Assembly (NCBI RefSeq): GCF_001695835.1
Contig: NZ_MBSO01000021.1
Span: 1-64,000 of the forward strand
Reading direction: 5' to 3'
DNA from: Ensifer sp. LC11
GTDB lineage: Bacteria; Pseudomonadota; Alphaproteobacteria; Rhizobiales; Rhizobiaceae
Length of the DNA: 64,000 nucleotides
A program made the translations under genes and the position numbers. Below the pieces are notes generated by a model that had not been told where the DNA came from, did no database searches, and saw only the letters and a list, made by a program, of their open reading frames with translations. Of this stretch, positions 1 through 64,000 are shown in pieces; position 1 is the stretch's first letter, and every line of letters starts with the position of its first letter.

Positions 1-819
1 TCCACCCACCTGCAGGGCCAGCTCGTCGCCGTGCACCCGGCCTATGACGAGGCCTTCGACGGGTTTGCGGCACCCGAAGTGCGCGGCAACCCGAAGGCAA
101 GGCAGGCCTGGGCGGTGGAACAGGTGAAGCTGGCGCTGACCGCCTCGAAGAACCTCGGGCTGAACGCGATGGCGAGCTTTTCCGGCGCGCTTGCCTGGCC
201 CTTCGTCTATCCCTGGCCGCAGCGGCCGGCAGGTCTCGTCGAGACCGCTTTCGACGAGCTGGCGAAGCGCTGGAGGCCGATCCTCGACCATGCCGAGGAA
301 AACGGCGTCGACATCTGCTACGAGATCCATCCGGGCGAGGACCTGCACGACGGCATCACCTACGAGATGTTTCTCGAGCGCACCGGCAACCATGCCCGCG
401 CCTGCATGCTCTATGACCCCTCGCACTACGTGCTGCAGTGCCTCGACTATCTCGACAACATCGACATCTACAAGGACCGCATCCGGATGTTTCACGTCAA
501 GGATGCGGAGTTCAACCCGACGGGGCGCCAGGGTGTCTATGGCGGCTACCAGGGCTGGGTCAACCGCGCCGGGCGCTTCCGTTCGCTCGGCGATGGCCAG
601 GTGGACTTCGGCGCGGTGTTCTCGAAGATGGCCGCCAATGATTTCGCCGGCTGGGCCGTGGTTGAGTGGGAATGCGCGCTGAAGCATCCGGAGGATGGTG
701 CGCGCGAGGGTGCCGATTTCGTCAAGCACCACATCATCCGCGTCACCGAGAAGGCCTTTGACGATTTTGCCGACGCCGGCACCGACGAGGCGGCCAACCG
801 GCGCATGCTCGGCATCTGA
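1..819 (+). CDS. Sugar phosphate isomerase/epimerase, 5'-truncated by the window edge
   Basis: The frame is already open at base 1 and the GTG at 31 is an internal valine, so the N-terminus lies outside the window. The visible 272 residues belong to the xylose-isomerase-like TIM-barrel family. They contain the metal-site pattern of that family: a CYEIHPGED strand end, a YDPSH segment, FHVKDAEF and a final VVEWECAL strand. Such enzymes isomerise or epimerise sugars or inositol derivatives, normally beside a Gfo/Idh/MocA dehydrogenase. The start of exactly such a dehydrogenase follows at 1063. The substrate cannot be read from the sequence. Confidence 0.85.
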   Translation, partial: STHLQGQLVAVHPAYDEAFDGFAAPEVRGNPKARQAWAVEQVKLALTASKNLGLNAMASFSGALAWPFVYPWPQRPAGLVETAFDELAKRWRPILDHAEENGVDICYEIHPGEDLHDGITYEMFLERTGNHARACMLYDPSHYVLQCLDYLDNIDIYKDRIRMFHVKDAEFNPTGRQGVYGGYQGWVNRAGRFRSLGDGQVDFGAVFSKMAANDFAGWAVVEWECALKHPEDGAREGADFVKHHIIRVTEKAFDDFADAGTDEAANRRMLGI

Positions 820-837
820 GGTTGGCGTAACCGGAGG

Positions 838-1005
838 GGGCGATTGCCCCTCTCCTCGGGTTTAACCCGAGGACTAACCCTCTCCCCGCAGGCGGGGCGA
901 GGGGACGCGGACTGTGGCCGGCGATGGTCGTGGTCAGGTTTCTGTGGTCCGAGCGGGGCCTGCATATCCCTTCTCCTCGCGCGCGGGGAGAAGGATATGC
1001 AGGCG
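838..1005. repeat. Cluster of palindromic intergenic repeats
   Basis: Three GC-rich inverted repeats lie between the isomerase and the dehydrogenase remnant. One pairs TCCTCGGG with CCCGAGGA around TTTAA near 853-873. A second is the CCCTCTCCCCGC / GCGGGGCGAGGGG block at 878-904. The third is a long arm starting CCTGCATATCC at 959, pairing with GGATATGCAGG ending at 1003. The style resembles the abundant mosaic palindromes of rhizobial intergenic DNA. It may also act as an intercistronic hairpin. I did not match it to a named repeat family. Confidence 0.6.
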
Positions 1006-1062
1006 GATGAGGGGCACTTGCTCGAAACAAACAACACACGAACGGAAACAGGGGAGACGACA

Positions 1063-1173
1063 ATGGCAGAAGGAACGAGCGAGAAGCGCGAGCGCCGCAT
1101 CCGGCTCGGCATGGTGGGCGGTGGCTCGGGTGCCTTTATCGGCGCGGTGCACTGGTGGTTCCAGTTCGCGTAA
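1063..1173 (+). pseudogene. 5' remnant of a Gfo/Idh/MocA oxidoreductase
   Basis: After a ribosome site (AGGGGAGACGAC) an ATG opens a reading frame beginning MAEGTSEKRERRIRLGMVGG, continuing GGSGAFIGAVH. This is a standard N-terminal NAD-binding strand and glycine-rich turn of Gfo/Idh/MocA dehydrogenases. After about 30 residues the family resemblance stops and the frame ends at 1173. A full gene would run for more than 1 kb. The break near 1152 marks a recombination junction. The foreign side is the convergent LacI regulator that follows. Confidence 0.8.
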
Positions 1174-1249
1174 TCTATCGAGTGGAATTCGACACACAAG
1201 CTACATCGCTTCCTGGTATCTACGAGACCAGCGCGGACATGTGCTTTCA

Positions 1250-2266
1250 TCAATCACTTTCACCCGGCACGAGATCCATGGGCCAGAGCAGTCGCGCAGA
1301 TCTTGCCGGATAGAAGTGGGCAAAAGCCGGCATCGTTGCGAGCAGAGATTCGGCAAGTGCAATCCCGAGGTCGCGCAGGGAAAGACGGAAGGATGTCAGC
1401 CGCGGCGACAGGAATTGCGAATGCGGACTCTGGCGACCGATGATCGCCATGTCATGCCCGGGCCTTATTCCGGCCTCCACCAGCCCGCGATAAAGGCCGA
1501 CGGTGATCGCTTCATTGATGAGCACGACTGCCGTCGGTCGGGTCTCAAGCGCGCTTAGTTCACGGGCGATCTGGTAGCCGCCCGCCTCGTTCGGGGTTGA
1601 ACGGAATATGTGGCGCTCGTCGAGGCGAAGCCCGTGGCGGGCAAGGGTCGCCCGGCACTGATCTTCAAACACATAGCCTAAGTTCATGTCGTCATGCGGT
1701 CGCGTAATCGCGACGTGCCTGTGGCCGCGGGCGACGAGTCGATCAATGGATGCCTCGGCCATGCCCTCGAAATCCAGATCGAGCCAGGGTTGACCGACAT
1801 CCGTCAGGCTTCGTCCCAGTGTGATGAACGGGATCTTGCGCTTGGCCAATAGCTCGAAACGTGCATCGTGGCGCCGGGTCGCCGAAAGGATGATGCCGTC
1901 GGCAAATCCACGGGCAACGACACGCTTCAAGTAGTCGTTCGGATCCTCCTCAGAGGAGCAGAGCAAGGCGACGAGATCGAGCTTATGACGAGCAAAAACG
2001 GTTTGAACACCGTCGAAGACGCTCATGAAGAAGGTGTCGCCCTGACCGGTAATTTCGGACCCGGTCTGCATCATGAAGCCGATGACGCCGGTCGCCCCCT
2101 TCCTGAGCGCACGGCCCGATTGGTTGGCGACATAACCAAGGGATTCCGCTGCTTCCAGCACCCGTTTTCTGGTCTCTTCGTTGACGTCGGGCTTGCCGTT
2201 CAGCGCGCGGGACACCGTGCCGATCGAGATATCGAGGTGTTCGGCAAGTTCGCGAATCCCCTTCAT
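1250..2266 (-). CDS. LacI-family transcriptional regulator of the adjacent sugar operon
   Basis: 338 residues starting at MKGIRELAEHLDISIGTVSR, the canonical LacI helix-turn-helix with hinge helix (NQSGRALRKG). It is followed by a periplasmic-binding-protein-like sensor domain (VIGFMMQTG, FADGIILSATR, AIIGRQSPHSQFL). The frame is open further upstream, but the helix-turn-helix always begins within a few residues of the start and AGGA lies upstream of this ATG. The gene is divergent from the operon beginning at 2404. The shared 140-bp interval holds a promoter and a perfect 14-bp dyad, so it most likely represses that operon and itself. The inducer is unknown. Confidence 0.9.
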   Translation of the reverse strand: MKGIRELAEHLDISIGTVSRALNGKPDVNEETRKRVLEAAESLGYVANQSGRALRKGATGVIGFMMQTGSEITGQGDTFFMSVFDGVQTVFARHKLDLVALLCSSEEDPNDYLKRVVARGFADGIILSATRRHDARFELLAKRKIPFITLGRSLTDVGQPWLDLDFEGMAEASIDRLVARGHRHVAITRPHDDMNLGYVFEDQCRATLARHGLRLDERHIFRSTPNEAGGYQIARELSALETRPTAVVLINEAITVGLYRGLVEAGIRPGHDMAIIGRQSPHSQFLSPRLTSFRLSLRDLGIALAESLLATMPAFAHFYPARSARLLWPMDLVPGESD

Positions 2267-2313
2267 TTTTCCGCGTTCCTCCCCAGACCCGCGACTGGCC
2301 ATTTTCTCACCTC

Positions 2314-2343
2314 TTGACATAAAAACCCGTTGCCGCATAGTAT
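2314..2343 (+). promoter_or_regulatory. Sigma70-type promoter of the first sugar operon
   Basis: TTGACA at 2314-2319 is followed 18 bases later by TAGTAT at 2338-2343, pointing toward the Gfo/Idh/MocA gene. The hexamers agree well with the housekeeping consensus. The adjoining dyad overlaps the expected transcription start, which is a typical repression geometry. Confidence 0.65.
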
Positions 2344-2357
2344 CGTAAACGTTTACG
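2344..2357. promoter_or_regulatory. LacI-family operator, perfect 14-bp palindrome
   Basis: CGTAAACGTTTACG is fully self-complementary with the central CG typical of LacI/GalR-family operators. It abuts the -10 element of the promoter for the operon and lies upstream of the divergent lacI-type gene. Binding here would block initiation at the operon promoter. Confidence 0.75.
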
Positions 2358-2403
2358 GAAGCCAATTGAGGAGTTGCCGCTTCCGTTTCTTGGAGGAAAT
2401 CAC

Positions 2404-3438
2404 GTGCGATACAGGGCCGTTTTGTGCGGGTGCGGAGCTATGGCCAAAGGCTGGCTGAGAGCGCTTTCGGAGAGCGATGTTCTTCGGGAGAAAGTGGAAG
2501 TCGTCGGCTTGGTCGATCTCGATCGGGCGACCGCTGAGGCGCTCGCCACCGAATTCGAATTGGGCGACATCATAATCGGCACGGACCTGCCGACGGTTCT
2601 TCGCGAGAGCCGGGCCGACCTTTTGTTCGACATCGTCGTTCCGGCCGCGCGCCGCGCGGTGGTCGCCGCCGGTCTTGCCCACGGTTGCCACGTTCTAAGC
2701 GAGAAGCCGATGGCTGCTACGCTCGAAGAGGCGCGCGAGTTGCGGCGGCTTGCTGCAGAGACTTCGCGCACCCATGCGATCGTTCAAAACCGCCGCTTCA
2801 TTAGTGGCGTTCGCCGCATACGCCGCCTCATCCAGTCCGGCGCACTCGGTGAACTGACGGCGCTGCATTGCGATTTCTTTCTCGGGCCGCATTTCGGCGG
2901 GTTCCGTGAACAGATGGACAATGTCCTGCTGCTCGACATGGCCATTCACACCTTCGATGCAGCGCGTTTCATGTCGGGTAAGGACCCTCTTTCGGTCTAC
3001 TGCCACGAATACAATCCCGAGGGCTCCTGGTATCGCCACGGCGCTGCCGCCAATGCGATCTTCGAGTTCTCCGATAATGTCGCCTTCACTTACCGCGGCT
3101 CCTGGTGCGCTGAGGGCGCTAACACCAGCTGGGAAAGCACGTGGCGTATTACCGGTTCGAAGGGCACGCTGCTTTGGGATGGCGGCGATCGCTTCGACGC
3201 CAATGTCGTCACGGGTCGTGAGGGCTTCATGCGGTCTGTCGCGCCGATCGCGGTGCCCGAGGCCGAAGACCGTGCCGACACGCACGGTCATGCGAGCGTG
3301 ATCGAGCATTTCATCCGCGCAATCGAGGCGGGAACCGTGCCGGAAACAGACGGCAGCGACAACATCAAGAGCCTTGCCATGGTATTCGGCGCGATCGACA
3401 GCGCCCGGGATGGCAAGCGCGTCAACATTGCAGCTTAG
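2404..3438 (+). CDS. Gfo/Idh/MocA family oxidoreductase
   Basis: 344 residues from a GTG start (VRYRAVLCGCGAMAKGW), chosen because TGGAGGAAA stands seven bases upstream; an earlier TTG at 2374 has no such site. The N-terminal Rossmann fold shows GCGAMAKGW, and the catalytic-type EKP motif appears in VLSEKPMAATLEEA. The C-terminal half follows the family (LLLDMAIHTFDAARFM). These enzymes oxidise a hydroxyl of a sugar, inositol or amino-sugar with NAD(P). It is the first gene after the operator, 10 bases before the isomerase, in one operon with the ABC importer. Confidence 0.88.
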   Translation: MRYRAVLCGCGAMAKGWLRALSESDVLREKVEVVGLVDLDRATAEALATEFELGDIIIGTDLPTVLRESRADLLFDIVVPAARRAVVAAGLAHGCHVLSEKPMAATLEEARELRRLAAETSRTHAIVQNRRFISGVRRIRRLIQSGALGELTALHCDFFLGPHFGGFREQMDNVLLLDMAIHTFDAARFMSGKDPLSVYCHEYNPEGSWYRHGAAANAIFEFSDNVAFTYRGSWCAEGANTSWESTWRITGSKGTLLWDGGDRFDANVVTGREGFMRSVAPIAVPEAEDRADTHGHASVIEHFIRAIEAGTVPETDGSDNIKSLAMVFGAIDSARDGKRVNIAA

Positions 3439-3448
3439 GGAGCCTGTT

Positions 3449-4351
3449 TTGACCGACCCCAGTAAATCTATCCGCATTGGCACGATGATCTCGGCCACGA
3501 AGGGCGGCGCCGACAGGCGCATCGGCCAGATCGCCGACATGGGCTTTGAGAGTTTCGAGCCCTTCTTCTGGCAAACCACCAATGGCCAGGACCTCGCCGA
3601 ACTCGGAAAGCGTTGTGTGGCGGCGATCGGCGACCGCGACATCACCATCTCCACGCTCGGCATGTTCGGCAATCCGCTGGAGACGACCGCGCTCGATGAA
3701 GAGACCCTGCAGGGGTGGCGAGACTGCATCGACAACGCCCACCACTTCGGCGCCAGTTGCGTTGCCGGGTTCACCGGCCGTGTTCGTGGCAAACCTCTGA
3801 CCGACAGCCTGCCGCGCTACCGGGAAATCTGGTCCGAATTGTCAAAACGAGCGGCCGACAGGGGCGTGAAGATCGCATTCGAGAACTGCGCGATGGACGG
3901 CAACTGGCAGAGCGGCGACTGGAACATCGCGCATAATCCGGACGCCTGGGAGCTGATCTTCAATGAGACGCCGGATGATCACATCGGGCTCGAATGGGAG
4001 CCATGCCATCAGATGGTCTACCTGATCGATCCGCTGCCGCAGATCCGCAAATGGGCGAAAAAGATCTTCCACGTGCACGGCAAGGACGCGACCATTCGCT
4101 GGGACGTCATTCGCGAACACGGGATCTTCGGCAAGGAGAAATTCGTCTTCATGCGCACGCCCGGCTTCGGCGACACCAACTGGACCGACGTGATTTCCGA
4201 ACTTCGGCTGGCCGGCTGGTCCGGCTCGATCGATATCGAAGGCTGGCATGACCCGGTCTATCGCGACGATCTGGAAATGACCGGTCAGGTCCATGGTTTG
4301 AATTACCTCAAGACCTGCCGGGGCGGCGACTTCGTCATCGACCCGGCCTGA
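3449..4351 (+). CDS. Sugar phosphate isomerase/epimerase (TIM barrel)
   Basis: About 300 residues. The likely start is the TTG at 3449 after AGGGAGCC, because the first barrel strand (SIRIGTMIS) would be damaged by the next ATG at 3484. Family signatures include VKIAFENCAMDG, HIGLEWEPCHQM, IFHVHGKDA and a terminal SGSIDIEGWHD strand, all carrying metal-ligand acidic and histidine residues. It is paired with the preceding dehydrogenase in one transcript and presumably acts on the imported sugar or its oxidised product. The exact reaction is not deducible. Confidence 0.87.
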   Translation: MTDPSKSIRIGTMISATKGGADRRIGQIADMGFESFEPFFWQTTNGQDLAELGKRCVAAIGDRDITISTLGMFGNPLETTALDEETLQGWRDCIDNAHHFGASCVAGFTGRVRGKPLTDSLPRYREIWSELSKRAADRGVKIAFENCAMDGNWQSGDWNIAHNPDAWELIFNETPDDHIGLEWEPCHQMVYLIDPLPQIRKWAKKIFHVHGKDATIRWDVIREHGIFGKEKFVFMRTPGFGDTNWTDVISELRLAGWSGSIDIEGWHDPVYRDDLEMTGQVHGLNYLKTCRGGDFVIDPA

Positions 4352-4410
4352 GACGTGCATGTCGGCCGGCATGGAGGATGCCGGCATGGGGATAACCAAA
4401 GGAGGAGAAA

Positions 4411-5643
4411 ATGGCTATCCGCGGATCCGCAATCCTGGGCGCTCTCGCCCTTGCAGGTGTTTCTCTGTTCGGTCTCGCTGCCAAGGCGGAAGATGTGACG
4501 ATCAGCGTCTGGTCGCTCGATCGGGACATACAGCCCGCACCGAACCTGATATCGGACTTCAACAAGCTGAACACCGGCATCAAGGTCGAATATCGCCAGA
4601 TTCAGTTCGACGACGTCGTCAGCGAGGCGATGCGCGCCTACTCGACCGGGCAAGCACCCGACATCATCGCCGTCGACAATCCGGAACACGCGCTCTTTTC
4701 GTCTCGTGGCGCATTCCTCGATCTTACCGACATGATTGCCAAGTCGACCGTGGTGAAGACCTCGAACTATTTCCCGGGACCTCTCGCCTCCACCATGTGG
4801 GACGGCAAGAACTACGGCCTTCCCAAGGCTACGAACACGATTGCACTCTACTACAACAAGGACATGTTCAAGGCGAAGGGGCTCGATCCGGACAAGCCGC
4901 CACAAACCTGGGACGAACTGGTCGATGCAGCCCGCAAGCTAACGGATCCTGCGGCCAATGTTTACGGGCTCGCGTTTTCGGCCAAGGCGAACGAGGAGGG
5001 GACGTTCCAGTTCCTGCCCTGGGCCCAGATGGCAGGCGGCGGCTACGAGCACATCAATTCGGACGGTGCCGTCAAGGCGCTCGACATCTGGAAAACCATC
5101 ATGACGGAGAAGCTGGCTTCTCCAGATACGCTGACCCGCGGACAGTGGGATTCGACTGGTACCTTCAATTCCGGCAACGCCGCCATGGCTATCTCCGGTC
5201 CGTGGGAACTCGACCGAATGGTGAGCGAAGCGAAGTTCGACTGGGGCGTCGCGCTGCTGCCGGTGCCTGAGCTCGGCGCGGAGCGTTCGTCGGCCATGGG
5301 CGATTTCAACTGGGCGATCTTCTCCAATACGCAACACCCGGCCGAAGCGTTCAAGGTGCTCGAGTATTTCGCCTCCCAGGACGACCGGATGTTCAAGGAC
5401 TTCGGCCAACTGCCCGCCCGTTCCGATATTGCTATTCCGGAGACCGGCGTCCCGCTCAAGGACGAAGCCCTCAAGGTCTTCGTCGAGCAGCTCAAGTTCG
5501 CAAAGCCGCGTGGGCCCCATCCGGAATGGCCGAAGATCTCCAAGGCGATCCAGGACGCGATCCAGGCGGCCCTGACCGGACAGATGACGTCGAAGGATGC
5601 CCTCGACCAGGCGGCGGAAAAGATAAAGGCGGTCCTTGGCTAA
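4411..5643 (+). CDS. ABC sugar transporter, periplasmic substrate-binding protein (family 1)
   Basis: 410 residues preceded by AAAGGAGGAGAAA. Residues 1-26 form a signal peptide ([20 protein letters not shown]). The mature part is a family-1 extracellular solute-binding protein ([42 protein letters not shown], ending in [13 protein letters not shown]). This family binds oligosaccharides, glycerol phosphate or polyols for CUT1-type importers. The two permeases and the ATPase follow in order. The ligand is unknown. Confidence 0.9.
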
Positions 5644-5654
5644 AGCCTCGGGGC

Positions 5655-5700
5655 AAGGCGGCCCGCACGTTCCAAACTGACCGGAGCAGCCGGCCGCCTT
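5655..5700 (+). terminator. Intercistronic hairpin after the binding-protein gene
   Basis: AAGGCGGCC at 5655-5663 pairs with GGCCGCCTT at 5692-5700, 12 bases after the stop codon. Such stem-loops downstream of the first transporter gene commonly stabilise or attenuate the message, so that binding protein exceeds permease. There is only a short T run after it, so full termination is unlikely. Confidence 0.45.
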
Positions 5701-5833
5701 TCACAAGCGCTCAATCGCATCGAGGCGATGGGGCGGGAAAACCGCAAGATCATGCCGGGTAGGCTGGTCGTTCTAGTTTGCAGGCCGAGTTGTGCGAGCG
5801 GTGTATGCTGGTGCCTTGGCGGCGGAGGAGCTC

Positions 5834-6736
5834 ATGAAACGCTTTCTATCCAGCATGATCGACGGCCGCGGCTTCGATATCGGCCTTGTCAGCCTGCCGC
5901 TCGCATTCCTGCTTACTCTGTCCGGTCTGCCGCTGCTCTACAATATCGTCATGAGCTTCCAGGAGGTCGACATGTTCAGCCTCGGCAGCTTCTGGCGCCC
6001 CTTCGTCGGTCTCAAGAATTATCGCGATCTGTTCGCTCAACCGGAAACGTGGCCAATCCTGGCCAACACCGCGACCTTTGTCGCTGCCTCGATCGCCGGC
6101 CAGTTTCTCGTCGGTTTCGGTCTGGCATTGTTCTTCTGGACGAGCTTTCCAGGCGCCTCGTGGCTGCGGGGACTTTTCCTGGTGTCCTGGGTGATGCCCG
6201 GCCTTGTGGTCGGTGCGATTTGGAACTGGATCCTCTCGGGCGACTTTGGCGTGCTCAACTTTATCCTGCGCGAAACGGGGCTCATCGACGGCAATATCTT
6301 CTGGCGGTCAGACCCCGGCTTCTCCCTTTGGGCCGTGATCATCGCAAATATCTGGCTCGGCACATCCTTCAACATGATCCTGCTGTCCGTTGGCCTTTCG
6401 GCCATCCCGCGGGATCTTTATGAGGCGTCCGAGCTGGACGGCGCCAATGTCTGGCAACGATTCTGGACGATCACGCTGCCGATGATGCGCTCATCCATCG
6501 GCGCAATCATGGCGCTCGGGCTGATTTTCACGCTGCAGCAATTCGATCTTTTCGCAGCCATCACCTCGGGAGGGCCGAACAACGCCTCCAACGTTACGCA
6601 ATACTGGGCCTGGGACTTGTCGTTCCGCCAATACGATTTCGCCAAGGGCGCGACGATTTCCGTGATCATGATAGCCTTCGTGATGGTCGCATCAGTCGTC
6701 TACGTGCGCTCCACACGGCATGAGGTGCGCGGATGA
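5834..6736 (+). CDS. ABC sugar transporter permease (MalF/UgpA type)
   Basis: 300 residues from the ATG at 5834, chosen for the ribosome site GCGGAGGAG just upstream. About six transmembrane segments are evident (LPLAFLLTLSGLPLLYNIVM, LRGLFLVSWVMPGLVVGAIW and others). The cytoplasmic EAA loop reads DLYEASELDGANVWQRFWTI, the contact site for the ATPase. It forms the membrane channel with the next gene, overlapping it by four bases (ATGA). Confidence 0.9.
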   Translation: MKRFLSSMIDGRGFDIGLVSLPLAFLLTLSGLPLLYNIVMSFQEVDMFSLGSFWRPFVGLKNYRDLFAQPETWPILANTATFVAASIAGQFLVGFGLALFFWTSFPGASWLRGLFLVSWVMPGLVVGAIWNWILSGDFGVLNFILRETGLIDGNIFWRSDPGFSLWAVIIANIWLGTSFNMILLSVGLSAIPRDLYEASELDGANVWQRFWTITLPMMRSSIGAIMALGLIFTLQQFDLFAAITSGGPNNASNVTQYWAWDLSFRQYDFAKGATISVIMIAFVMVASVVYVRSTRHEVRG

Positions 6737-7560
6737 GCAATGTATCCCGCGACCGTCTGCTTCTTGCCGTCGCAATCATCCTCGCCGGCATCTATCTGTT
6801 CCCGCTCTACTGGATGTACATCACCACGATCAAATCCGGGTCGGAGATGTTTGCCACCCCGCCGACCTTCTGGCCAACAGATCCCCAATGGCAGATCTTC
6901 GGCAACGTCTGGCAAAGCCGCAACATGGGCCGGTACATCTGGAATTCTCTGGCCATTGCCTGCGGAGCAGTCTGTGTCATCACCGTGCTCGGTGTCGGCT
7001 GCGCCTACGTGCTGGCGCGCTATCGCAACATCTGGGTCGATATCGGGCTCTTCCTCATTCTCATGTTGCAGGTGCTTCCTGCCTCACTGATGGTCACGCC
7101 GATCTTCGTGGGTTTCTCTCAGATCGGGTTGCTCAATTACCCCCGCCTTGCGGTGATCCTTGCGATCGCGGCGAAAAGCATGCCGTTCTTCGTGGTATTG
7201 GTGCGTGCGACCTTCATGAGCGTGCCACAGGAATTGGAGGAAGCGGCCCTTGTCGACGGTAACTCGAGGGTCGGCGCTTTCTTCAACATCGTCCTGCCGC
7301 TCGCCCGAAACGGCATTCTCGTCAGCGCCATTTTGATCTTCATGCAGGCCTTCGGCGAGTTCGTCTATTCGAAATCGATGATCCAGGCCGTCGAACTGCA
7401 ACCGGCCAGCGTCGGATTGAATTCCTTCATGGGGCCGAACACCAACGAGTGGAACAATATCATGGCCTATGCGGCGATCTATGTGACGCCGATTCTCGCC
7501 ATCTTCGTCCTCCTGCAACGCCGCATCGTCTCTGGCCTCACCTCGGGAGCGCTCAAATGA
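6733..7560 (+). CDS. ABC sugar transporter permease (MalG/UgpE type)
   Basis: 275 residues; the start codon overlaps the stop of the preceding permease (ATGA), implying translational coupling. An N-terminal membrane helix (LLLAVAIILAGIYLFPLYWM), the EAA loop (QELEEAALVDGNSRVGAFFN) and a C-terminal LQRRIVSGLTSGALK tail are typical of the second CUT1 permease. It heterodimerises with the upstream permease and contacts the ATPase. Confidence 0.9.
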   Translation: MSNVSRDRLLLAVAIILAGIYLFPLYWMYITTIKSGSEMFATPPTFWPTDPQWQIFGNVWQSRNMGRYIWNSLAIACGAVCVITVLGVGCAYVLARYRNIWVDIGLFLILMLQVLPASLMVTPIFVGFSQIGLLNYPRLAVILAIAAKSMPFFVVLVRATFMSVPQELEEAALVDGNSRVGAFFNIVLPLARNGILVSAILIFMQAFGEFVYSKSMIQAVELQPASVGLNSFMGPNTNEWNNIMAYAAIYVTPILAIFVLLQRRIVSGLTSGALK

Positions 7561-8630
7561 CCGCCCAGATCGAACTGACCAACGTAAACAAGTACTATGG
7601 CGCCTATCATGCCCTGAAGGACATCGAGCTTTCGATCCGCAAAGGCAGCTTCACCGCGCTCGTTGGCCCTTCCGGTTGTGGAAAGTCGACGTTGTTGCGA
7701 TCGCTGGCCGGGCTGGAAAACATATCGTCCGGCACGCTCAAGATCGCCGGCGAGGTGATGAATGCCGTGCCGCCGCGCAAACGGGATGTGGCAATGGTTT
7801 TCCAGTCATACGCACTCTATCCGCACATGACCGTTGAGGAAAATCTGACCTACAGCCTGCGCATCAAGGGTGTTGCCAAGGCCGAACGCAAGAAGGCGGC
7901 AAATGAAGTTGCCGCCGTAACCGGGCTTACGCATCTGCTCGGGCGCTACCCGCGTGAGCTTTCCGGCGGCCAGCGGCAGCGCGTGGCGATGAGCCGGGCG
8001 ATCATCCGCCATCCAAAGGCATTTTTGTTCGACGAGCCGCTTTCCAACCTTGATGCGGCCCTTCGCGTTCATATGCGCAAGGAAATCCGCGCGTTGCACG
8101 ACCGCCTGGGGGCCACGTCGGTCTATGTCACCCACGACCAGGTCGAAGCGATGACCATGGCCGACCACGTCGTCATCATGCGCGACGGAGTTATCGAGCA
8201 ACAGGGCAGCCCGCTTGAGCTTTATGACCGGCCGGCCAACAAGTTCGTGGCCGGGTTCATCGGATCCCCGGCCATGAATTTCTTGCCCGCGATCGGCGGT
8301 CAAGATGGACGGTCGATCATTTTGGACCTTGGTCTCAAACAAACGATCGCCCTCGGCCGTACCGTGCAGCCGGGGCAGGCCCTGAGCATCGGCTTGCGTC
8401 CGGAGCACATCGAACTTGCTGCGCCAGGGGAGGGCATTCTCTCGGCGCCAGTGGCGCTGGTCGAATCGACCGGGGCGACGTGCTTCCTGACAATGGCAAC
8501 GACGCCCGAGCTATCGGTGGTCTTCAATGGCCGATCGGTGGCAAGAGCCGGCGATAGGGCCGGCCTGAACTTCGTGCCCGGGAGCATGCATCTCTTCGAC
8601 GCCGAGACCGAACGGCGTTTGCCCGGTTGA
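7557..8630 (+). CDS. ABC sugar transporter ATP-binding protein (MalK/UgpC type)
   Basis: 357 residues from the ATG at 7557, which overlaps the permease stop by four bases. Walker A is GPSGCGKST, the signature motif LSGGQRQR, Walker B FLFDEPLSNLDA, with the H-loop in VYVTHDQVEAM. The C-terminal OB-fold/regulatory extension (about residues 235-357, with LRPEHIEL) marks the CUT1 class. It powers the importer and closes the operon started at 2404. Confidence 0.92.
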   Translation: MTAQIELTNVNKYYGAYHALKDIELSIRKGSFTALVGPSGCGKSTLLRSLAGLENISSGTLKIAGEVMNAVPPRKRDVAMVFQSYALYPHMTVEENLTYSLRIKGVAKAERKKAANEVAAVTGLTHLLGRYPRELSGGQRQRVAMSRAIIRHPKAFLFDEPLSNLDAALRVHMRKEIRALHDRLGATSVYVTHDQVEAMTMADHVVIMRDGVIEQQGSPLELYDRPANKFVAGFIGSPAMNFLPAIGGQDGRSIILDLGLKQTIALGRTVQPGQALSIGLRPEHIELAAPGEGILSAPVALVESTGATCFLTMATTPELSVVFNGRSVARAGDRAGLNFVPGSMHLFDAETERRLPG

Positions 8631-8819
8631 ACGGTGGAGGAGTATACCGCACCGAGTTGCTGCTCAGCGAGCACGGCAGACCTACAAAGCGAAGAAGAGA
8701 AAGGAAGCTAGTTCGATTCCCTTCAGGGCGGCTAGATTTTCCCGTGGTCCGATCGTCAGTCGATTCCAACGACCTTCGTCGGTGTCCATTACCTCCACCC
8801 TCCCTTGACATTGTCTCGT

Positions 8820-9672
8820 TCACGTGGCGGATGTTCGTCCTCCGGCATGTTCGTCGATAGCGGAAATGATCTGTTCCCAATCTCCGGGATGAATTTCGTG
8901 GCCGCCGCCTTCGATCTTCACGAACTTCGCATCCGCTACAGCGCGCGCGAGTGCCTCGCCGTGCTCAACCGCGAAAACCGGATCGGTCGTGCCATGAATG
9001 ACGAGAAGCGGCACCCTTATTTCGTTCAGCCGGCCTTGCCATGTCTCGCCAACGTCAAAAAGGACGATATGGTTGGCAGTGTTGAGATAGCCTCCGGACC
9101 GGTCGAAGTCCCGTTCAAGGAAGGCACGGATCCTGGCTTCGTCAAATGGATGCGCCTTGCTCGCTGTCAGGCGAGCATCTTCGACCAGGTAGGCGACCGT
9201 GTCTGCTCGGTCCGACCAGTCCGCCTCCACGGACATATGTTCCATCCAGGCCTCGTCGCTTGCGGGAAACTGGGACGTGTCCATCCCGACCGGCGACGTG
9301 CTGATCGCCGTCAGCGAAAGCACATGCTCCGGATTCTTCAGTGCAGCCACCTGGCCGAGCATGCCGCCGAGAGAAAAGCCGACAATATGACTGTTCGAAA
9401 TCCCGTAGCCGTCGAGCACGCGGAAGACGTCATCGACGGCGTCATCGAAGGTGTAACCCGGCTGACCGGCGGGATATTTCGTTGAAAGACCGGTGTCGCG
9501 TTGGTCGTAGCGGATGACGAAGTGGCCCGTTCGGCGAGCCGCTGGCAGAATTCCTCCGGCCACCACAGCATCGAGGCCATTCCGCCCATGATCAGAATTA
9601 GCGGCGGCTGGGCTCGCCAAAGCTCTGCGTTGCGAGTTCGACCCCATCGGTGCGGATCACCAGCTTGCTCAT
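8820..9672 (-). pseudogene. Alpha/beta hydrolase gene with two single-base frameshifts
   Basis: Three frames joined end to end give a normal alpha/beta hydrolase: MSKLVIRTDGVELATQSFGE (start 9672), then AQPPLILIMGGMASMLWWPE, then GHFVIRYDQRDTGLS through the nucleophile elbow GFSLGGM and the catalytic-type GTTDPV and GGGHEI segments. Frame changes are needed near 9610 and near 9525; each is explained by one missing base in a G/C run. Its start overlaps the stop of the upstream GST gene by four bases, so both formed one operon. It is broken as sequenced; sequencing error is a real alternative. Confidence 0.75.
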
Positions 9673-10251
9673 GCGACACCCTCGCGCAGCAGCGCCGCTT
9701 GTACCGCAGGCCGCTTTTCGATCCTGGCAACATAGTCGCCAAGCGGCTCGGGCAGGGGAAATCCGAGTTGAGCCGCGCCCCACGCAAGTTGGAAGAGATA
9801 GGCATCCACGACCGTAAAGGTCTCTCCGAAAAGGTAGTCCCGATCCAATCGGCCCGCGAGGAAGCCGAACCAATGCAGCAGTTGCTGGCCCGTGGGCTCC
9901 CTGACATCCTCCGGAAGCGACAGGTAGGTGGGAAACCGCTTGTGAATCTCAGTCGCGATGAAGCTCAGCATCTCGAGCAGGCGGTAGTGGCCCAGATGAC
10001 CCTGGGGTGCAAGTTCGGCCGCCCGGTCGGCGATCCAAGTCAGGATCGCGACATTTTCGGTCAGCACTTCGCCATCGTCGAACATAAGGGCGGGCACATT
10101 AGCCCGTGGGGTTGATGTCCGTGTAGCGGCCGCCGCCTTCGATCTGTTTCGTCTCGAGGTTGACCTTGACCAGGTCGAACTCAATGCCAGCCTCCAGCAT
10201 CGAGATATAGTCGGCCAAGCTGGTAAAACCTGGCGCCGAGTAAAGCTTCAT
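9669..10251 (-). pseudogene. Glutathione S-transferase gene with one single-base frameshift
   Basis: The start at 10251 reads MKLYSAPGFTSLADYISMLE and runs to INPTG, where TAA stops it at 10099. The next frame continues VPALMFDDGEVLTENVAI through to EKRPAVQAALLREGVA. Removing one A from GGCTAATGTGCCC restores GYVPAL, the conserved glutathione-binding loop of thioredoxin-fold GSTs. The reconstructed protein is about 193 residues with the usual N-terminal thioredoxin and C-terminal helical domains. As sequenced, the product would be 50 residues. Confidence 0.78.
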
Positions 10252-10421
10252 CGATCCAAGTCCTTCCTTAGTGATTGGAATTAACAACCAGTTGTAGCTT
10301 AGGCACGGTATATTCGATAATGCAAGCGGTTCCTTGAAAGATGAGGAAGGAGGTGAAACGCCCATCGAACGGCGGATCAATCGCGCGGTTGCAGCGCTGG
10401 TAGCCTCTTTGTCGCCCGCGC

Positions 10422-11240
10422 TCAGGCGGAGGCCGATTGGAAATCTGGCACGTGGAGGACCACTCGGTTGCGTCCGTTTTTCTTTGCCTCATATAACGCT
10501 TCGTCGGCTTGCCGCTGCAACACCTCCGAAGATACTCCCTCGCCGCCGTGTTTCAGGACGGCCAGTCCAACGCTGACGGTGACATAAGCGCCAACGCTTG
10601 ATCTCGGATTCGGCAAGGAAGCGGCTTCGACGCGGCGTCGAATTCGTTCCGCCACCGCCACGCCTTCCTCCTCATTGGCATCCCGCAGAAGGATGAGAAA
10701 CTCTTCGCCGCCGTAACGCGCAACCTGATCGCGATCGTCGCGCAGGCTGCTCTGGATGATGCCGGCCACTTTTACCAGACAGCGATCCCCTTCGGCATGG
10801 CCGAGGCTATCGTTGAGTTGCTTGAAGTGGTCGATATCGCACATCAGAATAGCTGCGCTCTGGCTTTGCGCGGCCTCGTCGCTCCACACTTTGAGCGCGT
10901 CCATCATCCAGCGGCGGTTTGCGATACCTGTGAGCGGGTCTGTTCTTGCGAGCAACTCAAGACGTGAATTGGCGTCCGTCAGTTCGGCGAGCCGAGACCG
11001 GTCGCGCAGTTCGAGCAGAAATGTCTTGTGCGCCAGAATGCTAGCTGTGCGGCGCGCGACAACCGTCGCCACCACTCCGCTTGCAAAGAAGAGTGCTCCG
11101 GCCAGCGCATTCCCGGAAGCGATTTCTGGGTTTTGCAGCTGAAAGACAAGATAGAGACCGAGCACAAAGACGGCGATCGCCATCGACCATTCGAGCGGAA
11201 CGGGAAATATGATAATCGCGGTCACGGCGACGAAAAGCAT
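10422..11240 (-). CDS. GGDEF-domain diguanylate cyclase, short membrane N-terminus
   Basis: 272 residues. Two or three membrane segments (roughly residues 1-62) precede a coiled linker (LLELRDRSRLAELTDANSRLE) and a GGDEF domain with DPLTGIANRRWM, the metal site CDIDHFKQLND and the catalytic signature GGEEF. It should make cyclic di-GMP from GTP. Membrane domains of this class are normally longer, and the frame stays open without a start codon for about 60 bases upstream. The N-terminus may therefore be lost or use an unusual start. Confidence 0.82.
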   Translation of the reverse strand: MLFVAVTAIIIFPVPLEWSMAIAVFVLGLYLVFQLQNPEIASGNALAGALFFASGVVATVVARRTASILAHKTFLLELRDRSRLAELTDANSRLELLARTDPLTGIANRRWMMDALKVWSDEAAQSQSAAILMCDIDHFKQLNDSLGHAEGDRCLVKVAGIIQSSLRDDRDQVARYGGEEFLILLRDANEEEGVAVAERIRRRVEAASLPNPRSSVGAYVTVSVGLAVLKHGGEGVSSEVLQRQADEALYEAKKNGRNRVVLHVPDFQSASA

Positions 11241-11302
11241 GATCGCGTGGGACTGGCATGGGGGCGCGGTGGGCTTGACAAAAGGACACCGTTCAAAATA
11301 TA

Positions 11303-11318
11303 GGGTAATCGTTAACCC
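11303..11318. promoter_or_regulatory. Putative LacI-family operator in front of the second regulator
   Basis: GGGTAATCGTTAACCC is an imperfect dyad with the central CG typical of LacI-family sites, 22 bases before the GTG start of the regulator. A near copy (GGGTAATCGTTTAC) occurs at 12394 at the start of the transporter operon. Two matching sites suggest autoregulation plus control of the importer. Confidence 0.55.
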
Positions 11319-11339
11319 AAATTAGGTCGTGTAAAGATC

Positions 11340-12338
11340 GTGGCAATTTCGCTTTCTGATATCGCGGAGCGTGCGGGCGTCTCGGTAAAGACGGTTTCCG
11401 GCGCGTTGCACGGTGGCTCCGCCCGCATGTCGGATGATACGCGCCAGAAGGTGAAGGCGATCGCCGAGGAACTCGGTTACGTGACCAATCTCGCCGCGCG
11501 CGGTGTGCGTCAGGGGTGGCTGCCGCTGGTCGGTGTCGTTTCCGATGGCTTGATCACGTCACCGTTCGCCACCGAAATCGTGCGCGGGCTTGACGGTGCT
11601 GCGCGCAGTGCCGGCATGGCGGTGTTTGCGGTCAACCACAGCAGCGGACAGTCAATCGGCTCGGTGGTCGACGAGGTGCAACAGTTCCGGCCCCGTGCCG
11701 TTGCCTATGCCGCCATGTACCACAAGGACATCGACCTGCCGCCGACACTCGCGGGCTCCGTCGGCGTGATGATCAATTGCCGCGAGGCCTCCGGGCGCGT
11801 CACGTCACTGGTGCCCGACGAAGAAGGTGGGGCGCGGGAGATCGTGCGTTACCTGCTCGCCTCTGGCCGCCGCCGGATCGCCTTCATCAACCTGCCGGGC
11901 ATCCTTGCTGGGGCGCTACGCGAGAAGGGTTTCCGCGCCGCTCTTGAAGAGGCAGGCATCGAACCGATTGGTGTGCTTCCAGCCGTGCGCCGCAGCGTTT
12001 ACAGCGATCGCGCTCCGAGCCTCGTCGCCTCGCATGTCGAGACATTGCTGGCCACCGGTCAGCGACCGGACGCGATCCTGTGCGGCAACGACCGTGTCGC
12101 GATGGAAGTCTACGCGGCCCTTGCGCGCGCCGGCCTTAAAATTCCGGACGACATTGCGGTAGCCAGTTTCGACAACCAGGTCGAGCTGGCCTCGCGGCTG
12201 GATCCGCCGTTGACGACGATGGCCCTGCCGCACCGCGCGATGGGCCGCCTGGCCATGGAGATCCTGCTCGCAGGGGAGCCTGAGCCGCCGCATCTGCGAA
12301 AGCTGCCGTTTCATCTGGTCGAGCGGGCATCGGTTTAG
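11340..12338 (+). CDS. LacI-family transcriptional regulator of the fructoside operon
   Basis: 332 residues from GTG (ISLSDIAERAGVSVKTVSGA). The helix-turn-helix is at residues 3-25, a hinge around VTNLAARGVRQG, then a ligand-sensing domain (GVVSDGLITSPFATEIVRG, DAILCGNDRVAMEVYAAL, VASFDNQVELASRLDPPLTT). It sits 41 bases upstream of the binding-protein gene in the same direction and probably controls the whole import operon to 18346. By context the effector would be a fructoside or a catabolite of it. Confidence 0.9.
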   Translation: MAISLSDIAERAGVSVKTVSGALHGGSARMSDDTRQKVKAIAEELGYVTNLAARGVRQGWLPLVGVVSDGLITSPFATEIVRGLDGAARSAGMAVFAVNHSSGQSIGSVVDEVQQFRPRAVAYAAMYHKDIDLPPTLAGSVGVMINCREASGRVTSLVPDEEGGAREIVRYLLASGRRRIAFINLPGILAGALREKGFRAALEEAGIEPIGVLPAVRRSVYSDRAPSLVASHVETLLATGQRPDAILCGNDRVAMEVYAALARAGLKIPDDIAVASFDNQVELASRLDPPLTTMALPHRAMGRLAMEILLAGEPEPPHLRKLPFHLVERASV

Positions 12339-12379
12339 CAACCAGCATTCTTGTCGAATTGAATAGGAGGAGAAGATCA

Positions 12380-13684
12380 ATGACGACATATTTGGGTAAT
12401 CGTTTACTTAGTTCACTTTTCGCGTCTTCTGCACTCTTGTGGAGTGCGGGTTTTGCAGAGGCAAAATCCGTCATCCACGTGATGCACCAGGGTGATCCGG
12501 GTTGGGTGAAGGCCTATGGCGACGTCGCCAAGCGCTTCGAGGAAGCCAATCCCGATATCGACGTCGAGATGATCTACGCGCCGCACGACGCCTATAACGA
12601 GAAGTTCAGCGCCGCCGTCATGGCCAAGCAGTTGCCGGACGTGATGGAACTCGATGCGCCGTTTCTGGCGAACTACGTCTGGTCGGGCTACCTGCAGCCC
12701 ATCAAGCCGCTCGTCGACAAGGATGTGCTCGACGACATGACGGGCTCGAACATCGCCCAGGGCACCTATCCGATCGACAAGGATCTCTATGCGATCGGCC
12801 TTACCGACTCCTCGGTCGTGCTTTACGGCAACAAGAAGTATCTCGAAGCCATCGGGGCACGCATTCCGAAATCCGTCGACGATGCCTGGACGCGCGAGGA
12901 ATTCGAAGGCTACCTCGAAAAGCTCTCCAAGCTCGAAGGCGTGAAGTGGCCGATCGACACGTTCCGTGGCTACGGCATCAAGACCGAATGGATCACCTAT
13001 GCTTACGGCCCGCTGCTCGAAAGCGCTGGCTGCGACCTGATCGATCGCAAGGCGTGGAAAGCGAGCGGTACGCTCGACAGCGAAGCCTGCGTCAAGGCGC
13101 TGACCATGATGCAGACGTGGGTGAAGAACGGCTGGGTCGTCCCCACATCGTCCGGCACCAACCAGTTCTATGCGGAGGGGCAGCCGGCAGCGCTCGCCAT
13201 GGGTGGGCACTGGTTCTACGCGGAAGCCGCCGCCGCGATGAAGGACAATATCGTCGTCATACCGCTGCCGAAGATCGGCAACAAGGGCGTCAGCCCGAAC
13301 GGCACCTGGATCTGGGGCATCTCCGCGAGCTCCGAAAACCCTGAAGCCGCCGGAAAATTCCTGAGCTTCCTTCTGAAGGACAAGGACTACCGCGACTATG
13401 CAAAGACCCAGTCGGCCTATCCGGGCTTGAAGAGCTTTGCCGCTGAATCCCCGCTCTACGCTGAAGGCGGGCCGCTTGCCGTCGCCTTCGAGCAGGCCTC
13501 GAAGACCGCCGTCGCCCGTCCGCCGCACCCGGCCTATCCGACGATCACCTCGGCCTTCATGCAGGCGGTCGACAAGATCTTCAACGGCGGCGATGCGCAG
13601 GAGGCGCTGACGGCCGCGGCGAAGAAGATCGACCAGGACATCGAGGACAACGCCGGCTACCCGCCCTTCGACGAGCAGCAATAG
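12380..13684 (+). CDS. ABC sugar transporter, periplasmic substrate-binding protein
   Basis: 434 residues from the ATG at 12380, seven bases after AGGAGGAG. A signal peptide (LLSSLFASSALLWSAGFAEA) precedes a family-1 solute-binding domain (VIHVMHQGDPGWVKAYGDVA, PDVMELDAPFLANYV, GQPAALAMGGHWFYAEAAAA). The operator-like GGGTAATCGTTTAC lies inside codons 5-9. Followed by two permeases, a GH32 hydrolase and an ATPase, so a fructose-containing oligosaccharide or sucrose is the likely ligand (inference from context). Confidence 0.9.
   Translation: MTTYLGNRLLSSLFASSALLWSAGFAEAKSVIHVMHQGDPGWVKAYGDVAKRFEEANPDIDVEMIYAPHDAYNEKFSAAVMAKQLPDVMELDAPFLANYVWSGYLQPIKPLVDKDVLDDMTGSNIAQGTYPIDKDLYAIGLTDSSVVLYGNKKYLEAIGARIPKSVDDAWTREEFEGYLEKLSKLEGVKWPIDTFRGYGIKTEWITYAYGPLLESAGCDLIDRKAWKASGTLDSEACVKALTMMQTWVKNGWVVPTSSGTNQFYAEGQPAALAMGGHWFYAEAAAAMKDNIVVIPLPKIGNKGVSPNGTWIWGISASSENPEAAGKFLSFLLKDKDYRDYAKTQSAYPGLKSFAAESPLYAEGGPLAVAFEQASKTAVARPPHPAYPTITSAFMQAVDKIFNGGDAQEALTAAAKKIDQDIEDNAGYPPFDEQQ
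12394..12407. promoter_or_regulatory. Operator-like repeat inside the binding-protein coding start
   Basis: GGGTAATCGTTTAC matches 13 of 14 positions of the site at 11303-11316 upstream of the LacI-type gene. It lies 14 bases downstream of the binding-protein ATG, overlapping codons 5-9. It could be a roadblock or loop-forming auxiliary operator. Confidence 0.45.
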
Positions 13685-13758
13685 GGCATCCTTTGCAAGG
13701 CCGCCCGGCTGGCCGGCCCTGCGCCACCTTGGGAGGATGAGCAAATGAGGAGGAGACC

Positions 13759-14691
13759 ATGACCTTGCAAGAGACGTCCGCGGCCGCGCTGCCGCGCCCC
13801 GCCAGGCGGCGCGACCGGCAGCGGTTCTGGCAGGAAGTCGCGATGATCGCACCGGCCGTGCTGCTGCTCGCCGTCTTCCTGATCACGCCGTTTCTTTTGT
13901 CCTTCTGGACGGCGATGACCAATCAGCCGCTGGTGCCGCGTCCGACGCCGGTGCGTTTCGTCGGCTTCTTGAATTTCCAGCGGGTCTTCACCGACCCGCT
14001 GTTCTGGACCTCGCTCTGGAACGTCACGCGCTTCACGGTGTGGGTGCTGCCGGTTCAGTGCGGCATTGCGTTCCTGACCGCGCTGCTGCTGCACCAGAAG
14101 CTGCCGATGCAGAACGTTCTGCGCGGCATGTTCTTTCTGCCGGCGATCACCTCTATGGTTGTCGTCTGCGTGATCTGGGGCACGCTTTTCCAGTATCCGA
14201 GCGGTCCGCTCAACCAGATCGTCGGTTTTCTGTCCGGTGGCATGATCCAGCCGATCGACTGGCTCGGCGACCCCAATTGGGCGATGTTTTCGATCGTGTT
14301 GCTGTCGGCCTGGCAGGCCTATGGCTTCCAGATGATCATCTATCTTGCGGGCCTGCAGGGTATTCCGGAGGAGCTTTATGACGCGGCCCGCATCGACGGC
14401 GCGAGCGCGCTTCGCCGCTTCTGGCACGTCACCATGCCGGGCCTGCGTCCGACCCACGTCTTCGTGCTGGTCATCACCACGATCCAGGCCTTTAAGCTTT
14501 ACACCCAGGTTGCGATCCTCACCCAGGGCGGACCGAAGGAAAGCACGGAGACCGTGGTGCACTACATGGTGCGCGCCGGCTTCGAGGAACAGAAGCTCGG
14601 ATACGCATCCGCCGTCTCCGTCATTCTCTTCGTCATCGTTCTTCTGATCGCGCTCCTTCAGCGCAAACTCCTGAGGCGCTTCGATGTCTGA
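13759..14691 (+). CDS. ABC sugar transporter permease (MalF/UgpA type)
   Basis: 310 residues with ribosome site GAGGAGACC. A positively charged N-terminus (RPARRRDRQRF) precedes six membrane segments (IAPAVLLLAVFLITPFLLSF first). The EAA loop reads EELYDAARIDGASALRRFWH. It pairs with the next permease, which it overlaps by eight bases. Confidence 0.9.
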   Translation: MTLQETSAAALPRPARRRDRQRFWQEVAMIAPAVLLLAVFLITPFLLSFWTAMTNQPLVPRPTPVRFVGFLNFQRVFTDPLFWTSLWNVTRFTVWVLPVQCGIAFLTALLLHQKLPMQNVLRGMFFLPAITSMVVVCVIWGTLFQYPSGPLNQIVGFLSGGMIQPIDWLGDPNWAMFSIVLLSAWQAYGFQMIIYLAGLQGIPEELYDAARIDGASALRRFWHVTMPGLRPTHVFVLVITTIQAFKLYTQVAILTQGGPKESTETVVHYMVRAGFEEQKLGYASAVSVILFVIVLLIALLQRKLLRRFDV

Positions 14692-15577
14692 TCTCGTTCT
14701 CAGCCAGCCAGCCCCGCTAGCGATCCCCCGCGGCAACAGCAAGACGGGCCTGCGTATCGTCCAGACCGTCTGCATCTTCATCATCGCTCTGGTAATGATC
14801 TCGCCGCTCTTCATGCTGCTGATCGCCAGCCTTAAGGATGACCGCTTCCGCATCCTTGCCGACATGGGCAGCTTCCGCGCCTTCTGGGTCAGCGAGCCGA
14901 CCCTGTCGAACTACCGCGAGATCGCCAACTTTTCAGGCGAACTTGCCTATGGCCGCTACCTCGTAAATTCGCTGGTGATCCTCGTCGTCACCGTCGTGTC
15001 CGGGCTGATCATCAATTCGATGGCCGGCTTCGTGCTTGCCTGGGGGACGCTGCGCGGAAAGGCAATCCTGCTCGCTCTCGTGGTCGCGCTCTACGTCATC
15101 CCGCAGGAAAGCATTATCATGCCGCTCGTCGTGATGATGTCGCGCGCCGGACTGACGGATACGTTCGCAGTGCAGATCCTGCCCTGGGTGGCAAGCCCGC
15201 TCTATGTCTTCCTGTTCTACCAGTTCTTCGCGCAACTGCCGAAGGAACTCTACGAAGCTGCGGAGATGGATGGCGCGTCGGCGTTTCGCATCTATCGGTC
15301 GATTTACATGCCGCTGAGCCTGCCGGCGCTTGCGACGGTCTCGATCCTCATGGGGATCGAAAGCTGGAACCAGTACCTCTGGCCGACGCTGGTCACCCAG
15401 ACCGACTATGCCCGGCCGATCTCGGTCGCGATCGCCACCTTCTTCGGACAGGACAGCATTTACTGGGACCGCGCAATGGCCGCGTCTGTCTTGATGATGA
15501 TCCCCGTCCTCATTCTCTACCTCGCCTTCCAGCGCTGGTTCGTAAGTTCGTTCGTCGGCTCCGCCGTGAAAGGTTGA
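14684..15577 (+). CDS. ABC sugar transporter permease (MalG/UgpE type)
   Basis: 297 residues overlapping the preceding gene. Membrane helices include IVQTVCIFIIALVMISPLFM and ILLALVVALYVIPQESIIMP. The EAA loop is KELYEAAEMDGASAFRIYRS, and the tail FQRWFVSSFVGSAVKG is typical of the family. It is the second channel half of the fructoside importer. Confidence 0.9.
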   Translation: MSDLVLSQPAPLAIPRGNSKTGLRIVQTVCIFIIALVMISPLFMLLIASLKDDRFRILADMGSFRAFWVSEPTLSNYREIANFSGELAYGRYLVNSLVILVVTVVSGLIINSMAGFVLAWGTLRGKAILLALVVALYVIPQESIIMPLVVMMSRAGLTDTFAVQILPWVASPLYVFLFYQFFAQLPKELYEAAEMDGASAFRIYRSIYMPLSLPALATVSILMGIESWNQYLWPTLVTQTDYARPISVAIATFFGQDSIYWDRAMAASVLMMIPVLILYLAFQRWFVSSFVGSAVKG

Positions 15578-15579
15578 CT

Positions 15580-17286
15580 ATGACTTCGCAGACAAAACCC
15601 GCAAGCCCCGTGCTTGAAATCGTCGAGGCCGAACTCCCGGCCGGGACCGTGCTGCATCTCTGGTTGAAGGCGCGCGAAATTGGCGACGAGGCGAAACTGT
15701 CGGTCACCTTAGATCGCAGTGAGATTGCCGGTCCGTCCACGCGCCGCGCCGGGGAGTTCGAATTCTTCGCGGTGACGCTCGGGACGGCGGGTCGCACCGT
15801 GCTTGCCTATGATGCCGAAACAACTGCGCTCTCCGTCGCCTATGCGTTCCACCCGCAGACGGTGCTGGAGGAGGGGATCCGCGTCCTCCATCACGCCGTC
15901 CGCACTGCGCCGCCTGAAGTTGCCGGCGGCTACCACTTCCGCCCGCCCTTCGGCTGGATGAACGACCCGAACGGCTTCGGCCGGTTCGAGGGCCTCGGCC
16001 ATCTCTTCTATCAGCACTATCCGCATGGCTTGCGTTGGAACACCATGCACTGGGGCCATGCGGTCTCCAAAGATTTGATCCGCTGGACGCACCTGCCCAT
16101 GTTCCTGTTTCCGGCGGATCACCTGTCGGAAAAAGACGATGGCCGTGGCGGTGCCTTCTCCGGCTCGGCCATCCCCGTGTCAGGGCCGGACGGGGACGAA
16201 ATCCGCGTCTTCTACACCGAACATGTGCGAGATCGGGAGCCGGAGGAGCAGATCCAGCTCTCCGCCGTCAGCCGTGACGGCATCATCGCCGGCCCGTCCG
16301 AGGTGATCCTGCCTCTCCGTCCGGAGGGCCTGAACCTCACCACTGATTTCCGCGATCCCTATGTGTTCAAGGGCCCGGACGGCCGGTGGAAGATGTTGCT
16401 AGGCAGTCGCGACCGATTGGGCGGTGTCGTCCTGCTTTACGAGACGGCAGATCTGCAGGGTGCCACGGGCTGGACCTTCCTCGGCATCATCCATCGCGAG
16501 GACGGTTTCGGCATGACCGCGGCGGAGTGCCCCTGCATGCTGCCGGTCGGCGGCATGGCGGATGATCCGCAGACCCGCTGGGCGCTGATCTTTGGCCTGC
16601 TCACAAGCCGTGACCCGGCCACCGGCCGGCGCAACCTCACATCTGTCACCGTCGGCCGCTTCGACGGCCGGGCGTTCACGGCCGAATTCGAACAGGAACT
16701 GGATTTCGGCTCCGACGCCTACGCCTTCCAGGGCTTCGTCGACGGCGACGAACCGGCTGGCATCGCCTGGCTTGCCAACTGGACGGATTTTTCCAAGAAG
16801 GACGATTTCCCAACGGCGATGACCCTGCCGCGTCGCGTGCTCCTCGACGGGGACGCCGTGTTGACACCGCCGGTCGCGGCCGTCGAAAGCCTGCGCCACA
16901 GGCTGCTCGATGAATCAGCCCTTGCTGCGGGCGAAACGGTTCCACTCGAAAGCGGTGCGGTTGAGATCGTGCTTGCACTGCCCGAGGCCGGCGCGGCCTT
17001 CGAGCTCGTCCTCGATCACCCGGATGTCACACTTGGCGTCAGTCTCGATGACGAAGGCCTTGCAATCCTCTTCGATGCCGCTACCGGCAAGCCGCCACCG
17101 CGATATCTCGCATCCGGCGCCAGGCCTTCGGAACTGCGCATCTTCCTCGATGCCGGTTCGATCGAGGTCTTCGCCGACAACGGCCGCTGGACAGGCACCA
17201 AGCGCCTCCCGGGATTTGCCGCCGCGCGATCAGCAAGGCTGACCGGCGCCGTCATGGGCGCGAAAATCTGGCAACTCAAGCTTTGA
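15580..17286 (+). CDS. Glycoside hydrolase family 32 beta-fructosidase
   Basis: 568 residues from ATG 15580, two bases after the permease stop. All three GH32 acidic motifs are present: WMNDPNG with the nucleophile near Asp129, RDPYVF near Asp259, and AECP with the acid/base Glu near 316. About 110 N-terminal residues precede the five-blade propeller, and a beta-sandwich ends the protein (LRIFLDAGSIEVFADNGR). No signal peptide is seen, so it should cleave imported sucrose, inulo- or levan-oligosaccharides in the cytoplasm. This gene identifies the probable substrate class of the operon. Confidence 0.9.
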   Translation: MTSQTKPASPVLEIVEAELPAGTVLHLWLKAREIGDEAKLSVTLDRSEIAGPSTRRAGEFEFFAVTLGTAGRTVLAYDAETTALSVAYAFHPQTVLEEGIRVLHHAVRTAPPEVAGGYHFRPPFGWMNDPNGFGRFEGLGHLFYQHYPHGLRWNTMHWGHAVSKDLIRWTHLPMFLFPADHLSEKDDGRGGAFSGSAIPVSGPDGDEIRVFYTEHVRDREPEEQIQLSAVSRDGIIAGPSEVILPLRPEGLNLTTDFRDPYVFKGPDGRWKMLLGSRDRLGGVVLLYETADLQGATGWTFLGIIHREDGFGMTAAECPCMLPVGGMADDPQTRWALIFGLLTSRDPATGRRNLTSVTVGRFDGRAFTAEFEQELDFGSDAYAFQGFVDGDEPAGIAWLANWTDFSKKDDFPTAMTLPRRVLLDGDAVLTPPVAAVESLRHRLLDESALAAGETVPLESGAVEIVLALPEAGAAFELVLDHPDVTLGVSLDDEGLAILFDAATGKPPPRYLASGARPSELRIFLDAGSIEVFADNGRWTGTKRLPGFAAARSARLTGAVMGAKIWQLKL

Positions 17287-17299
17287 GGGAGGAAGAAAA

Positions 17300-18346
17300 A
17301 TGGCATCGGTAGCGATCGATTGCGTTCTGAAACAGTACGGCGCGGCCTCCGTCATCCACGGCGTTTCCGTGGACATCGAGGACGGAGAATTCGTCACGCT
17401 CGTCGGACCTTCCGGCTGCGGCAAGTCCACACTCCTGCGCATGCTGGCGGGCCTCGAGGACATCAGCGGCGGCGAAATCCGCATCGACGGCCGCGTCATC
17501 AACGACGTGGCGCCGAAGGAGCGCGACATCGCCATGGTGTTCCAGAGCTACGCGCTCTATCCGCACATGACGGTCGCGGAGAACATGGGTTTCTCCCTGA
17601 AGCTCCAGGGTCGCGACAAGGCGACGATCGATAAGCTGGTGAAGGAGGCGGCCGGCATCCTCGCCCTCGACCCATTGCTTGACCGCCTGCCAAAGCAGCT
17701 TTCCGGCGGCCAGCGCCAGCGCGTCGCCATGGGGCGGGCCATCGTGCGTCACCCCAAGGTGTTCCTGTTCGACGAGCCACTCTCGAACCTCGACGCGAAG
17801 CTGCGTGTGACCATGCGCAGCGAGATCAAGGACCTGCACCGGCGCCTCGGCACCACCATCGTCTATGTCACGCACGACCAGATCGAGGCAATGACCATGG
17901 CCGACAAGATCGTCGTCATGCGTGCCGGTCGGATCGAACAGATCGGCAGACCGCTCGACCTTTACGATCGCCCGGGCAACACCTTCGTTGCCACCTTCAT
18001 AGGATCGCCCGCGATGAACCTTTTCGAAGGCACCATCAGCGATGGCGGCTTCTGCATTGAAGGCGGGGTTTGCCTGCCACTACCGGCGTCGGTTGGCACC
18101 GGCACTGTCCGCACCTACGGCATTCGCCCCGAAGACCTGGAGCTTGCCGAAACCGGTATCCCGGCGACCGTGCTTACGGTCGAGCCGACCGGCGCCGAAA
18201 CCCATCTTCTGGTGCGCGTTGGCACTCAGACTGCCGTGCTGGTGTTGCATCGCCGCGTGGACCTTAATCCTGAGGAGCAGATATACCTCTCGCCGAAGAA
18301 CCAGAAGATCCATCTGTTCTCCGCCGAAGGCGCCCGGTTTAACTGA
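17300..18346 (+). CDS. ABC sugar transporter ATP-binding protein (MalK/UgpC type)
   Basis: 348 residues after GAGGGAGGAAGAAAA. Walker A GPSGCGKST, signature LSGGQRQR, Walker B FLFDEPLSNLDA and H-loop VYVTHDQIEAM are intact. The C-terminal regulatory domain (from about residue 235, with GIRPEDLEL) identifies the CUT1 class. It is the last gene of the fructoside operon; unusually, the ATPase follows the hydrolase. Confidence 0.92.
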   Translation: MASVAIDCVLKQYGAASVIHGVSVDIEDGEFVTLVGPSGCGKSTLLRMLAGLEDISGGEIRIDGRVINDVAPKERDIAMVFQSYALYPHMTVAENMGFSLKLQGRDKATIDKLVKEAAGILALDPLLDRLPKQLSGGQRQRVAMGRAIVRHPKVFLFDEPLSNLDAKLRVTMRSEIKDLHRRLGTTIVYVTHDQIEAMTMADKIVVMRAGRIEQIGRPLDLYDRPGNTFVATFIGSPAMNLFEGTISDGGFCIEGGVCLPLPASVGTGTVRTYGIRPEDLELAETGIPATVLTVEPTGAETHLLVRVGTQTAVLVLHRRVDLNPEEQIYLSPKNQKIHLFSAEGARFN

Positions 18347-18376
18347 TCTTTTGGTACCCCTAGACGCGGGTCGCCA

Positions 18377-18394
18377 GTTCGAATCTTTTCAAGG
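18377..18394 (+). repeat. Left copy of an 18-bp direct repeat flanking the phosphonate module
   Basis: GTTCGAATCTTTTCAAGG occurs here and identically at 25874-25891 in the same orientation, 7.5 kb apart. The copies lie just outside the phosphonate gene block, each in degenerate non-coding DNA. The two sites also share GAG and GA shortly after the core. Confidence 0.6.
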
Positions 18395-18498
18395 TGAGGG
18401 AGAGAAAACGTCCGCGAAACAGGCTTTCGGTCATCGGGGGTGAGTTGGCGTTACTACCAGAGAGCTCGTCACTCGACTGGTATGGCTCCCGGGAACTT

Positions 18499-18689
18499 CT
18501 ACGAACCGCCGAGGACTTCTGAGTGTGGCCGGTACAGCCGGACTATGTAGTTCCAGCCGGCCTCGATCGGAAGGCCGTTGGGTATTTTGCCGTCGCAGCC
18601 GCCGAATTTTACGTCGAGCCGACGGCCGAGTGCCGACTTCTGCGCGGTGACGTTGTTGATGGAGTAGGCATTGAGGTCGGTGGGCGACG
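18499..18689 (-). pseudogene. C-terminal remnant of a DUF1254/DUF1214 protein (copy B)
   Basis: Reading LNAYSINNVTAQKSA, then FGGCDGKIPNGLPIEAGWNY and IVRLYRPHSEVL. This is the characteristic C-terminal DUF1214 end. Only about 60 residues remain, without an N-terminal domain, directly after a second, different DUF1214 tail. It is debris rather than a functional gene. Confidence 0.6.
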
Positions 18690-18937
18690 TCATTCCTTCG
18701 CTTGTTTCGACAGCTGCGGCTGCTTCCACGAGCCGTCGAGCGCTTCAGACTTCGGCCACTAGAGTCGCATGGCCAGGATAATGGGCCCCTCCGGTGCGGG
18801 CAGCCAGTTCACTTCCTTCTCCCCGCCCGGCGAGTCGTGCTGTACGAAGAGCGTGAGACCGCCGTCGGCGTCCTGTTTTAAGTTCGGCAGCATCGACGAG
18901 TTAACGAGGTAGCGGTTGATCGGGTTGTCGTAGAGCA
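18690..18937 (-). pseudogene. C-terminal remnant of a DUF1254/DUF1214 protein (copy A) with nonsense codon
   Basis: LYDNPINRYLVNSSMLPNLK, then DADGGLTLFVQHDSPGGEKE and NWLPAPEG, leads to MRL-stop-WPKSEALDGSW. The stop is TAG at 18759-18761, where the family has a tyrosine. The natural end is at 18690. Its 5' side is fused in frame to a peptide-transporter permease fragment near 18938, so the original N-terminal half is gone. Confidence 0.7.
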
Positions 18938-19400
18938 GACTCATCGCGTCGACAAACCGCATGATCGCCTCGTCGAAACGACCGCCCAGGTACCCGGCGA
19001 GTACGCCAAGAATGCCGCCAATCACGAGAGCGATTGCTACTCCGCAAAAGGATACCATCGGGGCAATTCGCTCCCCTCGAGGATGCGGCTAAAATAGTCA
19101 CGCCCGATCTGGTCGGTGCCCATCAGGAATTCCGACGACGGCGGCATGAGCGGGGCGCCGACGAGAGCACTGGCGTCGTACGGCGCGATCAGCGGGCTCA
19201 GGGCGCCGAGCAACAGATGCATGACAACGACGATGACGATAGCTCTTGCGAACGCGTGGATCGAGGACGAGGACGGCAAGATCGGCCACAAGATTTGCGG
19301 CGATCACTGTGAGAGCGGCAAGAAAGGCGATTGCCTGAATGGTCGGAATTTCGCGCTGGGAGATCGCCCGCAGCAACTCGCCACCGGCGCGGCTTCAATC
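18938..19400 (-). pseudogene. Fragments of a DppB/DppC-type peptide ABC permease pair
   Basis: About 19254-19400 encodes the end of a DppB-like permease (REIPTIQAIAFLAALTVIAA then NLVADLAVLVLDPRVR). Below it, in shifted frames, comes a DppC-like start (LSPLIAPYDASALVGAPLMP, FLMGTDQIGRDYFSRILEG). This continues after a frameshift as VAIALVIGGILGVLAGYLGG and RFDEAIMRFVDAMS. Both genes are truncated and frameshifted. The DppC piece joins a DUF1214 tail in frame. Confidence 0.7.
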
Positions 19401-19480
19401 CGCGCCCGTCGTCTCTACCGAGGTCTGGCCAAAGGAGTCCGCAGGATTGAAGCCGCGCGTCAAGCGCCGCAGTGGCAGCA

Positions 19481-20347
19481 TCACAGCACGGCTTCCAGAA
19501 AAGCGTTGATCTTGCGTGACGAGCGTCGTTCCTGGAGGCAGGCCAGCCGATATTCGGTTCTCACGGCGCAATCGGCGATGCGAATGGTTTTCAGGCGGGA
19601 ATGGGAGACAAACTCAAAATCGGCGACGACGCCAATACCAAGCCCTCGCTCGACAGCCTTCCACACCCCTTCTCGACTGCCAATTTCCAGGAACGGGCTC
19701 AAAGCTATGCCGGCACTCTCAGCAATTGTCTCCAGAGCTCGGCGCGTCGTTGACCCTTGTTCGCGAAGAATGAGCGGCTGCCCTTCGATCTCCCTGATGC
19801 TGATCGCGTCTCGACCATACCAAGGATGATCGCAGTTCACGAAGACGACGACCTCATGCGTACTGAAGGGCACGGTGTGTACTCTGGGGTCGTCAACCAG
19901 GTGGGCCAGGATCGCGACATCGGCTTCGAGATTGAGGATCCGGGAGAGCGTGAGATCGGAGTTGCCCAGCAGCATGCTGACCTTGAAGAGGGGGTAACGC
20001 GCCACAAAACGTGCGATCATTTCGGTTGCGTGGAATGGACCGACGGCAGCGATCTGCAGTTGCCCGGTCGTCAGGTGACCGCTGCTGGATAGAAGGTCTT
20101 CCGCTTCTTCGTGCAGCTTCAAGATGCGCGTGCTTATCTCGTAAAGGGCACGCCCGGTTTCCGAAAGTTCGACGCGACGGCCCTGCCGAAGAAACAGTTC
20201 CACTCCGTAGCGCTCTTCAAGCTCCCTGACCTGTGTCGTCACCGTCGGTTGGCTCACGCGCAGCGCGTTTGCTGCGGCTGTGAAACCGCGATGTTCGGCC
20301 ACCGCATGAAATGACCGAAGATGGGTAAAAACGATGGCCACGACCAT
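19481..20347 (-). CDS. LysR-family regulator divergent from the phosphonate genes
   Basis: 288 residues from the ATG at 20347 (MVVAIVFTHLRSFHAVAEHR), placed so that the helix-turn-helix (GFTAAANALRVSQPTVTTQV) sits at the usual N-terminal position. The effector domain follows (LQIAAVGPFHATEMIARFVA, RYPLFKVSMLLGNS, GLGIGVVADFEF). Similar LysR proteins accompany aminoethylphosphonate pathways. Divergence from the dehydrogenase-phnA-phnY-MFS operon makes it the probable activator. The inducer is likely a phosphonate (inference). Confidence 0.88.
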   Translation of the reverse strand: MVVAIVFTHLRSFHAVAEHRGFTAAANALRVSQPTVTTQVRELEERYGVELFLRQGRRVELSETGRALYEISTRILKLHEEAEDLLSSSGHLTTGQLQIAAVGPFHATEMIARFVARYPLFKVSMLLGNSDLTLSRILNLEADVAILAHLVDDPRVHTVPFSTHEVVVFVNCDHPWYGRDAISIREIEGQPLILREQGSTTRRALETIAESAGIALSPFLEIGSREGVWKAVERGLGIGVVADFEFVSHSRLKTIRIADCAVRTEYRLACLQERRSSRKINAFLEAVL

Positions 20348-20496
20348 GCTCCTACAAACTGAGGCAGGCCACCATGCTGTGCGCACCGCTCGCTGTCCAT
20401 AGGTTTTCTATATGAATAAGCAATAAACTATCAATTGGACAAATGTGACGCACGGCGCGCTTAATACCGTCCGAAGACGAAATTCGGAGGAAAGCG
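20348..20496. promoter_or_regulatory. Divergent control region of LysR regulator and phosphonate operon
   Basis: 149 bp, distinctly AT-rich around 20400-20445. It contains CATA (20398-20401) and TATG (20411-20414) as an inverted repeat, and ATAG-N5-CTAT at 20399-20411. Both resemble the dyads bound by LysR proteins. The ribosome site TTCGGAGGAAAG precedes the dehydrogenase ATG. No convincing -35/-10 pair could be fixed. Confidence 0.4.
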
Positions 20497-21603
20497 ATGT
20501 CGCAATCGTGGAAATACGCCAACCCGGTCAACGTCACCTTTGGCGCGGGATCCATATCCAGAATCGGCGAGAAGGTTGCAGGCCGCAGCTACTGCCTGCT
20601 GACATACAATGATCACCCGGCTTTCGATGCGTTGGTGGACCGCGTCTCCAAGGAAGCCGGCCGACCATCGGTTGTGGTACGCGACGTCGAGCCCAATCCG
20701 AGCTTTCAGGGCCTTCGCGCCGCATGCGCCGCGTTCGCTGCGACTGCGGAGGTTCCGCAGGTGATCGTGGCAATCGGCGGCGGCTCCGTGATCGATACGG
20801 CAAAGGTCCTGGCCGCTTCGGGTAAGGATTTTGCACGCGTCCAAGCCTATCTTCAGGGCCGCGCTGGCGCCGACACCCTTCTTAATCTGCCGATCATCGC
20901 GGTTCCGACCACGTCCGGCACTGGGAGCGAGGTGACGTGTTGGGCCACGGTGTGGGACACCGACGCGAAGAAGAAATATTCGCTCGCCCACGAAAGCCTT
21001 TATCCCGAACATGCGATGCTTGATCCGGAACTCACGCTTGGCATCCCCCGTGCGCTCACGCTGAGCACGGGTCTCGACGCTTTGTCACATGCGCTTGAAA
21101 GCATCTGGAACGTGAATGCCAATCCGGTCTCATCAAACCACGCCGTTTTCGCGGCGCGTGAGATCATGGTGGTTCTGCCCCACTTGCTGGAACGTCTCGA
21201 CGATCTCGATCTCAGGTCACGTATGTCCCGGGCAAGCCTTCTTGCAGGTCTTGCGTTCTCGAACACCAAGACGGCGCTGGCACACTCGCTTTCATATTAC
21301 CTCACGCTTCACCACGGCACGGTTCATGGGATCGCGTGTTCATTCACGCTGCCGGCGATCCTGCGCAGCGTGATCGGGAAAGACGCGGCCTGTGATGCGG
21401 CACTCATGCAAATCTTTGGAGAAGATCTCGTTCGTGGCGCAAATGATCTCGACGCCTTTTTAGCGGGCCTTGGCGTGTCCACCCAGGCGACGGACTACGG
21501 CGTGACCCAAGACAACTGGCTGAGCGCTATCAACGACGCACTTCTGGGCGAGCGCGGCCGCAACTTCATCGGCAGCCGCGACGCAATCCTCGCCGCAGCA
21601 TAA
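20497..21603 (+). CDS. Iron-containing alcohol dehydrogenase, phosphonoacetaldehyde reductase-like
   Basis: 368 residues. The NAD-binding motif GGGSVIDTAK (about residues 91-100) and a histidine set in LDALSHALE and HHGTVHG mark a group III iron-dependent alcohol dehydrogenase. Relatives next to phosphonate genes act on phosphonoacetaldehyde / 2-hydroxyethylphosphonate. Here it occupies the place where the aminotransferase PhnW usually stands, directly before phnA and phnY. The likely reaction is oxidation of 2-hydroxyethylphosphonate to phosphonoacetaldehyde (inference from context). Confidence 0.75.
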   Translation: MSQSWKYANPVNVTFGAGSISRIGEKVAGRSYCLLTYNDHPAFDALVDRVSKEAGRPSVVVRDVEPNPSFQGLRAACAAFAATAEVPQVIVAIGGGSVIDTAKVLAASGKDFARVQAYLQGRAGADTLLNLPIIAVPTTSGTGSEVTCWATVWDTDAKKKYSLAHESLYPEHAMLDPELTLGIPRALTLSTGLDALSHALESIWNVNANPVSSNHAVFAAREIMVVLPHLLERLDDLDLRSRMSRASLLAGLAFSNTKTALAHSLSYYLTLHHGTVHGIACSFTLPAILRSVIGKDAACDAALMQIFGEDLVRGANDLDAFLAGLGVSTQATDYGVTQDNWLSAINDALLGERGRNFIGSRDAILAAA

Positions 21604-21613
21604 GGGAACCATC

Positions 21614-22864
21614 ATGAACACCTACGTCAATTTCGATGCCGAGGTCGTCGCGAACGGTCGCAGCTACAAGCGACCCGACAGGCCTGTGGTGGTGATCTGC
21701 ATCGACGGGTCGGAACCGGGCTACATCGAACAGGCGATCGAGAAGGGGCTGGCGCCGAACCTCGATCGGGTGATGAAGTCCGGTGCAAACACGAGCGCTC
21801 TGTCGGTAATCCCGAGCTTCACCAATCCCAACAACATCTCGATCATTACCGGTCGCCCTCCGGCCGTTCATGGCATCGCCGGCAATTACTTTTACGATCG
21901 GGAGAGTGGCGAAGAGGTCATGATGAACGATGCGCGCTTCTTGCGCGCGCCGACCATTCTTGCCGAATTCCAGAAGGCGGGCCTTAAGGTCGCGATGGTA
22001 ACCGCCAAGGACAAGCTACGCACGCTGCTCGGCAAGGGACTCGATTTCACCAAGGGAACCGCCATCGCCTTTTCTTCCGAAAAGGCGGACAAGGCGACCG
22101 TTACTGAGAACGGCATCGCAGATGTCCTCGATTTCGTCGGTCTACCCTTGCCGGAGGTCTACTCGGCCGATCTCTCCGAATTCGTCTTTGCCGCAGGCGT
22201 CAAGCTGCTTAAGACGTTCAAACCGGACCTGATGTATCTGTCAACGACTGACTATGTGCAGCACAAGGCGGCACCAGGTTCCAAGGTCGCCAACGACTTT
22301 TATCAGATGTTCGATCGATATGTTGGCGAACTCGACAGCGCCGGCTGCACACTGGTCATGACGGCCGACCACGGCATGAATGACAAGCACCTGAAGAATG
22401 GCGAACCGGATGTCATCTACCTTCAGGAGATACTCGACGCGCGTTATGGCGCAGGTGCCACTCGCGTCATCCTGCCGATTACCGATCCTTACGTTGCCCA
22501 TCACGGCGCGCTTGGGTCCTTCGCCACCGTTTACGCCGAAGAGAACGATCACGAAGATATCATCGATTTTCTGAATGGGATCGAGGGAATAGACGTCGCC
22601 GTTTCGGCGGATGAAGCCTGCGAACGGTTTGAGCTGCCAGCTGACCGGATCGGTGATGTCGTGGTGCTGTCTTCCCGCCACAAGGTACTCGGAACGGCAA
22701 GGGCACGCCACGATCTTTCCGGTCTGACCGAACCGCTTCGTTCGCACGGCGGTCTCACCGAGCAAAGGGTCCCTTTGATTGCCAACCGCAAGATCGAGGT
22801 TCCCGGCGGACGGATTCTCCGCAATTTCGACGTCTTCGACGTCGCGCTCAATCTGGTGCGCTGA
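21614..22864 (+). CDS. phnA: Phosphonoacetate hydrolase PhnA
   Basis: 416 residues, alkaline-phosphatase superfamily. The metal and nucleophile sites are visible: CIDGSEP near residue 31, the nucleophile Thr70 in PSFTNPNN, the TTDYVQHKA segment, and TADHGMND. It splits the carbon-phosphorus bond of phosphonoacetate to acetate and phosphate, using two divalent metals in the cytoplasm. Length and motif order fit the family characterised in Sinorhizobium. It lies ten bases after the dehydrogenase and four before phnY. Confidence 0.9.
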   Translation: MNTYVNFDAEVVANGRSYKRPDRPVVVICIDGSEPGYIEQAIEKGLAPNLDRVMKSGANTSALSVIPSFTNPNNISIITGRPPAVHGIAGNYFYDRESGEEVMMNDARFLRAPTILAEFQKAGLKVAMVTAKDKLRTLLGKGLDFTKGTAIAFSSEKADKATVTENGIADVLDFVGLPLPEVYSADLSEFVFAAGVKLLKTFKPDLMYLSTTDYVQHKAAPGSKVANDFYQMFDRYVGELDSAGCTLVMTADHGMNDKHLKNGEPDVIYLQEILDARYGAGATRVILPITDPYVAHHGALGSFATVYAEENDHEDIIDFLNGIEGIDVAVSADEACERFELPADRIGDVVVLSSRHKVLGTARARHDLSGLTEPLRSHGGLTEQRVPLIANRKIEVPGGRILRNFDVFDVALNLVR

Positions 22865-22867
22865 ACC

Positions 22868-24316
22868 ATGGATACCAACATCACACTCTCTCCTCGTCGC
22901 GAGGCTATGCGGATCGCTGGCAAGCTGGTCGATACGGATGATCGCATCGAGGTGCTCAACCCCTATGACAATTCGGTTGTCGGAACGGTGCCTGCCGCCC
23001 GTGCGGAACACGTTCGCGACGCCTTCGCCAAGGCACGGGCGTTCAAGCCCAAGCTGACACGTTACGAGCGCCAGACGATCTTGCAGCGAGCGGCCGAATT
23101 GCTGCGCGACCGAAAAGAGGACTTCGCACGCCTCATCACAGCGGAAGCCGGCCTTTGCTGGAAGGACTCACTCTACGAGGCAAGCCGCGCCTACGATGTC
23201 TGGTCCTTCGCCGCGCAGCTTTCGATCAAGGATGACGGAGAAATCTACTCCTGCGACATCTCGCCGAACGGCAAAAACCGGAAGATTTATACGACCAGGT
23301 TGCCGCTGCTCGGTGTCATCTCCGCGATCACACCTTTCAATCATCCACTCAATATGGTGAGCCACAAGATCGCGCCCGCCATCGCGACGAACAACAGGGT
23401 GGTGCTGAAGCCGACCGAACTCACGCCGCTGACTGCCTTGGCGCTGGCCGATCTGCTCTACGAAGCCGGGCTGCCGCCCGAAATGCTGTCTGTCGTCACC
23501 GGCAATCCATCGACGATGGGTGATGCGATGATCACCGATCCGGACGCGGACCTTGTGACGTTTACCGGCTCCGTTCGTGTCGGCAAGCATATTGCCTCAA
23601 CCGCCGGCTATAAGCGCGTGGTGCTGGAATTGGGCGGTAATGATCCGTTGATCGTCATGGAAGATGCCGACCTCGACAAGGCGGCGGAACTGGCTGTGAC
23701 TGGCGCCACCAAGAACTCCGGTCAGCGCTGTACTGCCGTCAAACGCATTCTCGTGGTCGAAAGCGTCGCCGATGCCTTTTCCAAGCTGGTCGTCGAGAAG
23801 GCGAAACGGCTCAAATGCGGCAACCCGATGGATCCGGAAACCGATATCGGTACTGTGATCAACGAGCGCTCGGCGGCTTTGTTCGAAACGCGCGTCAAGG
23901 ATGCCGAGCGCTTGGGAGCCGAGGTGCTTCATGGGCCGCCACGGCGAGGAGCCCTCTTTCCACCTGCTGTCGTCGACCGCGTTCCATACGATTGTGAGCT
24001 CGTGCATGAAGAGACCTTCGGTCCGGTCATTCCGATCATCCGTTGCCCGGATGATATCGCCGAGGTCGTCCGCATCTCGAACTCCACCGCCTACGGCCTG
24101 TCGTCCGGCGTCTGCACCAACCGTTTCGATTATATCTCGCACTTCGTCGCCGAGCTCGAGGTCGGCACGGTGAACATCTGGGAAGTACCGGGGTACCGGA
24201 TTGAAATGTCTCCGTTCGGCGGCATCAAGGATTCGGGCCTCGGTTACAAGGAAGGCGTTGTGGAGGCGATGAAGAGCTTCACCAACGTGCGGACTTGGTC
24301 GATGCCATGGGGCTGA
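22868..24316 (+). CDS. phnY: Phosphonoacetaldehyde dehydrogenase PhnY
   Basis: 482 residues, NAD-dependent aldehyde dehydrogenase. The cofactor loop [11 protein letters not shown], the general-base Glu in LELGGNDP and the catalytic Cys288 in [10 protein letters not shown] are all present, with FGPVIPI and [10 protein letters not shown] near the end. It oxidises phosphonoacetaldehyde to phosphonoacetate, the substrate of the preceding phnA. Gene adjacency with phnA makes the assignment firm within this large family. Confidence 0.87.
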
Positions 24317-24443
24317 GGTAGGGCGGATCGGAGCCGCGCCGCGGATTGGCGCGCCGGCTCCGGTTCATCACTCGGTTCATCGGAAAACAGCTGCGGCGAA
24401 GGAGAGGAGCCTTCGCCTGCCACTGAAACCAGGGGAGGTTACC

Positions 24444-25745
24444 ATGAGTTCTATCGACACGTCCCGCTACGCCGTCCACACCGTGGCTGGCAGCGGTTTC
24501 CGTCGGGCGCAGTGGCGAATGCTGCTTGCGGCCATGTTCTGCTACCTGTTTTTCTATACTGGAAGGCAGACCTTTGGGTTTGCCATCCCCGGCATCCAGG
24601 CCGAATTCGGTGTTTCCAAGGAAGCGCTGGGTTGGGTCAGCGCCGCCATGCTCTGGTGCTATGCGATCGGGCAGGCCATCAATGGCAATCTCGGCGACAA
24701 GTTCGGCGGAAGGCGCGTGATGAGCGCCGGCGCCATTCTTTCCTGCGCCATGAACTGGGCAACGAGCTTTGCCGGTGGCGTGCTCAGCCTGGGCATTCTG
24801 TGGGGCGCGAACGGCTACTTCCAGGCGCTGGGCTGGGCGCCCGGCAGTCGACTTCTTTCCAATTGGTGGGGCAGGCACGAACGGGGCAAGGTGTTCGGCT
24901 GCTACGTCTTTGCCGCTGGGCTTGCCTCCGTGCTCTCCTATGTGACCTCGCTGTTGGTCGTACACTATTTGCAGCTCGATTGGCGTTGGATCTTTCGACT
25001 GCCTGTGCTCCTCCTCCTGCTTGGAGGGATTACCTTCTACTTCGTTGCGCGTGAACGGCCGGAGGACCTCGGGTACCGCTCCCCGCACGACGACGCTATC
25101 GACGACGGTGAGGCGGCCAAGGTCGCCGACGATGAGACTTCACTGGAGCGCTACAAAGGTGTCCTCAAGAACTGGCGCCTATTGGTTGGCGGTCTGGCGA
25201 TCGGCTTTCAAAACGCAGCACGATACGGCCTCCTCGTCTGGGTGCCGGTGCATTTTCTTGGCTCCAACTGGGCAAAGGCGAGTGCCGAAACCGCTCTTAT
25301 CGACCCGAAATGGATCAGTGTGGCATTACCGGTCGGCATGGCTATCGGCGCGGCCACCAATGGCTGGGTCTCGGATCGGCTGTTCAACTCGAAGCGCTAC
25401 ATCGCCATCGTACTGTACATGGCGCTGGCGGCCGTAACGTCGCTCTACATGTACACGATTCCGGTTAGCGACATTTACAAAGGCTTGGTTGTCCTCTTTC
25501 TCTGCGGATTCTTCGTATACGGCCCGCAGTCGTCGTTCTGGGCACTGTGCCCCGACCTCGTCGGACACAAGCGTGCCGGTACGGCCATCGGGGTGATGAA
25601 CTTCTTCGCGTATCTGTTTGCGGGGCTCGGCGAACCGCTCATCGGCAGCTATATGGACACCCATGGCGATACATCAGCGGTCTTTCTCATCGTTGCAATT
25701 GCCAGCGCGATTAGCGCGACCGTCGCGCTCTTTATCCGCCGGTGA
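24444..25745 (+). CDS. MFS transporter of the organophosphate:phosphate antiporter type
   Basis: 433 residues with about 12 membrane helices (MLLAAMFCYLFFYTGRQTFG first, FLIVAIASAISATVALFIR last). The YLFFYTGRQ segment and overall arrangement resemble the GlpT/UhpT organophosphate antiporter branch. It follows phnY by 127 bp behind its own ribosome site (GGGGAGG). Context suggests uptake of the phosphonate consumed by this operon, replacing an ABC phosphonate importer. Confidence 0.8.
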   Translation: MSSIDTSRYAVHTVAGSGFRRAQWRMLLAAMFCYLFFYTGRQTFGFAIPGIQAEFGVSKEALGWVSAAMLWCYAIGQAINGNLGDKFGGRRVMSAGAILSCAMNWATSFAGGVLSLGILWGANGYFQALGWAPGSRLLSNWWGRHERGKVFGCYVFAAGLASVLSYVTSLLVVHYLQLDWRWIFRLPVLLLLLGGITFYFVARERPEDLGYRSPHDDAIDDGEAAKVADDETSLERYKGVLKNWRLLVGGLAIGFQNAARYGLLVWVPVHFLGSNWAKASAETALIDPKWISVALPVGMAIGAATNGWVSDRLFNSKRYIAIVLYMALAAVTSLYMYTIPVSDIYKGLVVLFLCGFFVYGPQSSFWALCPDLVGHKRAGTAIGVMNFFAYLFAGLGEPLIGSYMDTHGDTSAVFLIVAIASAISATVALFIRR

Positions 25746-26075
25746 CTGGTTCCTCCCGGCCGGCAGCGATGGATTTGCCGACCGTCATTGCGGCGATGCT
25801 CCAGCATTTAGGGGCATCGCCGCTCTTTTTGTAGGAACGAGTGTTCACCCTACGGCAAATGTCTCGTGTGTTGGTTCGAATCTTTTCAAGGCGAGCGATG
25901 CGGAACCTAAGGTTACTTCGGCGAGTACCTGGGCGGGTTCGAGCTACGGCCCGACCACAGCATGGCCATCTTGGTGCAGTGGCGGCCTCACATGGATTAA
26001 TCCTTGAGACCGAACTGTGGTGATGTGCCTGTTCTTGCTTCGCAAGACATGCAACGGCAAGCGCTGGCAGATCGC
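25746..26075. other. Degenerate spacer with a possible gene-end fragment
   Basis: 330 bp without an intact gene. On the plus strand, about 25907-26006 reads YFGEYLGGFELRPDHSMAIL then VQWRPHMD and a stop, which looks like the C-terminal end of an unidentified protein. The right copy of the 18-bp repeat lies immediately before it. This looks like the edge of an inserted segment. Confidence 0.35.
25874..25891 (+). repeat. Right copy of the 18-bp direct repeat flanking the phosphonate module
   Basis: Identical to 18377-18394 and in the same orientation. It lies 129 bases after the MFS gene, in non-coding DNA. Confidence 0.6.
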
Positions 26076-27431
26076 CTACGCGATAGCTGCCGCCTGGCGA
26101 AGGAAGGCTTGAAACTGTTCCTCGGGAACATACGAGCCGCCAGTAGTCCAAAGAACGTGGGTGCCCTTCGCCATCTTGTCGCGGAGGCCTTGTTCATCCT
26201 GGAACCTTTTGCCCTCCTTGTGGCAGACGAGGAAGTTTGGCCCTGCAAGTGCTGCCGCAGCCGATGGCTCCAACCTCTGGCCCTGGTGAGTCCATGCTGT
26301 CTGAACCAGCCTGAGCAGTTCATCGTCTGCGACGGTGAAGACGCCCGCAAGCATTTCACGCATCACTGTCGCCACAAATGCAGACATCCGGGCGACGGCC
26401 ATGCCATCTGCTTCCGTCTTGTTCGTCAGCCCGACGTCGTAGACCGAGACCAGTTCCTGCGAGCCGGACATCATGTGGACGAGGGCGCACGGCGACTGCA
26501 CGGGTTCGACGAAAAAAGCATGCACGTTGTCTCCGAAGATCGCTTTGGCTCCGAACGCCACACCTCCGGGGGCACCTCCGATGCCGCAAGGCAAATAGAG
26601 GAAGAGTGGACTGTCAGCGTCGACCGTGATCCGGCGTTCGGTGAGCTGCGTCTCCAGCTCCGATGCGGCCGCGCTGTAGCCGAGGAACAGGTGTTTGGAC
26701 TGCTCGTCGTCGACAAAATAGATGGTCGGATCGGCGTCAGCGATCTCGCGGGCGTTTTCCACGGCGATCGTATAGTCGGCTTCGTGCTGAATGACCTCGA
26801 CGCCAAGTTTCCGGAGCCGCTCGACCTTCCACCCCTTGGCATCCGAGGACATGTGGACGGTGGCGTGGAAGCCGAGCGAACGCGCGGCGATCCCGACGCT
26901 CAGGCCCAGATTGCCCGTGCTGCCGACGGCGATGGTGTACTTCGAGAAAAACATCCGAACTTCATCGGTTGCCAGCTTGCGAATGTCGTCGCCGTCGGCA
27001 AGCAGCCCGTTTTCGCGCGCCAGGGTCTCCGCAAACAGGAACACTTCGTAGACACCGCCACGGGCTTTGATCGAGCCGGCGACGGGCAAGTGGCTGTCAG
27101 CTTTGATGAACACGTTTCCGAATTCCCGTCCGTCGTAGCCGAGGGCTTTGCGGAGTTCCTTGAGTTCGACCAGTTCGGAACGGATTGCACCCTCCGAGGA
27201 TTCAAGTTCTGGGAAGCACTTGGCGAGGAGGGGGGCAAGGCGGTGCCAGTTCGTGCGGGCCTGATCAACATCGGCAGTCGAAATCGGCAGGTTCGGAGAG
27301 ACGATCGCCTGCTTTCGGTACCGTGGATTGAGCCAAAGTGTCGGGCGGGCACCAAGGACGTCGTCCCGAGCGGGTTCGGCAGGCAGGATTGCGTTCATCT
27401 CAACTTCCGATGGTTCCGTGGAGCGGGACAT
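26076..27431 (-). CDS. dsdA: D-serine ammonia-lyase (D-serine dehydratase)
   Basis: 451 residues from the ATG at 27431; AAGGG precedes it at eight bases, while an in-frame GTG at 27440 is poorly placed. Fold-type II pyridoxal-phosphate enzyme: the cofactor lysine lies in VAGSIKARGG (about residue 122) and the phosphate loop is AVGSTGNLG. It continues with GIGGAPGGVAFGAK, as in DsdA. It deaminates D-serine to pyruvate and ammonia. It is the last gene of the aap-like transport operon, starting 13 bases after the ATPase gene, so the importer probably serves D-serine or related amino acids. Confidence 0.85.
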   Translation of the reverse strand: MSRSTEPSEVEMNAILPAEPARDDVLGARPTLWLNPRYRKQAIVSPNLPISTADVDQARTNWHRLAPLLAKCFPELESSEGAIRSELVELKELRKALGYDGREFGNVFIKADSHLPVAGSIKARGGVYEVFLFAETLARENGLLADGDDIRKLATDEVRMFFSKYTIAVGSTGNLGLSVGIAARSLGFHATVHMSSDAKGWKVERLRKLGVEVIQHEADYTIAVENAREIADADPTIYFVDDEQSKHLFLGYSAAASELETQLTERRITVDADSPLFLYLPCGIGGAPGGVAFGAKAIFGDNVHAFFVEPVQSPCALVHMMSGSQELVSVYDVGLTNKTEADGMAVARMSAFVATVMREMLAGVFTVADDELLRLVQTAWTHQGQRLEPSAAAALAGPNFLVCHKEGKRFQDEQGLRDKMAKGTHVLWTTGGSYVPEEQFQAFLRQAAAIA

Positions 27432-27443
27432 CTGGCTCACCCT

Positions 27444-28202
27444 TCAGTGCTTCAGGACACGCGCGAGGAAGGAGCGCGCGCGTTCGTTCTTGGGATTGTC
27501 GAAGAATTCTTCAGGCTTGCCGATCTCGAGGATTGATCCCTGGTCGATGTAGACCACCCGGTCTGCGACTTCTCTTGCGAAACCCATCTCGTGTGTCACG
27601 ACCATCATGGTCATGCCGGAGGACGCAAGCTCGCGCATGACATCGAGCACTTCGCCGACCATTTCCGGGTCGAGCGCGCTCGTGGGCTCGTCGAACAGCA
27701 TCAAGTGCGGTTCCATCGCCAACGAGCGGGCGATCGCCACGCGCTGTTGCTGGCCACCGGAAAGCTGCCCAGGGTACTTGTGGGCATGAGCCGTAAGACC
27801 GACGCGGTCGAGAAGTTTCATCGCCGTCGCCTCGGCTTCTACGCGCGTCTTCTTGCGCACGCGCATCGGAGCAATGGTGATGTTGTCGAGCACGGTCTTG
27901 TGGGGGAAGAGGCCGAACTGCTGGAACACCATGCCGACACCCTTGCGGATCTGAGCCAGTTCGCGCTCGCCGCCAAGCTTCCGATCCGCCTCGACCGGCA
28001 TATCGAAGCCGTCCACGACGAGGCTGCCGTGCTGGTACATCTCGAGACCATTGACGCATCGGATCAGCGTCGACTTGCCGGATCCGCTGGCCCCGAGGAT
28101 GACCATCACTTCACCCCGGGTGACGGCGAGATCGATGTCCTTGAGCACGTGGTGAGTGCCGTAGAACTTGTTCATGCTCTTCATTTCGACGATGGCCTTC
28201 AT
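27444..28202 (-). CDS. aapP: Polar amino-acid ABC transporter ATP-binding protein (AapP-like)
   Basis: 252 residues from the ATG at 28202 (ribosome site GGAGACACC). Walker [10 protein letters not shown], signature LSGGQQQR, Walker [15 protein letters not shown] and switch histidine [15 protein letters not shown] are those of polar amino-acid uptake ATPases. It completes the J-Q-M-P set encoded upstream on the same strand. The symbol follows family resemblance and gene order; substrate range is not proven. Confidence 0.85.
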
Positions 28203-28227
28203 CGTGGTGTCTCCGTTGTTCATCAGA

Positions 28228-29352
28228 TCAGCGCGTGCCCGTTGCCATGTGGTCTTCGAGCTTTCTTGCCGCATAGGTGATCATCGAGCCGATCACGAAA
28301 TAGGTAACGAGAAGGAACGAGAGGACTTCGAATGTCCGGTCGCCATACTGCGGGTTCGCGAGAATCATCTGCCCGGCGCGCAGGAAGTCCGTGAGGCCGA
28401 TGATGAACACCAGCGGCGCCGAGTTGAAGATGTCGAGCACGTTCCCGACAAGAGGGGCGACGACCACCCGCAGCGCTTGGGGCAGAACGATCGAGCGGTT
28501 GATATCGAACTCGCTCATGCCAAGAGAACGCGCTGCTTCGATCTGGGCCCGTGGCACTGCCTGAAGGCCGCTTCGTACGTATTCGGCCACGTACACGGAG
28601 TAGAATATTGTGAAGCCGATCATGCCACGCGCGACGTCGGCCAGTCCCCACTGCGGCGCCAATACGGGCATCAGGATCCAGATCCAGTAGACGACCAGGA
28701 TCAGAGGGACCGATCGCATCACTTCAATGTACCAGGCAGAGATGATCCGCAAGCTCGACAGACGGCTCTGGCGGCCGAACGCAAGAAGGATTCCGATCGG
28801 CAGGGAAAGGACCGATGTTACGAGCGTAAGAAGGACGCTCAGCAGCAGCCCGCCCCAAAGTCCGACGCCCGGAGGGGCCATGACCGCAACGACGACTATG
28901 AAACCTGTAAATGCTGCCGCCGGAAGAACCTTCCGGGACAGGGGCGCATAGGAGGTCAGTGCCCAGCCAAGGATTGTCGATGCGATGATGCCGGTAGCGG
29001 GCAGTGCGTTCGTGAGTCCACCATCCACGATCAGCAGCAGGGCCGGCACCAACAGAAGAACGAGGCCGTGGTGCGGCTTGAAACAAAAGACACAGCCAAA
29101 GCCCGCCCCGAGGATTGCGCCGATGATTGCCGAAGCGGTCCAGGCACGCCACGCCTGGTCTGCCGGAAACACGCCGATCATGAGAACCCGAAGGCTCTGC
29201 ACGACGATGTCCCACTTCGCTGACGCAAATGCCCAGTCGGTTATGGAGTAGACGAGCCAGAGGAGGCCCGGAATGACAAGCAGGGACAGGACGACGTCGA
29301 AGGGCTTGCCGAAAAGGTTGTGACGGGTCCACTTGATTGAGGTGGCGATCAT
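28228..29352 (-). CDS. aapM: Amino-acid ABC transporter permease (AapM-like)
   Basis: 374 residues starting at the ATG at 29352, which overlaps the stop of the upstream permease by four bases. A long N-terminal membrane region precedes the conserved channel part ([58 protein letters not shown]). The signature [20 protein letters not shown] contacts the ATPase. The extended size is typical of Aap permeases. Confidence 0.87.
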
Positions 29353-30560
29353 CGCGGAACTCCCGTTGGATTCAGACGGCGGTTTGCCAAGTAAACGAGC
29401 GTGCTGATGATCCAGCTCAGGATCAGATAGGATGCCATCACGATGATGATGCCCTCGAGGCTGTGCCCCGTCTGGTTGGCAATCGTTCCGTAGATGTTGA
29501 AGAGGTCGGGATAGCCGACAGCAATGCCCAGGGCCGTGTTCTTCGTCAGGCTGATGTACTGGTTGCCGAATGACGGCAGGACCACGCGGAACACCTGGGG
29601 AAGCACGATGTCGTTCACGGTGTAGCGGCGGCTCAGTCCGAGTGAAGCGGCGGCCTCCCATTGCGACTTGGGCAGCGCGTCGATAGCACCACGGACGGTC
29701 TCTGCGATGAACGAGGCGCTGTTCACGACGATCGCGAGGAGGAGAGCTGCCATTTCCGGGCTGATGCTGGTGCCGCCGCTGGCCTTGAACTTGTTGGCAA
29801 CCGGGAAGTTCAGTTCTGCGCCGCCCGTGACGAAGAGGAGTGCGAAGCAGACGACGGCTGCGGCAACGCAGATGCGGCGCATGCCTTTGACAGGATCGAA
29901 GATGGCTCCGACAACGGAAACCAGAATGAGCGTGGCAAGGGCAATCGATAGCATGGAATCGCCGCCGACCCACGAAAGGGAAGGGACATAGACGCCTTGC
30001 TGGCTAACGATAAGACCGTAGAAATGCGCGGCCGATGCCATGGGCGGAAAGCGCAGGACGACAGCGAAATACCAGAATACGAGCTGGATCAGCAACGGCG
30101 TATTGCGCACGAACTCGACGATCCAGAAGCAGAGATTGCGCACGACCCAGTTTGTCGAAAGGCGGCCGACACCGAGCATCGTGCCGAGAACGGTGCTGAG
30201 AATGATCGCAAGGATCGAGACCTTCGCGGTATTGAAGATGCCGGTGACGAAAGCCGAAGCAACGGTCATATCGGGCGAAAAGAGCGTGAGGTCGGGAAGG
30301 AAGCTTTCGCCGGAGGCCAGAGTCCAGCCTTCACTGATGTCGAAGCCCGCCGTGTTCGCAAGGAACGAGAAACTGAACCGGATGCCTCTCTCGGCCAGTC
30401 CGGACTTGATCGCGTAGGCCAGCAGTCCGAGCAGCGCCACGACGATGGCGATGACGCCAAACTGGATTGCTTCATGCCGTATTCGGTTGCGCAGGCGCCG
30501 TGACTTCAGGTGATCATGGTCTGCCATGCCGCGGACCGCACTCGTTTCATGGATGGTCAT
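29349..30560 (-). CDS. aapQ: Amino-acid ABC transporter permease (AapQ-like)
   Basis: 403 residues taken from the ATG at 30560 (MTIHETSAVRGMADHDHLKS); another ATG at 30527 is possible. Membrane helices include AIQFGVIAIVVALLGLLAYA and VSILAIILSTVLGTMLGVGR. The channel motif reads FVRNTPLLIQLVFWYF, and the ATPase-contact loop KSQWEAAASLGLSRRYTVND. Like AapQ it carries a long periplasmic insertion. It is separated from the binding-protein gene by a strong hairpin. Confidence 0.86.
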   Translation of the reverse strand: MTIHETSAVRGMADHDHLKSRRLRNRIRHEAIQFGVIAIVVALLGLLAYAIKSGLAERGIRFSFSFLANTAGFDISEGWTLASGESFLPDLTLFSPDMTVASAFVTGIFNTAKVSILAIILSTVLGTMLGVGRLSTNWVVRNLCFWIVEFVRNTPLLIQLVFWYFAVVLRFPPMASAAHFYGLIVSQQGVYVPSLSWVGGDSMLSIALATLILVSVVGAIFDPVKGMRRICVAAAVVCFALLFVTGGAELNFPVANKFKASGGTSISPEMAALLLAIVVNSASFIAETVRGAIDALPKSQWEAAASLGLSRRYTVNDIVLPQVFRVVLPSFGNQYISLTKNTALGIAVGYPDLFNIYGTIANQTGHSLEGIIIVMASYLILSWIISTLVYLANRRLNPTGVPR

Positions 30561-30579
30561 TTTCAGCTCCCAGTACCTA

Positions 30580-30605
30580 AGGGTCGGAGCTTGAGCTCCG
30601 ACCCT
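30580..30605 (-). terminator. Perfect 12-bp hairpin between binding protein and permease genes
   Basis: AGGGTCGGAGCT at 30580-30591 is the exact complement of AGCTCCGACCCT at 30594-30605. It starts ten bases after the aapJ-like stop codon, with no clear T run. A partial terminator or RNA-stability element would raise binding-protein over permease levels, as in many amino-acid ABC operons. Confidence 0.7.
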
Positions 30606-30614
30606 CGGCATGCG

Positions 30615-31646
30615 TCAGTTCCAGAGCGGGGAGTAGATTGCGCCGCCCTGCGTCCAGAGCGCATTGGGCGTGCCCTTGCGATCGAGGTACATCTTGGTCC
30701 TCGGGCCGAGATTGCGGTCGTAGACTTCGCCGTAGTTGCCGACGGCTTTGACCGCCTGAGCGATGAAGTCGTCGGCGAGACCGAAGTCCTTGCCATAGCC
30801 GCCGTCCACACCCAGGAACTTCTGGACGAACGGATCTTCGCTCTTGAGCTTCTCGGCGAGATTGGCCTGCGTGATGTCGGATTCTTCAGCCTGGAAGAGG
30901 CCATACTCGATCCAGCGCAGGGCGTTGCGCCACTTGGAGTCGTTGGCGACGACGAAGCCGCCGAACGGTGACTTGTCCAGTGTGTCGGGGAGGATCAGAT
31001 AGTCGGTAGGCGTCGGCGCATTTCCAGCCCAGGCGGCGAGCGCCGACTTGTCGGTGCTCATCGCGTTGCAACGGCCGGAATTGAGCGCGGAGAAAAGCTT
31101 CTCGAGGTTCTCGTAGGTCAGGACCTTGGAGTCCTTCCAGCCACGCGCCTTGAAGGCTGCCGTCAGGACGGTTTCGGTCGCCGACCCCTGCGTCGTGCAG
31201 ATCGTTGCGCCGTCGAGATCACCGAATTCCTTGATACCGGCGTCCGCCTTCACCATCAGTCCCGTGCCGTCGTAGAAGTTGACCGGAAGGAAGTCGATCG
31301 CGATCGATGATTCACGCGCCGGCTTGATGGTGGTGTGTGCAAAGACAACGTCGACTTGGCCCGTCAGCACGGCGTCAAATCGGCTCTTGTCGGTCACGGT
31401 CATGAATTTTACCTTGGACGCGTCGCCGAGGACCCCGGCCGCTACCGCCTTGCAGAAGTCGACGTCGAGGCCCTCCATCTGACCTGTCGTCGTATTGAGA
31501 TAGCCGAATCCCGGAGCGGTATTGTCGGTGCCGCAGTTCAGTACGCCGCGCTGTTTCACAGTATCCAGCACCGATGCGGATGCCTGGGCGGCACCGAATG
31601 CGGCGGCTGCAAAAACGCCGCCGGTCAGGATTTTCAATAGATTCAT
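30615..31646 (-). CDS. aapJ: Amino-acid ABC transporter substrate-binding protein (AapJ-like)
   Basis: 343 residues from the ATG at 31646 behind AGGGGAA. A signal peptide (ILTGGVFAAAAFGAAQASAS) is followed by a family-3 solute-binding domain (VLDTVKQRGVLNCGTDNTAP, DVDFCKAVAAGVLGD, LPVNFYDGTGLMVK). The tail NLGPRTKMYLDRKGTPNALW matches general L-amino-acid binding proteins. It delivers polar amino acids to the QMP complex. The linked D-serine lyase hints at D-serine as one ligand (inference). Confidence 0.87.
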   Translation of the reverse strand: MNLLKILTGGVFAAAAFGAAQASASVLDTVKQRGVLNCGTDNTAPGFGYLNTTTGQMEGLDVDFCKAVAAGVLGDASKVKFMTVTDKSRFDAVLTGQVDVVFAHTTIKPARESSIAIDFLPVNFYDGTGLMVKADAGIKEFGDLDGATICTTQGSATETVLTAAFKARGWKDSKVLTYENLEKLFSALNSGRCNAMSTDKSALAAWAGNAPTPTDYLILPDTLDKSPFGGFVVANDSKWRNALRWIEYGLFQAEESDITQANLAEKLKSEDPFVQKFLGVDGGYGKDFGLADDFIAQAVKAVGNYGEVYDRNLGPRTKMYLDRKGTPNALWTQGGAIYSPLWN

Positions 31647-32064
31647 CTTGGTTCCCCTTTCGGATCGCGATAGCGAAGGTGATGCCAAGCAATGAGGGTC
31701 GGCCTGATCGAAAGTTTGGTCGGACGCTCGTGGCGTTATCGCCGTTCTGGACGCGTCGTCCCGTTGTTGGCCAAGGTCGACATGCGATCCTCGCTCCCAG
31801 TCCCATCAGTTGGCGTCAGGATCATAGGAAGCGGATCAATTCAAATATACTTAATTCTCCTTGATGGATACGTTAGCAGAACTGTTGAGTATTCGCCTTC
31901 CGTCGGTTGAAGAAGCGACCTCTGCCGGAAGTCGCCATGGCCGGAAAAGCCGCGAGGCGCACAGCACGGTGATGTGTTTCGGGACGGGACGTTAGGGAAC
32001 GGGGCCGGTGTCGCAATGGTTTCCGGCTGTTGCGTCGCCTCCAGAGATGCCACGAGAGGTGGAA
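31647..32064. other. Intergenic region upstream of the aap-like operon
   Basis: 418 bp between the binding-protein start and the end of the next LysR gene. An AT-rich patch at about 31836-31880 is the most likely promoter area for the leftward operon. I found no clear operator, small gene or hairpin. Confidence 0.4.
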
Positions 32065-32961
32065 CTAGGAGAGGGGCGGCTTCTCGGCTATACGATCCAG
32101 GAATACCTGAAGTGCGGGGCTACGCTTCTCGTCTCGCCGAAAGGCGAGGAAAATCCGCCGTCGGATTTCTGGCACCAGCCGACACACCCAGACATCCTCA
32201 AGATCGTAGCTTGCGCGGAGACCAGGCAGAATCGAAATCCCATAGTTTTGCCGTATCATGGCGATGGTGACTTCGAACCCTTTGCACCGAGCAACGATGT
32301 TGGGCTTGAAGCCTTCCCGTTGACAGGCTTCGGCGAGCATCCTGGTATAAGTGTCCGACGCTGTGTCAATTGCCCAGCGCTCGTCGCGGAGTTCTCGAAG
32401 ACCAACTGTAGGATGGTCGGACAGGCGGTGATCTTTGGACACCATGACGTTGAAGACGTCCTCCATCAGGAAGATCGTCTCGATATTAGGGTCGAGTGCA
32501 CCCGTCGGCATGTTCAGGTCGTCGATAATCGCGACGTCCGTCTGCCAACTCCGGAGTGCCGCGACGCTTTCTGCGGGCTCCATCTCGTCGAACTGCACCG
32601 TGAGGTGAGGATGGCGCTCGGCGAGGTCGTAAACGACCTTCGGAATGATGGCCGCTGCGACCGATGGGAAGGCGGCGACGCGAAGCTCGCCGGACACGAC
32701 GCTCTTCAATTCGGCGATGTCGGCCTTCGCCGATTCAATCTCGGTGAGGATCTTCTCGGCTCGTTGGACGAGCTGGTGGCCCGCCGGAGTCATGACAACG
32801 CCCCTGCCGCGCCGTTCGACAAGGCGGATGCCCACCTCCTCTTCGAGGAGGGCTATCTGCTGCGAGACTGCCGAGGGCGAGACATAAAGTGCCTCCGCAA
32901 CGGCAGCCATGGTTTTCCGTATCGACAGCTCCCGAAGAGCGCGCAAGCGTCCGATGTCCAT
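32065..32961 (-). CDS. LysR-family regulator divergent from glyA-folD-purU
   Basis: 298 residues from the ATG at 32961 (MDIGRLRALRELSIRKTMAA). The helix-turn-helix is AEALYVSPSAVSQQIALLEE, and the effector domain starts at GELRVAAFPSVAAAIIPKVV. It is transcribed away from glyA across a 130-bp interval containing a perfect GTTCA-TC-TGAAC dyad. It lies between the D-serine/amino-acid operon and the one-carbon operon and may control either; divergence favours glyA-folD-purU. Confidence 0.85.
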   Translation of the reverse strand: MDIGRLRALRELSIRKTMAAVAEALYVSPSAVSQQIALLEEEVGIRLVERRGRGVVMTPAGHQLVQRAEKILTEIESAKADIAELKSVVSGELRVAAFPSVAAAIIPKVVYDLAERHPHLTVQFDEMEPAESVAALRSWQTDVAIIDDLNMPTGALDPNIETIFLMEDVFNVMVSKDHRLSDHPTVGLRELRDERWAIDTASDTYTRMLAEACQREGFKPNIVARCKGFEVTIAMIRQNYGISILPGLRASYDLEDVWVCRLVPEIRRRIFLAFRRDEKRSPALQVFLDRIAEKPPLS

Positions 32962-32995
32962 GACCACTTCCTCGAAGCTTTTCACCAAATCATTA

Positions 32996-33007
32996 GTTCA
33001 TCTGAAC
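32996..33007. promoter_or_regulatory. Candidate LysR-type operator
   Basis: GTTCA and TGAAC form a perfect inverted repeat with a two-base centre, inside the LysR/glyA divergent region. An AT-rich stretch at 33007-33030 follows and could hold the glyA promoter. Confidence 0.4.
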
Positions 33008-33091
33008 ATATGTGCAAATATAATTAACTTTTTCTGGCCTTTCGGCCGAACTAGGCTCCGCTCAAGATTTTCGAGAATTTGGAGAACTGAG

Positions 33092-34369
33092 ATGGCCCAC
33101 ACAGCCAAAGCGCATTTCACCACGACCGTTGAAGACGTTGACCCTCTCGTCGCCGATGCCCTCGCGTCGGAGCGGACACGTCAACAAAACCAGATCGAGC
33201 TGATCGCCTCGGAGAACATTGTCAGCCGCGCGGTGCTCGACGCACTGGGGCACGAGATCACCAACAAGACGCTTGAAGGCTATCCGGGCAATCGCTTCCA
33301 CGGTGGCGGCCAGTTCGTCGACATCGCGGAGCAGGCGGCGATCGACCGCGCCAAACAGCTCTTTAACTGCGGCTACGCAAACGTGCAGCCCCATTCGGGC
33401 ACCCAGGCCAACCTCGCCGTCTTCTTCCTGCTGCTGAAGCCCGGCGAGAAGGTGCTCTCGCTTGATCTGGCGGCAGGTGGCCACCTCTCGCACGGCATGA
33501 AGGCGAACCTCTCGGGCCGCTGGTTCGACGCCAACAACTACAACGTCAATCCGCAGAACGAGGTCATTGATCTCGACGAGATGGAGAGGCTCGCCGAGGA
33601 AATTCGCCCGAAACTGCTGATCACCGGCGGCTCGGCCTACCCTCGTGAACTGGACTTCGAACGCATGTCGAGGATCGCGAAGAAGGTCGGGGCATACTTC
33701 CTGGTCGACATGGCCCACATCGCAGGTCTCGTCGCCGGTGGCGTGCATCCGTCGCCGTTCCCTCATGCGGATATTGTGACATGCACGACGACGAAGACGC
33801 TTCGCGGTCCTCGCGGAGGCTTGATCCTCACCAACAATGAGGAATGGTACAAGAAGCTGCAGGCAGCCGTCTTCCCCGGCGTTCAGGGGTCCCTGCACAG
33901 CAACGTCCTTGCGGCAAAGGCAATTTGCCTCGGCGAGGCGCTGCGCGATGACTTTAAGGTCTATACACGGCAGGTCGTTGAAAACGCGAAGGTTCTCGCG
34001 AACACGCTCGCCGACCGTGGCGTTCGCATCGTTTCGGGCGGAACAGACACTCACATCGTCCTCCTCGATCTGTCGAGCAAGGGATTGCTTGGAAAACAGG
34101 CCGAGACGCTGCTCGCCAGGGCGAACATCACGTCGAACAAGAACCCGATCCCGGGTGACAGCCCGCGTCCTCCGGAATGGGTCGGGATGCGCCTCGGGTC
34201 ATCGGCCGCTACGACGCGTGGTCTGAAGGAGGAGGAGTTCCGAATCCTCGGTACCGTGATCGCGGATCTGATTGACGCCGAGGTCGCCGGCAAGGCCGAC
34301 GAGGTCGTCGAAGGCGCCAAGGCCAAAATCGCGGAGCTGACGAACAAGTTCCCGGTCTACGGGCAATAA
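33092..34369 (+). CDS. glyA: Serine hydroxymethyltransferase
   Basis: 425 residues from ATG 33092 (site GGAGAACTG). Signature segments: QIELIASENIVSRAVLDALG, the substrate tyrosine region GYPGNRFHGGGQFVD, the DMAHIAGLVAGGVHPSPFPH strand, and the pyridoxal lysine in TTTKTLRGPRGG. It interconverts serine and glycine while charging or discharging tetrahydrofolate with a one-carbon unit. It is the first gene of a module with folD and purU, and probably a second, catabolic glyA rather than the housekeeping copy (inference). Confidence 0.93.
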   Translation: MAHTAKAHFTTTVEDVDPLVADALASERTRQQNQIELIASENIVSRAVLDALGHEITNKTLEGYPGNRFHGGGQFVDIAEQAAIDRAKQLFNCGYANVQPHSGTQANLAVFFLLLKPGEKVLSLDLAAGGHLSHGMKANLSGRWFDANNYNVNPQNEVIDLDEMERLAEEIRPKLLITGGSAYPRELDFERMSRIAKKVGAYFLVDMAHIAGLVAGGVHPSPFPHADIVTCTTTKTLRGPRGGLILTNNEEWYKKLQAAVFPGVQGSLHSNVLAAKAICLGEALRDDFKVYTRQVVENAKVLANTLADRGVRIVSGGTDTHIVLLDLSSKGLLGKQAETLLARANITSNKNPIPGDSPRPPEWVGMRLGSSAATTRGLKEEEFRILGTVIADLIDAEVAGKADEVVEGAKAKIAELTNKFPVYGQ

Positions 34370-34392
34370 CCAGCTCACGCCGGACGCATCAG

Positions 34393-34432
34393 ATGCCGCG
34401 CGCACATGTCGAACGCGCGGCATTTCTCTTCT
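34393..34432 (+). terminator. Terminator-like hairpin after glyA
   Basis: ATGCCGCGCG (34393-34402) pairs perfectly with CGCGCGGCAT (34414-34423), followed by the pyrimidine-rich TTCTCTTCTC. It may terminate part of the transcription between glyA and folD. Confidence 0.65.
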
Positions 34433-34480
34433 CATAGGCAGCTTGCTGGTTCGAGCTTGAATCCAATGGAGACGTATCCG

Positions 34481-35371
34481 ATGGACAGATTCACACGCGC
34501 CGCGGACATCGATGGAAAGAAGATCGCCACGGGACTGCTTGATCGCATCAAAGCCGACGTCGAGGCAGTGAAGGTAGAGACGGGCGTTGTTCCCGGCCTG
34601 GCGGTGGTCCTTGTCGGAGAAGATCCGGCTAGCGCCGTCTACGTGGCATCCAAGAATAGACAGACCGTCGCCGTGGGCATGAAGTCCTTCGAGCATCGCC
34701 TGGTTGCAGAAACCACCCAGGCCGAGCTGCTTGCACTCGTGAACCGCCTTAACGTGGATCCAGAGGTCCATGGAATTCTCGTGCAATTGCCATTGCCCGC
34801 GCATCTCGATCCGAATGCGGTGATCCAGGCGATCAGTCCGGACAAGGACGTCGATGGCTTCCACGTCTCGAACGCGGGGCGCCTTGCAACTGGAAATCCG
34901 GCGCTCGTGCCGTGCACCCCGCTGGGCTGCATGATGCTGCTGAAGGATACCCTGGGCGAGAACCTGGCAGGGATGCACGCCGTCATCGTGGGCAAGTCGA
35001 ACATTGTCGGCAAGCCGATGGCCCAGATGCTCATGAACGCTCACTGCACCGTGACGGTTGTCCATTCGCAGACGAGGAACACTGCGGAGTTCTGCCGAGC
35101 CGCCGATATTCTCGTCGTAGCAGTCGGTCGCGCGGGTCTTGTCCGCGGAGACTGGATCAAGCCCGGTGCTGTCGTCATAGACGTCGGCATCAACAGGATA
35201 CAGATAGACGGCAAATCGCGGATCGTCGGCGACGTTCTCTACGGAGAGGCGGGTCACGCGCGCGCGATCACCCCCGTTCCGGGTGGTGTCGGACCGATGA
35301 CCATCGCCTGCCTGCTCTCGAACACGCTGACGGCCTTCCGTCGGCATTACGCTTTGGCAATTGCGGCCTGA
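34481..35371 (+). CDS. folD: Bifunctional methylene-THF dehydrogenase / methenyl-THF cyclohydrolase
   Basis: 296 residues if started at the ATG at 34481 ([20 protein letters not shown]) after GGAG; an ATG at 34466 is possible. The catalytic region [16 protein letters not shown] (the lysine of the YxxxK type), [10 protein letters not shown] and DKDVDGFH are intact. The NADP loop [15 protein letters not shown] and [10 protein letters not shown] complete the family pattern. It oxidises methylene-THF to formyl-THF, linking GlyA to PurU. Confidence 0.93.
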
Positions 35372-35387
35372 GAATGAGGATACCTGA

Positions 35388-36284
35388 ATGACGACCACCG
35401 CCCCCCGTTATGCTCTGCGTGTCGCCTGTCCCTCCATCCGCGGGGTGACAGCCGCGATCGCCACCTATCTGTCGCAGAATGGTTGCAACATTTCGGACAG
35501 CGCTCAGTTCGATGATGCCGACACCGGCCGCTACTTCATGCGTGTCAGCTTCCAGCCGGAAGAGGGTCACACCCTCGAGCAGCTTCGTGATGGTTTCAAG
35601 CCGATCGCGGAAAGGTTCGAGGCGAACGCCGAGTTTTTCGACGAGACCGAAAAGAAGAAGGTGATCCTTATGGTGAGCCGCTTCGGCCACTGCTTGAACG
35701 ACCTCCTCTATCGCTGGCGGATCGGCGCACTGCCAATCGATATCGCCGGCGTCATTTCGAACCACCTGGACTATCAGCGGGTGGTCGTGAATCACGACAT
35801 CCCGTTCCACTGCATCAAGGTCACCAAAGCGAACAAGCCGGAGGCCGAGGCAGCTCAGATGCAGATCGTGGAGGATGCTGGCGCGGAGCTCATCGTGCTC
35901 GCCCGTTACATGCAGGTCCTATCTGACGAGATGTGCCGCAAGATGTCCGGCCGCATCATCAACATCCATCACTCCTTCCTGCCAAGTTTCAAGGGAGCGA
36001 ATCCCTACAAACAGGCCTATGAGCGGGGCGTGAAGCTCATTGGCGCGACCTCGCACTACGTCACGGCGGATCTGGACGAAGGTCCGATCATCGAGCAGGA
36101 CATCGTTCGGGTGACCCATGCGCAGAGCGGCGAGGACTACGTGAGCCTCGGGCGCGATGTCGAAAGCCAGGTGCTCGCGCGAGCCATCCACGCCCACATC
36201 CACGGACGTGTGTTCATCGACGGCAACAAGACGGTCGTGTTTCCTGCGTCGCCTGGCTCTTATGCGTCAGAACGCATGGGCTGA
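35388..36284 (+). CDS. purU: Formyltetrahydrofolate deformylase
   Basis: 298 residues. An N-terminal ACT domain (YALRVACPSIRGVTAAIATY) precedes a formyl-transferase-like catalytic domain with SRFGHCLNDLLYRW, the catalytic IINIHHSFLPSFKGANPYKQ and the final DEGPIIEQD segment. It hydrolyses formyl-THF to formate and THF, so the operon turns serine-derived one-carbon units into formate and regenerates THF. It starts 16 bases after folD. Confidence 0.93.
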   Translation: MTTTAPRYALRVACPSIRGVTAAIATYLSQNGCNISDSAQFDDADTGRYFMRVSFQPEEGHTLEQLRDGFKPIAERFEANAEFFDETEKKKVILMVSRFGHCLNDLLYRWRIGALPIDIAGVISNHLDYQRVVVNHDIPFHCIKVTKANKPEAEAAQMQIVEDAGAELIVLARYMQVLSDEMCRKMSGRIINIHHSFLPSFKGANPYKQAYERGVKLIGATSHYVTADLDEGPIIEQDIVRVTHAQSGEDYVSLGRDVESQVLARAIHAHIHGRVFIDGNKTVVFPASPGSYASERMG

Positions 36285-36893
36285 CTGCGGCGTGACACGG
36301 TAGCGACGCCCGTGAACACAAGCTTCGGTCGACAGGAAGCCGGCCGAAGTGCATATCTACAGAAGGCGGCTGAACCCCTTTCCGATCGGGATGACACCTT
36401 TCGGGTTAGGATGTATCAAACCGGAACTGCAGGAGAATGAAGTGTGCGTGGGGCGAAAGGGAGCGGTACGACCCCCACGTATCGGCCTGTTCCGGGGATG
36501 TTCACGATCTAGGCCAAAATGATCGCATAATGTATCTTCGGGAACGCGACCTCTGCGGTTGTTGCCCTGATGGGCTGTGCATTTCGATCTGCGCTTGAGG
36601 CCCTAAGGGTTTCCCTGCGAGCAGGGCGCTTTCGAAGAGGGCGCTCGCCTCATGTACGAGCATATCGACCACATACGTGGCGGGCTGGTCGCGCTGCTCG
36701 GCCGCGATGTGTTATCGGAGGCGAATGCCGGCATCTGACCTAGCGAGAGGATGGGGGCGGCGTGCCCAACTCATCTTGCCGCATTCCGGAGAGAGCCGAA
36801 GATGGTGAACCTGTCTCCCTGGGTTGGGATCCGCTTGCGGGATCCCTCTTTGCAAGAGAGGATCAGATGGAGGCCGAGTAGGGCGGAGTAACC
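36285..36893. other. Long intergenic region with no recognisable gene
   Basis: 609 bp. A 28-codon frame (MYEHIDHIRGGLVALLGRDV, at 36652) is present but has no ribosome site and no recognised relatives. No clear terminator for the purU operon is visible. It may contain remnants of lost genes. Confidence 0.3.
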
Positions 36894-37805
36894 ATGATCA
36901 AGCTCGACAAACTGCGTGACCTCGACATTGACGCGTCTCATTCGCGTCGTTCGTACGTGAGCGCCGCGAGTGGGCTCGTTTGTCTCGATGCGGGGCTGTG
37001 CGTGATCGCCGATGACGACCTTCACCTTGGCGTGTTTCCCGTTGATAACTCGGGCCCCGGTCACTTGGTGCGGTTGTTTGAGGGCGTCCTGCCGGCCTCC
37101 AGCGCAGGTCGAAAAAGCAAGAAACCGGACTTGGAAGCGCTAACCGTTATACCGCCTTGCGCGGGTTTTTCGTTCGGCGCGCTTCTGGCGATAGGCTCGG
37201 GATCGCGACCCAATCGAAAGCGGGGCGCGTTGCTCGGGCTCGATCGTAGCGGCGCCTTGGCCGTGCCCCCTAAGAGCGTCGACCTGTCATTTCTCTTTGA
37301 TCCGATCGAGGGGGAATTTGCTCAGCTCAATATCGAAGGTGCGGTTGTGACGCGCGGGGAACTGCGATTGTTTCAACGGGCCAACAGACGCCAAAACGAC
37401 AGCGCGATCATCCGATACTCGCTGGCTTCAGTTCTGGATGCTCTGGAAAAGGATCAAAGCGAGCGGGTCGTGCCGATCGCGATCCAGCATGTCGATCTCG
37501 GCGCAGTTCGCGGCGTTCCGCTCGGTTTCACAGATGCCGCGTCACTCCCCAATGGGAATATGATTTTCAGCGCTGTTGCGGAGAGCACGGACGATGCGTA
37601 CCTCGATGGGCCGTGTCTAGGGGCTGGCATCGGTATCATCGGCGACGGCGGCAATTTGCTTTCCTTTGATTTTCTCGCCATCCCCCACAAGATCGAGGGC
37701 ATTCACGCATCTCAGCGAGGTGATCTGCTGGACCTTCTTCTCGTGACCGATGCCGACAACGCTGACGTTCCGGCTGGACTGTTTTCCGGCCGAATCCGTC
37801 GATAG
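36894..37805 (+). CDS. Hypothetical protein, resembles DUF6929-type beta-propeller-like family
   Basis: 303 residues with ribosome site GGGCGGAGTAACC. The repeating short beta-strand pattern (SGLVCLDAGLCVIADDDLHL, FSFGALLAIGSG, VPIAIQHVDLGAVRGVPLGF, DGPCLGAGIGIIGDGGNLLS) suggests a propeller-like all-beta fold. No signal peptide is seen. I believe it matches the DUF6929 group, but that is from memory of its sequence style. It stands alone between two sparsely coding stretches; function unknown. Confidence 0.6.
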   Translation: MIKLDKLRDLDIDASHSRRSYVSAASGLVCLDAGLCVIADDDLHLGVFPVDNSGPGHLVRLFEGVLPASSAGRKSKKPDLEALTVIPPCAGFSFGALLAIGSGSRPNRKRGALLGLDRSGALAVPPKSVDLSFLFDPIEGEFAQLNIEGAVVTRGELRLFQRANRRQNDSAIIRYSLASVLDALEKDQSERVVPIAIQHVDLGAVRGVPLGFTDAASLPNGNMIFSAVAESTDDAYLDGPCLGAGIGIIGDGGNLLSFDFLAIPHKIEGIHASQRGDLLDLLLVTDADNADVPAGLFSGRIRR

Positions 37806-38148
37806 CGCTCTATCCCCGCTGCCGCTCCGGCGCTCTAAAGGCGCAGCCTCGAATTGTTACGATAAACTATCTGCATTGCAGGGGGCTCGGTGACCGACCG
37901 GGATGGGAAGCGTGGAGCGGTGGTTCGTGATCTGCGGCTAGAAGTCGTTCTCGAGCCATCAGCCGACATGCCCAATGCGTCGCTTGCTGCGGTAATGTTT
38001 TGCGCTAAAAGGATCGAACAATGTATCGACTGAAATAGCGCACGCTGGTCTCGTCTTCGCAAGAGCGAATTGATTACGGCCCGCTACTGCGCCACTACGG
38101 GTGAGGGCCACCCCTTCGGCTTTAGCTTTGAGACTTTGCGACGACGGA
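37806..38148. other. Non-coding stretch after the hypothetical gene
   Basis: 343 bp in which I see no coding frame with a plausible start, no strong hairpin and no repeat. Confidence 0.3.
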
Positions 38149-38331
38149 TCATTCCGCCGCATCAAGTCGGGAAAGGGCCTTCTGGCGTCGCGCGATCACC
38201 GCCGGATCGCTCACGAAATCCGTCCGCTTACCCGGCTTGCGGCCCCTCGGTTTGCAGCCATTCTTGTCGCTGTTCGGATACAGGGTTTGGTTGAAAGTCG
38301 TGCTGTCGCCGGTTGTCCGGGCATCTGCCAA
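38149..38331 (-). CDS. Possible small basic protein
   Basis: A 60-residue frame ending KPRGRKPGKRTDFVSDPAVI, then ARRQKALSRLDAAE. The second half has a natural-looking, charged, helical composition. The N-terminal third looks less protein-like, and no strong ribosome site is apparent. It could be the tail of a decayed gene. Function unknown. Confidence 0.3.
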   Translation of the reverse strand: MADARTTGDSTTFNQTLYPNSDKNGCKPRGRKPGKRTDFVSDPAVIARRQKALSRLDAAE

Positions 38332-38369
38332 CGACTATGTGTGCGGCAGCAAAGAAAGGATCAGAGCCA

Positions 38370-38507
38370 ATGCGTATTGTCACATTCTTGCTCGTACTCT
38401 CCGTGCTCGCCGGATGCTCCCAGACCGGCGGCGGTGCGAGCAGCGTCAGACAGGATTACTATGGTGGGGACGGCGGTTTCTACGCGGGCGCGGTTGCCCC
38501 GCGCTGA
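38370..38507 (+). CDS. Small putative lipoprotein
   Basis: 45 residues after AAAGGATCAGAGCC. MRIVTFLLVLSVLAGCSQTG shows a lipoprotein signal with lipobox LAGC, so the mature protein would begin at Cys15 and be only about 30 residues, rich in glycine and serine. Such tiny lipoproteins are common and of unknown role. Confidence 0.55.
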   Translation: MRIVTFLLVLSVLAGCSQTGGGASSVRQDYYGGDGGFYAGAVAPR

Positions 38508-39039
38508 AGCGGCGCCGGCGACGCTGCAGCGCGCTGCTGATGGCCGTGAAAACTACGACAACGGGTGAGGCTGACCAGCCGAGCTCAAGTCGGTGCGTGG
38601 TGTCGATCTGAAGATCGGACTTGGGGTTGCCTGGAACAAGGAAGACCCGACAGCCGCGCGGGACGACATCATCGACATCGCGCGGTCGGGCAGGTGAGGC
38701 AGTGGGACGGCATGCCGAGGGCGAATCAGTTGGAACCCAGGAGGCCACGGCAAACTCCAACGGCGTGCGGCGCCGAAGTAACGCTCAACCCCGATAGCCA
38801 GACATTTCTTCGGCCGGCGCGAGACCTCTCACGAAGCCCTTCACGTCGCGGCAATTGATCGATGGCTGCCGCGATGCTTGTCGCGAAGCCCAATGCGGTT
38901 AGATTGCGTCATTGATCAGTGCATTGCGTTTGGACTTGCTTGAGGTACCATCTTAAGGCGGCTCCGCCGAGCAGCGATGCCGCGACCGGTGCCTGCCGTC
39001 GACGATGCTGTTTAACGTGAGTTCGTGGGAGCGGTCAAA
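38508..39039. other. Sparse region before the histidine kinase
   Basis: 532 bp. A plus-strand stretch around 38580-38697 reads KSVRGVDLKIGLGVAWNKED followed by PTAARDDIIDIARSGR and a stop. It looks like an orphan C-terminal fragment of an unidentified protein. No other feature is visible; no GGAAC-type promoter was found for the kinase. Confidence 0.3.
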
Positions 39040-41097
39040 ATGCTGGTCGATATCAGCGATCCCAACGCATCCGAACAAGCCTTCCGTGCGAGCGAAGCGA
39101 AGTTCCGCGACATTTTCGAATGCGCCGGGGTTGCCGTTTGGGAACAGGATTTTTCCGGTGTCGCCGAACTCCTCGACAGGTTTCGGTCCGAGGGCGTTGA
39201 GGATCTGCGGGCCTATCTTGAGGCGCATCCCGACCGGTTGGACGAAGCGATTGCGAGCGTGCGGATCATCGACGTCAACCCGTTTACGGTGGAGATGTTC
39301 GAGGCCACGGAGAAAGGCGAATTGCTGCGCTCGCTCTCAAGCGTTTTCCTCCCCGAAACGGCACCGATTTTCCTGGAAGAGTTGGTGACCATCTGGGAAG
39401 GCCGCCGGCGCTTCGGCGCGGACACCGCCCTGCGTACGCTCCGAGGACGGCGGTTGGATGTTGTGTTCACCATCACTTTCGAGGGCCCCCATTACGAGCG
39501 CGCTTACGTCAGCATTCTCGACATCTCCCAGCGCAAGGCCGCGGAACGCCGGCTGGAGGCGGTCGATCGGATTGCCAAGGCGATCGCCAGCAACCTCGAT
39601 CTCGATCACATCGTTCAGACAGTTACGGACGCAGCGACCGAACTGACCGGCGCGAAATTCGGGGCGTTCTTCTATAATCTCGTTGACCCACAGGGTGAAA
39701 GCTACACGCGCTACACACTCTCCGGCGCTCCGCGCATTGCTTTCGAGAACTTTCAACTGCCGCGCAACACGGCTGTGTTCGAACCGACTTTCCGTGGCCT
39801 GGGCGTGGTGCGTTCGGACGACATCAGAGCCGATCCGCGTTATGGCAAATTGGCGCCCCACTTTGGCATGCCGAAAGGACATTTGCCGGTGGTGAGCTAT
39901 CTGGCGGTTCCGGTGGTGTCGCGTTCGGGGGAGGTGCACGGCGGACTGTTCTTCGGTCACGACCAACCCGCAATCTTTGCCGCCGATGCCGAGGACACGG
40001 TGATTTCGATCGCTGCGCATGCCGCGATCGCGATCGATAACGCCCACTTGCTCAAGGCAGCCGAACACGAGGTTACGGTGCGCCGCCAGGCCGAGCATGC
40101 CGCTCATCAGCTCGCCGCAATCGTCGAGTCGTCGGAGGACGCGATCCTGTCGATGGACTTGGACGGCATCATCACCAGCTGGAACGCCGGGGCCGAGCGG
40201 CTATACGGATACACGGTCGAGGAAGCCGTCGGAAAGCCGGTCACGCTTTTGATCCCAAATGATCGCCAGGGCGAAGAGCTGGACTTCCTGGCGCAGGTGC
40301 GCGCCGGCCGCCGCGTCGATCACTTTGAAACGCTGCGCCGGCGCAAAAATGGAGGGCTGATTCCGATCTCGCTCAGGATCTCGCCGATCCGCGACAATGC
40401 CGGGGCGGTCATCGGCGCCTCGAAGATTGCACGCGACATCAGCGATCGCAAACAGGCCGAGCAGCAGAAGGACCTGTTGATCCAGGAGATGGCGCACCGG
40501 GTCAAGAACCTGTTCATGGTATCGAGCAGCGTGGTGTCTCTGAGCGCCAAATCGGCCACGTCGGCCGACGAACTCGCCTCAGCCGTCATTGCGCGCTTGG
40601 GATCGCTGGCGCGAGCCCATGTGCTCACCTTGCCGACGGCGCATGGCGGTGGCTCGGGTGAGGGCCGGGCCAGTCTGCAGCCGTTGCTCGCCACAATCCT
40701 ATCGCCGTATGTCGGCGAGAACGGTCAGGGCCAGTGCCGGGTGACGACGCGCGGATGCGATCTGGGCGTCTCTCGCGCGGCAATCACTGGCTTTTCCCTG
40801 GTTGTGCATGAGTTCGCGACCAATGCCGCCAAATATGGCGCGCTTTCAACGGACACGGGCCATCTCGATCTTGAGTGTATCGACAGAGGAGGGGCGCTAG
40901 AGCTGATCTGGACCGAACGCGGCGGTCCCCCGGTGTCGGAATCCGAGACCGAGGGTTTCGGCACCAAGCTCGCCAAACTGACCATCGAAAGGCAGTTCGG
41001 TGGAGAAATCCTTCGTCAGTGGCACCCGGAGGGACTTGTCATACGGCTCACCATTCCGAAGGACCGGCTGCAGCCGTTCGACGAGACGAAATCCTAG
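39040..41097 (+). CDS. PAS-GAF-PAS sensor histidine kinase of the HWE family
   Basis: 685 residues from the ATG at 39040, eight bases after GGGAG. A PAS-like domain covers about 10-160. A GAF domain follows (about 165-330; TDAATELTGAKFGAFFYNLV). A second PAS covers about 350-470 (IITSWNAGAERLYGYTVEEA). The kinase core carries EMAHRVKNLF with the phosphoacceptor His, the N-box HEFATNAAKYGALS and the W-x-E motif LIWTERGG of HWE kinases. No membrane segment is evident, so it is a cytoplasmic sensor. HWE kinases often drive PhyR-type general-stress signalling, and a receiver protein sits 3 kb downstream. Confidence 0.9.
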   Translation: MLVDISDPNASEQAFRASEAKFRDIFECAGVAVWEQDFSGVAELLDRFRSEGVEDLRAYLEAHPDRLDEAIASVRIIDVNPFTVEMFEATEKGELLRSLSSVFLPETAPIFLEELVTIWEGRRRFGADTALRTLRGRRLDVVFTITFEGPHYERAYVSILDISQRKAAERRLEAVDRIAKAIASNLDLDHIVQTVTDAATELTGAKFGAFFYNLVDPQGESYTRYTLSGAPRIAFENFQLPRNTAVFEPTFRGLGVVRSDDIRADPRYGKLAPHFGMPKGHLPVVSYLAVPVVSRSGEVHGGLFFGHDQPAIFAADAEDTVISIAAHAAIAIDNAHLLKAAEHEVTVRRQAEHAAHQLAAIVESSEDAILSMDLDGIITSWNAGAERLYGYTVEEAVGKPVTLLIPNDRQGEELDFLAQVRAGRRVDHFETLRRRKNGGLIPISLRISPIRDNAGAVIGASKIARDISDRKQAEQQKDLLIQEMAHRVKNLFMVSSSVVSLSAKSATSADELASAVIARLGSLARAHVLTLPTAHGGGSGEGRASLQPLLATILSPYVGENGQGQCRVTTRGCDLGVSRAAITGFSLVVHEFATNAAKYGALSTDTGHLDLECIDRGGALELIWTERGGPPVSESETEGFGTKLAKLTIERQFGGEILRQWHPEGLVIRLTIPKDRLQPFDETKS

Positions 41098-41163
41098 CGG
41101 ACGTCCTTACTATTCTTGGCGTTGGCGATCCGACACCAGCCTTCCAGAAGCCCCCGGGCGAAC

Positions 41164-41188
41164 GGAACAACGACGGAAACGCGAAGTT
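41164..41188 (+). promoter_or_regulatory. EcfG-type promoter of the SDR gene
   Basis: GGAAC at 41164-41168, 16 bases, AGTT at 41185-41188; start codon 34 bases downstream. It fits the RpoE2/EcfG pattern GGAAC-N18-TT. Confidence 0.65.
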
Positions 41189-41221
41189 TGGTCACATCTT
41201 CTCTAGCCCAAGGAGACGAAG

Positions 41222-42082
41222 ATGACGCAAGAGTTCGTCAAGCCGCCATTCCCCGATCAGAAACAGGAGCCGCCGGGTCTCACCGACGCCATGATACCGG
41301 TTCCCGATCACGGCGAAACAAGCTATCGCGGTTCAGGAAGGTTGGCGAACAAGCGGGCGGTCATCACCGGCGGCGATAGCGGGATCGGGCGCGCAGTTGC
41401 GCTTGCCTATGCCCGTGAAGGTGCAGACGTGCTGATCGCTTATCTCAGCGAAGACGAAGACGCGAAAACCACCCAAACGTTGGTTGAGGCCGAGGGGCGC
41501 CGCGCGATCCTTGTTGCTGGCGATATTCAGGAACCCAGGCATTGCCGGCGCATCGTGACCACCGCGATCGACAAGTTGGGCGGCATCGACATTCTGGTCA
41601 ACAATGCTGCACACCAGGCGAGCTTCAAGGAGCTTCAAGAAATTTCGGACGAGGAATGGGAGCTGACATTCAAAGTCAACATCCATGCAATGTTCTATCT
41701 TGCCAAAGCCGCTGTGCCCCACATGCCGCCAGGCAGCGTCATCATCAACACCGCCTCGATCAACTCCGACCACCCGAACCCGACATTGCTCGCCTATGCG
41801 ACGACCAAGGGAGCGATCCACAATTTCACGGCGGGCCTCGCGCAAATGCTCGCGGACAAGGGCGTAAGGGTGAACGCAGTTGCTCCGGGTCCAATCTGGA
41901 CGCCACTCATACCGTCAACATTGCCGGAAGAAGCCGTCAAGACCTTCGGTCATCAGACGCCAATGCAGCGTCCTGGCCAGCCGGCAGAGCTTGCGACGGC
42001 CTATGTTATGCTTGCCGATCCGCTTTCGAGCTACGTGTCCGGCGCAACGATCGCCGTCACCGGTGGCAGACCATTTCTCTAG
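41222..42082 (+). CDS. Short-chain dehydrogenase, general-stress (YdaD/GSP39) type
   Basis: 286 residues behind AAGGAGACGAAG. The long proline-rich N-terminus (KPPFPDQKQEPPG) typical of stress-induced SDRs precedes the cofactor motif ITGGDSGIGRAVA. NNAA, the catalytic Ser region NTASINS and YATTK follow. The substrate is unknown; relatives are annotated as glucose dehydrogenase or general stress protein 39. An EcfG-like promoter lies just upstream. Confidence 0.88.
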   Translation: MTQEFVKPPFPDQKQEPPGLTDAMIPVPDHGETSYRGSGRLANKRAVITGGDSGIGRAVALAYAREGADVLIAYLSEDEDAKTTQTLVEAEGRRAILVAGDIQEPRHCRRIVTTAIDKLGGIDILVNNAAHQASFKELQEISDEEWELTFKVNIHAMFYLAKAAVPHMPPGSVIINTASINSDHPNPTLLAYATTKGAIHNFTAGLAQMLADKGVRVNAVAPGPIWTPLIPSTLPEEAVKTFGHQTPMQRPGQPAELATAYVMLADPLSSYVSGATIAVTGGRPFL

Positions 42083-42134
42083 AAGCGGAACGATTGAGAA
42101 CCAGCGATCAATGCCTTGCAGCCGCATTGTAGCT

Positions 42135-42159
42135 GGAACTTAAATGGCAACGGCGCATT
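42135..42159 (+). promoter_or_regulatory. EcfG-type promoter of the sigma-factor gene
   Basis: GGAAC at 42135-42139, 16 bases, CATT at 42156-42159, so TT stands 18 bases after GGAAC. The sigma gene starts 42 bases later, suggesting autoregulation. Confidence 0.55.
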
Positions 42160-42200
42160 GTTAGAAGAGCACGTTCAGCTTTTGCGAAAGGCAATTCTCA

Positions 42201-42719
42201 ATGCCTTCTCTTCATGAAACGGACCAGCGGTCTCCGCCGCTGGAGACCCAGGTTGTTGACCTTATTCCAGCGCTTCGGGCCTTCGCCCGCACATTCGTGT
42301 CGTCGAGCTTCGAAGCCGATGATCTGCTGCAAGAAACGCTTTTTCGGGCATTGCGCGGAATTGACGGCTTTCAACCGGGAACAAATCTCAAATCCTGGCT
42401 CTTCACGATCATGCACAATGCTTTCCGCACCCAGTACAAGCTACGCCGGCGCGAGTCGCCTGGCGTTATCAACTGCGCCGAGCTCCCGATCCCAATGCCG
42501 GCACCGCAGGATTGGTGCGTCCTGAACGTCGAGCTGCGCACAGCTCTCGACACTCTGGCACCGGATCACCGAGAGGTGCTGATCCTCGTTGCCGGATATG
42601 GCCTGAGCTATAAGGAAGCCGCCGATATTTGCGACTGCGCAGTGGGCACGATCAAGAGCCGGCTTAGCCGAGCGCGCGACGAGCTTGCTTTTCGCATGAG
42701 CGGATTTCCAATTCAGTGA
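42201..42719 (+). CDS. ECF sigma factor of the EcfG (RpoE2) type
   Basis: 172 residues. Region 2 spans about 20-85 (DLIPALRAFARTFVSSSFEA, DDLLQETLFRALRGI, NLKSWLFTIMHNAF). Region 4 spans about 110-165 (DHREVLILVAGYGLSYKEAA, CAVGTIKSRLSRARDELAF). The sequence fits the alphaproteobacterial general-stress sigma group. No nepR gene lies beside it, so it is probably an additional EcfG paralogue. It should direct RNA polymerase to the GGAAC-type promoters found throughout this island. Confidence 0.85.
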   Translation: MPSLHETDQRSPPLETQVVDLIPALRAFARTFVSSSFEADDLLQETLFRALRGIDGFQPGTNLKSWLFTIMHNAFRTQYKLRRRESPGVINCAELPIPMPAPQDWCVLNVELRTALDTLAPDHREVLILVAGYGLSYKEAADICDCAVGTIKSRLSRARDELAFRMSGFPIQ

Positions 42720-42752
42720 TATCGGCCGCATACGATTGGACTGGAAGACTTC

Positions 42753-43280
42753 CTAGTCAAGGTCATCAGAATCCGCGTCACCGTTGCGAGATTGAGGCGC
42801 CATGGATTTCGTCTCGGAGACTTGTGCCAAGAGCTGGAGCCTGTGTCGATACTCAGCGCCGTTGCGGCCCAGCCTTTCCAGTTGTTCCAGATTGTCCTGC
42901 AAATCTGCCCGTTTCACCACCAGGCTGAGGGGATTTTTGGCGGCGCGAAGCGTCAAGGCATCCTTGGTCTCGCCCGACTGAATTGTCAGCATTTCGACAG
43001 CGCATACCACCTCCGGGGAAAAGCCTGTCTCGATCAAGCGATCACGCGTCCAGCCCGGAGACTTCTCCAGGACGTCGTGCAGGAAGGCGACTGCCTTAGC
43101 TTTTTCGCCGACGACGGCGTCTGCCACTCTTTGGCAATGATGGAAGTATGGATCGCCTGCTTTGTCGAGCTGGCCCGAATGCGCATGCGCCGCGACGTCT
43201 CGCGCCGCTGCGCATTCTTCCATCGGCGACAGCGGCACCGGGGAGCGCCTCATGTCGCGCCGGTCACGAGGATCGGTCAC
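42753..43280 (-). CDS. HD-domain protein resembling a small alarmone hydrolase
   Basis: 175 residues; the ATG overlaps the CBS gene stop by four bases, fixing the start at 43280. The pattern AHAHSGQLDKAGDPYFHHCQ, then AVAFLHDVLEKS, matches the HD hydrolase half of RelA/SpoT enzymes. A (p)ppGpp hydrolase role is possible. However, the usual HDxxED reads HDVLEK here, so one catalytic acid is changed. The family call is moderate, the activity uncertain. It is co-expressed with DUF2934 and CBS proteins. Confidence 0.7.
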   Translation of the reverse strand: MTDPRDRRDMRRSPVPLSPMEECAAARDVAAHAHSGQLDKAGDPYFHHCQRVADAVVGEKAKAVAFLHDVLEKSPGWTRDRLIETGFSPEVVCAVEMLTIQSGETKDALTLRAAKNPLSLVVKRADLQDNLEQLERLGRNGAEYRHRLQLLAQVSETKSMAPQSRNGDADSDDLD

Positions 43281-43714
43281 TGCGCCGGCTTTTGATTGTG
43301 GGGGCCGCCTGGTGTTGTCACGCCCTTCAGTCCAATGCCGGCAAGACCCGGATCGCCCCGTGCCGCGTCGGCGAGAGACACGATGCCAACCAGGCGCTTG
43401 TCACGGTTGATGACCGGCAGGCGCCGGATCTGCTCATCGCCCATGTGGCGCGCGACCTCCGACAGTTCATCATCGTCGAAGCAATACCTGACGTCGGTCG
43501 TCATGATGTCGCCGACACGCGTCTTGCCGTCGCGACCGTCCGCCACATGCCGTACCACAATGTCGCGATCGGTTATCATGCCGACAAGGCGGTCGTTTTC
43601 GCCGACCGGCAGGAATCCGATATCGTTTTCAGCCATCTGTCGTGCGATATCCTGGATCAGGTCGTCGGGGCTGGCCACATGCACATCCCTGGTCATGATC
43701 TCTGCAATGCGCAT
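43277..43714 (-). CDS. CBS-domain pair protein
   Basis: 145 residues from the ATG at 43714 (GAAAGGAGCGAATC upstream). Two CBS motifs: MRIAEIMTRDVHVASPDDLI to MITDRDIVVRHVADGR, and VGDIMTTDVRYCFDDDELSE to LVGIVSLADAARGD. CBS pairs bind adenosyl ligands and act as energy or redox sensors. It is the second gene of a DUF2934-CBS-HD operon with an EcfG-type promoter. Confidence 0.88.
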   Translation of the reverse strand: MRIAEIMTRDVHVASPDDLIQDIARQMAENDIGFLPVGENDRLVGMITDRDIVVRHVADGRDGKTRVGDIMTTDVRYCFDDDELSEVARHMGDEQIRRLPVINRDKRLVGIVSLADAARGDPGLAGIGLKGVTTPGGPHNQKPAQ

Positions 43715-43730
43715 TGATTCGCTCCTTTCA

Positions 43731-43958
43731 TCAGCTTTCGTCAGCGCCGCGGTGGGCCTTGCCGTGCGGAGCGGTCGCTGGCGCCACGATCGTTCCGGTA
43801 TCTTCGTCCTCGCCCGAACCGGGTGCATCGGACGGCGGACCTTCCTCGATCTCTCGGCGCGCCTGTTCCCAGTGCCGTTCCTCCTCACCGAAAGGCCGCC
43901 CTTCGCTTTCCCAAATGGCATGGGCGCGGCGGCGAATACGTTCCTCTTTGTCATCCAT
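43731..43958 (-). CDS. DUF2934 small stress protein
   Basis: 75 residues beginning MDDKEERIRRRAHAIWESEG, the DUF2934 core (RRAHAIWESEGRPFGEEERH), followed by an acidic tail. Ribosome site GGAAGG. Proteins of this type are typical EcfG-regulon members of unknown function. It is the first gene of the three-gene operon. Confidence 0.85.
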   Translation of the reverse strand: MDDKEERIRRRAHAIWESEGRPFGEEERHWEQARREIEEGPPSDAPGSGEDEDTGTIVAPATAPHGKAHRGADES

Positions 43959-43993
43959 TGCAATGAGCCTTCCTTGATGGATTTGCCTCGCAA

Positions 43994-44018
43994 ACCAAGG
44001 AGAGCCAGATTTGTTCCG
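43994..44018 (-). promoter_or_regulatory. EcfG-type promoter of the DUF2934-CBS-HD operon
   Basis: On the minus strand, GGAAC (44018-44014), 16 bases, GGTT (43997-43994). The DUF2934 start codon lies 36 bases downstream. Confidence 0.65.
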
Positions 44019-44212
44019 ACAGGGGATGCATAGCCGCCACCGCAAGTCATAGGGGATGCGGGCTTGAAGACGTCGACGGAATCGAGCGGATCAGATTTGG
44101 GCGGATAGAGCGAAGCAACGTCGGGATGCAATCGATCGGCCGCACAGATGTTCGGCCAATGGGAGCCTGCAGTCGCGTGAGAAGAACCAAGCTTCGCTCG
44201 GCCGATCTGGTG

Positions 44213-44827
44213 TCAGTTCGGGCCGTTGGGGCTTTCGTTGTAAATGATGGCCATGAGCGCATGCAACCACTCTGCGAGCGGCTGGGATCTGCGCCTGATG
44301 GGTGCCAGATGGATCGCCCGCTCGAGTGTGCGCTCGACAAGAGTATCCGCGGCCGCCACATCCGACATCAATCGGCGCGCCCTCAGCCGCAATCCGGGAA
44401 CAAGGTCGACAATGTTATGCTCGTAAACCTCGAAATCTATGGGCACCAGGGTCGCCAGCTTTTGAAGGTGTTGTTCGAAGACAGCGCTGACGAGATCGGA
44501 CGAGCCCACGTCTTTGCTGAGACGAGCAGCGGAACTGAAACGTTCGGGAATGCTTAGACAGTCGTAGCCACTGAAAAAGATGAGAGGCACCGAGCGCCGC
44601 GCGAGTTCGTCAGCGACTGGATAGATCAACTCTCCATTGAGGTTGAAGTCGAGGACGGCGACCTGAATATCATCAGCGTTGAAGAGGCTCTTCAGCGCCT
44701 GCCGCACGGTCGGGCTCGGGCCGATGATTGTCGCCCCGGCTTGTTCCAGCCATGAGGCAATGTCATTTGCGACGTAAAATTCGTCCTCGGCCACCAACAC
44801 CCGCAACTGCTGCAGGTCCGGCATCAT
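44213..44827 (-). CDS. Receiver domain fused to a C-terminal sigma-region-2-like domain
   Basis: 204 residues. Residues 8-122 are a response-regulator receiver with the complete active site: Glu14-Asp15, phosphoacceptor Asp60 (VLDFNLNG), Ser86 in FFSGYD and Lys105. Residues 141-196 (DLVPGLRLRARRLMSDVAAA through EWLHALMAIIY) align without gaps to region 2 (residues 20-75) of the EcfG-type factor at 42201, with 19 of 56 positions identical by my hand alignment. No region 4 follows. PhyR has a sigma-like domain N-terminal to its receiver; this is the reverse order with half the sigma part. It may titrate an anti-sigma or core polymerase (inference). It lies 50 bases after the 45207 gene, probably in one operon. 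Confidence 0.8.
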   Translation of the reverse strand: MMPDLQQLRVLVAEDEFYVANDIASWLEQAGATIIGPSPTVRQALKSLFNADDIQVAVLDFNLNGELIYPVADELARRSVPLIFFSGYDCLSIPERFSSAARLSKDVGSSDLVSAVFEQHLQKLATLVPIDFEVYEHNIVDLVPGLRLRARRLMSDVAAADTLVERTLERAIHLAPIRRRSQPLAEWLHALMAIIYNESPNGPN

Positions 44828-44877
44828 TTCTTGTTCTCGGTCTGGTTCACGGGGTGCCTCAATTTCTTCTTGAGGTT

Positions 44878-45207
44878 TTAGCGTCCGCCATCGCCCGCCA
44901 CGGCTCGACGCGAATCCAGCGCCTTTTGCAACCTGTTTGCGAGTATCAGCAGACGATCCGGTATATCGTCGATCCGCGCGCAGCCGGCGCCGGCGGGATC
45001 TGTTGCCGGGTTGGTCGCCAACATATTGTCGGCGTCATCGCTTGTCTTCTTCCCCGCAGCCATCTTCGTCCTAGCCGCCAATTCGTTGCGATCTCGGGCT
45101 TGCTCGTCTTCACCGGCACCAGTTTGATCGGGCAGGCATTGAAACCGCGCGGACATGGCTGGTGGTGTCAGGACCGCCAAAACCCCAATGATGCACGCAG
45201 GTCTCAT
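44878..45207 (-). CDS. Small protein preceding the receiver-sigma gene
   Basis: 109 residues, not recognised. The N-terminus (MRPACIIGVLAVLTPPAMSA) looks like a signal or anchor segment; the middle is polar and probably disordered. The C-terminal helix DDIPDRLLILANRLQKALDS faintly resembles the PVPDRFLxLLxxL helix of the NepR anti-sigma factor. The first NepR helix is not visible. An EcfG-type promoter stands 33 bases upstream, which supports this being a real gene. Function unknown. Confidence 0.55.
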   Translation of the reverse strand: MRPACIIGVLAVLTPPAMSARFQCLPDQTGAGEDEQARDRNELAARTKMAAGKKTSDDADNMLATNPATDPAGAGCARIDDIPDRLLILANRLQKALDSRRAVAGDGGR

Positions 45208-45239
45208 CGCTGCCTCTCTGAAACTCCTGTCCGCGACAT

Positions 45240-45264
45240 AACACTGATCGACCGCAAACGTTCC
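45240..45264 (-). promoter_or_regulatory. EcfG-type promoter of the small-protein / receiver-sigma operon
   Basis: On the minus strand, GGAAC (45264-45260), 16 bases, TGTT (45243-45240), 33 bases before the start codon at 45207. Confidence 0.65.
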
Positions 45265-45324
45265 CGTTACGCCTCAAAGGATTCGGCGAAGGTCGCGTTT
45301 CTGTTGCCCGCCTCGGCTGGCATC

Positions 45325-45350
45325 GGAACAATTCGATGGCGCGGTTGGTT
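45325..45350 (+). promoter_or_regulatory. EcfG-type promoter of DUF3309 and topoisomerase IB
   Basis: GGAAC at 45325-45329, 17 bases, GGTT at 45347-45350, 40 bases before the DUF3309 start. Confidence 0.6.
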
Positions 45351-45389
45351 TGGAACGGAGAGTTCGAAGCAAAAATGAAAGGATCGAAC

Positions 45390-45545
45390 ATGCTTGGTAC
45401 CCTATTGCTGATCATCGTAATCCTACTGTTGGTCGGAGCATTCCCGGCCTGGCCGCATTCCTCCGGATGGGGGTATGGCCCCTCCGGGTTACTCGGCGTG
45501 GTCCTCGTCGTCCTCTTAGTCCTCCTGTTGATGGGGCGTATCTGA
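45390..45545 (+). CDS. DUF3309 small membrane protein
   Basis: 51 residues from the ATG at 45390. Two hydrophobic stretches (GTLLLIIVILLLVGAFPAWP and GLLGVVLVVLLVLLLMGRI) flank HSSGWGYGPSG, the hallmark of DUF3309. It is probably inner-membrane; function unknown. The stop codon directly abuts the topoisomerase start, implying co-translation. Confidence 0.85.
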   Translation: MLGTLLLIIVILLLVGAFPAWPHSSGWGYGPSGLLGVVLVVLLVLLLMGRI

Positions 45546-46574
45546 TTGGATGCGAGCAACGTGACGGGCCCTGCTGGCGCCGAGCTCGTCTATGTCTCCG
45601 ACACAGAGCCCGGTTTCAGCCGCACGCGCCTCCGAAGGGGCTTTCGCTATCGACGGCCGGACGGTTCGGTACTCAACGATCCCAAGATCATTGCCCGGAT
45701 AGAGGCGCTGGGATTGCCGCCGGCCTATGAGCGCGTCTGGATCTGCATGAAAGAAAATGGTCACCTGCAGGCGACCGGCTACGATGCCCGCGGCCGCAAG
45801 CAATACCGCTATCACGATGCCTGGCAGCAGCTGCGCAATCACAAAAAATTCGATCAGTTATCGGCCTTTGCCAGGGCGCTCCCGCGGATACGCCGAAAGA
45901 TCAGGCGCCAAATGGAAGGAACAGCGGAAGAGACAACGACTGTCCTTGCCGCGCTTGCCGCTCTCCTCGACCAGGAACCGCTTCGCATCGGCAATCCGAG
46001 CTATGTTGAGGAAAACGGGACCTATGGCGCCGCAACACTTCTGAAGCGCCATCTCAGGATCCACAATGATTGCATCGAACTGAACTTCAAGGGAAAAGGT
46101 GGGCGCCGTATCAAACGACGTCTTAGAAATCCCAGGCTGCAACGCGTTCTGGAGGATATTTCAGACCTTCCCGGACGGCAGCTTTTCGTTTCGATCGGCT
46201 CCGATGGCCGCCCACAGCCGATCGATTCCGGCCGCTTCAATCGCTATCTCGCCGATATCGCCACGATCCCCATCTCGGCAAAGACATTCAGGACCTGGGC
46301 CGGGAGTGTCGCAGCCTTTGCCGTTGCGCGGCAGGCGTTGAGCCAAGGCTCGCGACCCACCATCAGGCAAATGTGTGAAGCGGCCTCGGAGGTCCTGCAC
46401 AATACGAAAGCAGTCTGTCGCAAGAGCTACATCCATCCTGCCGTTCTCGCACTTTCGAACCCGGACACAAGGGCTTCCAAACGCCGCAGGAACGCGAAGC
46501 CCATTGCAGGTTTGCGAGCAGAGGAAGTCCTGCTTTTGAGGTTCCTGGAGTCGCAAAGATCCCAGAACTGCTGA
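45546..46574 (+). CDS. DNA topoisomerase IB (poxvirus-type)
   Basis: 342 residues from a TTG immediately after the DUF3309 stop. The N-terminal domain includes RRGFRYRRPDGSVLNDPKII, typical of bacterial type IB enzymes. The catalytic part contains KGKGGRRIKRRLRNPRLQRV, KTFRTWAGSVAAFAV and the active-site Tyr295 in NTKAVCRKSYIHP. It relaxes supercoils by a transient 3'-phosphotyrosine. Placement in an EcfG-type operon suggests a role in stress survival. Confidence 0.92.
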   Translation: MDASNVTGPAGAELVYVSDTEPGFSRTRLRRGFRYRRPDGSVLNDPKIIARIEALGLPPAYERVWICMKENGHLQATGYDARGRKQYRYHDAWQQLRNHKKFDQLSAFARALPRIRRKIRRQMEGTAEETTTVLAALAALLDQEPLRIGNPSYVEENGTYGAATLLKRHLRIHNDCIELNFKGKGGRRIKRRLRNPRLQRVLEDISDLPGRQLFVSIGSDGRPQPIDSGRFNRYLADIATIPISAKTFRTWAGSVAAFAVARQALSQGSRPTIRQMCEAASEVLHNTKAVCRKSYIHPAVLALSNPDTRASKRRRNAKPIAGLRAEEVLLLRFLESQRSQNC

Positions 46575-46640
46575 CGTCGCTCGACGTCCATCGGCCTTTT
46601 GCGCATCCCGGGCCGCTGCCGGTCCACACCCTCAGCCGGT

Positions 46641-46766
46641 TCAATTCGTCTGATCGATGGCATGCGGTGCCGGCTGGCTGCGGGGAACCTTGTGCGCCGG
46701 CAACGCAAACCATAAGGCGAACATGACCACAGCAAGTGCGATCAAAGTACCGATGATCTTGATCAC
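46641..46766 (-). CDS. 41-residue single-pass membrane protein with GTG start
   Basis: GGAGAGGCAGCC precedes a GTG at 46766. The frame reads IKIIGTLIALAVVMFALWFA, then LPAHKVPRSQPAPHAIDQTN and a stop. One N-terminal membrane helix is followed by a proline-rich tail. The excellent ribosome site makes it credible despite its size. Function unknown. Confidence 0.55.
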   Translation of the reverse strand: MIKIIGTLIALAVVMFALWFALPAHKVPRSQPAPHAIDQTN

Positions 46767-46870
46767 GGCTGCCTCTCCTCCACTTCGCGGACTGCTTCAA
46801 TCCCGAACGGCAAGCGATGTCCCGAACCGAGCGTCGGTGGCGGTCCACGATTGGCTCTCTGACCCCGCGG

Positions 46871-46895
46871 GGAACAAATGGCCTGGAGCCCAGTT
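46871..46895 (+). promoter_or_regulatory. EcfG-type promoter motif in an otherwise empty interval
   Basis: GGAAC at 46871-46875, 16 bases, AGTT at 46892-46895. The 338-bp gap 46767-47104 contains nothing else that I recognise. The next gene on this strand starts 209 bases later at 47105, so this would be a long leader, or the motif serves a small RNA or is fortuitous. Confidence 0.45.
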
Positions 46896-47104
46896 GGAAA
46901 TGGCTTCCTGAGGGCGCGCGCCGAGACGCTGGCGCAGGTGATCGCGCTGCTCTGGTCAGGAGTCCGCGATCCAAAAGCGCTCGAGAATGTGGCTGAAGGG
47001 TGACCTTCGAGCGCCCGCAGCCTTTGACGCGGCAGCGTTTGCACGTTCGGTTGACGGTTGTCCCGGGCCTGGTGCTGCGTCGGTCCAATGAACGAGGTGG
47101 TGAA

Positions 47105-47317
47105 ATGCCAAAGCTCGTGCGTTTTCTGATCTGGCATATGTCCTCCGGGTTTGTCCTGGGTGCCCTGACGGCGATGGCCATCGCCGTCCTTTATCCCCAT
47201 GCCCTCGGCCATCGTGATGCCATCGACCCGCTCGCGCTTGTGCTGCAAATCTTCGCCTTCGGCGCCTCATTCGCCCTCGGCAGCCTCGGCACCGCATTGA
47301 TGGGAAAGATCGATTGA
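47105..47317 (+). CDS. Small two-helix membrane protein
   Basis: 70 residues after GAGGTGG. Two hydrophobic helices (SSGFVLGALTAMAIAVLYPH and LALVLQIFAFGASFALGSLG) with a histidine-containing loop. Not a family I can name; probably inner-membrane. A 15-bp perfect hairpin ends the unit. Confidence 0.7.
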   Translation: MPKLVRFLIWHMSSGFVLGALTAMAIAVLYPHALGHRDAIDPLALVLQIFAFGASFALGSLGTALMGKID

Positions 47318-47333
47318 CCTCAAGGTTCGATAC

Positions 47334-47367
47334 GGACGCTTGGAGGCGCAATCGCCTCCAAGCGTCC
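47334..47367. terminator. Bidirectional terminator hairpin
   Basis: GGACGCTTGGAGGCG (47334-47348) and CGCCTCCAAGCGTCC (47353-47367) are perfect complements around CAAT. It lies between two convergent genes and has no T run, so it may act together with Rho or as a symmetrical barrier. Confidence 0.75.
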
Positions 47368-47374
47368 AACGCTA

Positions 47375-47866
47375 TCAGGCGGCGGCCTTCACGTTCGCCG
47401 CCGTCACCGCAAGCTTGCTGAGTGCCTTGTCGGTGGCGCCTTCTTCCTGGAGGGTCTTATCGAGTAGCGATACGGCGTCCTGCAGCCCGAGTTGCCAGGC
47501 CCATGTCTTCAACGTGCCATAGCGAGAGATCTCGTAGTGTTCGACCGCTTGGGCCGACGAAATAAGGCCGGCGTCGAGCGCCGGACTTCCCTTGAATGCC
47601 TCCATGATCTCCTCGCCCTCGGCGATAATGCCTTGAATGGCCTCGCAGGTCTTTCCCTGGGCTGGCTTGCCGAAAATTTCGAAGACCTGCTGCAAGCGTT
47701 CTACATGGACTTCGGTCTCGTCCCGATGCTTTTCGAACGCCGCCTTGCTGTCCGGCAGTTGCGCCGCGCGTGCCATCTTGGGCAACGCCTTCAAAATCTG
47801 TCGTTCGGCGTAGTAGATGTCCTTCAGACCATCATGGAACAGCGTTTCAAGCGTCTTTTGTGGCAT
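47375..47866 (-). CDS. DUF892 ferritin-like protein (YciE/YciF type)
   Basis: 163 residues from ATG 47866 (AAAGGAGGCTGAA). The four-helix ferritin-like pattern with acidic/histidine ligands is visible: LFHDGLKDIYYAERQILKAL, AAFEKHRDETEVHVERLQQV, and QAVEHYEISRYGTLKTWAWQ. The family is linked to osmotic and general stress, and likely binds a di-metal centre. It has its own EcfG-type promoter. Confidence 0.9.
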   Translation of the reverse strand: MPQKTLETLFHDGLKDIYYAERQILKALPKMARAAQLPDSKAAFEKHRDETEVHVERLQQVFEIFGKPAQGKTCEAIQGIIAEGEEIMEAFKGSPALDAGLISSAQAVEHYEISRYGTLKTWAWQLGLQDAVSLLDKTLQEEGATDKALSKLAVTAANVKAAA

Positions 47867-47899
47867 TTCAGCCTCCTTTGCCGTGTGTGGAGGCGATCC

Positions 47900-47924
47900 A
47901 ACATTGCCGAAGTACAAAGGTTCC
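47900..47924 (-). promoter_or_regulatory. EcfG-type promoter of the DUF892 gene
   Basis: On the minus strand, GGAAC (47924-47920), 16 bases, TGTT (47903-47900), 34 bases before the start codon. Confidence 0.65.
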
Positions 47925-48042
47925 GAAACGGGAACAAAAAGCCCGTTGGAAGACTTGGCTTACAGGCGCGCGGCCCTTCGTTTCGACGATGAACACATGT
48001 TTCGATGGAGCGTCAGCCCGCGCGGAAAAAAGGGAGGCCCAT

Positions 48043-48291
48043 ATGAAGAGAGACCAGCCTGCTTCGCGCGCGTTCAAGTCGATCGGGGGAAGCGATGTCG
48101 TAAAACGGGTTCGAGCCAAGGTCATAGATCCGGCAGAGGCCGTTTATCGGGGCCACTATGATCTGGCGGAGTTTATCGCCAGGTATGGTCTCACCCCCAT
48201 GGAAGCCCGCGAGATTTTTGTTCGGCTCGGTCCGGCGCGCTCCAATCTCGATCAATACATGAGGGAGCGCGACATAAAACTCAGCGACTGA
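48043..48291 (+). CDS. Small DUF3606-like protein
   Basis: 82 residues behind AGGGAGGCC. The core HYDLAEFIARYGLTPMEARE followed by IFVRLGPARSNLDQYM recalls DUF3606 proteins (a helical 'wt-kfgvs-eel' pattern), which are common in stress clusters. The assignment is from pattern only. A looser GGAAC-N17-ACTT motif lies at 47931-47956. Confidence 0.65.
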   Translation: MKRDQPASRAFKSIGGSDVVKRVRAKVIDPAEAVYRGHYDLAEFIARYGLTPMEAREIFVRLGPARSNLDQYMRERDIKLSD

Positions 48292-48467
48292 GCGCCGGCG
48301 CCGATTCAGGCCAGTGTCTCTGAGGCCTCCACGCCGTCTCAAGGGCGTGGAAATCCGATTTCGAAAGACGGCTGCTCCAGAAAGCGGTCCGCCGGACCTT
48401 CCAGTGTCCAACGGAGCGTGCCGTTACCGCGAACGACCTCGACGGCATGGTTGCTCCCACCGAGGAG

Positions 48468-48782
48468 CTAGTGCGAGGCGCGACGTTCGTTGCGTTTGCG
48501 CGTCTCGGCCGCCTTTTTCGCGGATGCGGAGCGCTCGGCTTTGGGGCGTTGCGCAGCAGCTCGACCGCCGATGCGTCCGCCCTTTTTCGCGGATTCGTTG
48601 GTGTCGGGCTGGCCGCGGCCGGAACCGGATTTATTGCCGCCACCGCTGTCCTTGTTGACGGTGGCCCAGGCACGGCGTTCAGCTTCCTTCTCAGACACGC
48701 CACGCTTTTCGTAGCCTTCGGCGATATGGTCCGCCTTGCGTTCCTGCTTGTCGGTGTACTTCGATTTGTCTCCACGGGGCAT
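48468..48782 (-). CDS. Small basic KGG-type protein, often annotated plasmid stabilization protein
   Basis: 104 residues from the ATG at 48782 (CAAAGGAGGTGGGGC). MPRGDKSKYTDKQERKADHI, AEGYEKRGVSEKEAERRAWA and a basic Ala/Lys tail (KKGGRIGGRAAAQRPKAERS) are typical of this stress-linked family. It is probably nucleic-acid associated and disordered at the C-terminus. A clean EcfG-type promoter precedes it. Confidence 0.82.
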   Translation of the reverse strand: MPRGDKSKYTDKQERKADHIAEGYEKRGVSEKEAERRAWATVNKDSGGGNKSGSGRGQPDTNESAKKGGRIGGRAAAQRPKAERSASAKKAAETRKRNERRASH

Positions 48783-48815
48783 GCCCCACCTCCTTTGGTT
48801 GAAGTCGCGAACACC

Positions 48816-48840
48816 AACCGCGACCACAATCAAACGTTCC
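48816..48840 (-). promoter_or_regulatory. EcfG-type promoter of the KGG-type gene
   Basis: On the minus strand, GGAAC (48840-48836), 16 bases, GGTT (48819-48816), 34 bases before the ATG at 48782. Confidence 0.65.
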
Positions 48841-49191
48841 CCGGAGACAGGTTGGAACAAAGGTCGATGAACGTGGTTTTTGCGATCCCGGAGCGCGCAT
48901 TGGCCTCCCTTGCGGAGGCCCTTTTTAATCGCTGCGCGTTCAACCCGGCCCAAGCGCTCGCCTCGCGCACATTCGTCCGGTCTCCTTGCCTGCCTTGACC
49001 GACTTCGATCTTCCGAACTGCAGCGTGATTGTCACAGACGGTGGGCCCGGCGCCGCCAAATGCCGCCCAGTTTCCTTTGAAGAACCACCTCGGTGATGAT
49101 CCGTCCGGTGCGGAAGCCAAGGCGCCGGAGCCTGAAAATTCCAGCGAGAACGCTCCATTCGCGCATCGTTTCCCGAGTATCGCACAAACGG

Positions 49192-49216
49192 AGAACCAAT
49201 CCGCCGCTGCCGAGTT
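49192..49216 (+). promoter_or_regulatory. Variant EcfG-type promoter of the CsbD gene
   Basis: AGAAC at 49192-49196, 16 bases, AGTT at 49213-49216, 33 bases before the start. It deviates from GGAAC by one base but has the same spacing and position as its neighbours. Confidence 0.4.
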
Positions 49217-49248
49217 GGGCACGGTTCAGAACGTTAGGAGGAACCGTC

Positions 49249-49458
49249 ATGGACTGGAATCGTGTCGAAGGAAACTGGAAGCAGGTGAAAGGCAAGATCA
49301 AGGAACAATGGGGTCGCCTTACCAACGACGACCTCGACCAGATCAACGGCAATCGCGAACAGCTAGAAGGCAGAATTCAGGAACTCTATGGGATAGAGAA
49401 GGACCGCATTCGCCGCGAAGTGGACGATTGGTACGATCGTCAGGCGTGGGACCGCTAG
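49249..49458 (+). CDS. CsbD-family stress protein
   Basis: 69 residues after TAGGAGGAACCGTC. MDWNRVEGNWKQVKGKIKEQ, then WGRLTNDDLDQINGNREQLE, is the CsbD signature, ending in an acidic tail with aromatic residues. CsbD proteins are small helical, abundant general-stress proteins of unknown mechanism. A terminator hairpin follows directly. Confidence 0.93.
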   Translation: MDWNRVEGNWKQVKGKIKEQWGRLTNDDLDQINGNREQLEGRIQELYGIEKDRIRREVDDWYDRQAWDR

Positions 49459-49464
49459 GCCCCG

Positions 49465-49500
49465 CTGCGCCCGCCGGGCTGTGTTGCCCGGCGGGCGTAG
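49465..49500 (+). terminator. Terminator hairpin after the CsbD gene
   Basis: CTGCGCCCGCCGGGC (49465-49479) pairs with GCCCGGCGGGCGTAG (49486-49500), one mismatch, loop TGTGTT. It starts seven bases after the stop codon. Confidence 0.75.
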
Positions 49501-49529
49501 TCGTCCAGCTTCCTGGACACGCTCCCGGT

Positions 49530-49823
49530 TTAGGGCGGTGGTGGACCGTTTTGCCGAGCTGCCCGTTCGGGAGGACAACTGATCCTCACGATGACGCGGC
49601 TCGCCCCGGCAATCGCCTCGGCGAGCTGCCGAACATATTCGGCCCCTCCGGGCCGATCGAGCACACCCTCAATGACGACGCTGTTTCCAAGCACCCGGAA
49701 ATTGAGGCTCCGCGTCTCTACCGACGGTTCGGCTTCCAACGCACATTTGATCGATGCAACGAGGCCCGAGATGGCGGCTCCATCGCCGCCTCGGCAATGG
49801 AACTCGGGAAGGATCAAAATCAT
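49530..49823 (-). CDS. BON-domain protein
   Basis: 97 residues from the ATG at 49823 (GGAAAGGAGACC). The BON pattern is visible: IKCALEAEPSVETRSLNFRV, LGNSVVIEGVLDRPGGAEYV and a final AGASRVIVRIS strand. No signal peptide, so it is cytoplasmic. BON domains bind lipid or osmotic ligands. It carries an EcfG-type promoter. Confidence 0.8.
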   Translation of the reverse strand: MILILPEFHCRGGDGAAISGLVASIKCALEAEPSVETRSLNFRVLGNSVVIEGVLDRPGGAEYVRQLAEAIAGASRVIVRISCPPERAARQNGPPPP

Positions 49824-49846
49824 CGCCGGTCTCCTTTCCTACACCC

Positions 49847-49871
49847 AACCGACATACCGACGCGTTGTTCC
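49847..49871 (-). promoter_or_regulatory. EcfG-type promoter of the BON gene
   Basis: On the minus strand, GGAAC (49871-49867), 16 bases, GGTT (49850-49847), 24 bases before the ATG. Confidence 0.62.
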
Positions 49872-49987
49872 GCAGCCTTGGTAAGCGCTCCGCGCGCCCT
49901 AGTTTTGCAGATAACGCGTCGGCGCAGGCTGGAGCGGACGCGGACCGGGCTTGACCCGCTGGAGCCAGTCTCAAGCAAGGAGCTGCC

Positions 49988-51034
49988 ATGCGCATCGCCC
50001 TCCTCGTCAACGCGCTCGAAACCGAAAAACCCACCTATACGACGACATCCCTGGCGCTTGCCGCCCTCTCGCGCGGCCATGACGTTCTCTACATCACACC
50101 CGGCGACTTTAGCCTCGGCCCGGACGATGCGTTGATGATCCGGGCAACGAACTTGCCTGACGCACGGCCCAAGAAACCGGAAACGCTGCTGCGCGCCGTT
50201 ACGGCACCGGAGCGGGAAAGAACGCTCGTGAATGTTGAAGAGGTGGATGTGCTGTTCCTGCGAAATGATCCGTCGGAAGATGCCGACAGCCGACCGTGGG
50301 CTGCGCATGCAGGCGCCAATTTCGGCCGCCTTGCCGCAGAAAGAGGGACAATCGTCGTCAACGACCCCTGCGGCCTGGCCCTGGCGCAGGACAAGCTTTA
50401 CTTTCAGGACTTTCCCGCGAACGTTCGCCCCACGACGTTGATCTCCAAGGATATCGAGGAGATCCGAGCGTTCATCGACAAGCACCCCGACGGCGTCATC
50501 GTCAAGCCGTTGCAGGGATCGGGGGGCAAGAACGTCTTCAGGATCGCAAGCAGCACGGAATCGAACCTTAATCAGATCGTCGACGCTGTTGGCGAAGTCG
50601 GCTATCTGATTGCCCAGAGCTACCTTCCCAAAGCGTCGGAGGGCGATACCCGGCTGTTTCTCATGAACGGACGGCCGCTTCGGCGTGATGATGTCTATGC
50701 CGCGTTCAGGCGTGTTCCGGCCAAAGGGGACGTGCGGTCCAACCTCCACGCAAGAGGAACGCCGAAGCCGGCCAATGTCACGAAAGAGATGCTGGCAATC
50801 GCGGAAACTTTGCGCCCAAAGCTCGTTGAAGACGGTATGTTCCTGGTCGGCCTCGATATCGTCGGCGACAAGTTGCTCGAGATTAACGTGTTCACGCCCG
50901 GCGGCCTCCAGACCATCCGTGAGCTTTGCGGTGTCGACTTCTGCGAAGACATCCTGGATTCGCTGGAGAACAAGGTCGCGATCAGGAAGACGTATCGCCG
51001 CACGTTGAGCAACCGCATCCTGTCGACCCTTTAA
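49988..51034 (+). CDS. ATP-grasp ligase resembling glutathione synthetase
   Basis: 348 residues with ribosome site CAAGGAGCTGCC. The ATP-grasp core is clear: DGVIVKPLQGSGGKNVFRIA for the nucleotide loop, YLIAQSYLPKASEGDTRLFL, and the metal site LLEINVFTPGGLQ. Overall layout is that of GshB, but the N-terminal substrate domain diverges and the chain is somewhat longer. The true substrate may be another peptide or amino acid. It stands in the stress island beside the TIGR02587/02588 pair. Confidence 0.82.
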   Translation: MRIALLVNALETEKPTYTTTSLALAALSRGHDVLYITPGDFSLGPDDALMIRATNLPDARPKKPETLLRAVTAPERERTLVNVEEVDVLFLRNDPSEDADSRPWAAHAGANFGRLAAERGTIVVNDPCGLALAQDKLYFQDFPANVRPTTLISKDIEEIRAFIDKHPDGVIVKPLQGSGGKNVFRIASSTESNLNQIVDAVGEVGYLIAQSYLPKASEGDTRLFLMNGRPLRRDDVYAAFRRVPAKGDVRSNLHARGTPKPANVTKEMLAIAETLRPKLVEDGMFLVGLDIVGDKLLEINVFTPGGLQTIRELCGVDFCEDILDSLENKVAIRKTYRRTLSNRILSTL

Positions 51035-51074
51035 GCGTCCGCCGCACAGGAGGAGTTCCGGTCCGTCACCATCG

Positions 51075-51099
51075 GGAACTTGCGGACCGTGTCGACGTT
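51075..51099 (+). promoter_or_regulatory. EcfG-type promoter of the TIGR02587/02588 genes
   Basis: GGAAC at 51075-51079, 16 bases, CGTT at 51096-51099: the exact consensus, 28 bases before the ATG at 51127. Confidence 0.72.
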
Positions 51100-51126
51100 A
51101 AGAGGGCGCAGCACAAGGAACCAGCC

Positions 51127-51984
51127 ATGGCGATCGACCGGACGAGCATCGATTTCGACCACAGTCGATTTGCCAAAGGCTTGGCTCGGGGATTGGCTGG
51201 CGCTCTCGTCTTCGCGCTCCCGATGTTCCTGACGATGGAGATGTGGGAACTGGGGCTTTACATCGACCGATCAAGACTCCTGCTGCTGCTTCTGGTCAAC
51301 ATTCCCTTGCTCATCCTCCTCGCGCGCCGGATCGGCTTCGAAAACATCTCGACTTGGCGAGAGGCGGTGCGCGATGCGAGCATCGCCTATTTCCTCGGCC
51401 TGACGGCCAGCGCCTTCGTGCTGTCCGCCATCGGCGTTCTAAGCGCCGCGCAGGCTCTTCCCGGGGCAGCCGGCATGATCGCCATTCAGACGGTTCCAGC
51501 CAGTATCGGTGCGCTGCTTGGACGGAGCGAACTGGGCCAGCGCGACGAAGATGACGAGGACGCGCAGGACCCGATCGACGATGACATGCAAACTGGTTAC
51601 GGCGGCGAGCTTTTCATGATGGCCGTCGGTGCCCTGTTTCTCGGTTTGAATGTCGCCCCGACCGAGGAAATGATCCTGATCTCGTTCAAGATGTCGCCTT
51701 GGCACGCAATCGCCCTCATCGTTTCATCCATTTTGCTGATGCATGGCTTCGTCTACGCGCTCTCCTTCCTGGGCGGACACGAGCTGGAAGAAGGCACACC
51801 CGGTTGGCATGCCCTGATCCGCTTCACCATGCCCGGCTACATGATCGCATTTTCAATCAGCCTTTACTGTCTGTGGACGTTCCATCGACTGGACGGCATC
51901 GCTCTGACCCAGGCGATCATGAGCACTGTGGTGCTTGCATTTCCAAGCGCGATTGGCGCCGCTGCAGCGCGGCTCATTCTTTAG
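51127..51984 (+). CDS. TIGR02587-type integral membrane protein
   Basis: 285 residues from ATG 51127. About seven membrane segments are apparent (GALVFALPMFLTMEMWELGL, LLLLLLVNIPLLILLARRIG, ELFMMAVGALFLGLNVAPTE, IMSTVVLAFPSAIGAAAARL). An acidic cytoplasmic loop (QRDEDDEDAQDPIDDD) separates the halves. The conserved NVAPTEE turn fits TIGR02587. Function unknown; it is paired with the following TIGR02588-type gene. Confidence 0.85.
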   Translation: MAIDRTSIDFDHSRFAKGLARGLAGALVFALPMFLTMEMWELGLYIDRSRLLLLLLVNIPLLILLARRIGFENISTWREAVRDASIAYFLGLTASAFVLSAIGVLSAAQALPGAAGMIAIQTVPASIGALLGRSELGQRDEDDEDAQDPIDDDMQTGYGGELFMMAVGALFLGLNVAPTEEMILISFKMSPWHAIALIVSSILLMHGFVYALSFLGGHELEEGTPGWHALIRFTMPGYMIAFSISLYCLWTFHRLDGIALTQAIMSTVVLAFPSAIGAAAARLIL

Positions 51985-51992
51985 GTGCAGTG

Positions 51993-52400
51993 ATGGCGAA
52001 GTCGGCGAGATCGGGCTCAACGGACAGTGGGCAGGCGCATTGGATCGAATGGCTGACGGGATCACTGTCAGCCATCTGTGTAATCTCGCTGATCGGTTGG
52101 GTCGGCTTCGAAGCGATGACGCAGAACGAGGCGCCTCCTGTCCTTTCCGTCAGCATCGTCAGCAGTGAAGCGCGACCTGGCGGATATATCGTCATCTTCG
52201 AGGTGGAAAACGCGGCCGACCGGACAGCCGCCGACGTCGTTGTGCGTGGCGAGATCACCAACGGAAGCAGCGTTGTCGAAACAGTGGAGGTTACGCTTGA
52301 CTATGTCCCGATGCATTCAAGGACGCGAGGCGGATTGATCTTCCGTAACGATCCCGAGGGGCGATCGCGCATCTCCGCCACCGGGTTCAGCGAACCATAA
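51993..52400 (+). CDS. TIGR02588-type membrane-anchored protein
   Basis: 135 residues from the ATG at 51993. A single N-terminal anchor (LTGSLSAICVISLIGWVGFE) precedes a periplasmic beta-domain (GGYIVIFEVENAADRTAADV, VRGEITNG, SRTRGGLIFRNDPEG). It follows the TIGR02587-type gene by eight bases; the two families occur together and presumably form a complex. Function unknown. Confidence 0.83.
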   Translation: MAKSARSGSTDSGQAHWIEWLTGSLSAICVISLIGWVGFEAMTQNEAPPVLSVSIVSSEARPGGYIVIFEVENAADRTAADVVVRGEITNGSSVVETVEVTLDYVPMHSRTRGGLIFRNDPEGRSRISATGFSEP

Positions 52401-52511
52401 CAGAAAGACTCGGCGGCAAAGAACGCGTGAGAAACGAACGGGTTCTGGAAGTCGTCGTTGGAACTGTTTCGCTCGCGCCGGGCGAAACGCGATCGTTGTG
52501 TCATCCATGGG

Positions 52512-52866
52512 TCACATCGATTGCTGTGCTCTCAGCCTGCTCGGCGATTGACCGTAGGCCTTCGCAAATATTCTGGAGAAGTGCCCTGCGCTTTCAAAGC
52601 CAACTTCGAGGGCGATTTCTATCAACGATGCATCGGTCTGGGTGAGAAGGTGCTTGGCGCGCTCCAGCCGAAACTTCCTGTACACGAGGGCCGGTGACAT
52701 CTTCGCCTTGTCCATGAACAGGCGCTCAAGCTGGCGGCGCGATAGCCCGACAGACGCCGCCAGTTCGGCGATAGAAATCGTGTTTTCGGTGTGCTGCTCC
52801 ATGATGATGAGTGCCGCGTTCAAACGGGGATCGTTGCTTTCGATCGCCAGCGGTTTTCGCGGCTGA
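52512..52866 (-). pseudogene. C-terminal DNA-binding remnant of a GlxA/GbdR-type AraC regulator
   Basis: About 115 residues: NDPRLNAALIIMEQHTENTI, AELAASVGLSRRQLERLF, FRLERAKHLLTQTDASLIEI, ALEVGFESAGHFSRIFAKAY. This is a complete AraC helix-turn-helix pair, but the amidase-like N-terminal sensor domain (about 200 residues) is missing. The open frame continues upstream only into unrelated transporter ATPase sequence. Similar regulators control choline/betaine genes, which fits the neighbours. Confidence 0.75.
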
Positions 52867-52879
52867 ACATGATGATGCG

Positions 52880-52970
52880 AGCGCGCCCTGGCCGTCTGGT
52901 GCCTGCGGAATTCGCGCAACTCCGGTTGGCCCATCTTGACGACGTCGACACCATCGACGAGCACTTCGCC
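52880..52970 (-). pseudogene. Fragment of a ProV/ChoV-type transporter ATPase
   Basis: The frame feeding into the AraC remnant reads GEVLVDGVDVVKMGQPELRE, then FRRHQTARA. This is the segment after Walker A in betaine/proline ABC ATPases. Nothing else of that gene remains. It lies between the proX pseudogene and the regulator scrap. Confidence 0.65.
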
Positions 52971-53007
52971 GGCGAAGGCACACCGCACCGGGGTTCGGCG
53001 GTGCTGA

Positions 53008-54008
53008 TTACAGCGCAGCCTCGATCTTGGTGGCGGCTTCAGGCGAAACCCACTTCTTCCAGATATCCGGATTTTCTTCGAGGAAGTGCTTGGCACCTTC
53101 TTCGCCGCTCGCCTGGTTGTCGGTCATCCAGGCCATCAGCTTGGCGATCGTCTCGTTGCTCCAGGAGCGCTTGTTGAGATAGTCCATAACCTCGGGGCCT
53201 GCCTTTTCGGAGAAGGGCTTGGCAACAAGCGTCACGATCGTGTCGACCGGCCAGGCGCTTGGTTTAGGGTCGGTGCATTCGGCAACCGTGATGCAGCGCT
53301 TCACTCCGCCGCGTCGTAAGCCACGCCGGCGTCAAGCTGCACCATCTCGTACTTGCCGAGGAGGGCGGTCGGTGCCCAGTAGTAACCGACCCAGCCTTCC
53401 TTGCGTTCATAGGCCTTCGCGATGGAACCATCGAGGCCCGCCGCCGAGCCGGTATCGACCAGAGTCCAGCCGGCTTTCTCCGCCTCGAAGGCCTTGTAGA
53501 GCTGTGCCGTCACGACGGTGCCGCCCCATCCTTGCGGGCCATTGAAGATCGCGCCCTTGCTCGGGTCTTCTGGGTCCTTGATCAGGTCGGGATGCTTCAG
53601 GAGGTCGGGGATGCTCTTGATATCCGGATGAGCGTCGGCAAAATACTTCGGAATCCACCAGCCCTGGACGCCGCCATCGGGAAGCGGCGAACCGACCTTG
53701 ACGATGCGGCCTTCCTCGGTTCCCTTCTTGACCACGTCGGGAAGCAGATCGATCCAGGCCTCGGGCGCGATATCGGGTTCGCCTTTTTCAGCCATCGACG
53801 TGATCGTCGGGACGGTGTCGCCGATGGTGATTTCGGCGCTGCATCCGTAACCTTCGTTGAGAATGATCTTGTCGAGGTTGGAAATCACCTCGGCACTTTG
53901 CCAGTTCATGCTGGCGATGGTGACGCTGCCGCAGTCTGCAGCGTTGGCGAGCGACGAACCGGCGACGGTTCCAAGGAAGAGGCATGTCGATGCAAGCAGG
54001 CTCTTCAT
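53008..54008 (-). pseudogene. Glycine-betaine/proline-type ABC substrate-binding protein, frameshifted
   Basis: Start at 54008: signal peptide LLASTCLFLGTVAGSSLANA, then an OpuAC/ProX domain (CGSVTIASMNWQSAEVISNL, DIAPEAWIDLLPD, NGPQGWGGTVVTAQLY). The frame ends after YDAAE at 53301. The remainder (KRCITVAECTDPKPSAWPVD to PEAATKIEAAL) continues in another frame. One missing G (GAGTGAAG for GAGTGGAAG) explains it. The joined protein would be about 333 residues. ATPase and permease genes are reduced to scraps, so uptake through this locus is probably lost. Confidence 0.8.
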
Positions 54009-54072
54009 TATCGTTGCCTCTTTTGGCGGCTTTTGTTTGGGGCGGGGCGCCGCGGACCCCGTCCCTGCGGCG

Positions 54073-54872
54073 CTAGGAGGCTTCTCCCATGCGAACCGAT
54101 TTCCTGAACGCAGCCGTCAATCCGCGCGAAACGGCGGTATCGAAGCCGGCCGCGCGCATCTCCTCGATCGCCGCCGCGGTGGTGCCGCGATAGTCGAGGA
54201 AGGTCTGGACCGTTTCGGCGGGGCAGTCGTCCCGTTGCTCCAGCAGTCGACCCGCACCCAAGATGAGGGTGTTGACGGCACGCCGGGCGACTTCGCGCGG
54301 CAGCCCATGCGAGATGGCGTCTGCATCATCGCCTCGGCAAGCAGCGCTGGAAAGGCGGGACCTGAGCCGGTGAGGCCGGTCAGATAGTCGATATCGGCCT
54401 CTGAACCCACTTCGTCCTGAGAGCCGCATGCATCAAAGATCGCACGAATGATCGATCGATCATCCTCCCGCACCTCGGCCGCGGCGATCCACGGCGTATA
54501 GGACTTGCGAACTTCGGCCGCCGCATTCGGCAGCGAACGGACCACGCGGTCTGTTCGGTGGTGCGCAGCAAGGGCGCTCAGGCGAATGCCCGCCATGACG
54601 GAGATCAGAAGCTTGCCTTCGGCGTCGACATTCAGGCTGGGCCAGTCGGCCGGGCGGACGGAGAGAACGATAACGTCCGAACGGTCGGCAAGGGCCTGGC
54701 TGTCTGATGTCCAGAAGGAGCGGTTGAAACGGTCGGGGCGTTCGCTGCGATAGGAGAGCGACAGGTTTTGAGGCTCGACGATGCCGGCGTCGAGAATGGC
54801 TTCGGCGATTGCTTCGCCCAGCCAGCCCGCACCACCAATTATGCCAACCCTCAAAGGTCCGCCCGTTTCCAT
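54073..54872 (-). pseudogene. proC: Pyrroline-5-carboxylate reductase (ProC-like), frameshifted
   Basis: From 54872: GGPLRVGIIGGAGWLGEAIA (Rossmann loop), VIVLSVRPADWPSL, RVVRSLPNAAAEV and LTGLTGSGPAFPALLAEAMM. It then continues in another frame as DAISHGLPREVARRAVNTLI to AFRKSVRMGEAS. A single missing base near 54327 separates the two. The fold is that of NADPH-dependent ProC; divergence allows an imino-acid reductase of another substrate. It sits between proX and TetR genes in a betaine/proline-type module. Confidence 0.75.
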
Positions 54873-54879
54873 TCTTCTC

Positions 54880-55509
54880 TCACTCTGGTTTGTAGCCATG
54901 CCGGGCGAAGAAGCGGTCGATCTCCCTCTGCTGCGGCGTCTGTCCGGTGTAGATCGCGATGTATTCCGGAATGCGCTTCATGCGCAGCGCAAGGTCCTCC
55001 TTGGACTGCATCGAGATGTATCCGATCTGGACCAGATAGGTCGTCCGCGCGCGAACGTCCGCCGGCCCCGCTTCGTAACCGAACCGCATGAACATGCGGC
55101 CCAGCGCCTCCATTCTCGCCTGATCGGCTTCATGCACTTCGGCCTGTATTTCGGGCGATTGCAGCGCCCAGCTGCGAACGGCGAACTCGAACTGGGAATC
55201 GAACAGATCCTTGTTCACCCAGCAGTCGAAAACGTTCAGCATCGCCTCGGCCAAGGACTCCGCATAGGCCTCGGACTGCTTGATGAGGTTACCGGTATTC
55301 TTCTCCCTCCAGCGTGCGACGAGGGCGCTCAACAATTCCTCCCGGTCCTTGAAGAACCAATAGAAGCTGGTCCGGGAAAGATTGAGCCGCTTGGCCAACG
55401 GCAGAATCTTCACCGAGTCCACGCCCGACTCGAGCAGGGAGTCGTAGGCGGCTTCGAGCCACCCCTCCTGAGAACCGCGCCAGCCAGTGTCAGTCATCGC
55501 CTGTTCCAT
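54880..55509 (-). CDS. TetR-family regulator
   Basis: 209 residues after TTAGGAGGCAATC. The helix-turn-helix is VKILPLAKRLNLSRTSFYWF followed by FKDREEL; the C-terminal ligand domain is helical. It is divergent from the demethylase gene, and a long inverted repeat (55550-55610) fills the gap. It most likely represses the demethylase and the proC-proX side in the absence of a betaine-like inducer (inference). Confidence 0.88.
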   Translation of the reverse strand: MEQAMTDTGWRGSQEGWLEAAYDSLLESGVDSVKILPLAKRLNLSRTSFYWFFKDREELLSALVARWREKNTGNLIKQSEAYAESLAEAMLNVFDCWVNKDLFDSQFEFAVRSWALQSPEIQAEVHEADQARMEALGRMFMRFGYEAGPADVRARTTYLVQIGYISMQSKEDLALRMKRIPEYIAIYTGQTPQQREIDRFFARHGYKPE

Positions 55510-55549
55510 GATTGCCTCCTAACAAATCCAAATGGCCGCTTCAAGCAAA

Positions 55550-55610
55550 ATGTACACTTGTGTCTAATAACCAAACCATAGTGTTTTTGATTATTGACAC
55601 ATATGTACAT
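55550..55610. promoter_or_regulatory. 61-bp interrupted inverted repeat, probable TetR operator region
   Basis: ATGTACACTTGTGTC at 55550-55564 and GACACATATGTACAT at 55596-55610 are near-perfect complements. The outer GTGTC/GACAC and AATAA/TTATT blocks extend the symmetry to about 20 bases per arm. Each arm also holds its own TGTACA palindrome. TTGACA (55594-55599) lies in the right arm, so binding would occlude a promoter toward the demethylase. Confidence 0.65.
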
Positions 55611-55656
55611 TTCCGCTTACCGTTGTGATAAATTCCCATAGACCGGAGCCCGTCGC

Positions 55657-57693
55657 ATGTCGAACGATCCCCTGCTTCAGCCGTTTCAGTTGAAGCATTT
55701 GACCCTGCGCAACCGCATCATTGTCACGTCTCACGAGCCGGCCTATCCGGAAGACGGCATGCCGAAGGGCCGCTACCGGGCCTATACGGTTGAGCGGGCA
55801 AAGGGCGGCGTGGCGCTGACGATGACCGCCGGTTCAGCGGCGGTCTCAAAAGACAGCCCTCCGGTGTTCAACAACCTGCTCGCCTACAAGGACGAGATCG
55901 TTCCCTGGATCAGAGAGATGACCGACGCCGTGCACGAGGAGGGCGCTGCGATCATGATTCAGCTCACCCACCTCGGCCGCCGCACCCGTTGGGACAAGGG
56001 GGATTGGCTCCCGGTCGTTGCCCCCTCTCACCATCGCGAAGCGTCACATCGCGCCTTTCCGAAGAAGATTGAGGATTGGGATATCGAGCGCATCATCAAG
56101 GACTTCGCTGATGCTGCCGAACGCATGAAGGCCGGCGGCATGGATGGCGTTGAACTGGAAGCCTACGGCCACCTCATCGACCAGTTCACCTCGCCGCTCA
56201 CCAACGAACTCGATGGCCCCTATGGTGGCTCGCTCGACAACCGTCTGCGCTTCTGTCTCGACGTCTTCAGGGCCATGCGCGCAAGGGTCGGGAATGATTT
56301 CATCCTCGGTGTTCGCTACACGGCCGACGAATGTCTTCCCGGTGGGACCGGCGCAAGCGAAGGCATCGAGATCTCGAAGCGCCTTCGCGACAGCGGTCTC
56401 ATCGACTACCTGAACGTCATTCGCGGCCATATCGATACGGACGCGGGACTGACCGACGTGATCCCGATCCAGGGCATGGCGAACTCACCGCATCTCGACT
56501 TCGCGGGTGAAATCCGCGCCGCGACCAACTTCCCGACCTTCCATGCGGCCAAGATTCCTGACCTTGCGACCGCGCGCCATGCAATCGCGTCGGGCAAAGT
56601 CGACATGGTCGGCATGACCCGCGCGCACATGACCGACCCGCATATCGTGCGAAAGATCATGGAAAAGCGCGAGGACGATATTCGCCCCTGCGTGGGCGCC
56701 AACTACTGTCTCGATCGTATCTACCAGGGTGGCATGGCCTTCTGCATCCACAATGCGGCGACCGGCCGCGAAGAAACGATGCCGCATCGCATTCCGAAGG
56801 CTGCCGTTCGCAAGAAGGTCGTGATCGTCGGGGCCGGCCCGGCTGGCCTTGAAGCCGCGCGCGTCTCGGCGGAGCGGGGCCATGAGGTCGTCGTTTTCGA
56901 GGCCGCGAACAATCCTGGCGGCCAGATCCGCCTGACGGCCCAGAGCGAGCGCCGGCGGGAAATGATCAGCATCATCGACTGGCGCATGGGCCAGTGCGAA
57001 AAACTCGGCGTCACCTTCCGGTTCAATACCTGGGCCGAGTCTGACACCGTGCTTTCCGAAAGCCCGGATGTCGTCATCATCGCGACGGGCGGACTGCCGC
57101 ACACTGAGGTCCTGTCGAAGGGCAATGAGCTCGTCGTTTCCTCCTGGGACATCATTTCGGGCGATGTGAAGCCCGGAACCAACGTGCTCATCTTTGACGA
57201 CGCCGGCGACCATGCTGGCCTCCAGGCCGCCGAGTTCCTTGCCAAGGCGGGAGCCAACGTCGAAATCATGACGCCGGATCGTTCATTCGCTCCTGAAGTC
57301 ATGGCGATGAACCTCGTTCCCTACATGCGCTCGCTGCAGAAACTCGACGTCACCTTCACCGTCACCTACAGACTGGAGGCGGCTGAGAAGAGCGGCAATC
57401 AGCTCATCGCCCATGTTGGTAGTGACTATGGCGGTATAGCCAAGCAGCAGAGCTTCGATCAGATCGTCGTCAATCACGGCACTATTCCGCTCGACGACCT
57501 CTATTTCGAACTGAAGCCCGGCTCCAAAAACCTCGGCGAAGTCTCCTACGACGAGCTCATTTCCGGCGCGCCGCAATCCGTCGAGCGCAACCCGGAAGGC
57601 GCCTACCAACTCTTCCGGATCGGCGACGCGGTCGCGGCCCGCAACACGCACGCGGCTATCTACGATGCCCTGCGTCTTGCCAAGGATCTCTGA
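55657..57693 (+). CDS. stcD: NADH:flavin oxidoreductase, N-methylproline demethylase (StcD)-like
   Basis: 678 residues. Residues 1-360 are an Old-Yellow-Enzyme TIM barrel (IVTSHEPAYPEDGMPKGRYR, MIQLTHLGRRTRWDKG, VDMVGMTRAHMTDPHIVRKI). The iron-sulfur region CVGANYCLDRIYQGGMAFC follows. The rest is a trimethylamine-dehydrogenase-like nucleotide-binding pair (KKVVIVGAGPAGLEAARVSA). Relatives demethylate N-methylproline or dimethylglycine. Size and the proline/betaine neighbours favour the stachydrine enzyme, but dimethylglycine cannot be excluded. Confidence 0.75.
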   Translation: MSNDPLLQPFQLKHLTLRNRIIVTSHEPAYPEDGMPKGRYRAYTVERAKGGVALTMTAGSAAVSKDSPPVFNNLLAYKDEIVPWIREMTDAVHEEGAAIMIQLTHLGRRTRWDKGDWLPVVAPSHHREASHRAFPKKIEDWDIERIIKDFADAAERMKAGGMDGVELEAYGHLIDQFTSPLTNELDGPYGGSLDNRLRFCLDVFRAMRARVGNDFILGVRYTADECLPGGTGASEGIEISKRLRDSGLIDYLNVIRGHIDTDAGLTDVIPIQGMANSPHLDFAGEIRAATNFPTFHAAKIPDLATARHAIASGKVDMVGMTRAHMTDPHIVRKIMEKREDDIRPCVGANYCLDRIYQGGMAFCIHNAATGREETMPHRIPKAAVRKKVVIVGAGPAGLEAARVSAERGHEVVVFEAANNPGGQIRLTAQSERRREMISIIDWRMGQCEKLGVTFRFNTWAESDTVLSESPDVVIIATGGLPHTEVLSKGNELVVSSWDIISGDVKPGTNVLIFDDAGDHAGLQAAEFLAKAGANVEIMTPDRSFAPEVMAMNLVPYMRSLQKLDVTFTVTYRLEAAEKSGNQLIAHVGSDYGGIAKQQSFDQIVVNHGTIPLDDLYFELKPGSKNLGEVSYDELISGAPQSVERNPEGAYQLFRIGDAVAARNTHAAIYDALRLAKDL

Positions 57694-57695
57694 CG

Positions 57696-57989
57696 ATGGC
57701 GCGAAGCGAAGCCCTGCAAGGCTATCTTGACGCGGCTTTCGTCGCGTTCGACCAGTTCCTTGCCATAGATGAAGCGATAGATCGTCTCGGTGCTGATACG
57801 CACGGCGCTCACGCCATCGGCGAGCAGACGCCCGGCGATTTGTTCCGGTGACCAAAGTGCCTTCAGTTGCTCGATCACCAGTTCGCGCAATTGCGAGTGC
57901 CGCACAAGCTTCCTCAAACGCCGTCGCGCGACTGCGATACGGCCTTCCCAAACGCGCAGAACCTTGGGAATATCGATTTTTGAAGGCAT
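57696..57989 (-). mobile_element. IS30-family transposase fragment
   Basis: The minus-strand frame reads LRELVIEQLKALWSPEQIAG, then RLLADGVSAVRISTETIYRF. This is the conserved N-terminal part of IS30-type transposases (the WSPEQIAGRL and SxETIYR motifs). The DDE catalytic part is absent and no terminal repeats were recognised. It begins right at the demethylase stop codon, a relic of past insertion. Confidence 0.75.
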
Positions 57990-58076
57990 TTTAGTTGAGA
58001 TTACAACCGGAAGATGTTGTTATGCGCGGTACGTAGCGGCGTGCCGTCCTTTGCTGATCATCAAACCGAGCTGCTT

Positions 58077-59930
58077 ATGTCGATTTCAGATGCGATTTAC
58101 CGTCCCTTCGAAACGCTGATCCGACCGCTCGACATCCCATACCAGCCACTTCCCACCAAGGGACCCGTCGCGGTCCTCATGCACTTCATCCGGATGTTTC
58201 GTGGCGTCGTCATTGCGATGGCGGTGACGTCGATGGCGGTAGAAGCTATCAATCTGACGATCATCTGGGGGCTGTCGGTCATCGTCGACGGTGTGGCGAC
58301 ACAGGGGGTCGAGCACTTCGTTGAGAACCGGTTCTGGCTTTTGGCGTTCCTGGCCTTCCTGATCTTTCCGGTGATGCCGGTCTTCTTCTACATCACCAAC
58401 ATCCTGAACTCGCACACGATCGGCATCAGTCTGCCAATCGCCATACAGTGGCAAGGGCACAAGGCCATCGAAGGACAGGACCTCGCCTTCTTTCATGACC
58501 TTTTCGCGGGGCAGGTGGCATCGCGTCTCGGCCAGGTCGCCAACGCCGTACAGCAGCAGATCCTGATCGCCTTTCAGACGGCGCCTCGTTTTCTGCTTCA
58601 GATCGTCGGCTCGGTTTTGCTCCTGTTTGCGCTCTCGTGGCAGTTGGCACTACCAGTCGTCATCTGGGTGATCGTCAACGTGCTCTTCACGATAAAGGTC
58701 GTACCCGACTTCACAGAGCGCGCGCGCCGCTCGGCAAAGCAGAACAGTCTGGTTTCCGGCGCGATGACCGACATCTACGGCAACATCCAAATGGTCAAGC
58801 AGTTCGCTGCCGAAGACAGCGAGGCGGGTGCACTTCGGAAGATCATGTCGAAGGCCGTCGGTACGCTTCACCACGAGCAGCGCGTCTACCGGACCACGGA
58901 ACTCGTCGTCATCAGCCTCAATATGCTGCTCTGGCTCGTCATGCTGGGGATCGGCTTCTGGGGGCTTTACGACAGCTTTCTGACGGTCGGTGATTTCGTT
59001 GCGACCGTCTATATTCTCCAGAGGCTTTCCGCGAATTCCTTCACCTTCCTGCAGATGGGGCAGCAGGTCTTCAAGGCGCTGGGCACGATCAAAGATGCGA
59101 TGCCTGTCATGACCACGCCGCCGTCTGTGACCGATCGGCTAGGCGCAACAAGGCTCATTGTCCGGCACGGCGAAATTCGTTTCGAGAACGTGCGCTTCGC
59201 CTACAAGTCGGACCGGCCGGTCATCGATGATTTGTCGCTGACGGTTCGTCCGGGCGAGAAGGTGGGATTGGTTGGGTTGTCCGGCGCAGGCAAGACGACG
59301 CTGGTCAACCTGCTGCTGCGCTTCTACGACATCTGCGGTGGCGCCATTCATATCGATGGTCAGGACATTCGCGCCGTGAGCCAGATGAGCCTGCGGCAAA
59401 ACATCGGTGTTATCGCCCAGGATGTCGCTCTGTTGCACCGGTCGGTCGGCGACAACATTCGATATGGTCGTCCGCAAGCAAGCCGGCCGGAGATCGAGCA
59501 AGCTGCAAGGGCCGCGCAAGCCGATGCTTTCATCGCCGAACTGACCGATGGGGAAGGCCGCAGGGGTTACGACGCCTTTGTCGGTGATCGCGGCATCAAA
59601 CTGTCCGGAGGTCAGCGACAGCGTGTTTCGATCGCGCGGGTGCTGTTGAAGAATGCGCCAATCCTGATCCTCGACGAAGCGACTTCTGCGCTGGACAGTG
59701 AGGCCGAGGCGGCGATCCAGGAAAAGCTCAATCTGCTGATGGACGGCAAGACAGTTATTGCCATTGCCCATCGCCTTTCCACGATCGCTCGGATGGACAG
59801 GATCATTGTTCTGGATCGTGGCCGGATCATAGAGGAAGGCACGCCGGATGCGCTCCTGGAGCAAGACGGGCTCTATGCCCGTCTTTGGAAGCGGCAGACG
59901 GGCGGCTTCATACCTGAAGAGCTGGATTAA
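58077..59930 (+). CDS. ABC exporter, fused membrane and ATPase domains (MsbA-like)
   Basis: 617 residues from the ATG at 58077 (MSISDAIYRPFETLIRPLDI). Six membrane helices lie between about 25 and 320 (FRGVVIAMAVTSMAVEAINL, FWLLAFLAFLIFPVMPVFFY). The nucleotide domain has Walker A GLSGAGKTTLV, Q-loop VIAQDVALLH, signature LSGGQRQR and Walker B ILILDEATSALD. It acts as a homodimer exporting lipid, peptide or drug. The gene stands alone; the ribosome site is weak, so the start is not certain. Confidence 0.87.
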   Translation: MSISDAIYRPFETLIRPLDIPYQPLPTKGPVAVLMHFIRMFRGVVIAMAVTSMAVEAINLTIIWGLSVIVDGVATQGVEHFVENRFWLLAFLAFLIFPVMPVFFYITNILNSHTIGISLPIAIQWQGHKAIEGQDLAFFHDLFAGQVASRLGQVANAVQQQILIAFQTAPRFLLQIVGSVLLLFALSWQLALPVVIWVIVNVLFTIKVVPDFTERARRSAKQNSLVSGAMTDIYGNIQMVKQFAAEDSEAGALRKIMSKAVGTLHHEQRVYRTTELVVISLNMLLWLVMLGIGFWGLYDSFLTVGDFVATVYILQRLSANSFTFLQMGQQVFKALGTIKDAMPVMTTPPSVTDRLGATRLIVRHGEIRFENVRFAYKSDRPVIDDLSLTVRPGEKVGLVGLSGAGKTTLVNLLLRFYDICGGAIHIDGQDIRAVSQMSLRQNIGVIAQDVALLHRSVGDNIRYGRPQASRPEIEQAARAAQADAFIAELTDGEGRRGYDAFVGDRGIKLSGGQRQRVSIARVLLKNAPILILDEATSALDSEAEAAIQEKLNLLMDGKTVIAIAHRLSTIARMDRIIVLDRGRIIEEGTPDALLEQDGLYARLWKRQTGGFIPEELD

Positions 59931-60284
59931 GGTTCCCTTTTTCCCGTCCCGGGGCGTTCCTTTCGCGAATTCGCCTCGATGACTTGAACCTCACGGGTTC
60001 CCGATTGCCGGGTGCGAGCTTTGTCAATTTCACCATCGTCTCGAGAAGCATGGCCGCACCATCTGCACTTCCTCATCTTCGGAGCCCTATCAGCGCAGAT
60101 CGAATGCTCCGAAATGTGAGCGCCCAAGGGGCTCTGTATACGAGACAGCTACATTTCCGCGACGTATTTCCACGCTGCACAGAAACATTTGAAATTAAAC
60201 TGTCACGCAAAACGTAAAGTAGTATTCTATACTTTGGTATAGCGCGGCTGGCGCAATGGGAGCAGATCGCCCAGGGAGGGGAAC
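59931..60284. other. Intergenic region before the protease-nuclease locus
   Basis: 354 bp. The last 90 bases are AT-rich relative to the surroundings (AGTAGTATTCTATACTTTGG around 60219-60238) and probably hold the promoter of the locus. No hairpin or small gene was recognised. Confidence 0.4.
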
Positions 60285-60473
60285 GTGACCAGAGCAGATG
60301 TGGAAGCGCGGCAGCAGGAATTGAACGAGGAACTGGATCACTATCAGCGTGAGCGCAAGCCCTTGATCGACGAAATCAAGGCAAAGGTCGAGGAGGTAGG
60401 GCCTCTTCGTGCCGCAACCGAAAGCGACCGCCAATGCGCGCCACTCCACCTTTGCCGAGGGTGTTTTCCTTGA
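60285..60473 (+). CDS. Short charged coiled-coil frame overlapping the protease-nuclease gene
   Basis: 62 codons from a GTG behind GGGAGGGGAAC. Residues 1-38 (TRADVEARQQELNEELDHYQ, RERKPLIDEIKAKVEE) form a highly charged helix. The rest overlaps the next gene by 65 bases and looks out of frame. It may be a separate small partner translated in coupling with the next gene, or the N-terminal helix of that protein split off by a frameshift near 60395-60409. Confidence 0.5.
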   Translation: MTRADVEARQQELNEELDHYQRERKPLIDEIKAKVEEVGPLRAATESDRQCAPLHLCRGCFP

Positions 60474-62256
60474 AGGAACGAACAACGCCGATGACAAGGC
60501 TCCGATCAATTTCCTCACGCTTGGCCTGCGGGCGGCGCGTGCCGTTTGCCACATCGTGGATGTCAATCGGACATCACTCGGTACCGGCTTTCTGGTGGCG
60601 CCAGGCCTGTTGATCACCAACAACCATGTGATCCCGGACGCCGATAGCGCGGAAGGCGCCATCGCGGAATTCGAGTTTGAGCTGGATGGTGACGAGAACC
60701 CTGTCCGCCCGCGACGCTTTCTGCTTGAGCCCACGCGGTTGTTTGCGACCTCGCCCCGTGGAAAGCTTGACTTCACCTTCGTGGCGGTCGCCCCCGTCAA
60801 TGCGAATGGTGACCCGCTCGAGGCGCAGGGCTGGCTTCCACTCGACGAACGGCCAAACAAAATTCTCGAAGGCCAGCCGGTCGTCGTCATCCAGCATCCC
60901 AACGGTCAGATGAAAGCTCTCTGCCTGTTCGACAGTGTCCTGGTGCTGCGCGACCAGGATCCTGATCGTCCTTATGTTCTGTACACGACGGATACCGACA
61001 ATGGGTCCTCAGGTTCGCCTGCTTTCAACCGGTTCTGGCAGGTGATTGGTTTGCATCATGCCTCTGTCGACACCGGCGAGATGCATGAGGGCAAGCCGAT
61101 CATCATCAACCGGGGTATCCGGATCAGCAGCATTTTCTCGGCCTTGAAGGGTGGAGCGGTCGAGGGGGTCTTGCACGGCTCAAAGGCTCACATCGAGACC
61201 ATCTACAATCTGTTAATGGATCCCCGAACACGTCGAAACGGGCGACCGATTGCGACTGGTGCTTCAGCGATCATTGTGTCTACCAACACCGTGCCCGCGG
61301 GCACGGTAGCCGTGGTCACTGAAGGGAGCAGACCGAGAGGAACTGTAATCCGCCGCAAACCGGCAGATCATTTCGACAACCGGGCGGGCTTCAATCCGAT
61401 GTTCCTCACAGATAGGCCCGACGATGCTCCGGATCCGGCGCATCCGCTTTATCTGCCGCTGCCAAAGCTACCGGAATGGCTGGAAGAGGACGCGGCGCGG
61501 TTGATCGGGCGCGACGCTGATTATGAGCTGAAATACCAGCATTTCTCCATCGTGATGTCGGCTTCGCGCAGCCTGGCTATCCTTACCGCATGCAACGTCG
61601 ATGGCGAGCGTATGTACAAACTGGCCCGCGAAGACCGCGACCCCGATGATTTTCTCGACCCGAACGTCGTACCTGAAGCGGCAGCTGACATCTGGTTCTA
61701 CGATCCGCGTCTTGGCGAGAACAAACAGCTCGGCCCGGAACTCTATGACGCCACCAGCTTCGACTACGGCCACCTGGTGCGGCGGCTCGATCCGGTTTGG
61801 GGAACCGATGACCGCACACCGCGCATTGCCAATGACGATACGTTCTGCATGACCAACTGTTCACCACAAGAGACGCGCTTCCATCGCACCCGTCGAGGCG
61901 ACGACGGCAATTGGAGTGCGCTCGAAGACGTCATTCTCAACGAGGCGAACCTGAAAGATCGAAAATTTGTCATTTTGACAGGCCCGGTTCTTGACCCGCG
62001 GGATACGACGATACTCGGGGTCAAAGTGCCGACCGCGTTCTGGAAAATCGCCGCCTATGAAAGCGAGGGCGAACTCAGGGCGCACGGTTTCATGCTGTGG
62101 CAGGAGGAAGAGGTCGCCGACCTCGACGAAAGGTTCGAAGGAACGATCGATCTCAGCAGGGCGAAGCGGCCTGTCAAGATTCGCGAGATTGCTCGATTGA
62201 CTGGCCTTGATTTCGGACCGTTGTTCGACGCGGACGTGCGCGGCGGCATAGCCTAA
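60409..62256 (+). CDS. Trypsin-like serine protease fused to a DNA/RNA non-specific endonuclease
   Basis: 615 residues from a GTG at 60409, about 12 bases after AGGAGG; the frame is closed by TAG at 60397. The protease domain (about 40-260) has the triad His73 (LLITNNHVIP), Asp121 (KLDFTFVAV) and Ser201 (DNGSSGSP). A linker and a NUC domain (about 380-605) follow, with DYGHLVRRLDPVWG (His455) and the metal-site Asn483 in TNCSPQ; the usual DRGH reads DYGH. No signal peptide. Such fusions fit proteolytically controlled conflict or abortive-infection effectors (inference). Confidence 0.82.
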   Translation: MPQPKATANARHSTFAEGVFLEGTNNADDKAPINFLTLGLRAARAVCHIVDVNRTSLGTGFLVAPGLLITNNHVIPDADSAEGAIAEFEFELDGDENPVRPRRFLLEPTRLFATSPRGKLDFTFVAVAPVNANGDPLEAQGWLPLDERPNKILEGQPVVVIQHPNGQMKALCLFDSVLVLRDQDPDRPYVLYTTDTDNGSSGSPAFNRFWQVIGLHHASVDTGEMHEGKPIIINRGIRISSIFSALKGGAVEGVLHGSKAHIETIYNLLMDPRTRRNGRPIATGASAIIVSTNTVPAGTVAVVTEGSRPRGTVIRRKPADHFDNRAGFNPMFLTDRPDDAPDPAHPLYLPLPKLPEWLEEDAARLIGRDADYELKYQHFSIVMSASRSLAILTACNVDGERMYKLAREDRDPDDFLDPNVVPEAAADIWFYDPRLGENKQLGPELYDATSFDYGHLVRRLDPVWGTDDRTPRIANDDTFCMTNCSPQETRFHRTRRGDDGNWSALEDVILNEANLKDRKFVILTGPVLDPRDTTILGVKVPTAFWKIAAYESEGELRAHGFMLWQEEEVADLDERFEGTIDLSRAKRPVKIREIARLTGLDFGPLFDADVRGGIA

Positions 62257-62991
62257 GCTCGTTACTCAACCGGATTGCCCGCCACGACTGGCACGGAGCC
62301 AAATGCCGGGGCGGGGCTAACCCTATGTCCGTTGGAACCAGAGGGACTCAATCCGATCCTTTGCGGACCGTCTCGACCGCAAGCAAACCTTCCGGGAGTG
62401 GCCGCAATAGTTCCGCTTCCGGTTTCGTGAGATCGCTCCAGGCCGACCAGTTCTCCGGCTATCGTGTCGCAGAGGCTGCGACCCAACCTCCTGACGAGTT
62501 TGCTGCGCTCGTAGAAACGCAACTGAATCAGAACCTTGCCGGGGTAGTCTGGCATTGTCCCGATCAGACTTGGGACGAAGGTCCCTGGCCGAGGTTTCAA
62601 GGGCGCCTCAATGGTCCGGCCGACAACCTGCACTCGTCATGCATGTCATGCGCTGGCGCAGTGACCGCGATCCAAAGTACTTGGCATCGTGCCTGGCGCC
62701 TCGACATACAACCACAGTTTCATCTGATGCGCGCGCCGGGATGGTCAATGCACCGGATCGTGATCGCGTTGTCTATTGGGGAGCCGGAACCATTAGCTCC
62801 CGGCCCCATTTCCGAATTGTATCACTGATGGGACGGACCAATGGCACGCCCCAGATGCGCATTGTGTCGACCAGCATCTCAACCGCTGTGCCGCCTGTCT
62901 CGCGTATCCACTGCGCATCAGACTGTGTCGCGTGGCCGGTGTCGTGAATGGTGGACGGATGGCACATGGAGTAGGTGCGACCTTCAAATGC
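62257..62991. other. Decayed interval between the nuclease and RlpA genes
   Basis: 735 bp with no intact gene. Besides the CxxC fragment, the minus strand 62776-62967 encodes AQWIRETGGTAVEMLVDTMR, then IWGVPLVRPISDTIRKWGRE, which looks protein-like. It could be a fragment of an unrecognised gene. No promoter or hairpin stands out. Confidence 0.3.
62325..62828 (+). pseudogene. Degenerate gene with a cytochrome-c-like CxxC segment
   Basis: A frame here carries FAALVETQLNQNLAGVVWHC, then GRLNGPADNLHSSCMSCAGA. This resembles proteins with a GRLNGPxDNPxSSCMSCH heme-type motif, but the histidine after the CxxC is lost and the flanks do not read as a normal protein. It is probably a broken fragment of such a gene; the identification rests on one motif. 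Confidence 0.4.
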
Positions 62992-64000
62992 ATGCGCTGG
63001 CTAGCGATTATGATGTTCTGCACGTGCTGTGCCGCCTGCAACACCACGACAATTCCCAACACGAACAGCGTCAAGGAATACACTGCCGGCCGGATGCACC
63101 GCGCCCACGCAGCCCATGCAAATACGCGTGTCGCATCCGGCAAGAAACCGTCCTTAAAGCGTGGCGGCCGGTACGTTGTCGGCAAGCCTTACGTAGTCAA
63201 GGGCAAGCGTTACTATCCGAAGGAAGAGCCGGACTACGATCGCAACGGCGTCGCCTCCTGGTACGGCTCGGGGTTCCAGGGACACCTGACCGCAAACGGC
63301 GAAACTTACGATGCAAGGCGTCTCTCCGCCGCGCATCCCACCCTTCCCTTACCCAGCTATGTGCGAGTGGCCAATCTCGAAAACGGCTCGTCCGTCATTT
63401 TGCGTGTTAATGATCGCGGCCCCTATCACAAAGGGCGCCTGATCGACGTTTCCAGCAGGGCAGCAGAAATGTTGGATCTAAAGCACCGGGGTACAGCTTT
63501 CGTCCGGGTGCAGTATGTGGGGCGTGCCGGCCTCGGCGGGGATGATACGGCCTTTCTCATGGCATCGCATGTCAGGAAGGAACAACGCACGCCTGCCATC
63601 AGCAGGCCGCTTCAAGCCGCAACGGGAGCGATGGTCGTCAGTCAGGTCCACGGAGCGAAACTGGCGAAATTTGTCGGCAACGCTTCGGGTGCTTTTGATC
63701 TGGAGGGAAAGATGGCCGTGAAAGCGCCCCAGCTGCGCGCGATGTGGCCCGGGATCATGGGCATGGCCGTGGATTCTCGAAGGTCGATGATTGAGTGCGG
63801 GAACGAAGGCCAGACAAGTGTCCGAGGCGAAACGCCGGTCTACCCCGATTGCTGCGCGAACGAGGGCCGTGCTGAGGATAGAAACGTGCTTCAGGCTTTC
63901 CTCCCGTCGGGTCTCAATCGCAGGATCCATGTGACTGGGACTGTCGGTCGCCGCCCTCGGCGCGGCGGCGACCAGGAAATTCCGTTTGGTCAGGCTTTCC
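62992..64000 (+). CDS. rlpA: RlpA-like septal ring lipoprotein, 3' end outside the window
   Basis: The frame is open from the ATG at 62992 to the last base (336 codons), so the C-terminus is not seen. MRWLAIMMFCTCCAACNTTT resembles a lipoprotein signal ending in a cysteine. The double-psi beta-barrel of RlpA follows at about residues 85-170: GVASWYGSGFQGHLTANGET, YDARRLSAAHPTLPLPSYVR, VNDRGPYHKGRLIDVS with its catalytic-type Asp. RlpA proteins cleave naked glycan strands at the septum. The sequence after about residue 190 is not recognised and may be linker or a shifted frame. Confidence 0.8.
   Translation, partial: MRWLAIMMFCTCCAACNTTTIPNTNSVKEYTAGRMHRAHAAHANTRVASGKKPSLKRGGRYVVGKPYVVKGKRYYPKEEPDYDRNGVASWYGSGFQGHLTANGETYDARRLSAAHPTLPLPSYVRVANLENGSSVILRVNDRGPYHKGRLIDVSSRAAEMLDLKHRGTAFVRVQYVGRAGLGGDDTAFLMASHVRKEQRTPAISRPLQAATGAMVVSQVHGAKLAKFVGNASGAFDLEGKMAVKAPQLRAMWPGIMGMAVDSRRSMIECGNEGQTSVRGETPVYPDCCANEGRAEDRNVLQAFLPSGLNRRIHVTGTVGRRPRRGGDQEIPFGQAF

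Follow-up and report, generated by a model that had tools for sequence, protein, structure and literature searches.

Extra EcfG-type sigma factors of rhizobia and their relatives are often plasmid-borne. Why such factors, R. etli EcfG2 among them, are retained with no anti-sigma factor or PhyR recognised nearby is, in the account of PMC3892343, not satisfactorily explained. In a 64,000-nucleotide stretch of the genome of Ensifer sp. LC11 (contig NZ_MBSO01000021.1, positions 1 to 64,000; hereafter the window), a non-canonical EcfG-type sigma factor gene lies 1.5 kb from a gene that encodes a receiver domain followed by a lone sigma region 2-like domain, which we call REC-sigma2. This raises the question of what a protein of this layout does, and on which partner it acts. 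The first-pass annotation described a single gene; the finding is larger than that: REC-sigma2 forms a conserved family whose genes are tied to non-canonical EcfG factors and in many cases lie near one for a NepR-like protein (mini-NepR). REC-sigma2 and mini-NepR are thus candidate genes for both missing controls of the extra EcfG factors, and the question becomes directly testable.

A receiver followed by a lone sigma region 2-like domain

The REC-sigma2 gene occupies 44213..44827 on the minus strand, with its ATG at 44827 and its stop codon at 44213-44215, and encodes 204 residues. Pfam places Response_reg at residues 10-96 and PhyR_sigma2 (PF22029) at residues 141-192, both under the Pfam cut-offs (for PhyR_sigma2, E 7.4e-5 and 23.2 bits against a curated cut-off of 27); several relatives exceed the PhyR_sigma2 cut-off, for example those in genomes G278 (39.2 bits), G311 (33.9) and G071 (31.6). 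AlphaFold2, run with 19 homologues, predicted a receiver fold and helices at residues 139-153, 157-177 and 184-198. The order of domains proposed in the first-pass annotation, opposite to that of PhyR (sigma2-sigma4-REC), was borne out in 32 aligned homologues, all of which stop shortly past region 2 and have no region 4.

The receiver domain (about residues 8-127; 44447..44806, minus strand) was delimited by Pfam, AlphaFold2 and alignment. It is complete, as had been claimed, with E14, D15, D60, S86 and K105 all present; across the 32 homologues E14, D15, D60 and K105 are invariant and position 86 is Ser or Thr. This set of two acidic residues, phospho-Asp, Ser/Thr and Lys is also that of PhyR. 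By profile, the closest receivers in the PDB are 2lpm, which we take to be Sma0114, and 5ieb (SdrG). The receiver motif reads PLIFFSGY in the window and PF.F[FYL][ST]G in most relatives, near the FATGUY motif, given as PFxFATG(G/Y) in PMC5964349, with the A replaced. The receiver of REC-sigma2, with its PF.FFSG, is close to the type of the FATGUY single-domain regulators (SdrG, MrrA and Sma0114), but unlike these, which have no output domain, REC-sigma2 carries a sigma2 tail.

This tail (about residues 137-198; 44234..44419, minus strand) was assigned by Pfam, AlphaFold2, Foldseek and a PDB profile search. Aligned without gaps to the product of the sigma factor gene at 42201, it is identical at 21 of 57 positions, a recount of the 19 of 56 originally given, and 5000 shuffles of the tail reached 15 at most. 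The checks suggested with the first-pass annotation, a profile search and a structure prediction of the tail alone, both point to sigma region 2. Against Pfam the isolated tail matched PhyR_sigma2 as the sole family (E 1.6e-5), and a profile of 32 tails matched RpoE (5uxx_A, E 1.2e-8), region 2 of SigR (1h3l, E 3.9e-8) and, with E 5.2e-5, the sigma-like domain of PhyR (2lfw_A) in the PDB. AlphaFold2 predicted three helices in a region 2 fold (23 rows, mean pLDDT 87.7), for which the top Foldseek match was RpoE in complex with NepR (5uxx_A, rmsd 1.2 Å); rows 1-47 were all ECF sigma factor or PhyR entries, with weak E-values, 0.028 at best, for so small a domain. L163, V164 and L188 are invariant in 32 sequences, and the pN/pS of the tail is 0.19-0.51 within Ensifer.

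Core-contact residues and relation to PhyR

In sigma factors, D, Q and E/D of region 2.2 contact the beta-prime coiled coil of core polymerase, at positions that presumably correspond to D403/Q406/E407 of sigma70. All three are kept in 37 of 37 EcfG2-like factors, compared with 0, 0 and 1 of 33 parsed PhyRs and 0, 0 and 2 of 32 REC-sigma2 proteins, two of which (L038 and L084) were read by eye. The EcfG motif was located by a pattern requiring D/E, D, then Q/H, which no EcfG2-like row failed; two of 35 PhyRs and four of 29 EcfG1-like rows failed it and stand outside the counts. The pattern of loss supports the earlier proposal that REC-sigma2 is a sigma mimic and speaks against its being a sigma factor. 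Because REC-sigma2, like PhyR, has lost the contact residues of region 2.2, core polymerase, one of the targets originally considered, looks unlikely.

A tree of 98 region 2 domains placed REC-sigma2 in one group (support 100/99), PhyR in another (100/99) and EcfG in a third (94/84); it was built on 71 columns, has long branches and is read here for its groups, with no branch order claimed. An origin of REC-sigma2 by recent rearrangement of PhyR was rejected on the separateness of its group.

REC-sigma2 resembles PhyR (RsiB1/RsiB2), the anti-anti-sigma factor in the general stress response of alphaproteobacteria, in joining a receiver to a sigma region 2 mimic without core-binding residues and in being linked with genes for HWE kinases, NepR-like proteins and EcfG; it differs in its reversed order and in having no sigma4. 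It scores 37.3 bits against the NCBIfam PhyR-family model PRK09191, which has a cut-off of 240 bits, and compared with EcfG (ECF15) it is without region 4 and without the D/Q/E set. Mext_0132 of Methylobacterium is likewise a lone EcfG-group region 2, but in PMC4814048 it is counted as a sigma2-only EcfG paralogue among the sigma factor paralogues, and that account, as far as we have it, mentions no receiver. In keeping with the first-pass annotation, which knew of no described family with this layout, no REC-then-sigma2 protein is described in the open-access literature that we searched.

Occurrence of the REC-sigma2 family

Counting matches that reach the tail, we found at least 20 REC-sigma2 genes in at least 19 genomes, that of the window included, out of 297 in its GTDB family. 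In the class, 4 of 385 genomes, again with the window genome, hold one among the matches listed, which comprise the best eight candidates per genome; REC-sigma2 may be commoner in the class than counted, but it is not common. Plasmid records gave 33 matches at 80% coverage. Among twelve examined, eleven of these (H11, H13-H18, H20, H25, H26 and H32) plus H49, nine carry an intact REC-sigma2 (Martelella, Tistrella, two of Paracoccus, Ketogulonicigenium, Roseivivax, Mesorhizobium, Shinella and Ensifer), one carries a split form and two are non-members. The survey of homologues thus revealed a conserved family with records from Paracoccus to Tistrella, and among the named records, those from Hyphomicrobiales, Rhodobacterales and Geminicoccales show a conserved tail. 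That the tail is a local artefact, or the gene truncated, was rejected on the family count and the conserved end.

A NepR-like gene upstream of REC-sigma2

The first-pass annotation had looked to NepR or the sigma factor as targets of REC-sigma2. Its idea of sigma mimicry was supported, but it overlooked a small NepR-like gene just upstream, whose product we favour as the direct partner over the two canonical NepRs and over the sigma factor. This mini-NepR gene (44878..45063, minus strand; 61 residues), identified by profile searches and alignment, carries the second-helix motif of NepR only, and its stop lies 50 bases before the start of REC-sigma2 in the same orientation. With the six Ensifer rows left out, a profile of the 15 mini-NepRs from other genera matched this ORF alone (E 4.3e-8) among 1389 in the window, the next being at 1.9. 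Alignment, hhalign and pN/pS mark out a conserved core, IDDIPDRLLILANRLQKALDSRR (44905..44973, minus strand), in which 15 Ensifer pairs gave pN 0.06-0.21, pS 0.23-0.88 and pN/pS 0.08-0.29. We placed the start at the ATG at 45063 because MAxxKK is common to the six Ensifer sequences. The frame is also open upstream to an ATG at 45207 (44878-45207), with a signal-peptide-like beginning, MRPACIIGVLAVL; this upstream start is similar in locus L050 and not in L038, and it may therefore be a separate or overlapping reading.

When a canonical NepR profile was run over 12,907 ORFs of REC-sigma2 neighbourhoods and related loci, the top three were small ORFs in L081 (E 8.4e-5, 0.4 kb from REC-sigma2), L062 (2.6e-4) and L075 (4.3e-4), the latter two both about 4.5 kb away. 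An hhalign comparison of mini-NepR with 19 canonical NepRs gave a probability of 87.9 and E 3.2e-6 (a single comparison) over 37 columns, and when the mini-NepR profile was searched against 177,635 PDB sequences, NepR chains took the first two places (E 0.014 and 0.020). These comparisons establish, at the level of sequence profiles, that the mini-NepR family is homologous to NepR, a homology detectable for the family and not for the window copy alone: against canonical NepR that copy scores 6.2 bits (E 0.61), so that its link to NepR rests on its relatives. Among ten mini-NepRs scanned with Pfam, NepR was the sole match for three (E 0.0004-0.007, under the PF18557 gathering score), five weakly matched unrelated families (the strongest in L061, E 5.6e-4), and two, the window copy among them, had no Pfam match. 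In the reverse direction, the mini-NepR profile gave a weak match (E 0.031) to one of the two canonical NepRs of the window genome and none to the second. Given the scores under the Pfam cut-off and this weak reverse match, we term the family NepR-like, not NepR.

Like NepR (RsiA1/RsiA2), mini-NepR has an E..P.Rll.L...L..A core, and the sigma-linked copies keep the hydrophobic positions of the preceding helix. Unlike NepR, it stays under the Pfam cut-off, typically has LA..LQ.AL..R where NepR has LL..L..AE and, in most copies linked to REC-sigma2, is without the first-helix pattern. At E 0.01 the profile matches 73 of the 297 family genomes, the weakest matches including a canonical NepR (G222); in the window genome there is only one match at this threshold, which would make it the sole dedicated anti-sigma candidate there.

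Linkage of REC-sigma2, mini-NepR and EcfG2-like genes

The sigma factor gene of the window (42201..42719, plus strand) is of the RpoE5/EcfG2 type by Pfam, profile and its 72% identity to the pSymB sigma factor of S. meliloti 1021, which is taken to be RpoE5 (SMb21484); it lies about 2.2 kb from mini-NepR. We compared 30 REC-sigma2 loci with about 7-8 kb on each side (the window, L050-L068, L075-L078, L080-L082, L084, L085 and L220). Of these loci, 20 have a mini-NepR no more than about 8 kb away (HMM, E up to 0.012), in some cases at 4-6 kb, and L080 has a borderline one (0.07); neither HMM nor motif search found one in L053, L055, L057, L058, L060, L063, L065, L066 or L067. The stop of mini-NepR overlaps the start of REC-sigma2 in L038, L050 and L056, and an EcfG-type sigma gene is present in 16 of the 30 loci. 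The REC-sigma2 islands that were read hold stress genes such as those for catalase, ferritin-like, DUF4142 and SDR proteins, and in the window CsbD, DUF892 and DUF2934. Positions 38000-50000 of the window form a stress-gene island that also encodes SDR, HD_4, CBS and topoisomerase IB proteins.

Linkage to sigma genes was assessed with 51 mini-NepR matches (E up to 2.2e-5), 70 EcfG2-like factors (to E 6.1e-42) and 20 REC-sigma2 genes. For 21 of the 51 mini-NepRs the start is no more than 1.5 kb from an EcfG2-like sigma gene, against about 0.03 expected by chance, and 38 lie within 30 kb (about 0.6 expected). Genomes without REC-sigma2 show the same trend, with 16 of 33 matches within 1.5 kb and 26 within 30 kb. 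An EcfG2-like factor occurs in 46 of 48 mini-NepR genomes versus 65 of 297 overall; Fisher values for the linkage overstate it because the genomes are related. Four of the 19 family genomes with REC-sigma2 (G073, G092, G278 and G288) have no EcfG2-like factor at the threshold, and in G092 a lower-scoring one lies beside REC-sigma2.

In S. meliloti 1021 a mini-NepR lies 39 bases from rpoE5 and converges with it. Lang et al. 2018 (PMC6180224) noted, downstream of rpoE5 and opposite SMb21687, an ORF that had no annotation and resembles RsiA1/RsiA2, very likely this member of the family; that account, as far as we have it, concerns one ORF and mentions neither a family, nor REC-sigma2, nor a tested function. 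No mini-NepR was found near R. etli EcfG2 (p42f, 40,000-75,000), the best studied such factor in the literature covered here; this agrees with PMC3892343, according to which an anti-sigma gene is not found there.

Helix content of mini-NepR and genomes in which PhyR or NepR was not detected

We scored four hydrophobic positions of helix 1, picked after the sequences had been viewed. Mini-NepRs that adjoin only a sigma gene keep all four in 9 of 9 cases; those that adjoin only REC-sigma2 keep none or one in 8 of 9, the exception being L081 with three, and with L220 (score 3) and L076 (score 1) added, 9 of 11 score 0-1. The five that adjoin both genes score 2, 2, 4, 4 and 4. Kinship bears on these counts: six of the nine REC-sigma2-adjoining copies are from Ensifer, and five of the nine sigma-adjoining ones (S. 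meliloti and four of genus g46) are close relatives. Genomes G271 and G235 each hold one single-helix and one two-helix mini-NepR. The simplest reading of these sequences is that a mimic without sigma4 would need only the mini-NepR helix presumed to meet sigma2.

REC-sigma2 also occurs where the canonical proteins escape detection. At E 1e-20 neither G329 (Tistrella) nor G311 gave a PhyR, and no NepR passed the cut-off in G311, G329 or G556 (also Tistrella), with profiles that can miss diverged genes. The two PhyR_sigma2 matches of G556 at E 0.001 are both sigma factors where read, and those read in G311 are sigma factors or REC-sigma2, bar two ambiguous ORFs. Both Tistrella genomes have an EcfG-type sigma gene and REC-sigma2, which in G556 adjoins a mini-NepR; a T. 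mobilis record has, consecutively on one strand, the genes for REC-sigma2, mini-NepR and an HWE kinase. A single cluster of G311 holds REC-sigma2, mini-NepR, an EcfG2-like sigma factor, a CheB-CheR-PAS-HWE kinase and a single-domain receiver.

Candidate kinases and promoter

The link to an HWE kinase claimed in the first-pass annotation holds in so far as a GAF-PAS-HWE histidine kinase gene (39025..41097, plus strand; Pfam and neighbourhood), a candidate phosphodonor, is nearby; it lies 3 kb from REC-sigma2 on the opposite strand, however, and the linked kinase elsewhere is mostly of another type, a CheB-CheR-PAS-HWE protein of about 1050 residues. An HWE kinase of more than 1000 residues occurs in 13 of the 30 loci; ten of the 13 were classified, six as CheB-CheR-PAS-HWE by Pfam, three by annotation as CheR family and one as GAF/PAS-HWE (L084).

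Membership of the EcfG regulon, which had been read from the promoter, fared less well. With a strict pattern we found no EcfG-type box directly upstream of REC-sigma2; the nearest, at 45264-45240, is 437 bases upstream, in front of mini-NepR. This possible promoter of the mini-NepR/REC-sigma2 pair (GGAAC-N16-TGTT; 45240..45264, minus strand) is weak, with a non-consensus -10. On the sense strand within 600 bases upstream, the strict pattern occurs in 9 of 31 loci versus about 3.9 expected, which is merely suggestive, and direct EcfG control by a strong promoter was rejected.

A putative partner switch and its alternatives

With modest confidence, we favour the view that REC-sigma2 is a single-lobed counterpart of PhyR which, once phosphorylated, captures mini-NepR and frees a sigma factor of the RpoE5/EcfG2 type. 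HWE kinases would phosphorylate the receiver: in over a third of the loci the linked phosphodonor would be a large HWE kinase, mostly CheB-CheR-PAS-HWE and often accompanied by a single-domain FATGUY-type receiver, and for the window the GAF-PAS-HWE kinase is a possible donor. Phosphorylation would expose the region 2 mimic, the mimic would capture mini-NepR as a dedicated anti-sigma factor, and the sigma factor so freed would turn on the stress-gene island. The sequences show the two domains and their conservation, the loss of core-binding residues, the homology of the mini-NepR family to NepR, the operon-like layout and the linkage; the phosphorylation, the binding, the direction of the switch and its sigma target are what we infer. 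Several points count against this partner switch: nine of the 30 loci gave no mini-NepR, and in others it is borderline or 4-6 kb away; four of the 19 family genomes with REC-sigma2 have no EcfG2-like factor at the threshold; the window copy of mini-NepR scores low against canonical NepR; R. etli EcfG2 has no mini-NepR close by; overexpression of S. meliloti RpoE5 changed one putative target, according to PMC6180224; and the canonical NepRs of the window genome could be the target instead. More tentatively, and as something possible rather than probable, the switch may be halved and insulated: the mimic would have lost sigma4 and mini-NepR the presumed sigma4-facing helix, leaving one sigma2/helix 2 interface, and the non-canonical EcfG factors would have their own phospho-control beside PhyR-NepR-EcfG, maybe as the sole such switch in Tistrella. 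If both proteins did shrink together, they would reduce the PhyR-NepR switch to its smallest working interface and would also offer another switch beside the first, perhaps with no cross-talk between the two.

The canonical NepRs lead to a reading that we regard as quite unlikely, in which REC-sigma2 is an extra anti-anti-sigma factor for NepRs of the RsiA1/RsiA2 type and channels the input of accessory kinases to the main stress response, mini-NepR being incidental. The window genome does have two canonical NepRs and two PhyRs, 19 of the 22 REC-sigma2 genomes searched have a NepR over the cut-off, and the receiver and sigma2 are both of stress-response type; yet the canonical NepR genes of the window genome are on contigs other than that of REC-sigma2, the linked gene is mini-NepR, G311, G329 and G556 have REC-sigma2 and no NepR over the cut-off, and the loss of sigma4 should weaken binding to a two-helix NepR. 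It is unlikely, too, that the short mini-NepR is instead a ligand of REC-sigma2, keeping it inactive or aiding its phosphorylation, a role proposed for NepR towards PhyR, and that a two-helix copy by the sigma gene is the real anti-sigma factor. Such a division of labour would suit the coexistence of both forms in G271 and G235, the operon-like arrangement of the single-helix form with REC-sigma2, and the part that NepR takes in PhyR phosphorylation in the accounts of PMC8999054 and PMC12148442. The window, however, has the single-helix form only (1389 ORFs), and its genome the one match at E 0.01.

Two further alternatives seem to us very improbable. As a phosphorylation-gated half sigma factor, REC-sigma2 would act on core polymerase or pair with the EcfG2 sigma factor; its tail has the fold of sigma region 2 and split sigma factors are known (SigO-RsoA of Bacillus), but, as in PhyR, the contacts have been lost, D and Q from all 32 homologues and E/D from 30 of them. 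Equally improbable is a role mainly as a FATGUY-like phosphate sink or hub with a vestigial tail: against the FATGUY-like receiver, and the hub function of such a receiver in Caulobacter reported in PMC5964349, stand the conservation of the tail across three orders, its invariant L163, V164 and L188 and its pN/pS within Ensifer.

Related receiver genes and unusual family members

Several loci show related arrangements. The split form on a plasmid of Rhizobium sp. ACO-34A (L083, 7001-7590) has receiver and sigma2 in two overlapping ORFs of 129 and about 66 residues, and is either a frameshift or a naturally split REC-sigma2. The two non-members were tblastn matches. In Rhizobium BG4 (H32) a receiver gene is followed by a separate full ECF gene, and in Rhizobium NZLR1 (H49) the receiver is fused to a part that is Crp-like by sequence reading. 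On the plasmid of Rhizobium sp. BG4 (L079, 6917-7951), a receiver gene of REC-sigma2 type has a full EcfG2-like sigma gene in tandem at its 3' side, an arrangement that may illustrate how a receiver comes to be fused to a sigma factor. Another fusion of a REC-sigma2-type receiver occurs in Rhizobium (L086, 2610-3761; L259, 32241-33413), joined to a regulator part annotated as helix-turn-helix (Crp-like by reading) and near single-domain receivers and CheB/CheR-type genes. G311 has two open frames of 550 and 506 residues (L217 and L218) with C-terminal parts that match the REC-sigma2 tail (E 2.3e-14 and 1.4e-13); their N-terminal parts may be wrong-frame extensions. One cluster of G105 (L263, 540-2018) contains a two-helix mini-NepR and an EcfG2-like sigma gene, together with a receiver gene whose end directly adjoins the sigma gene.
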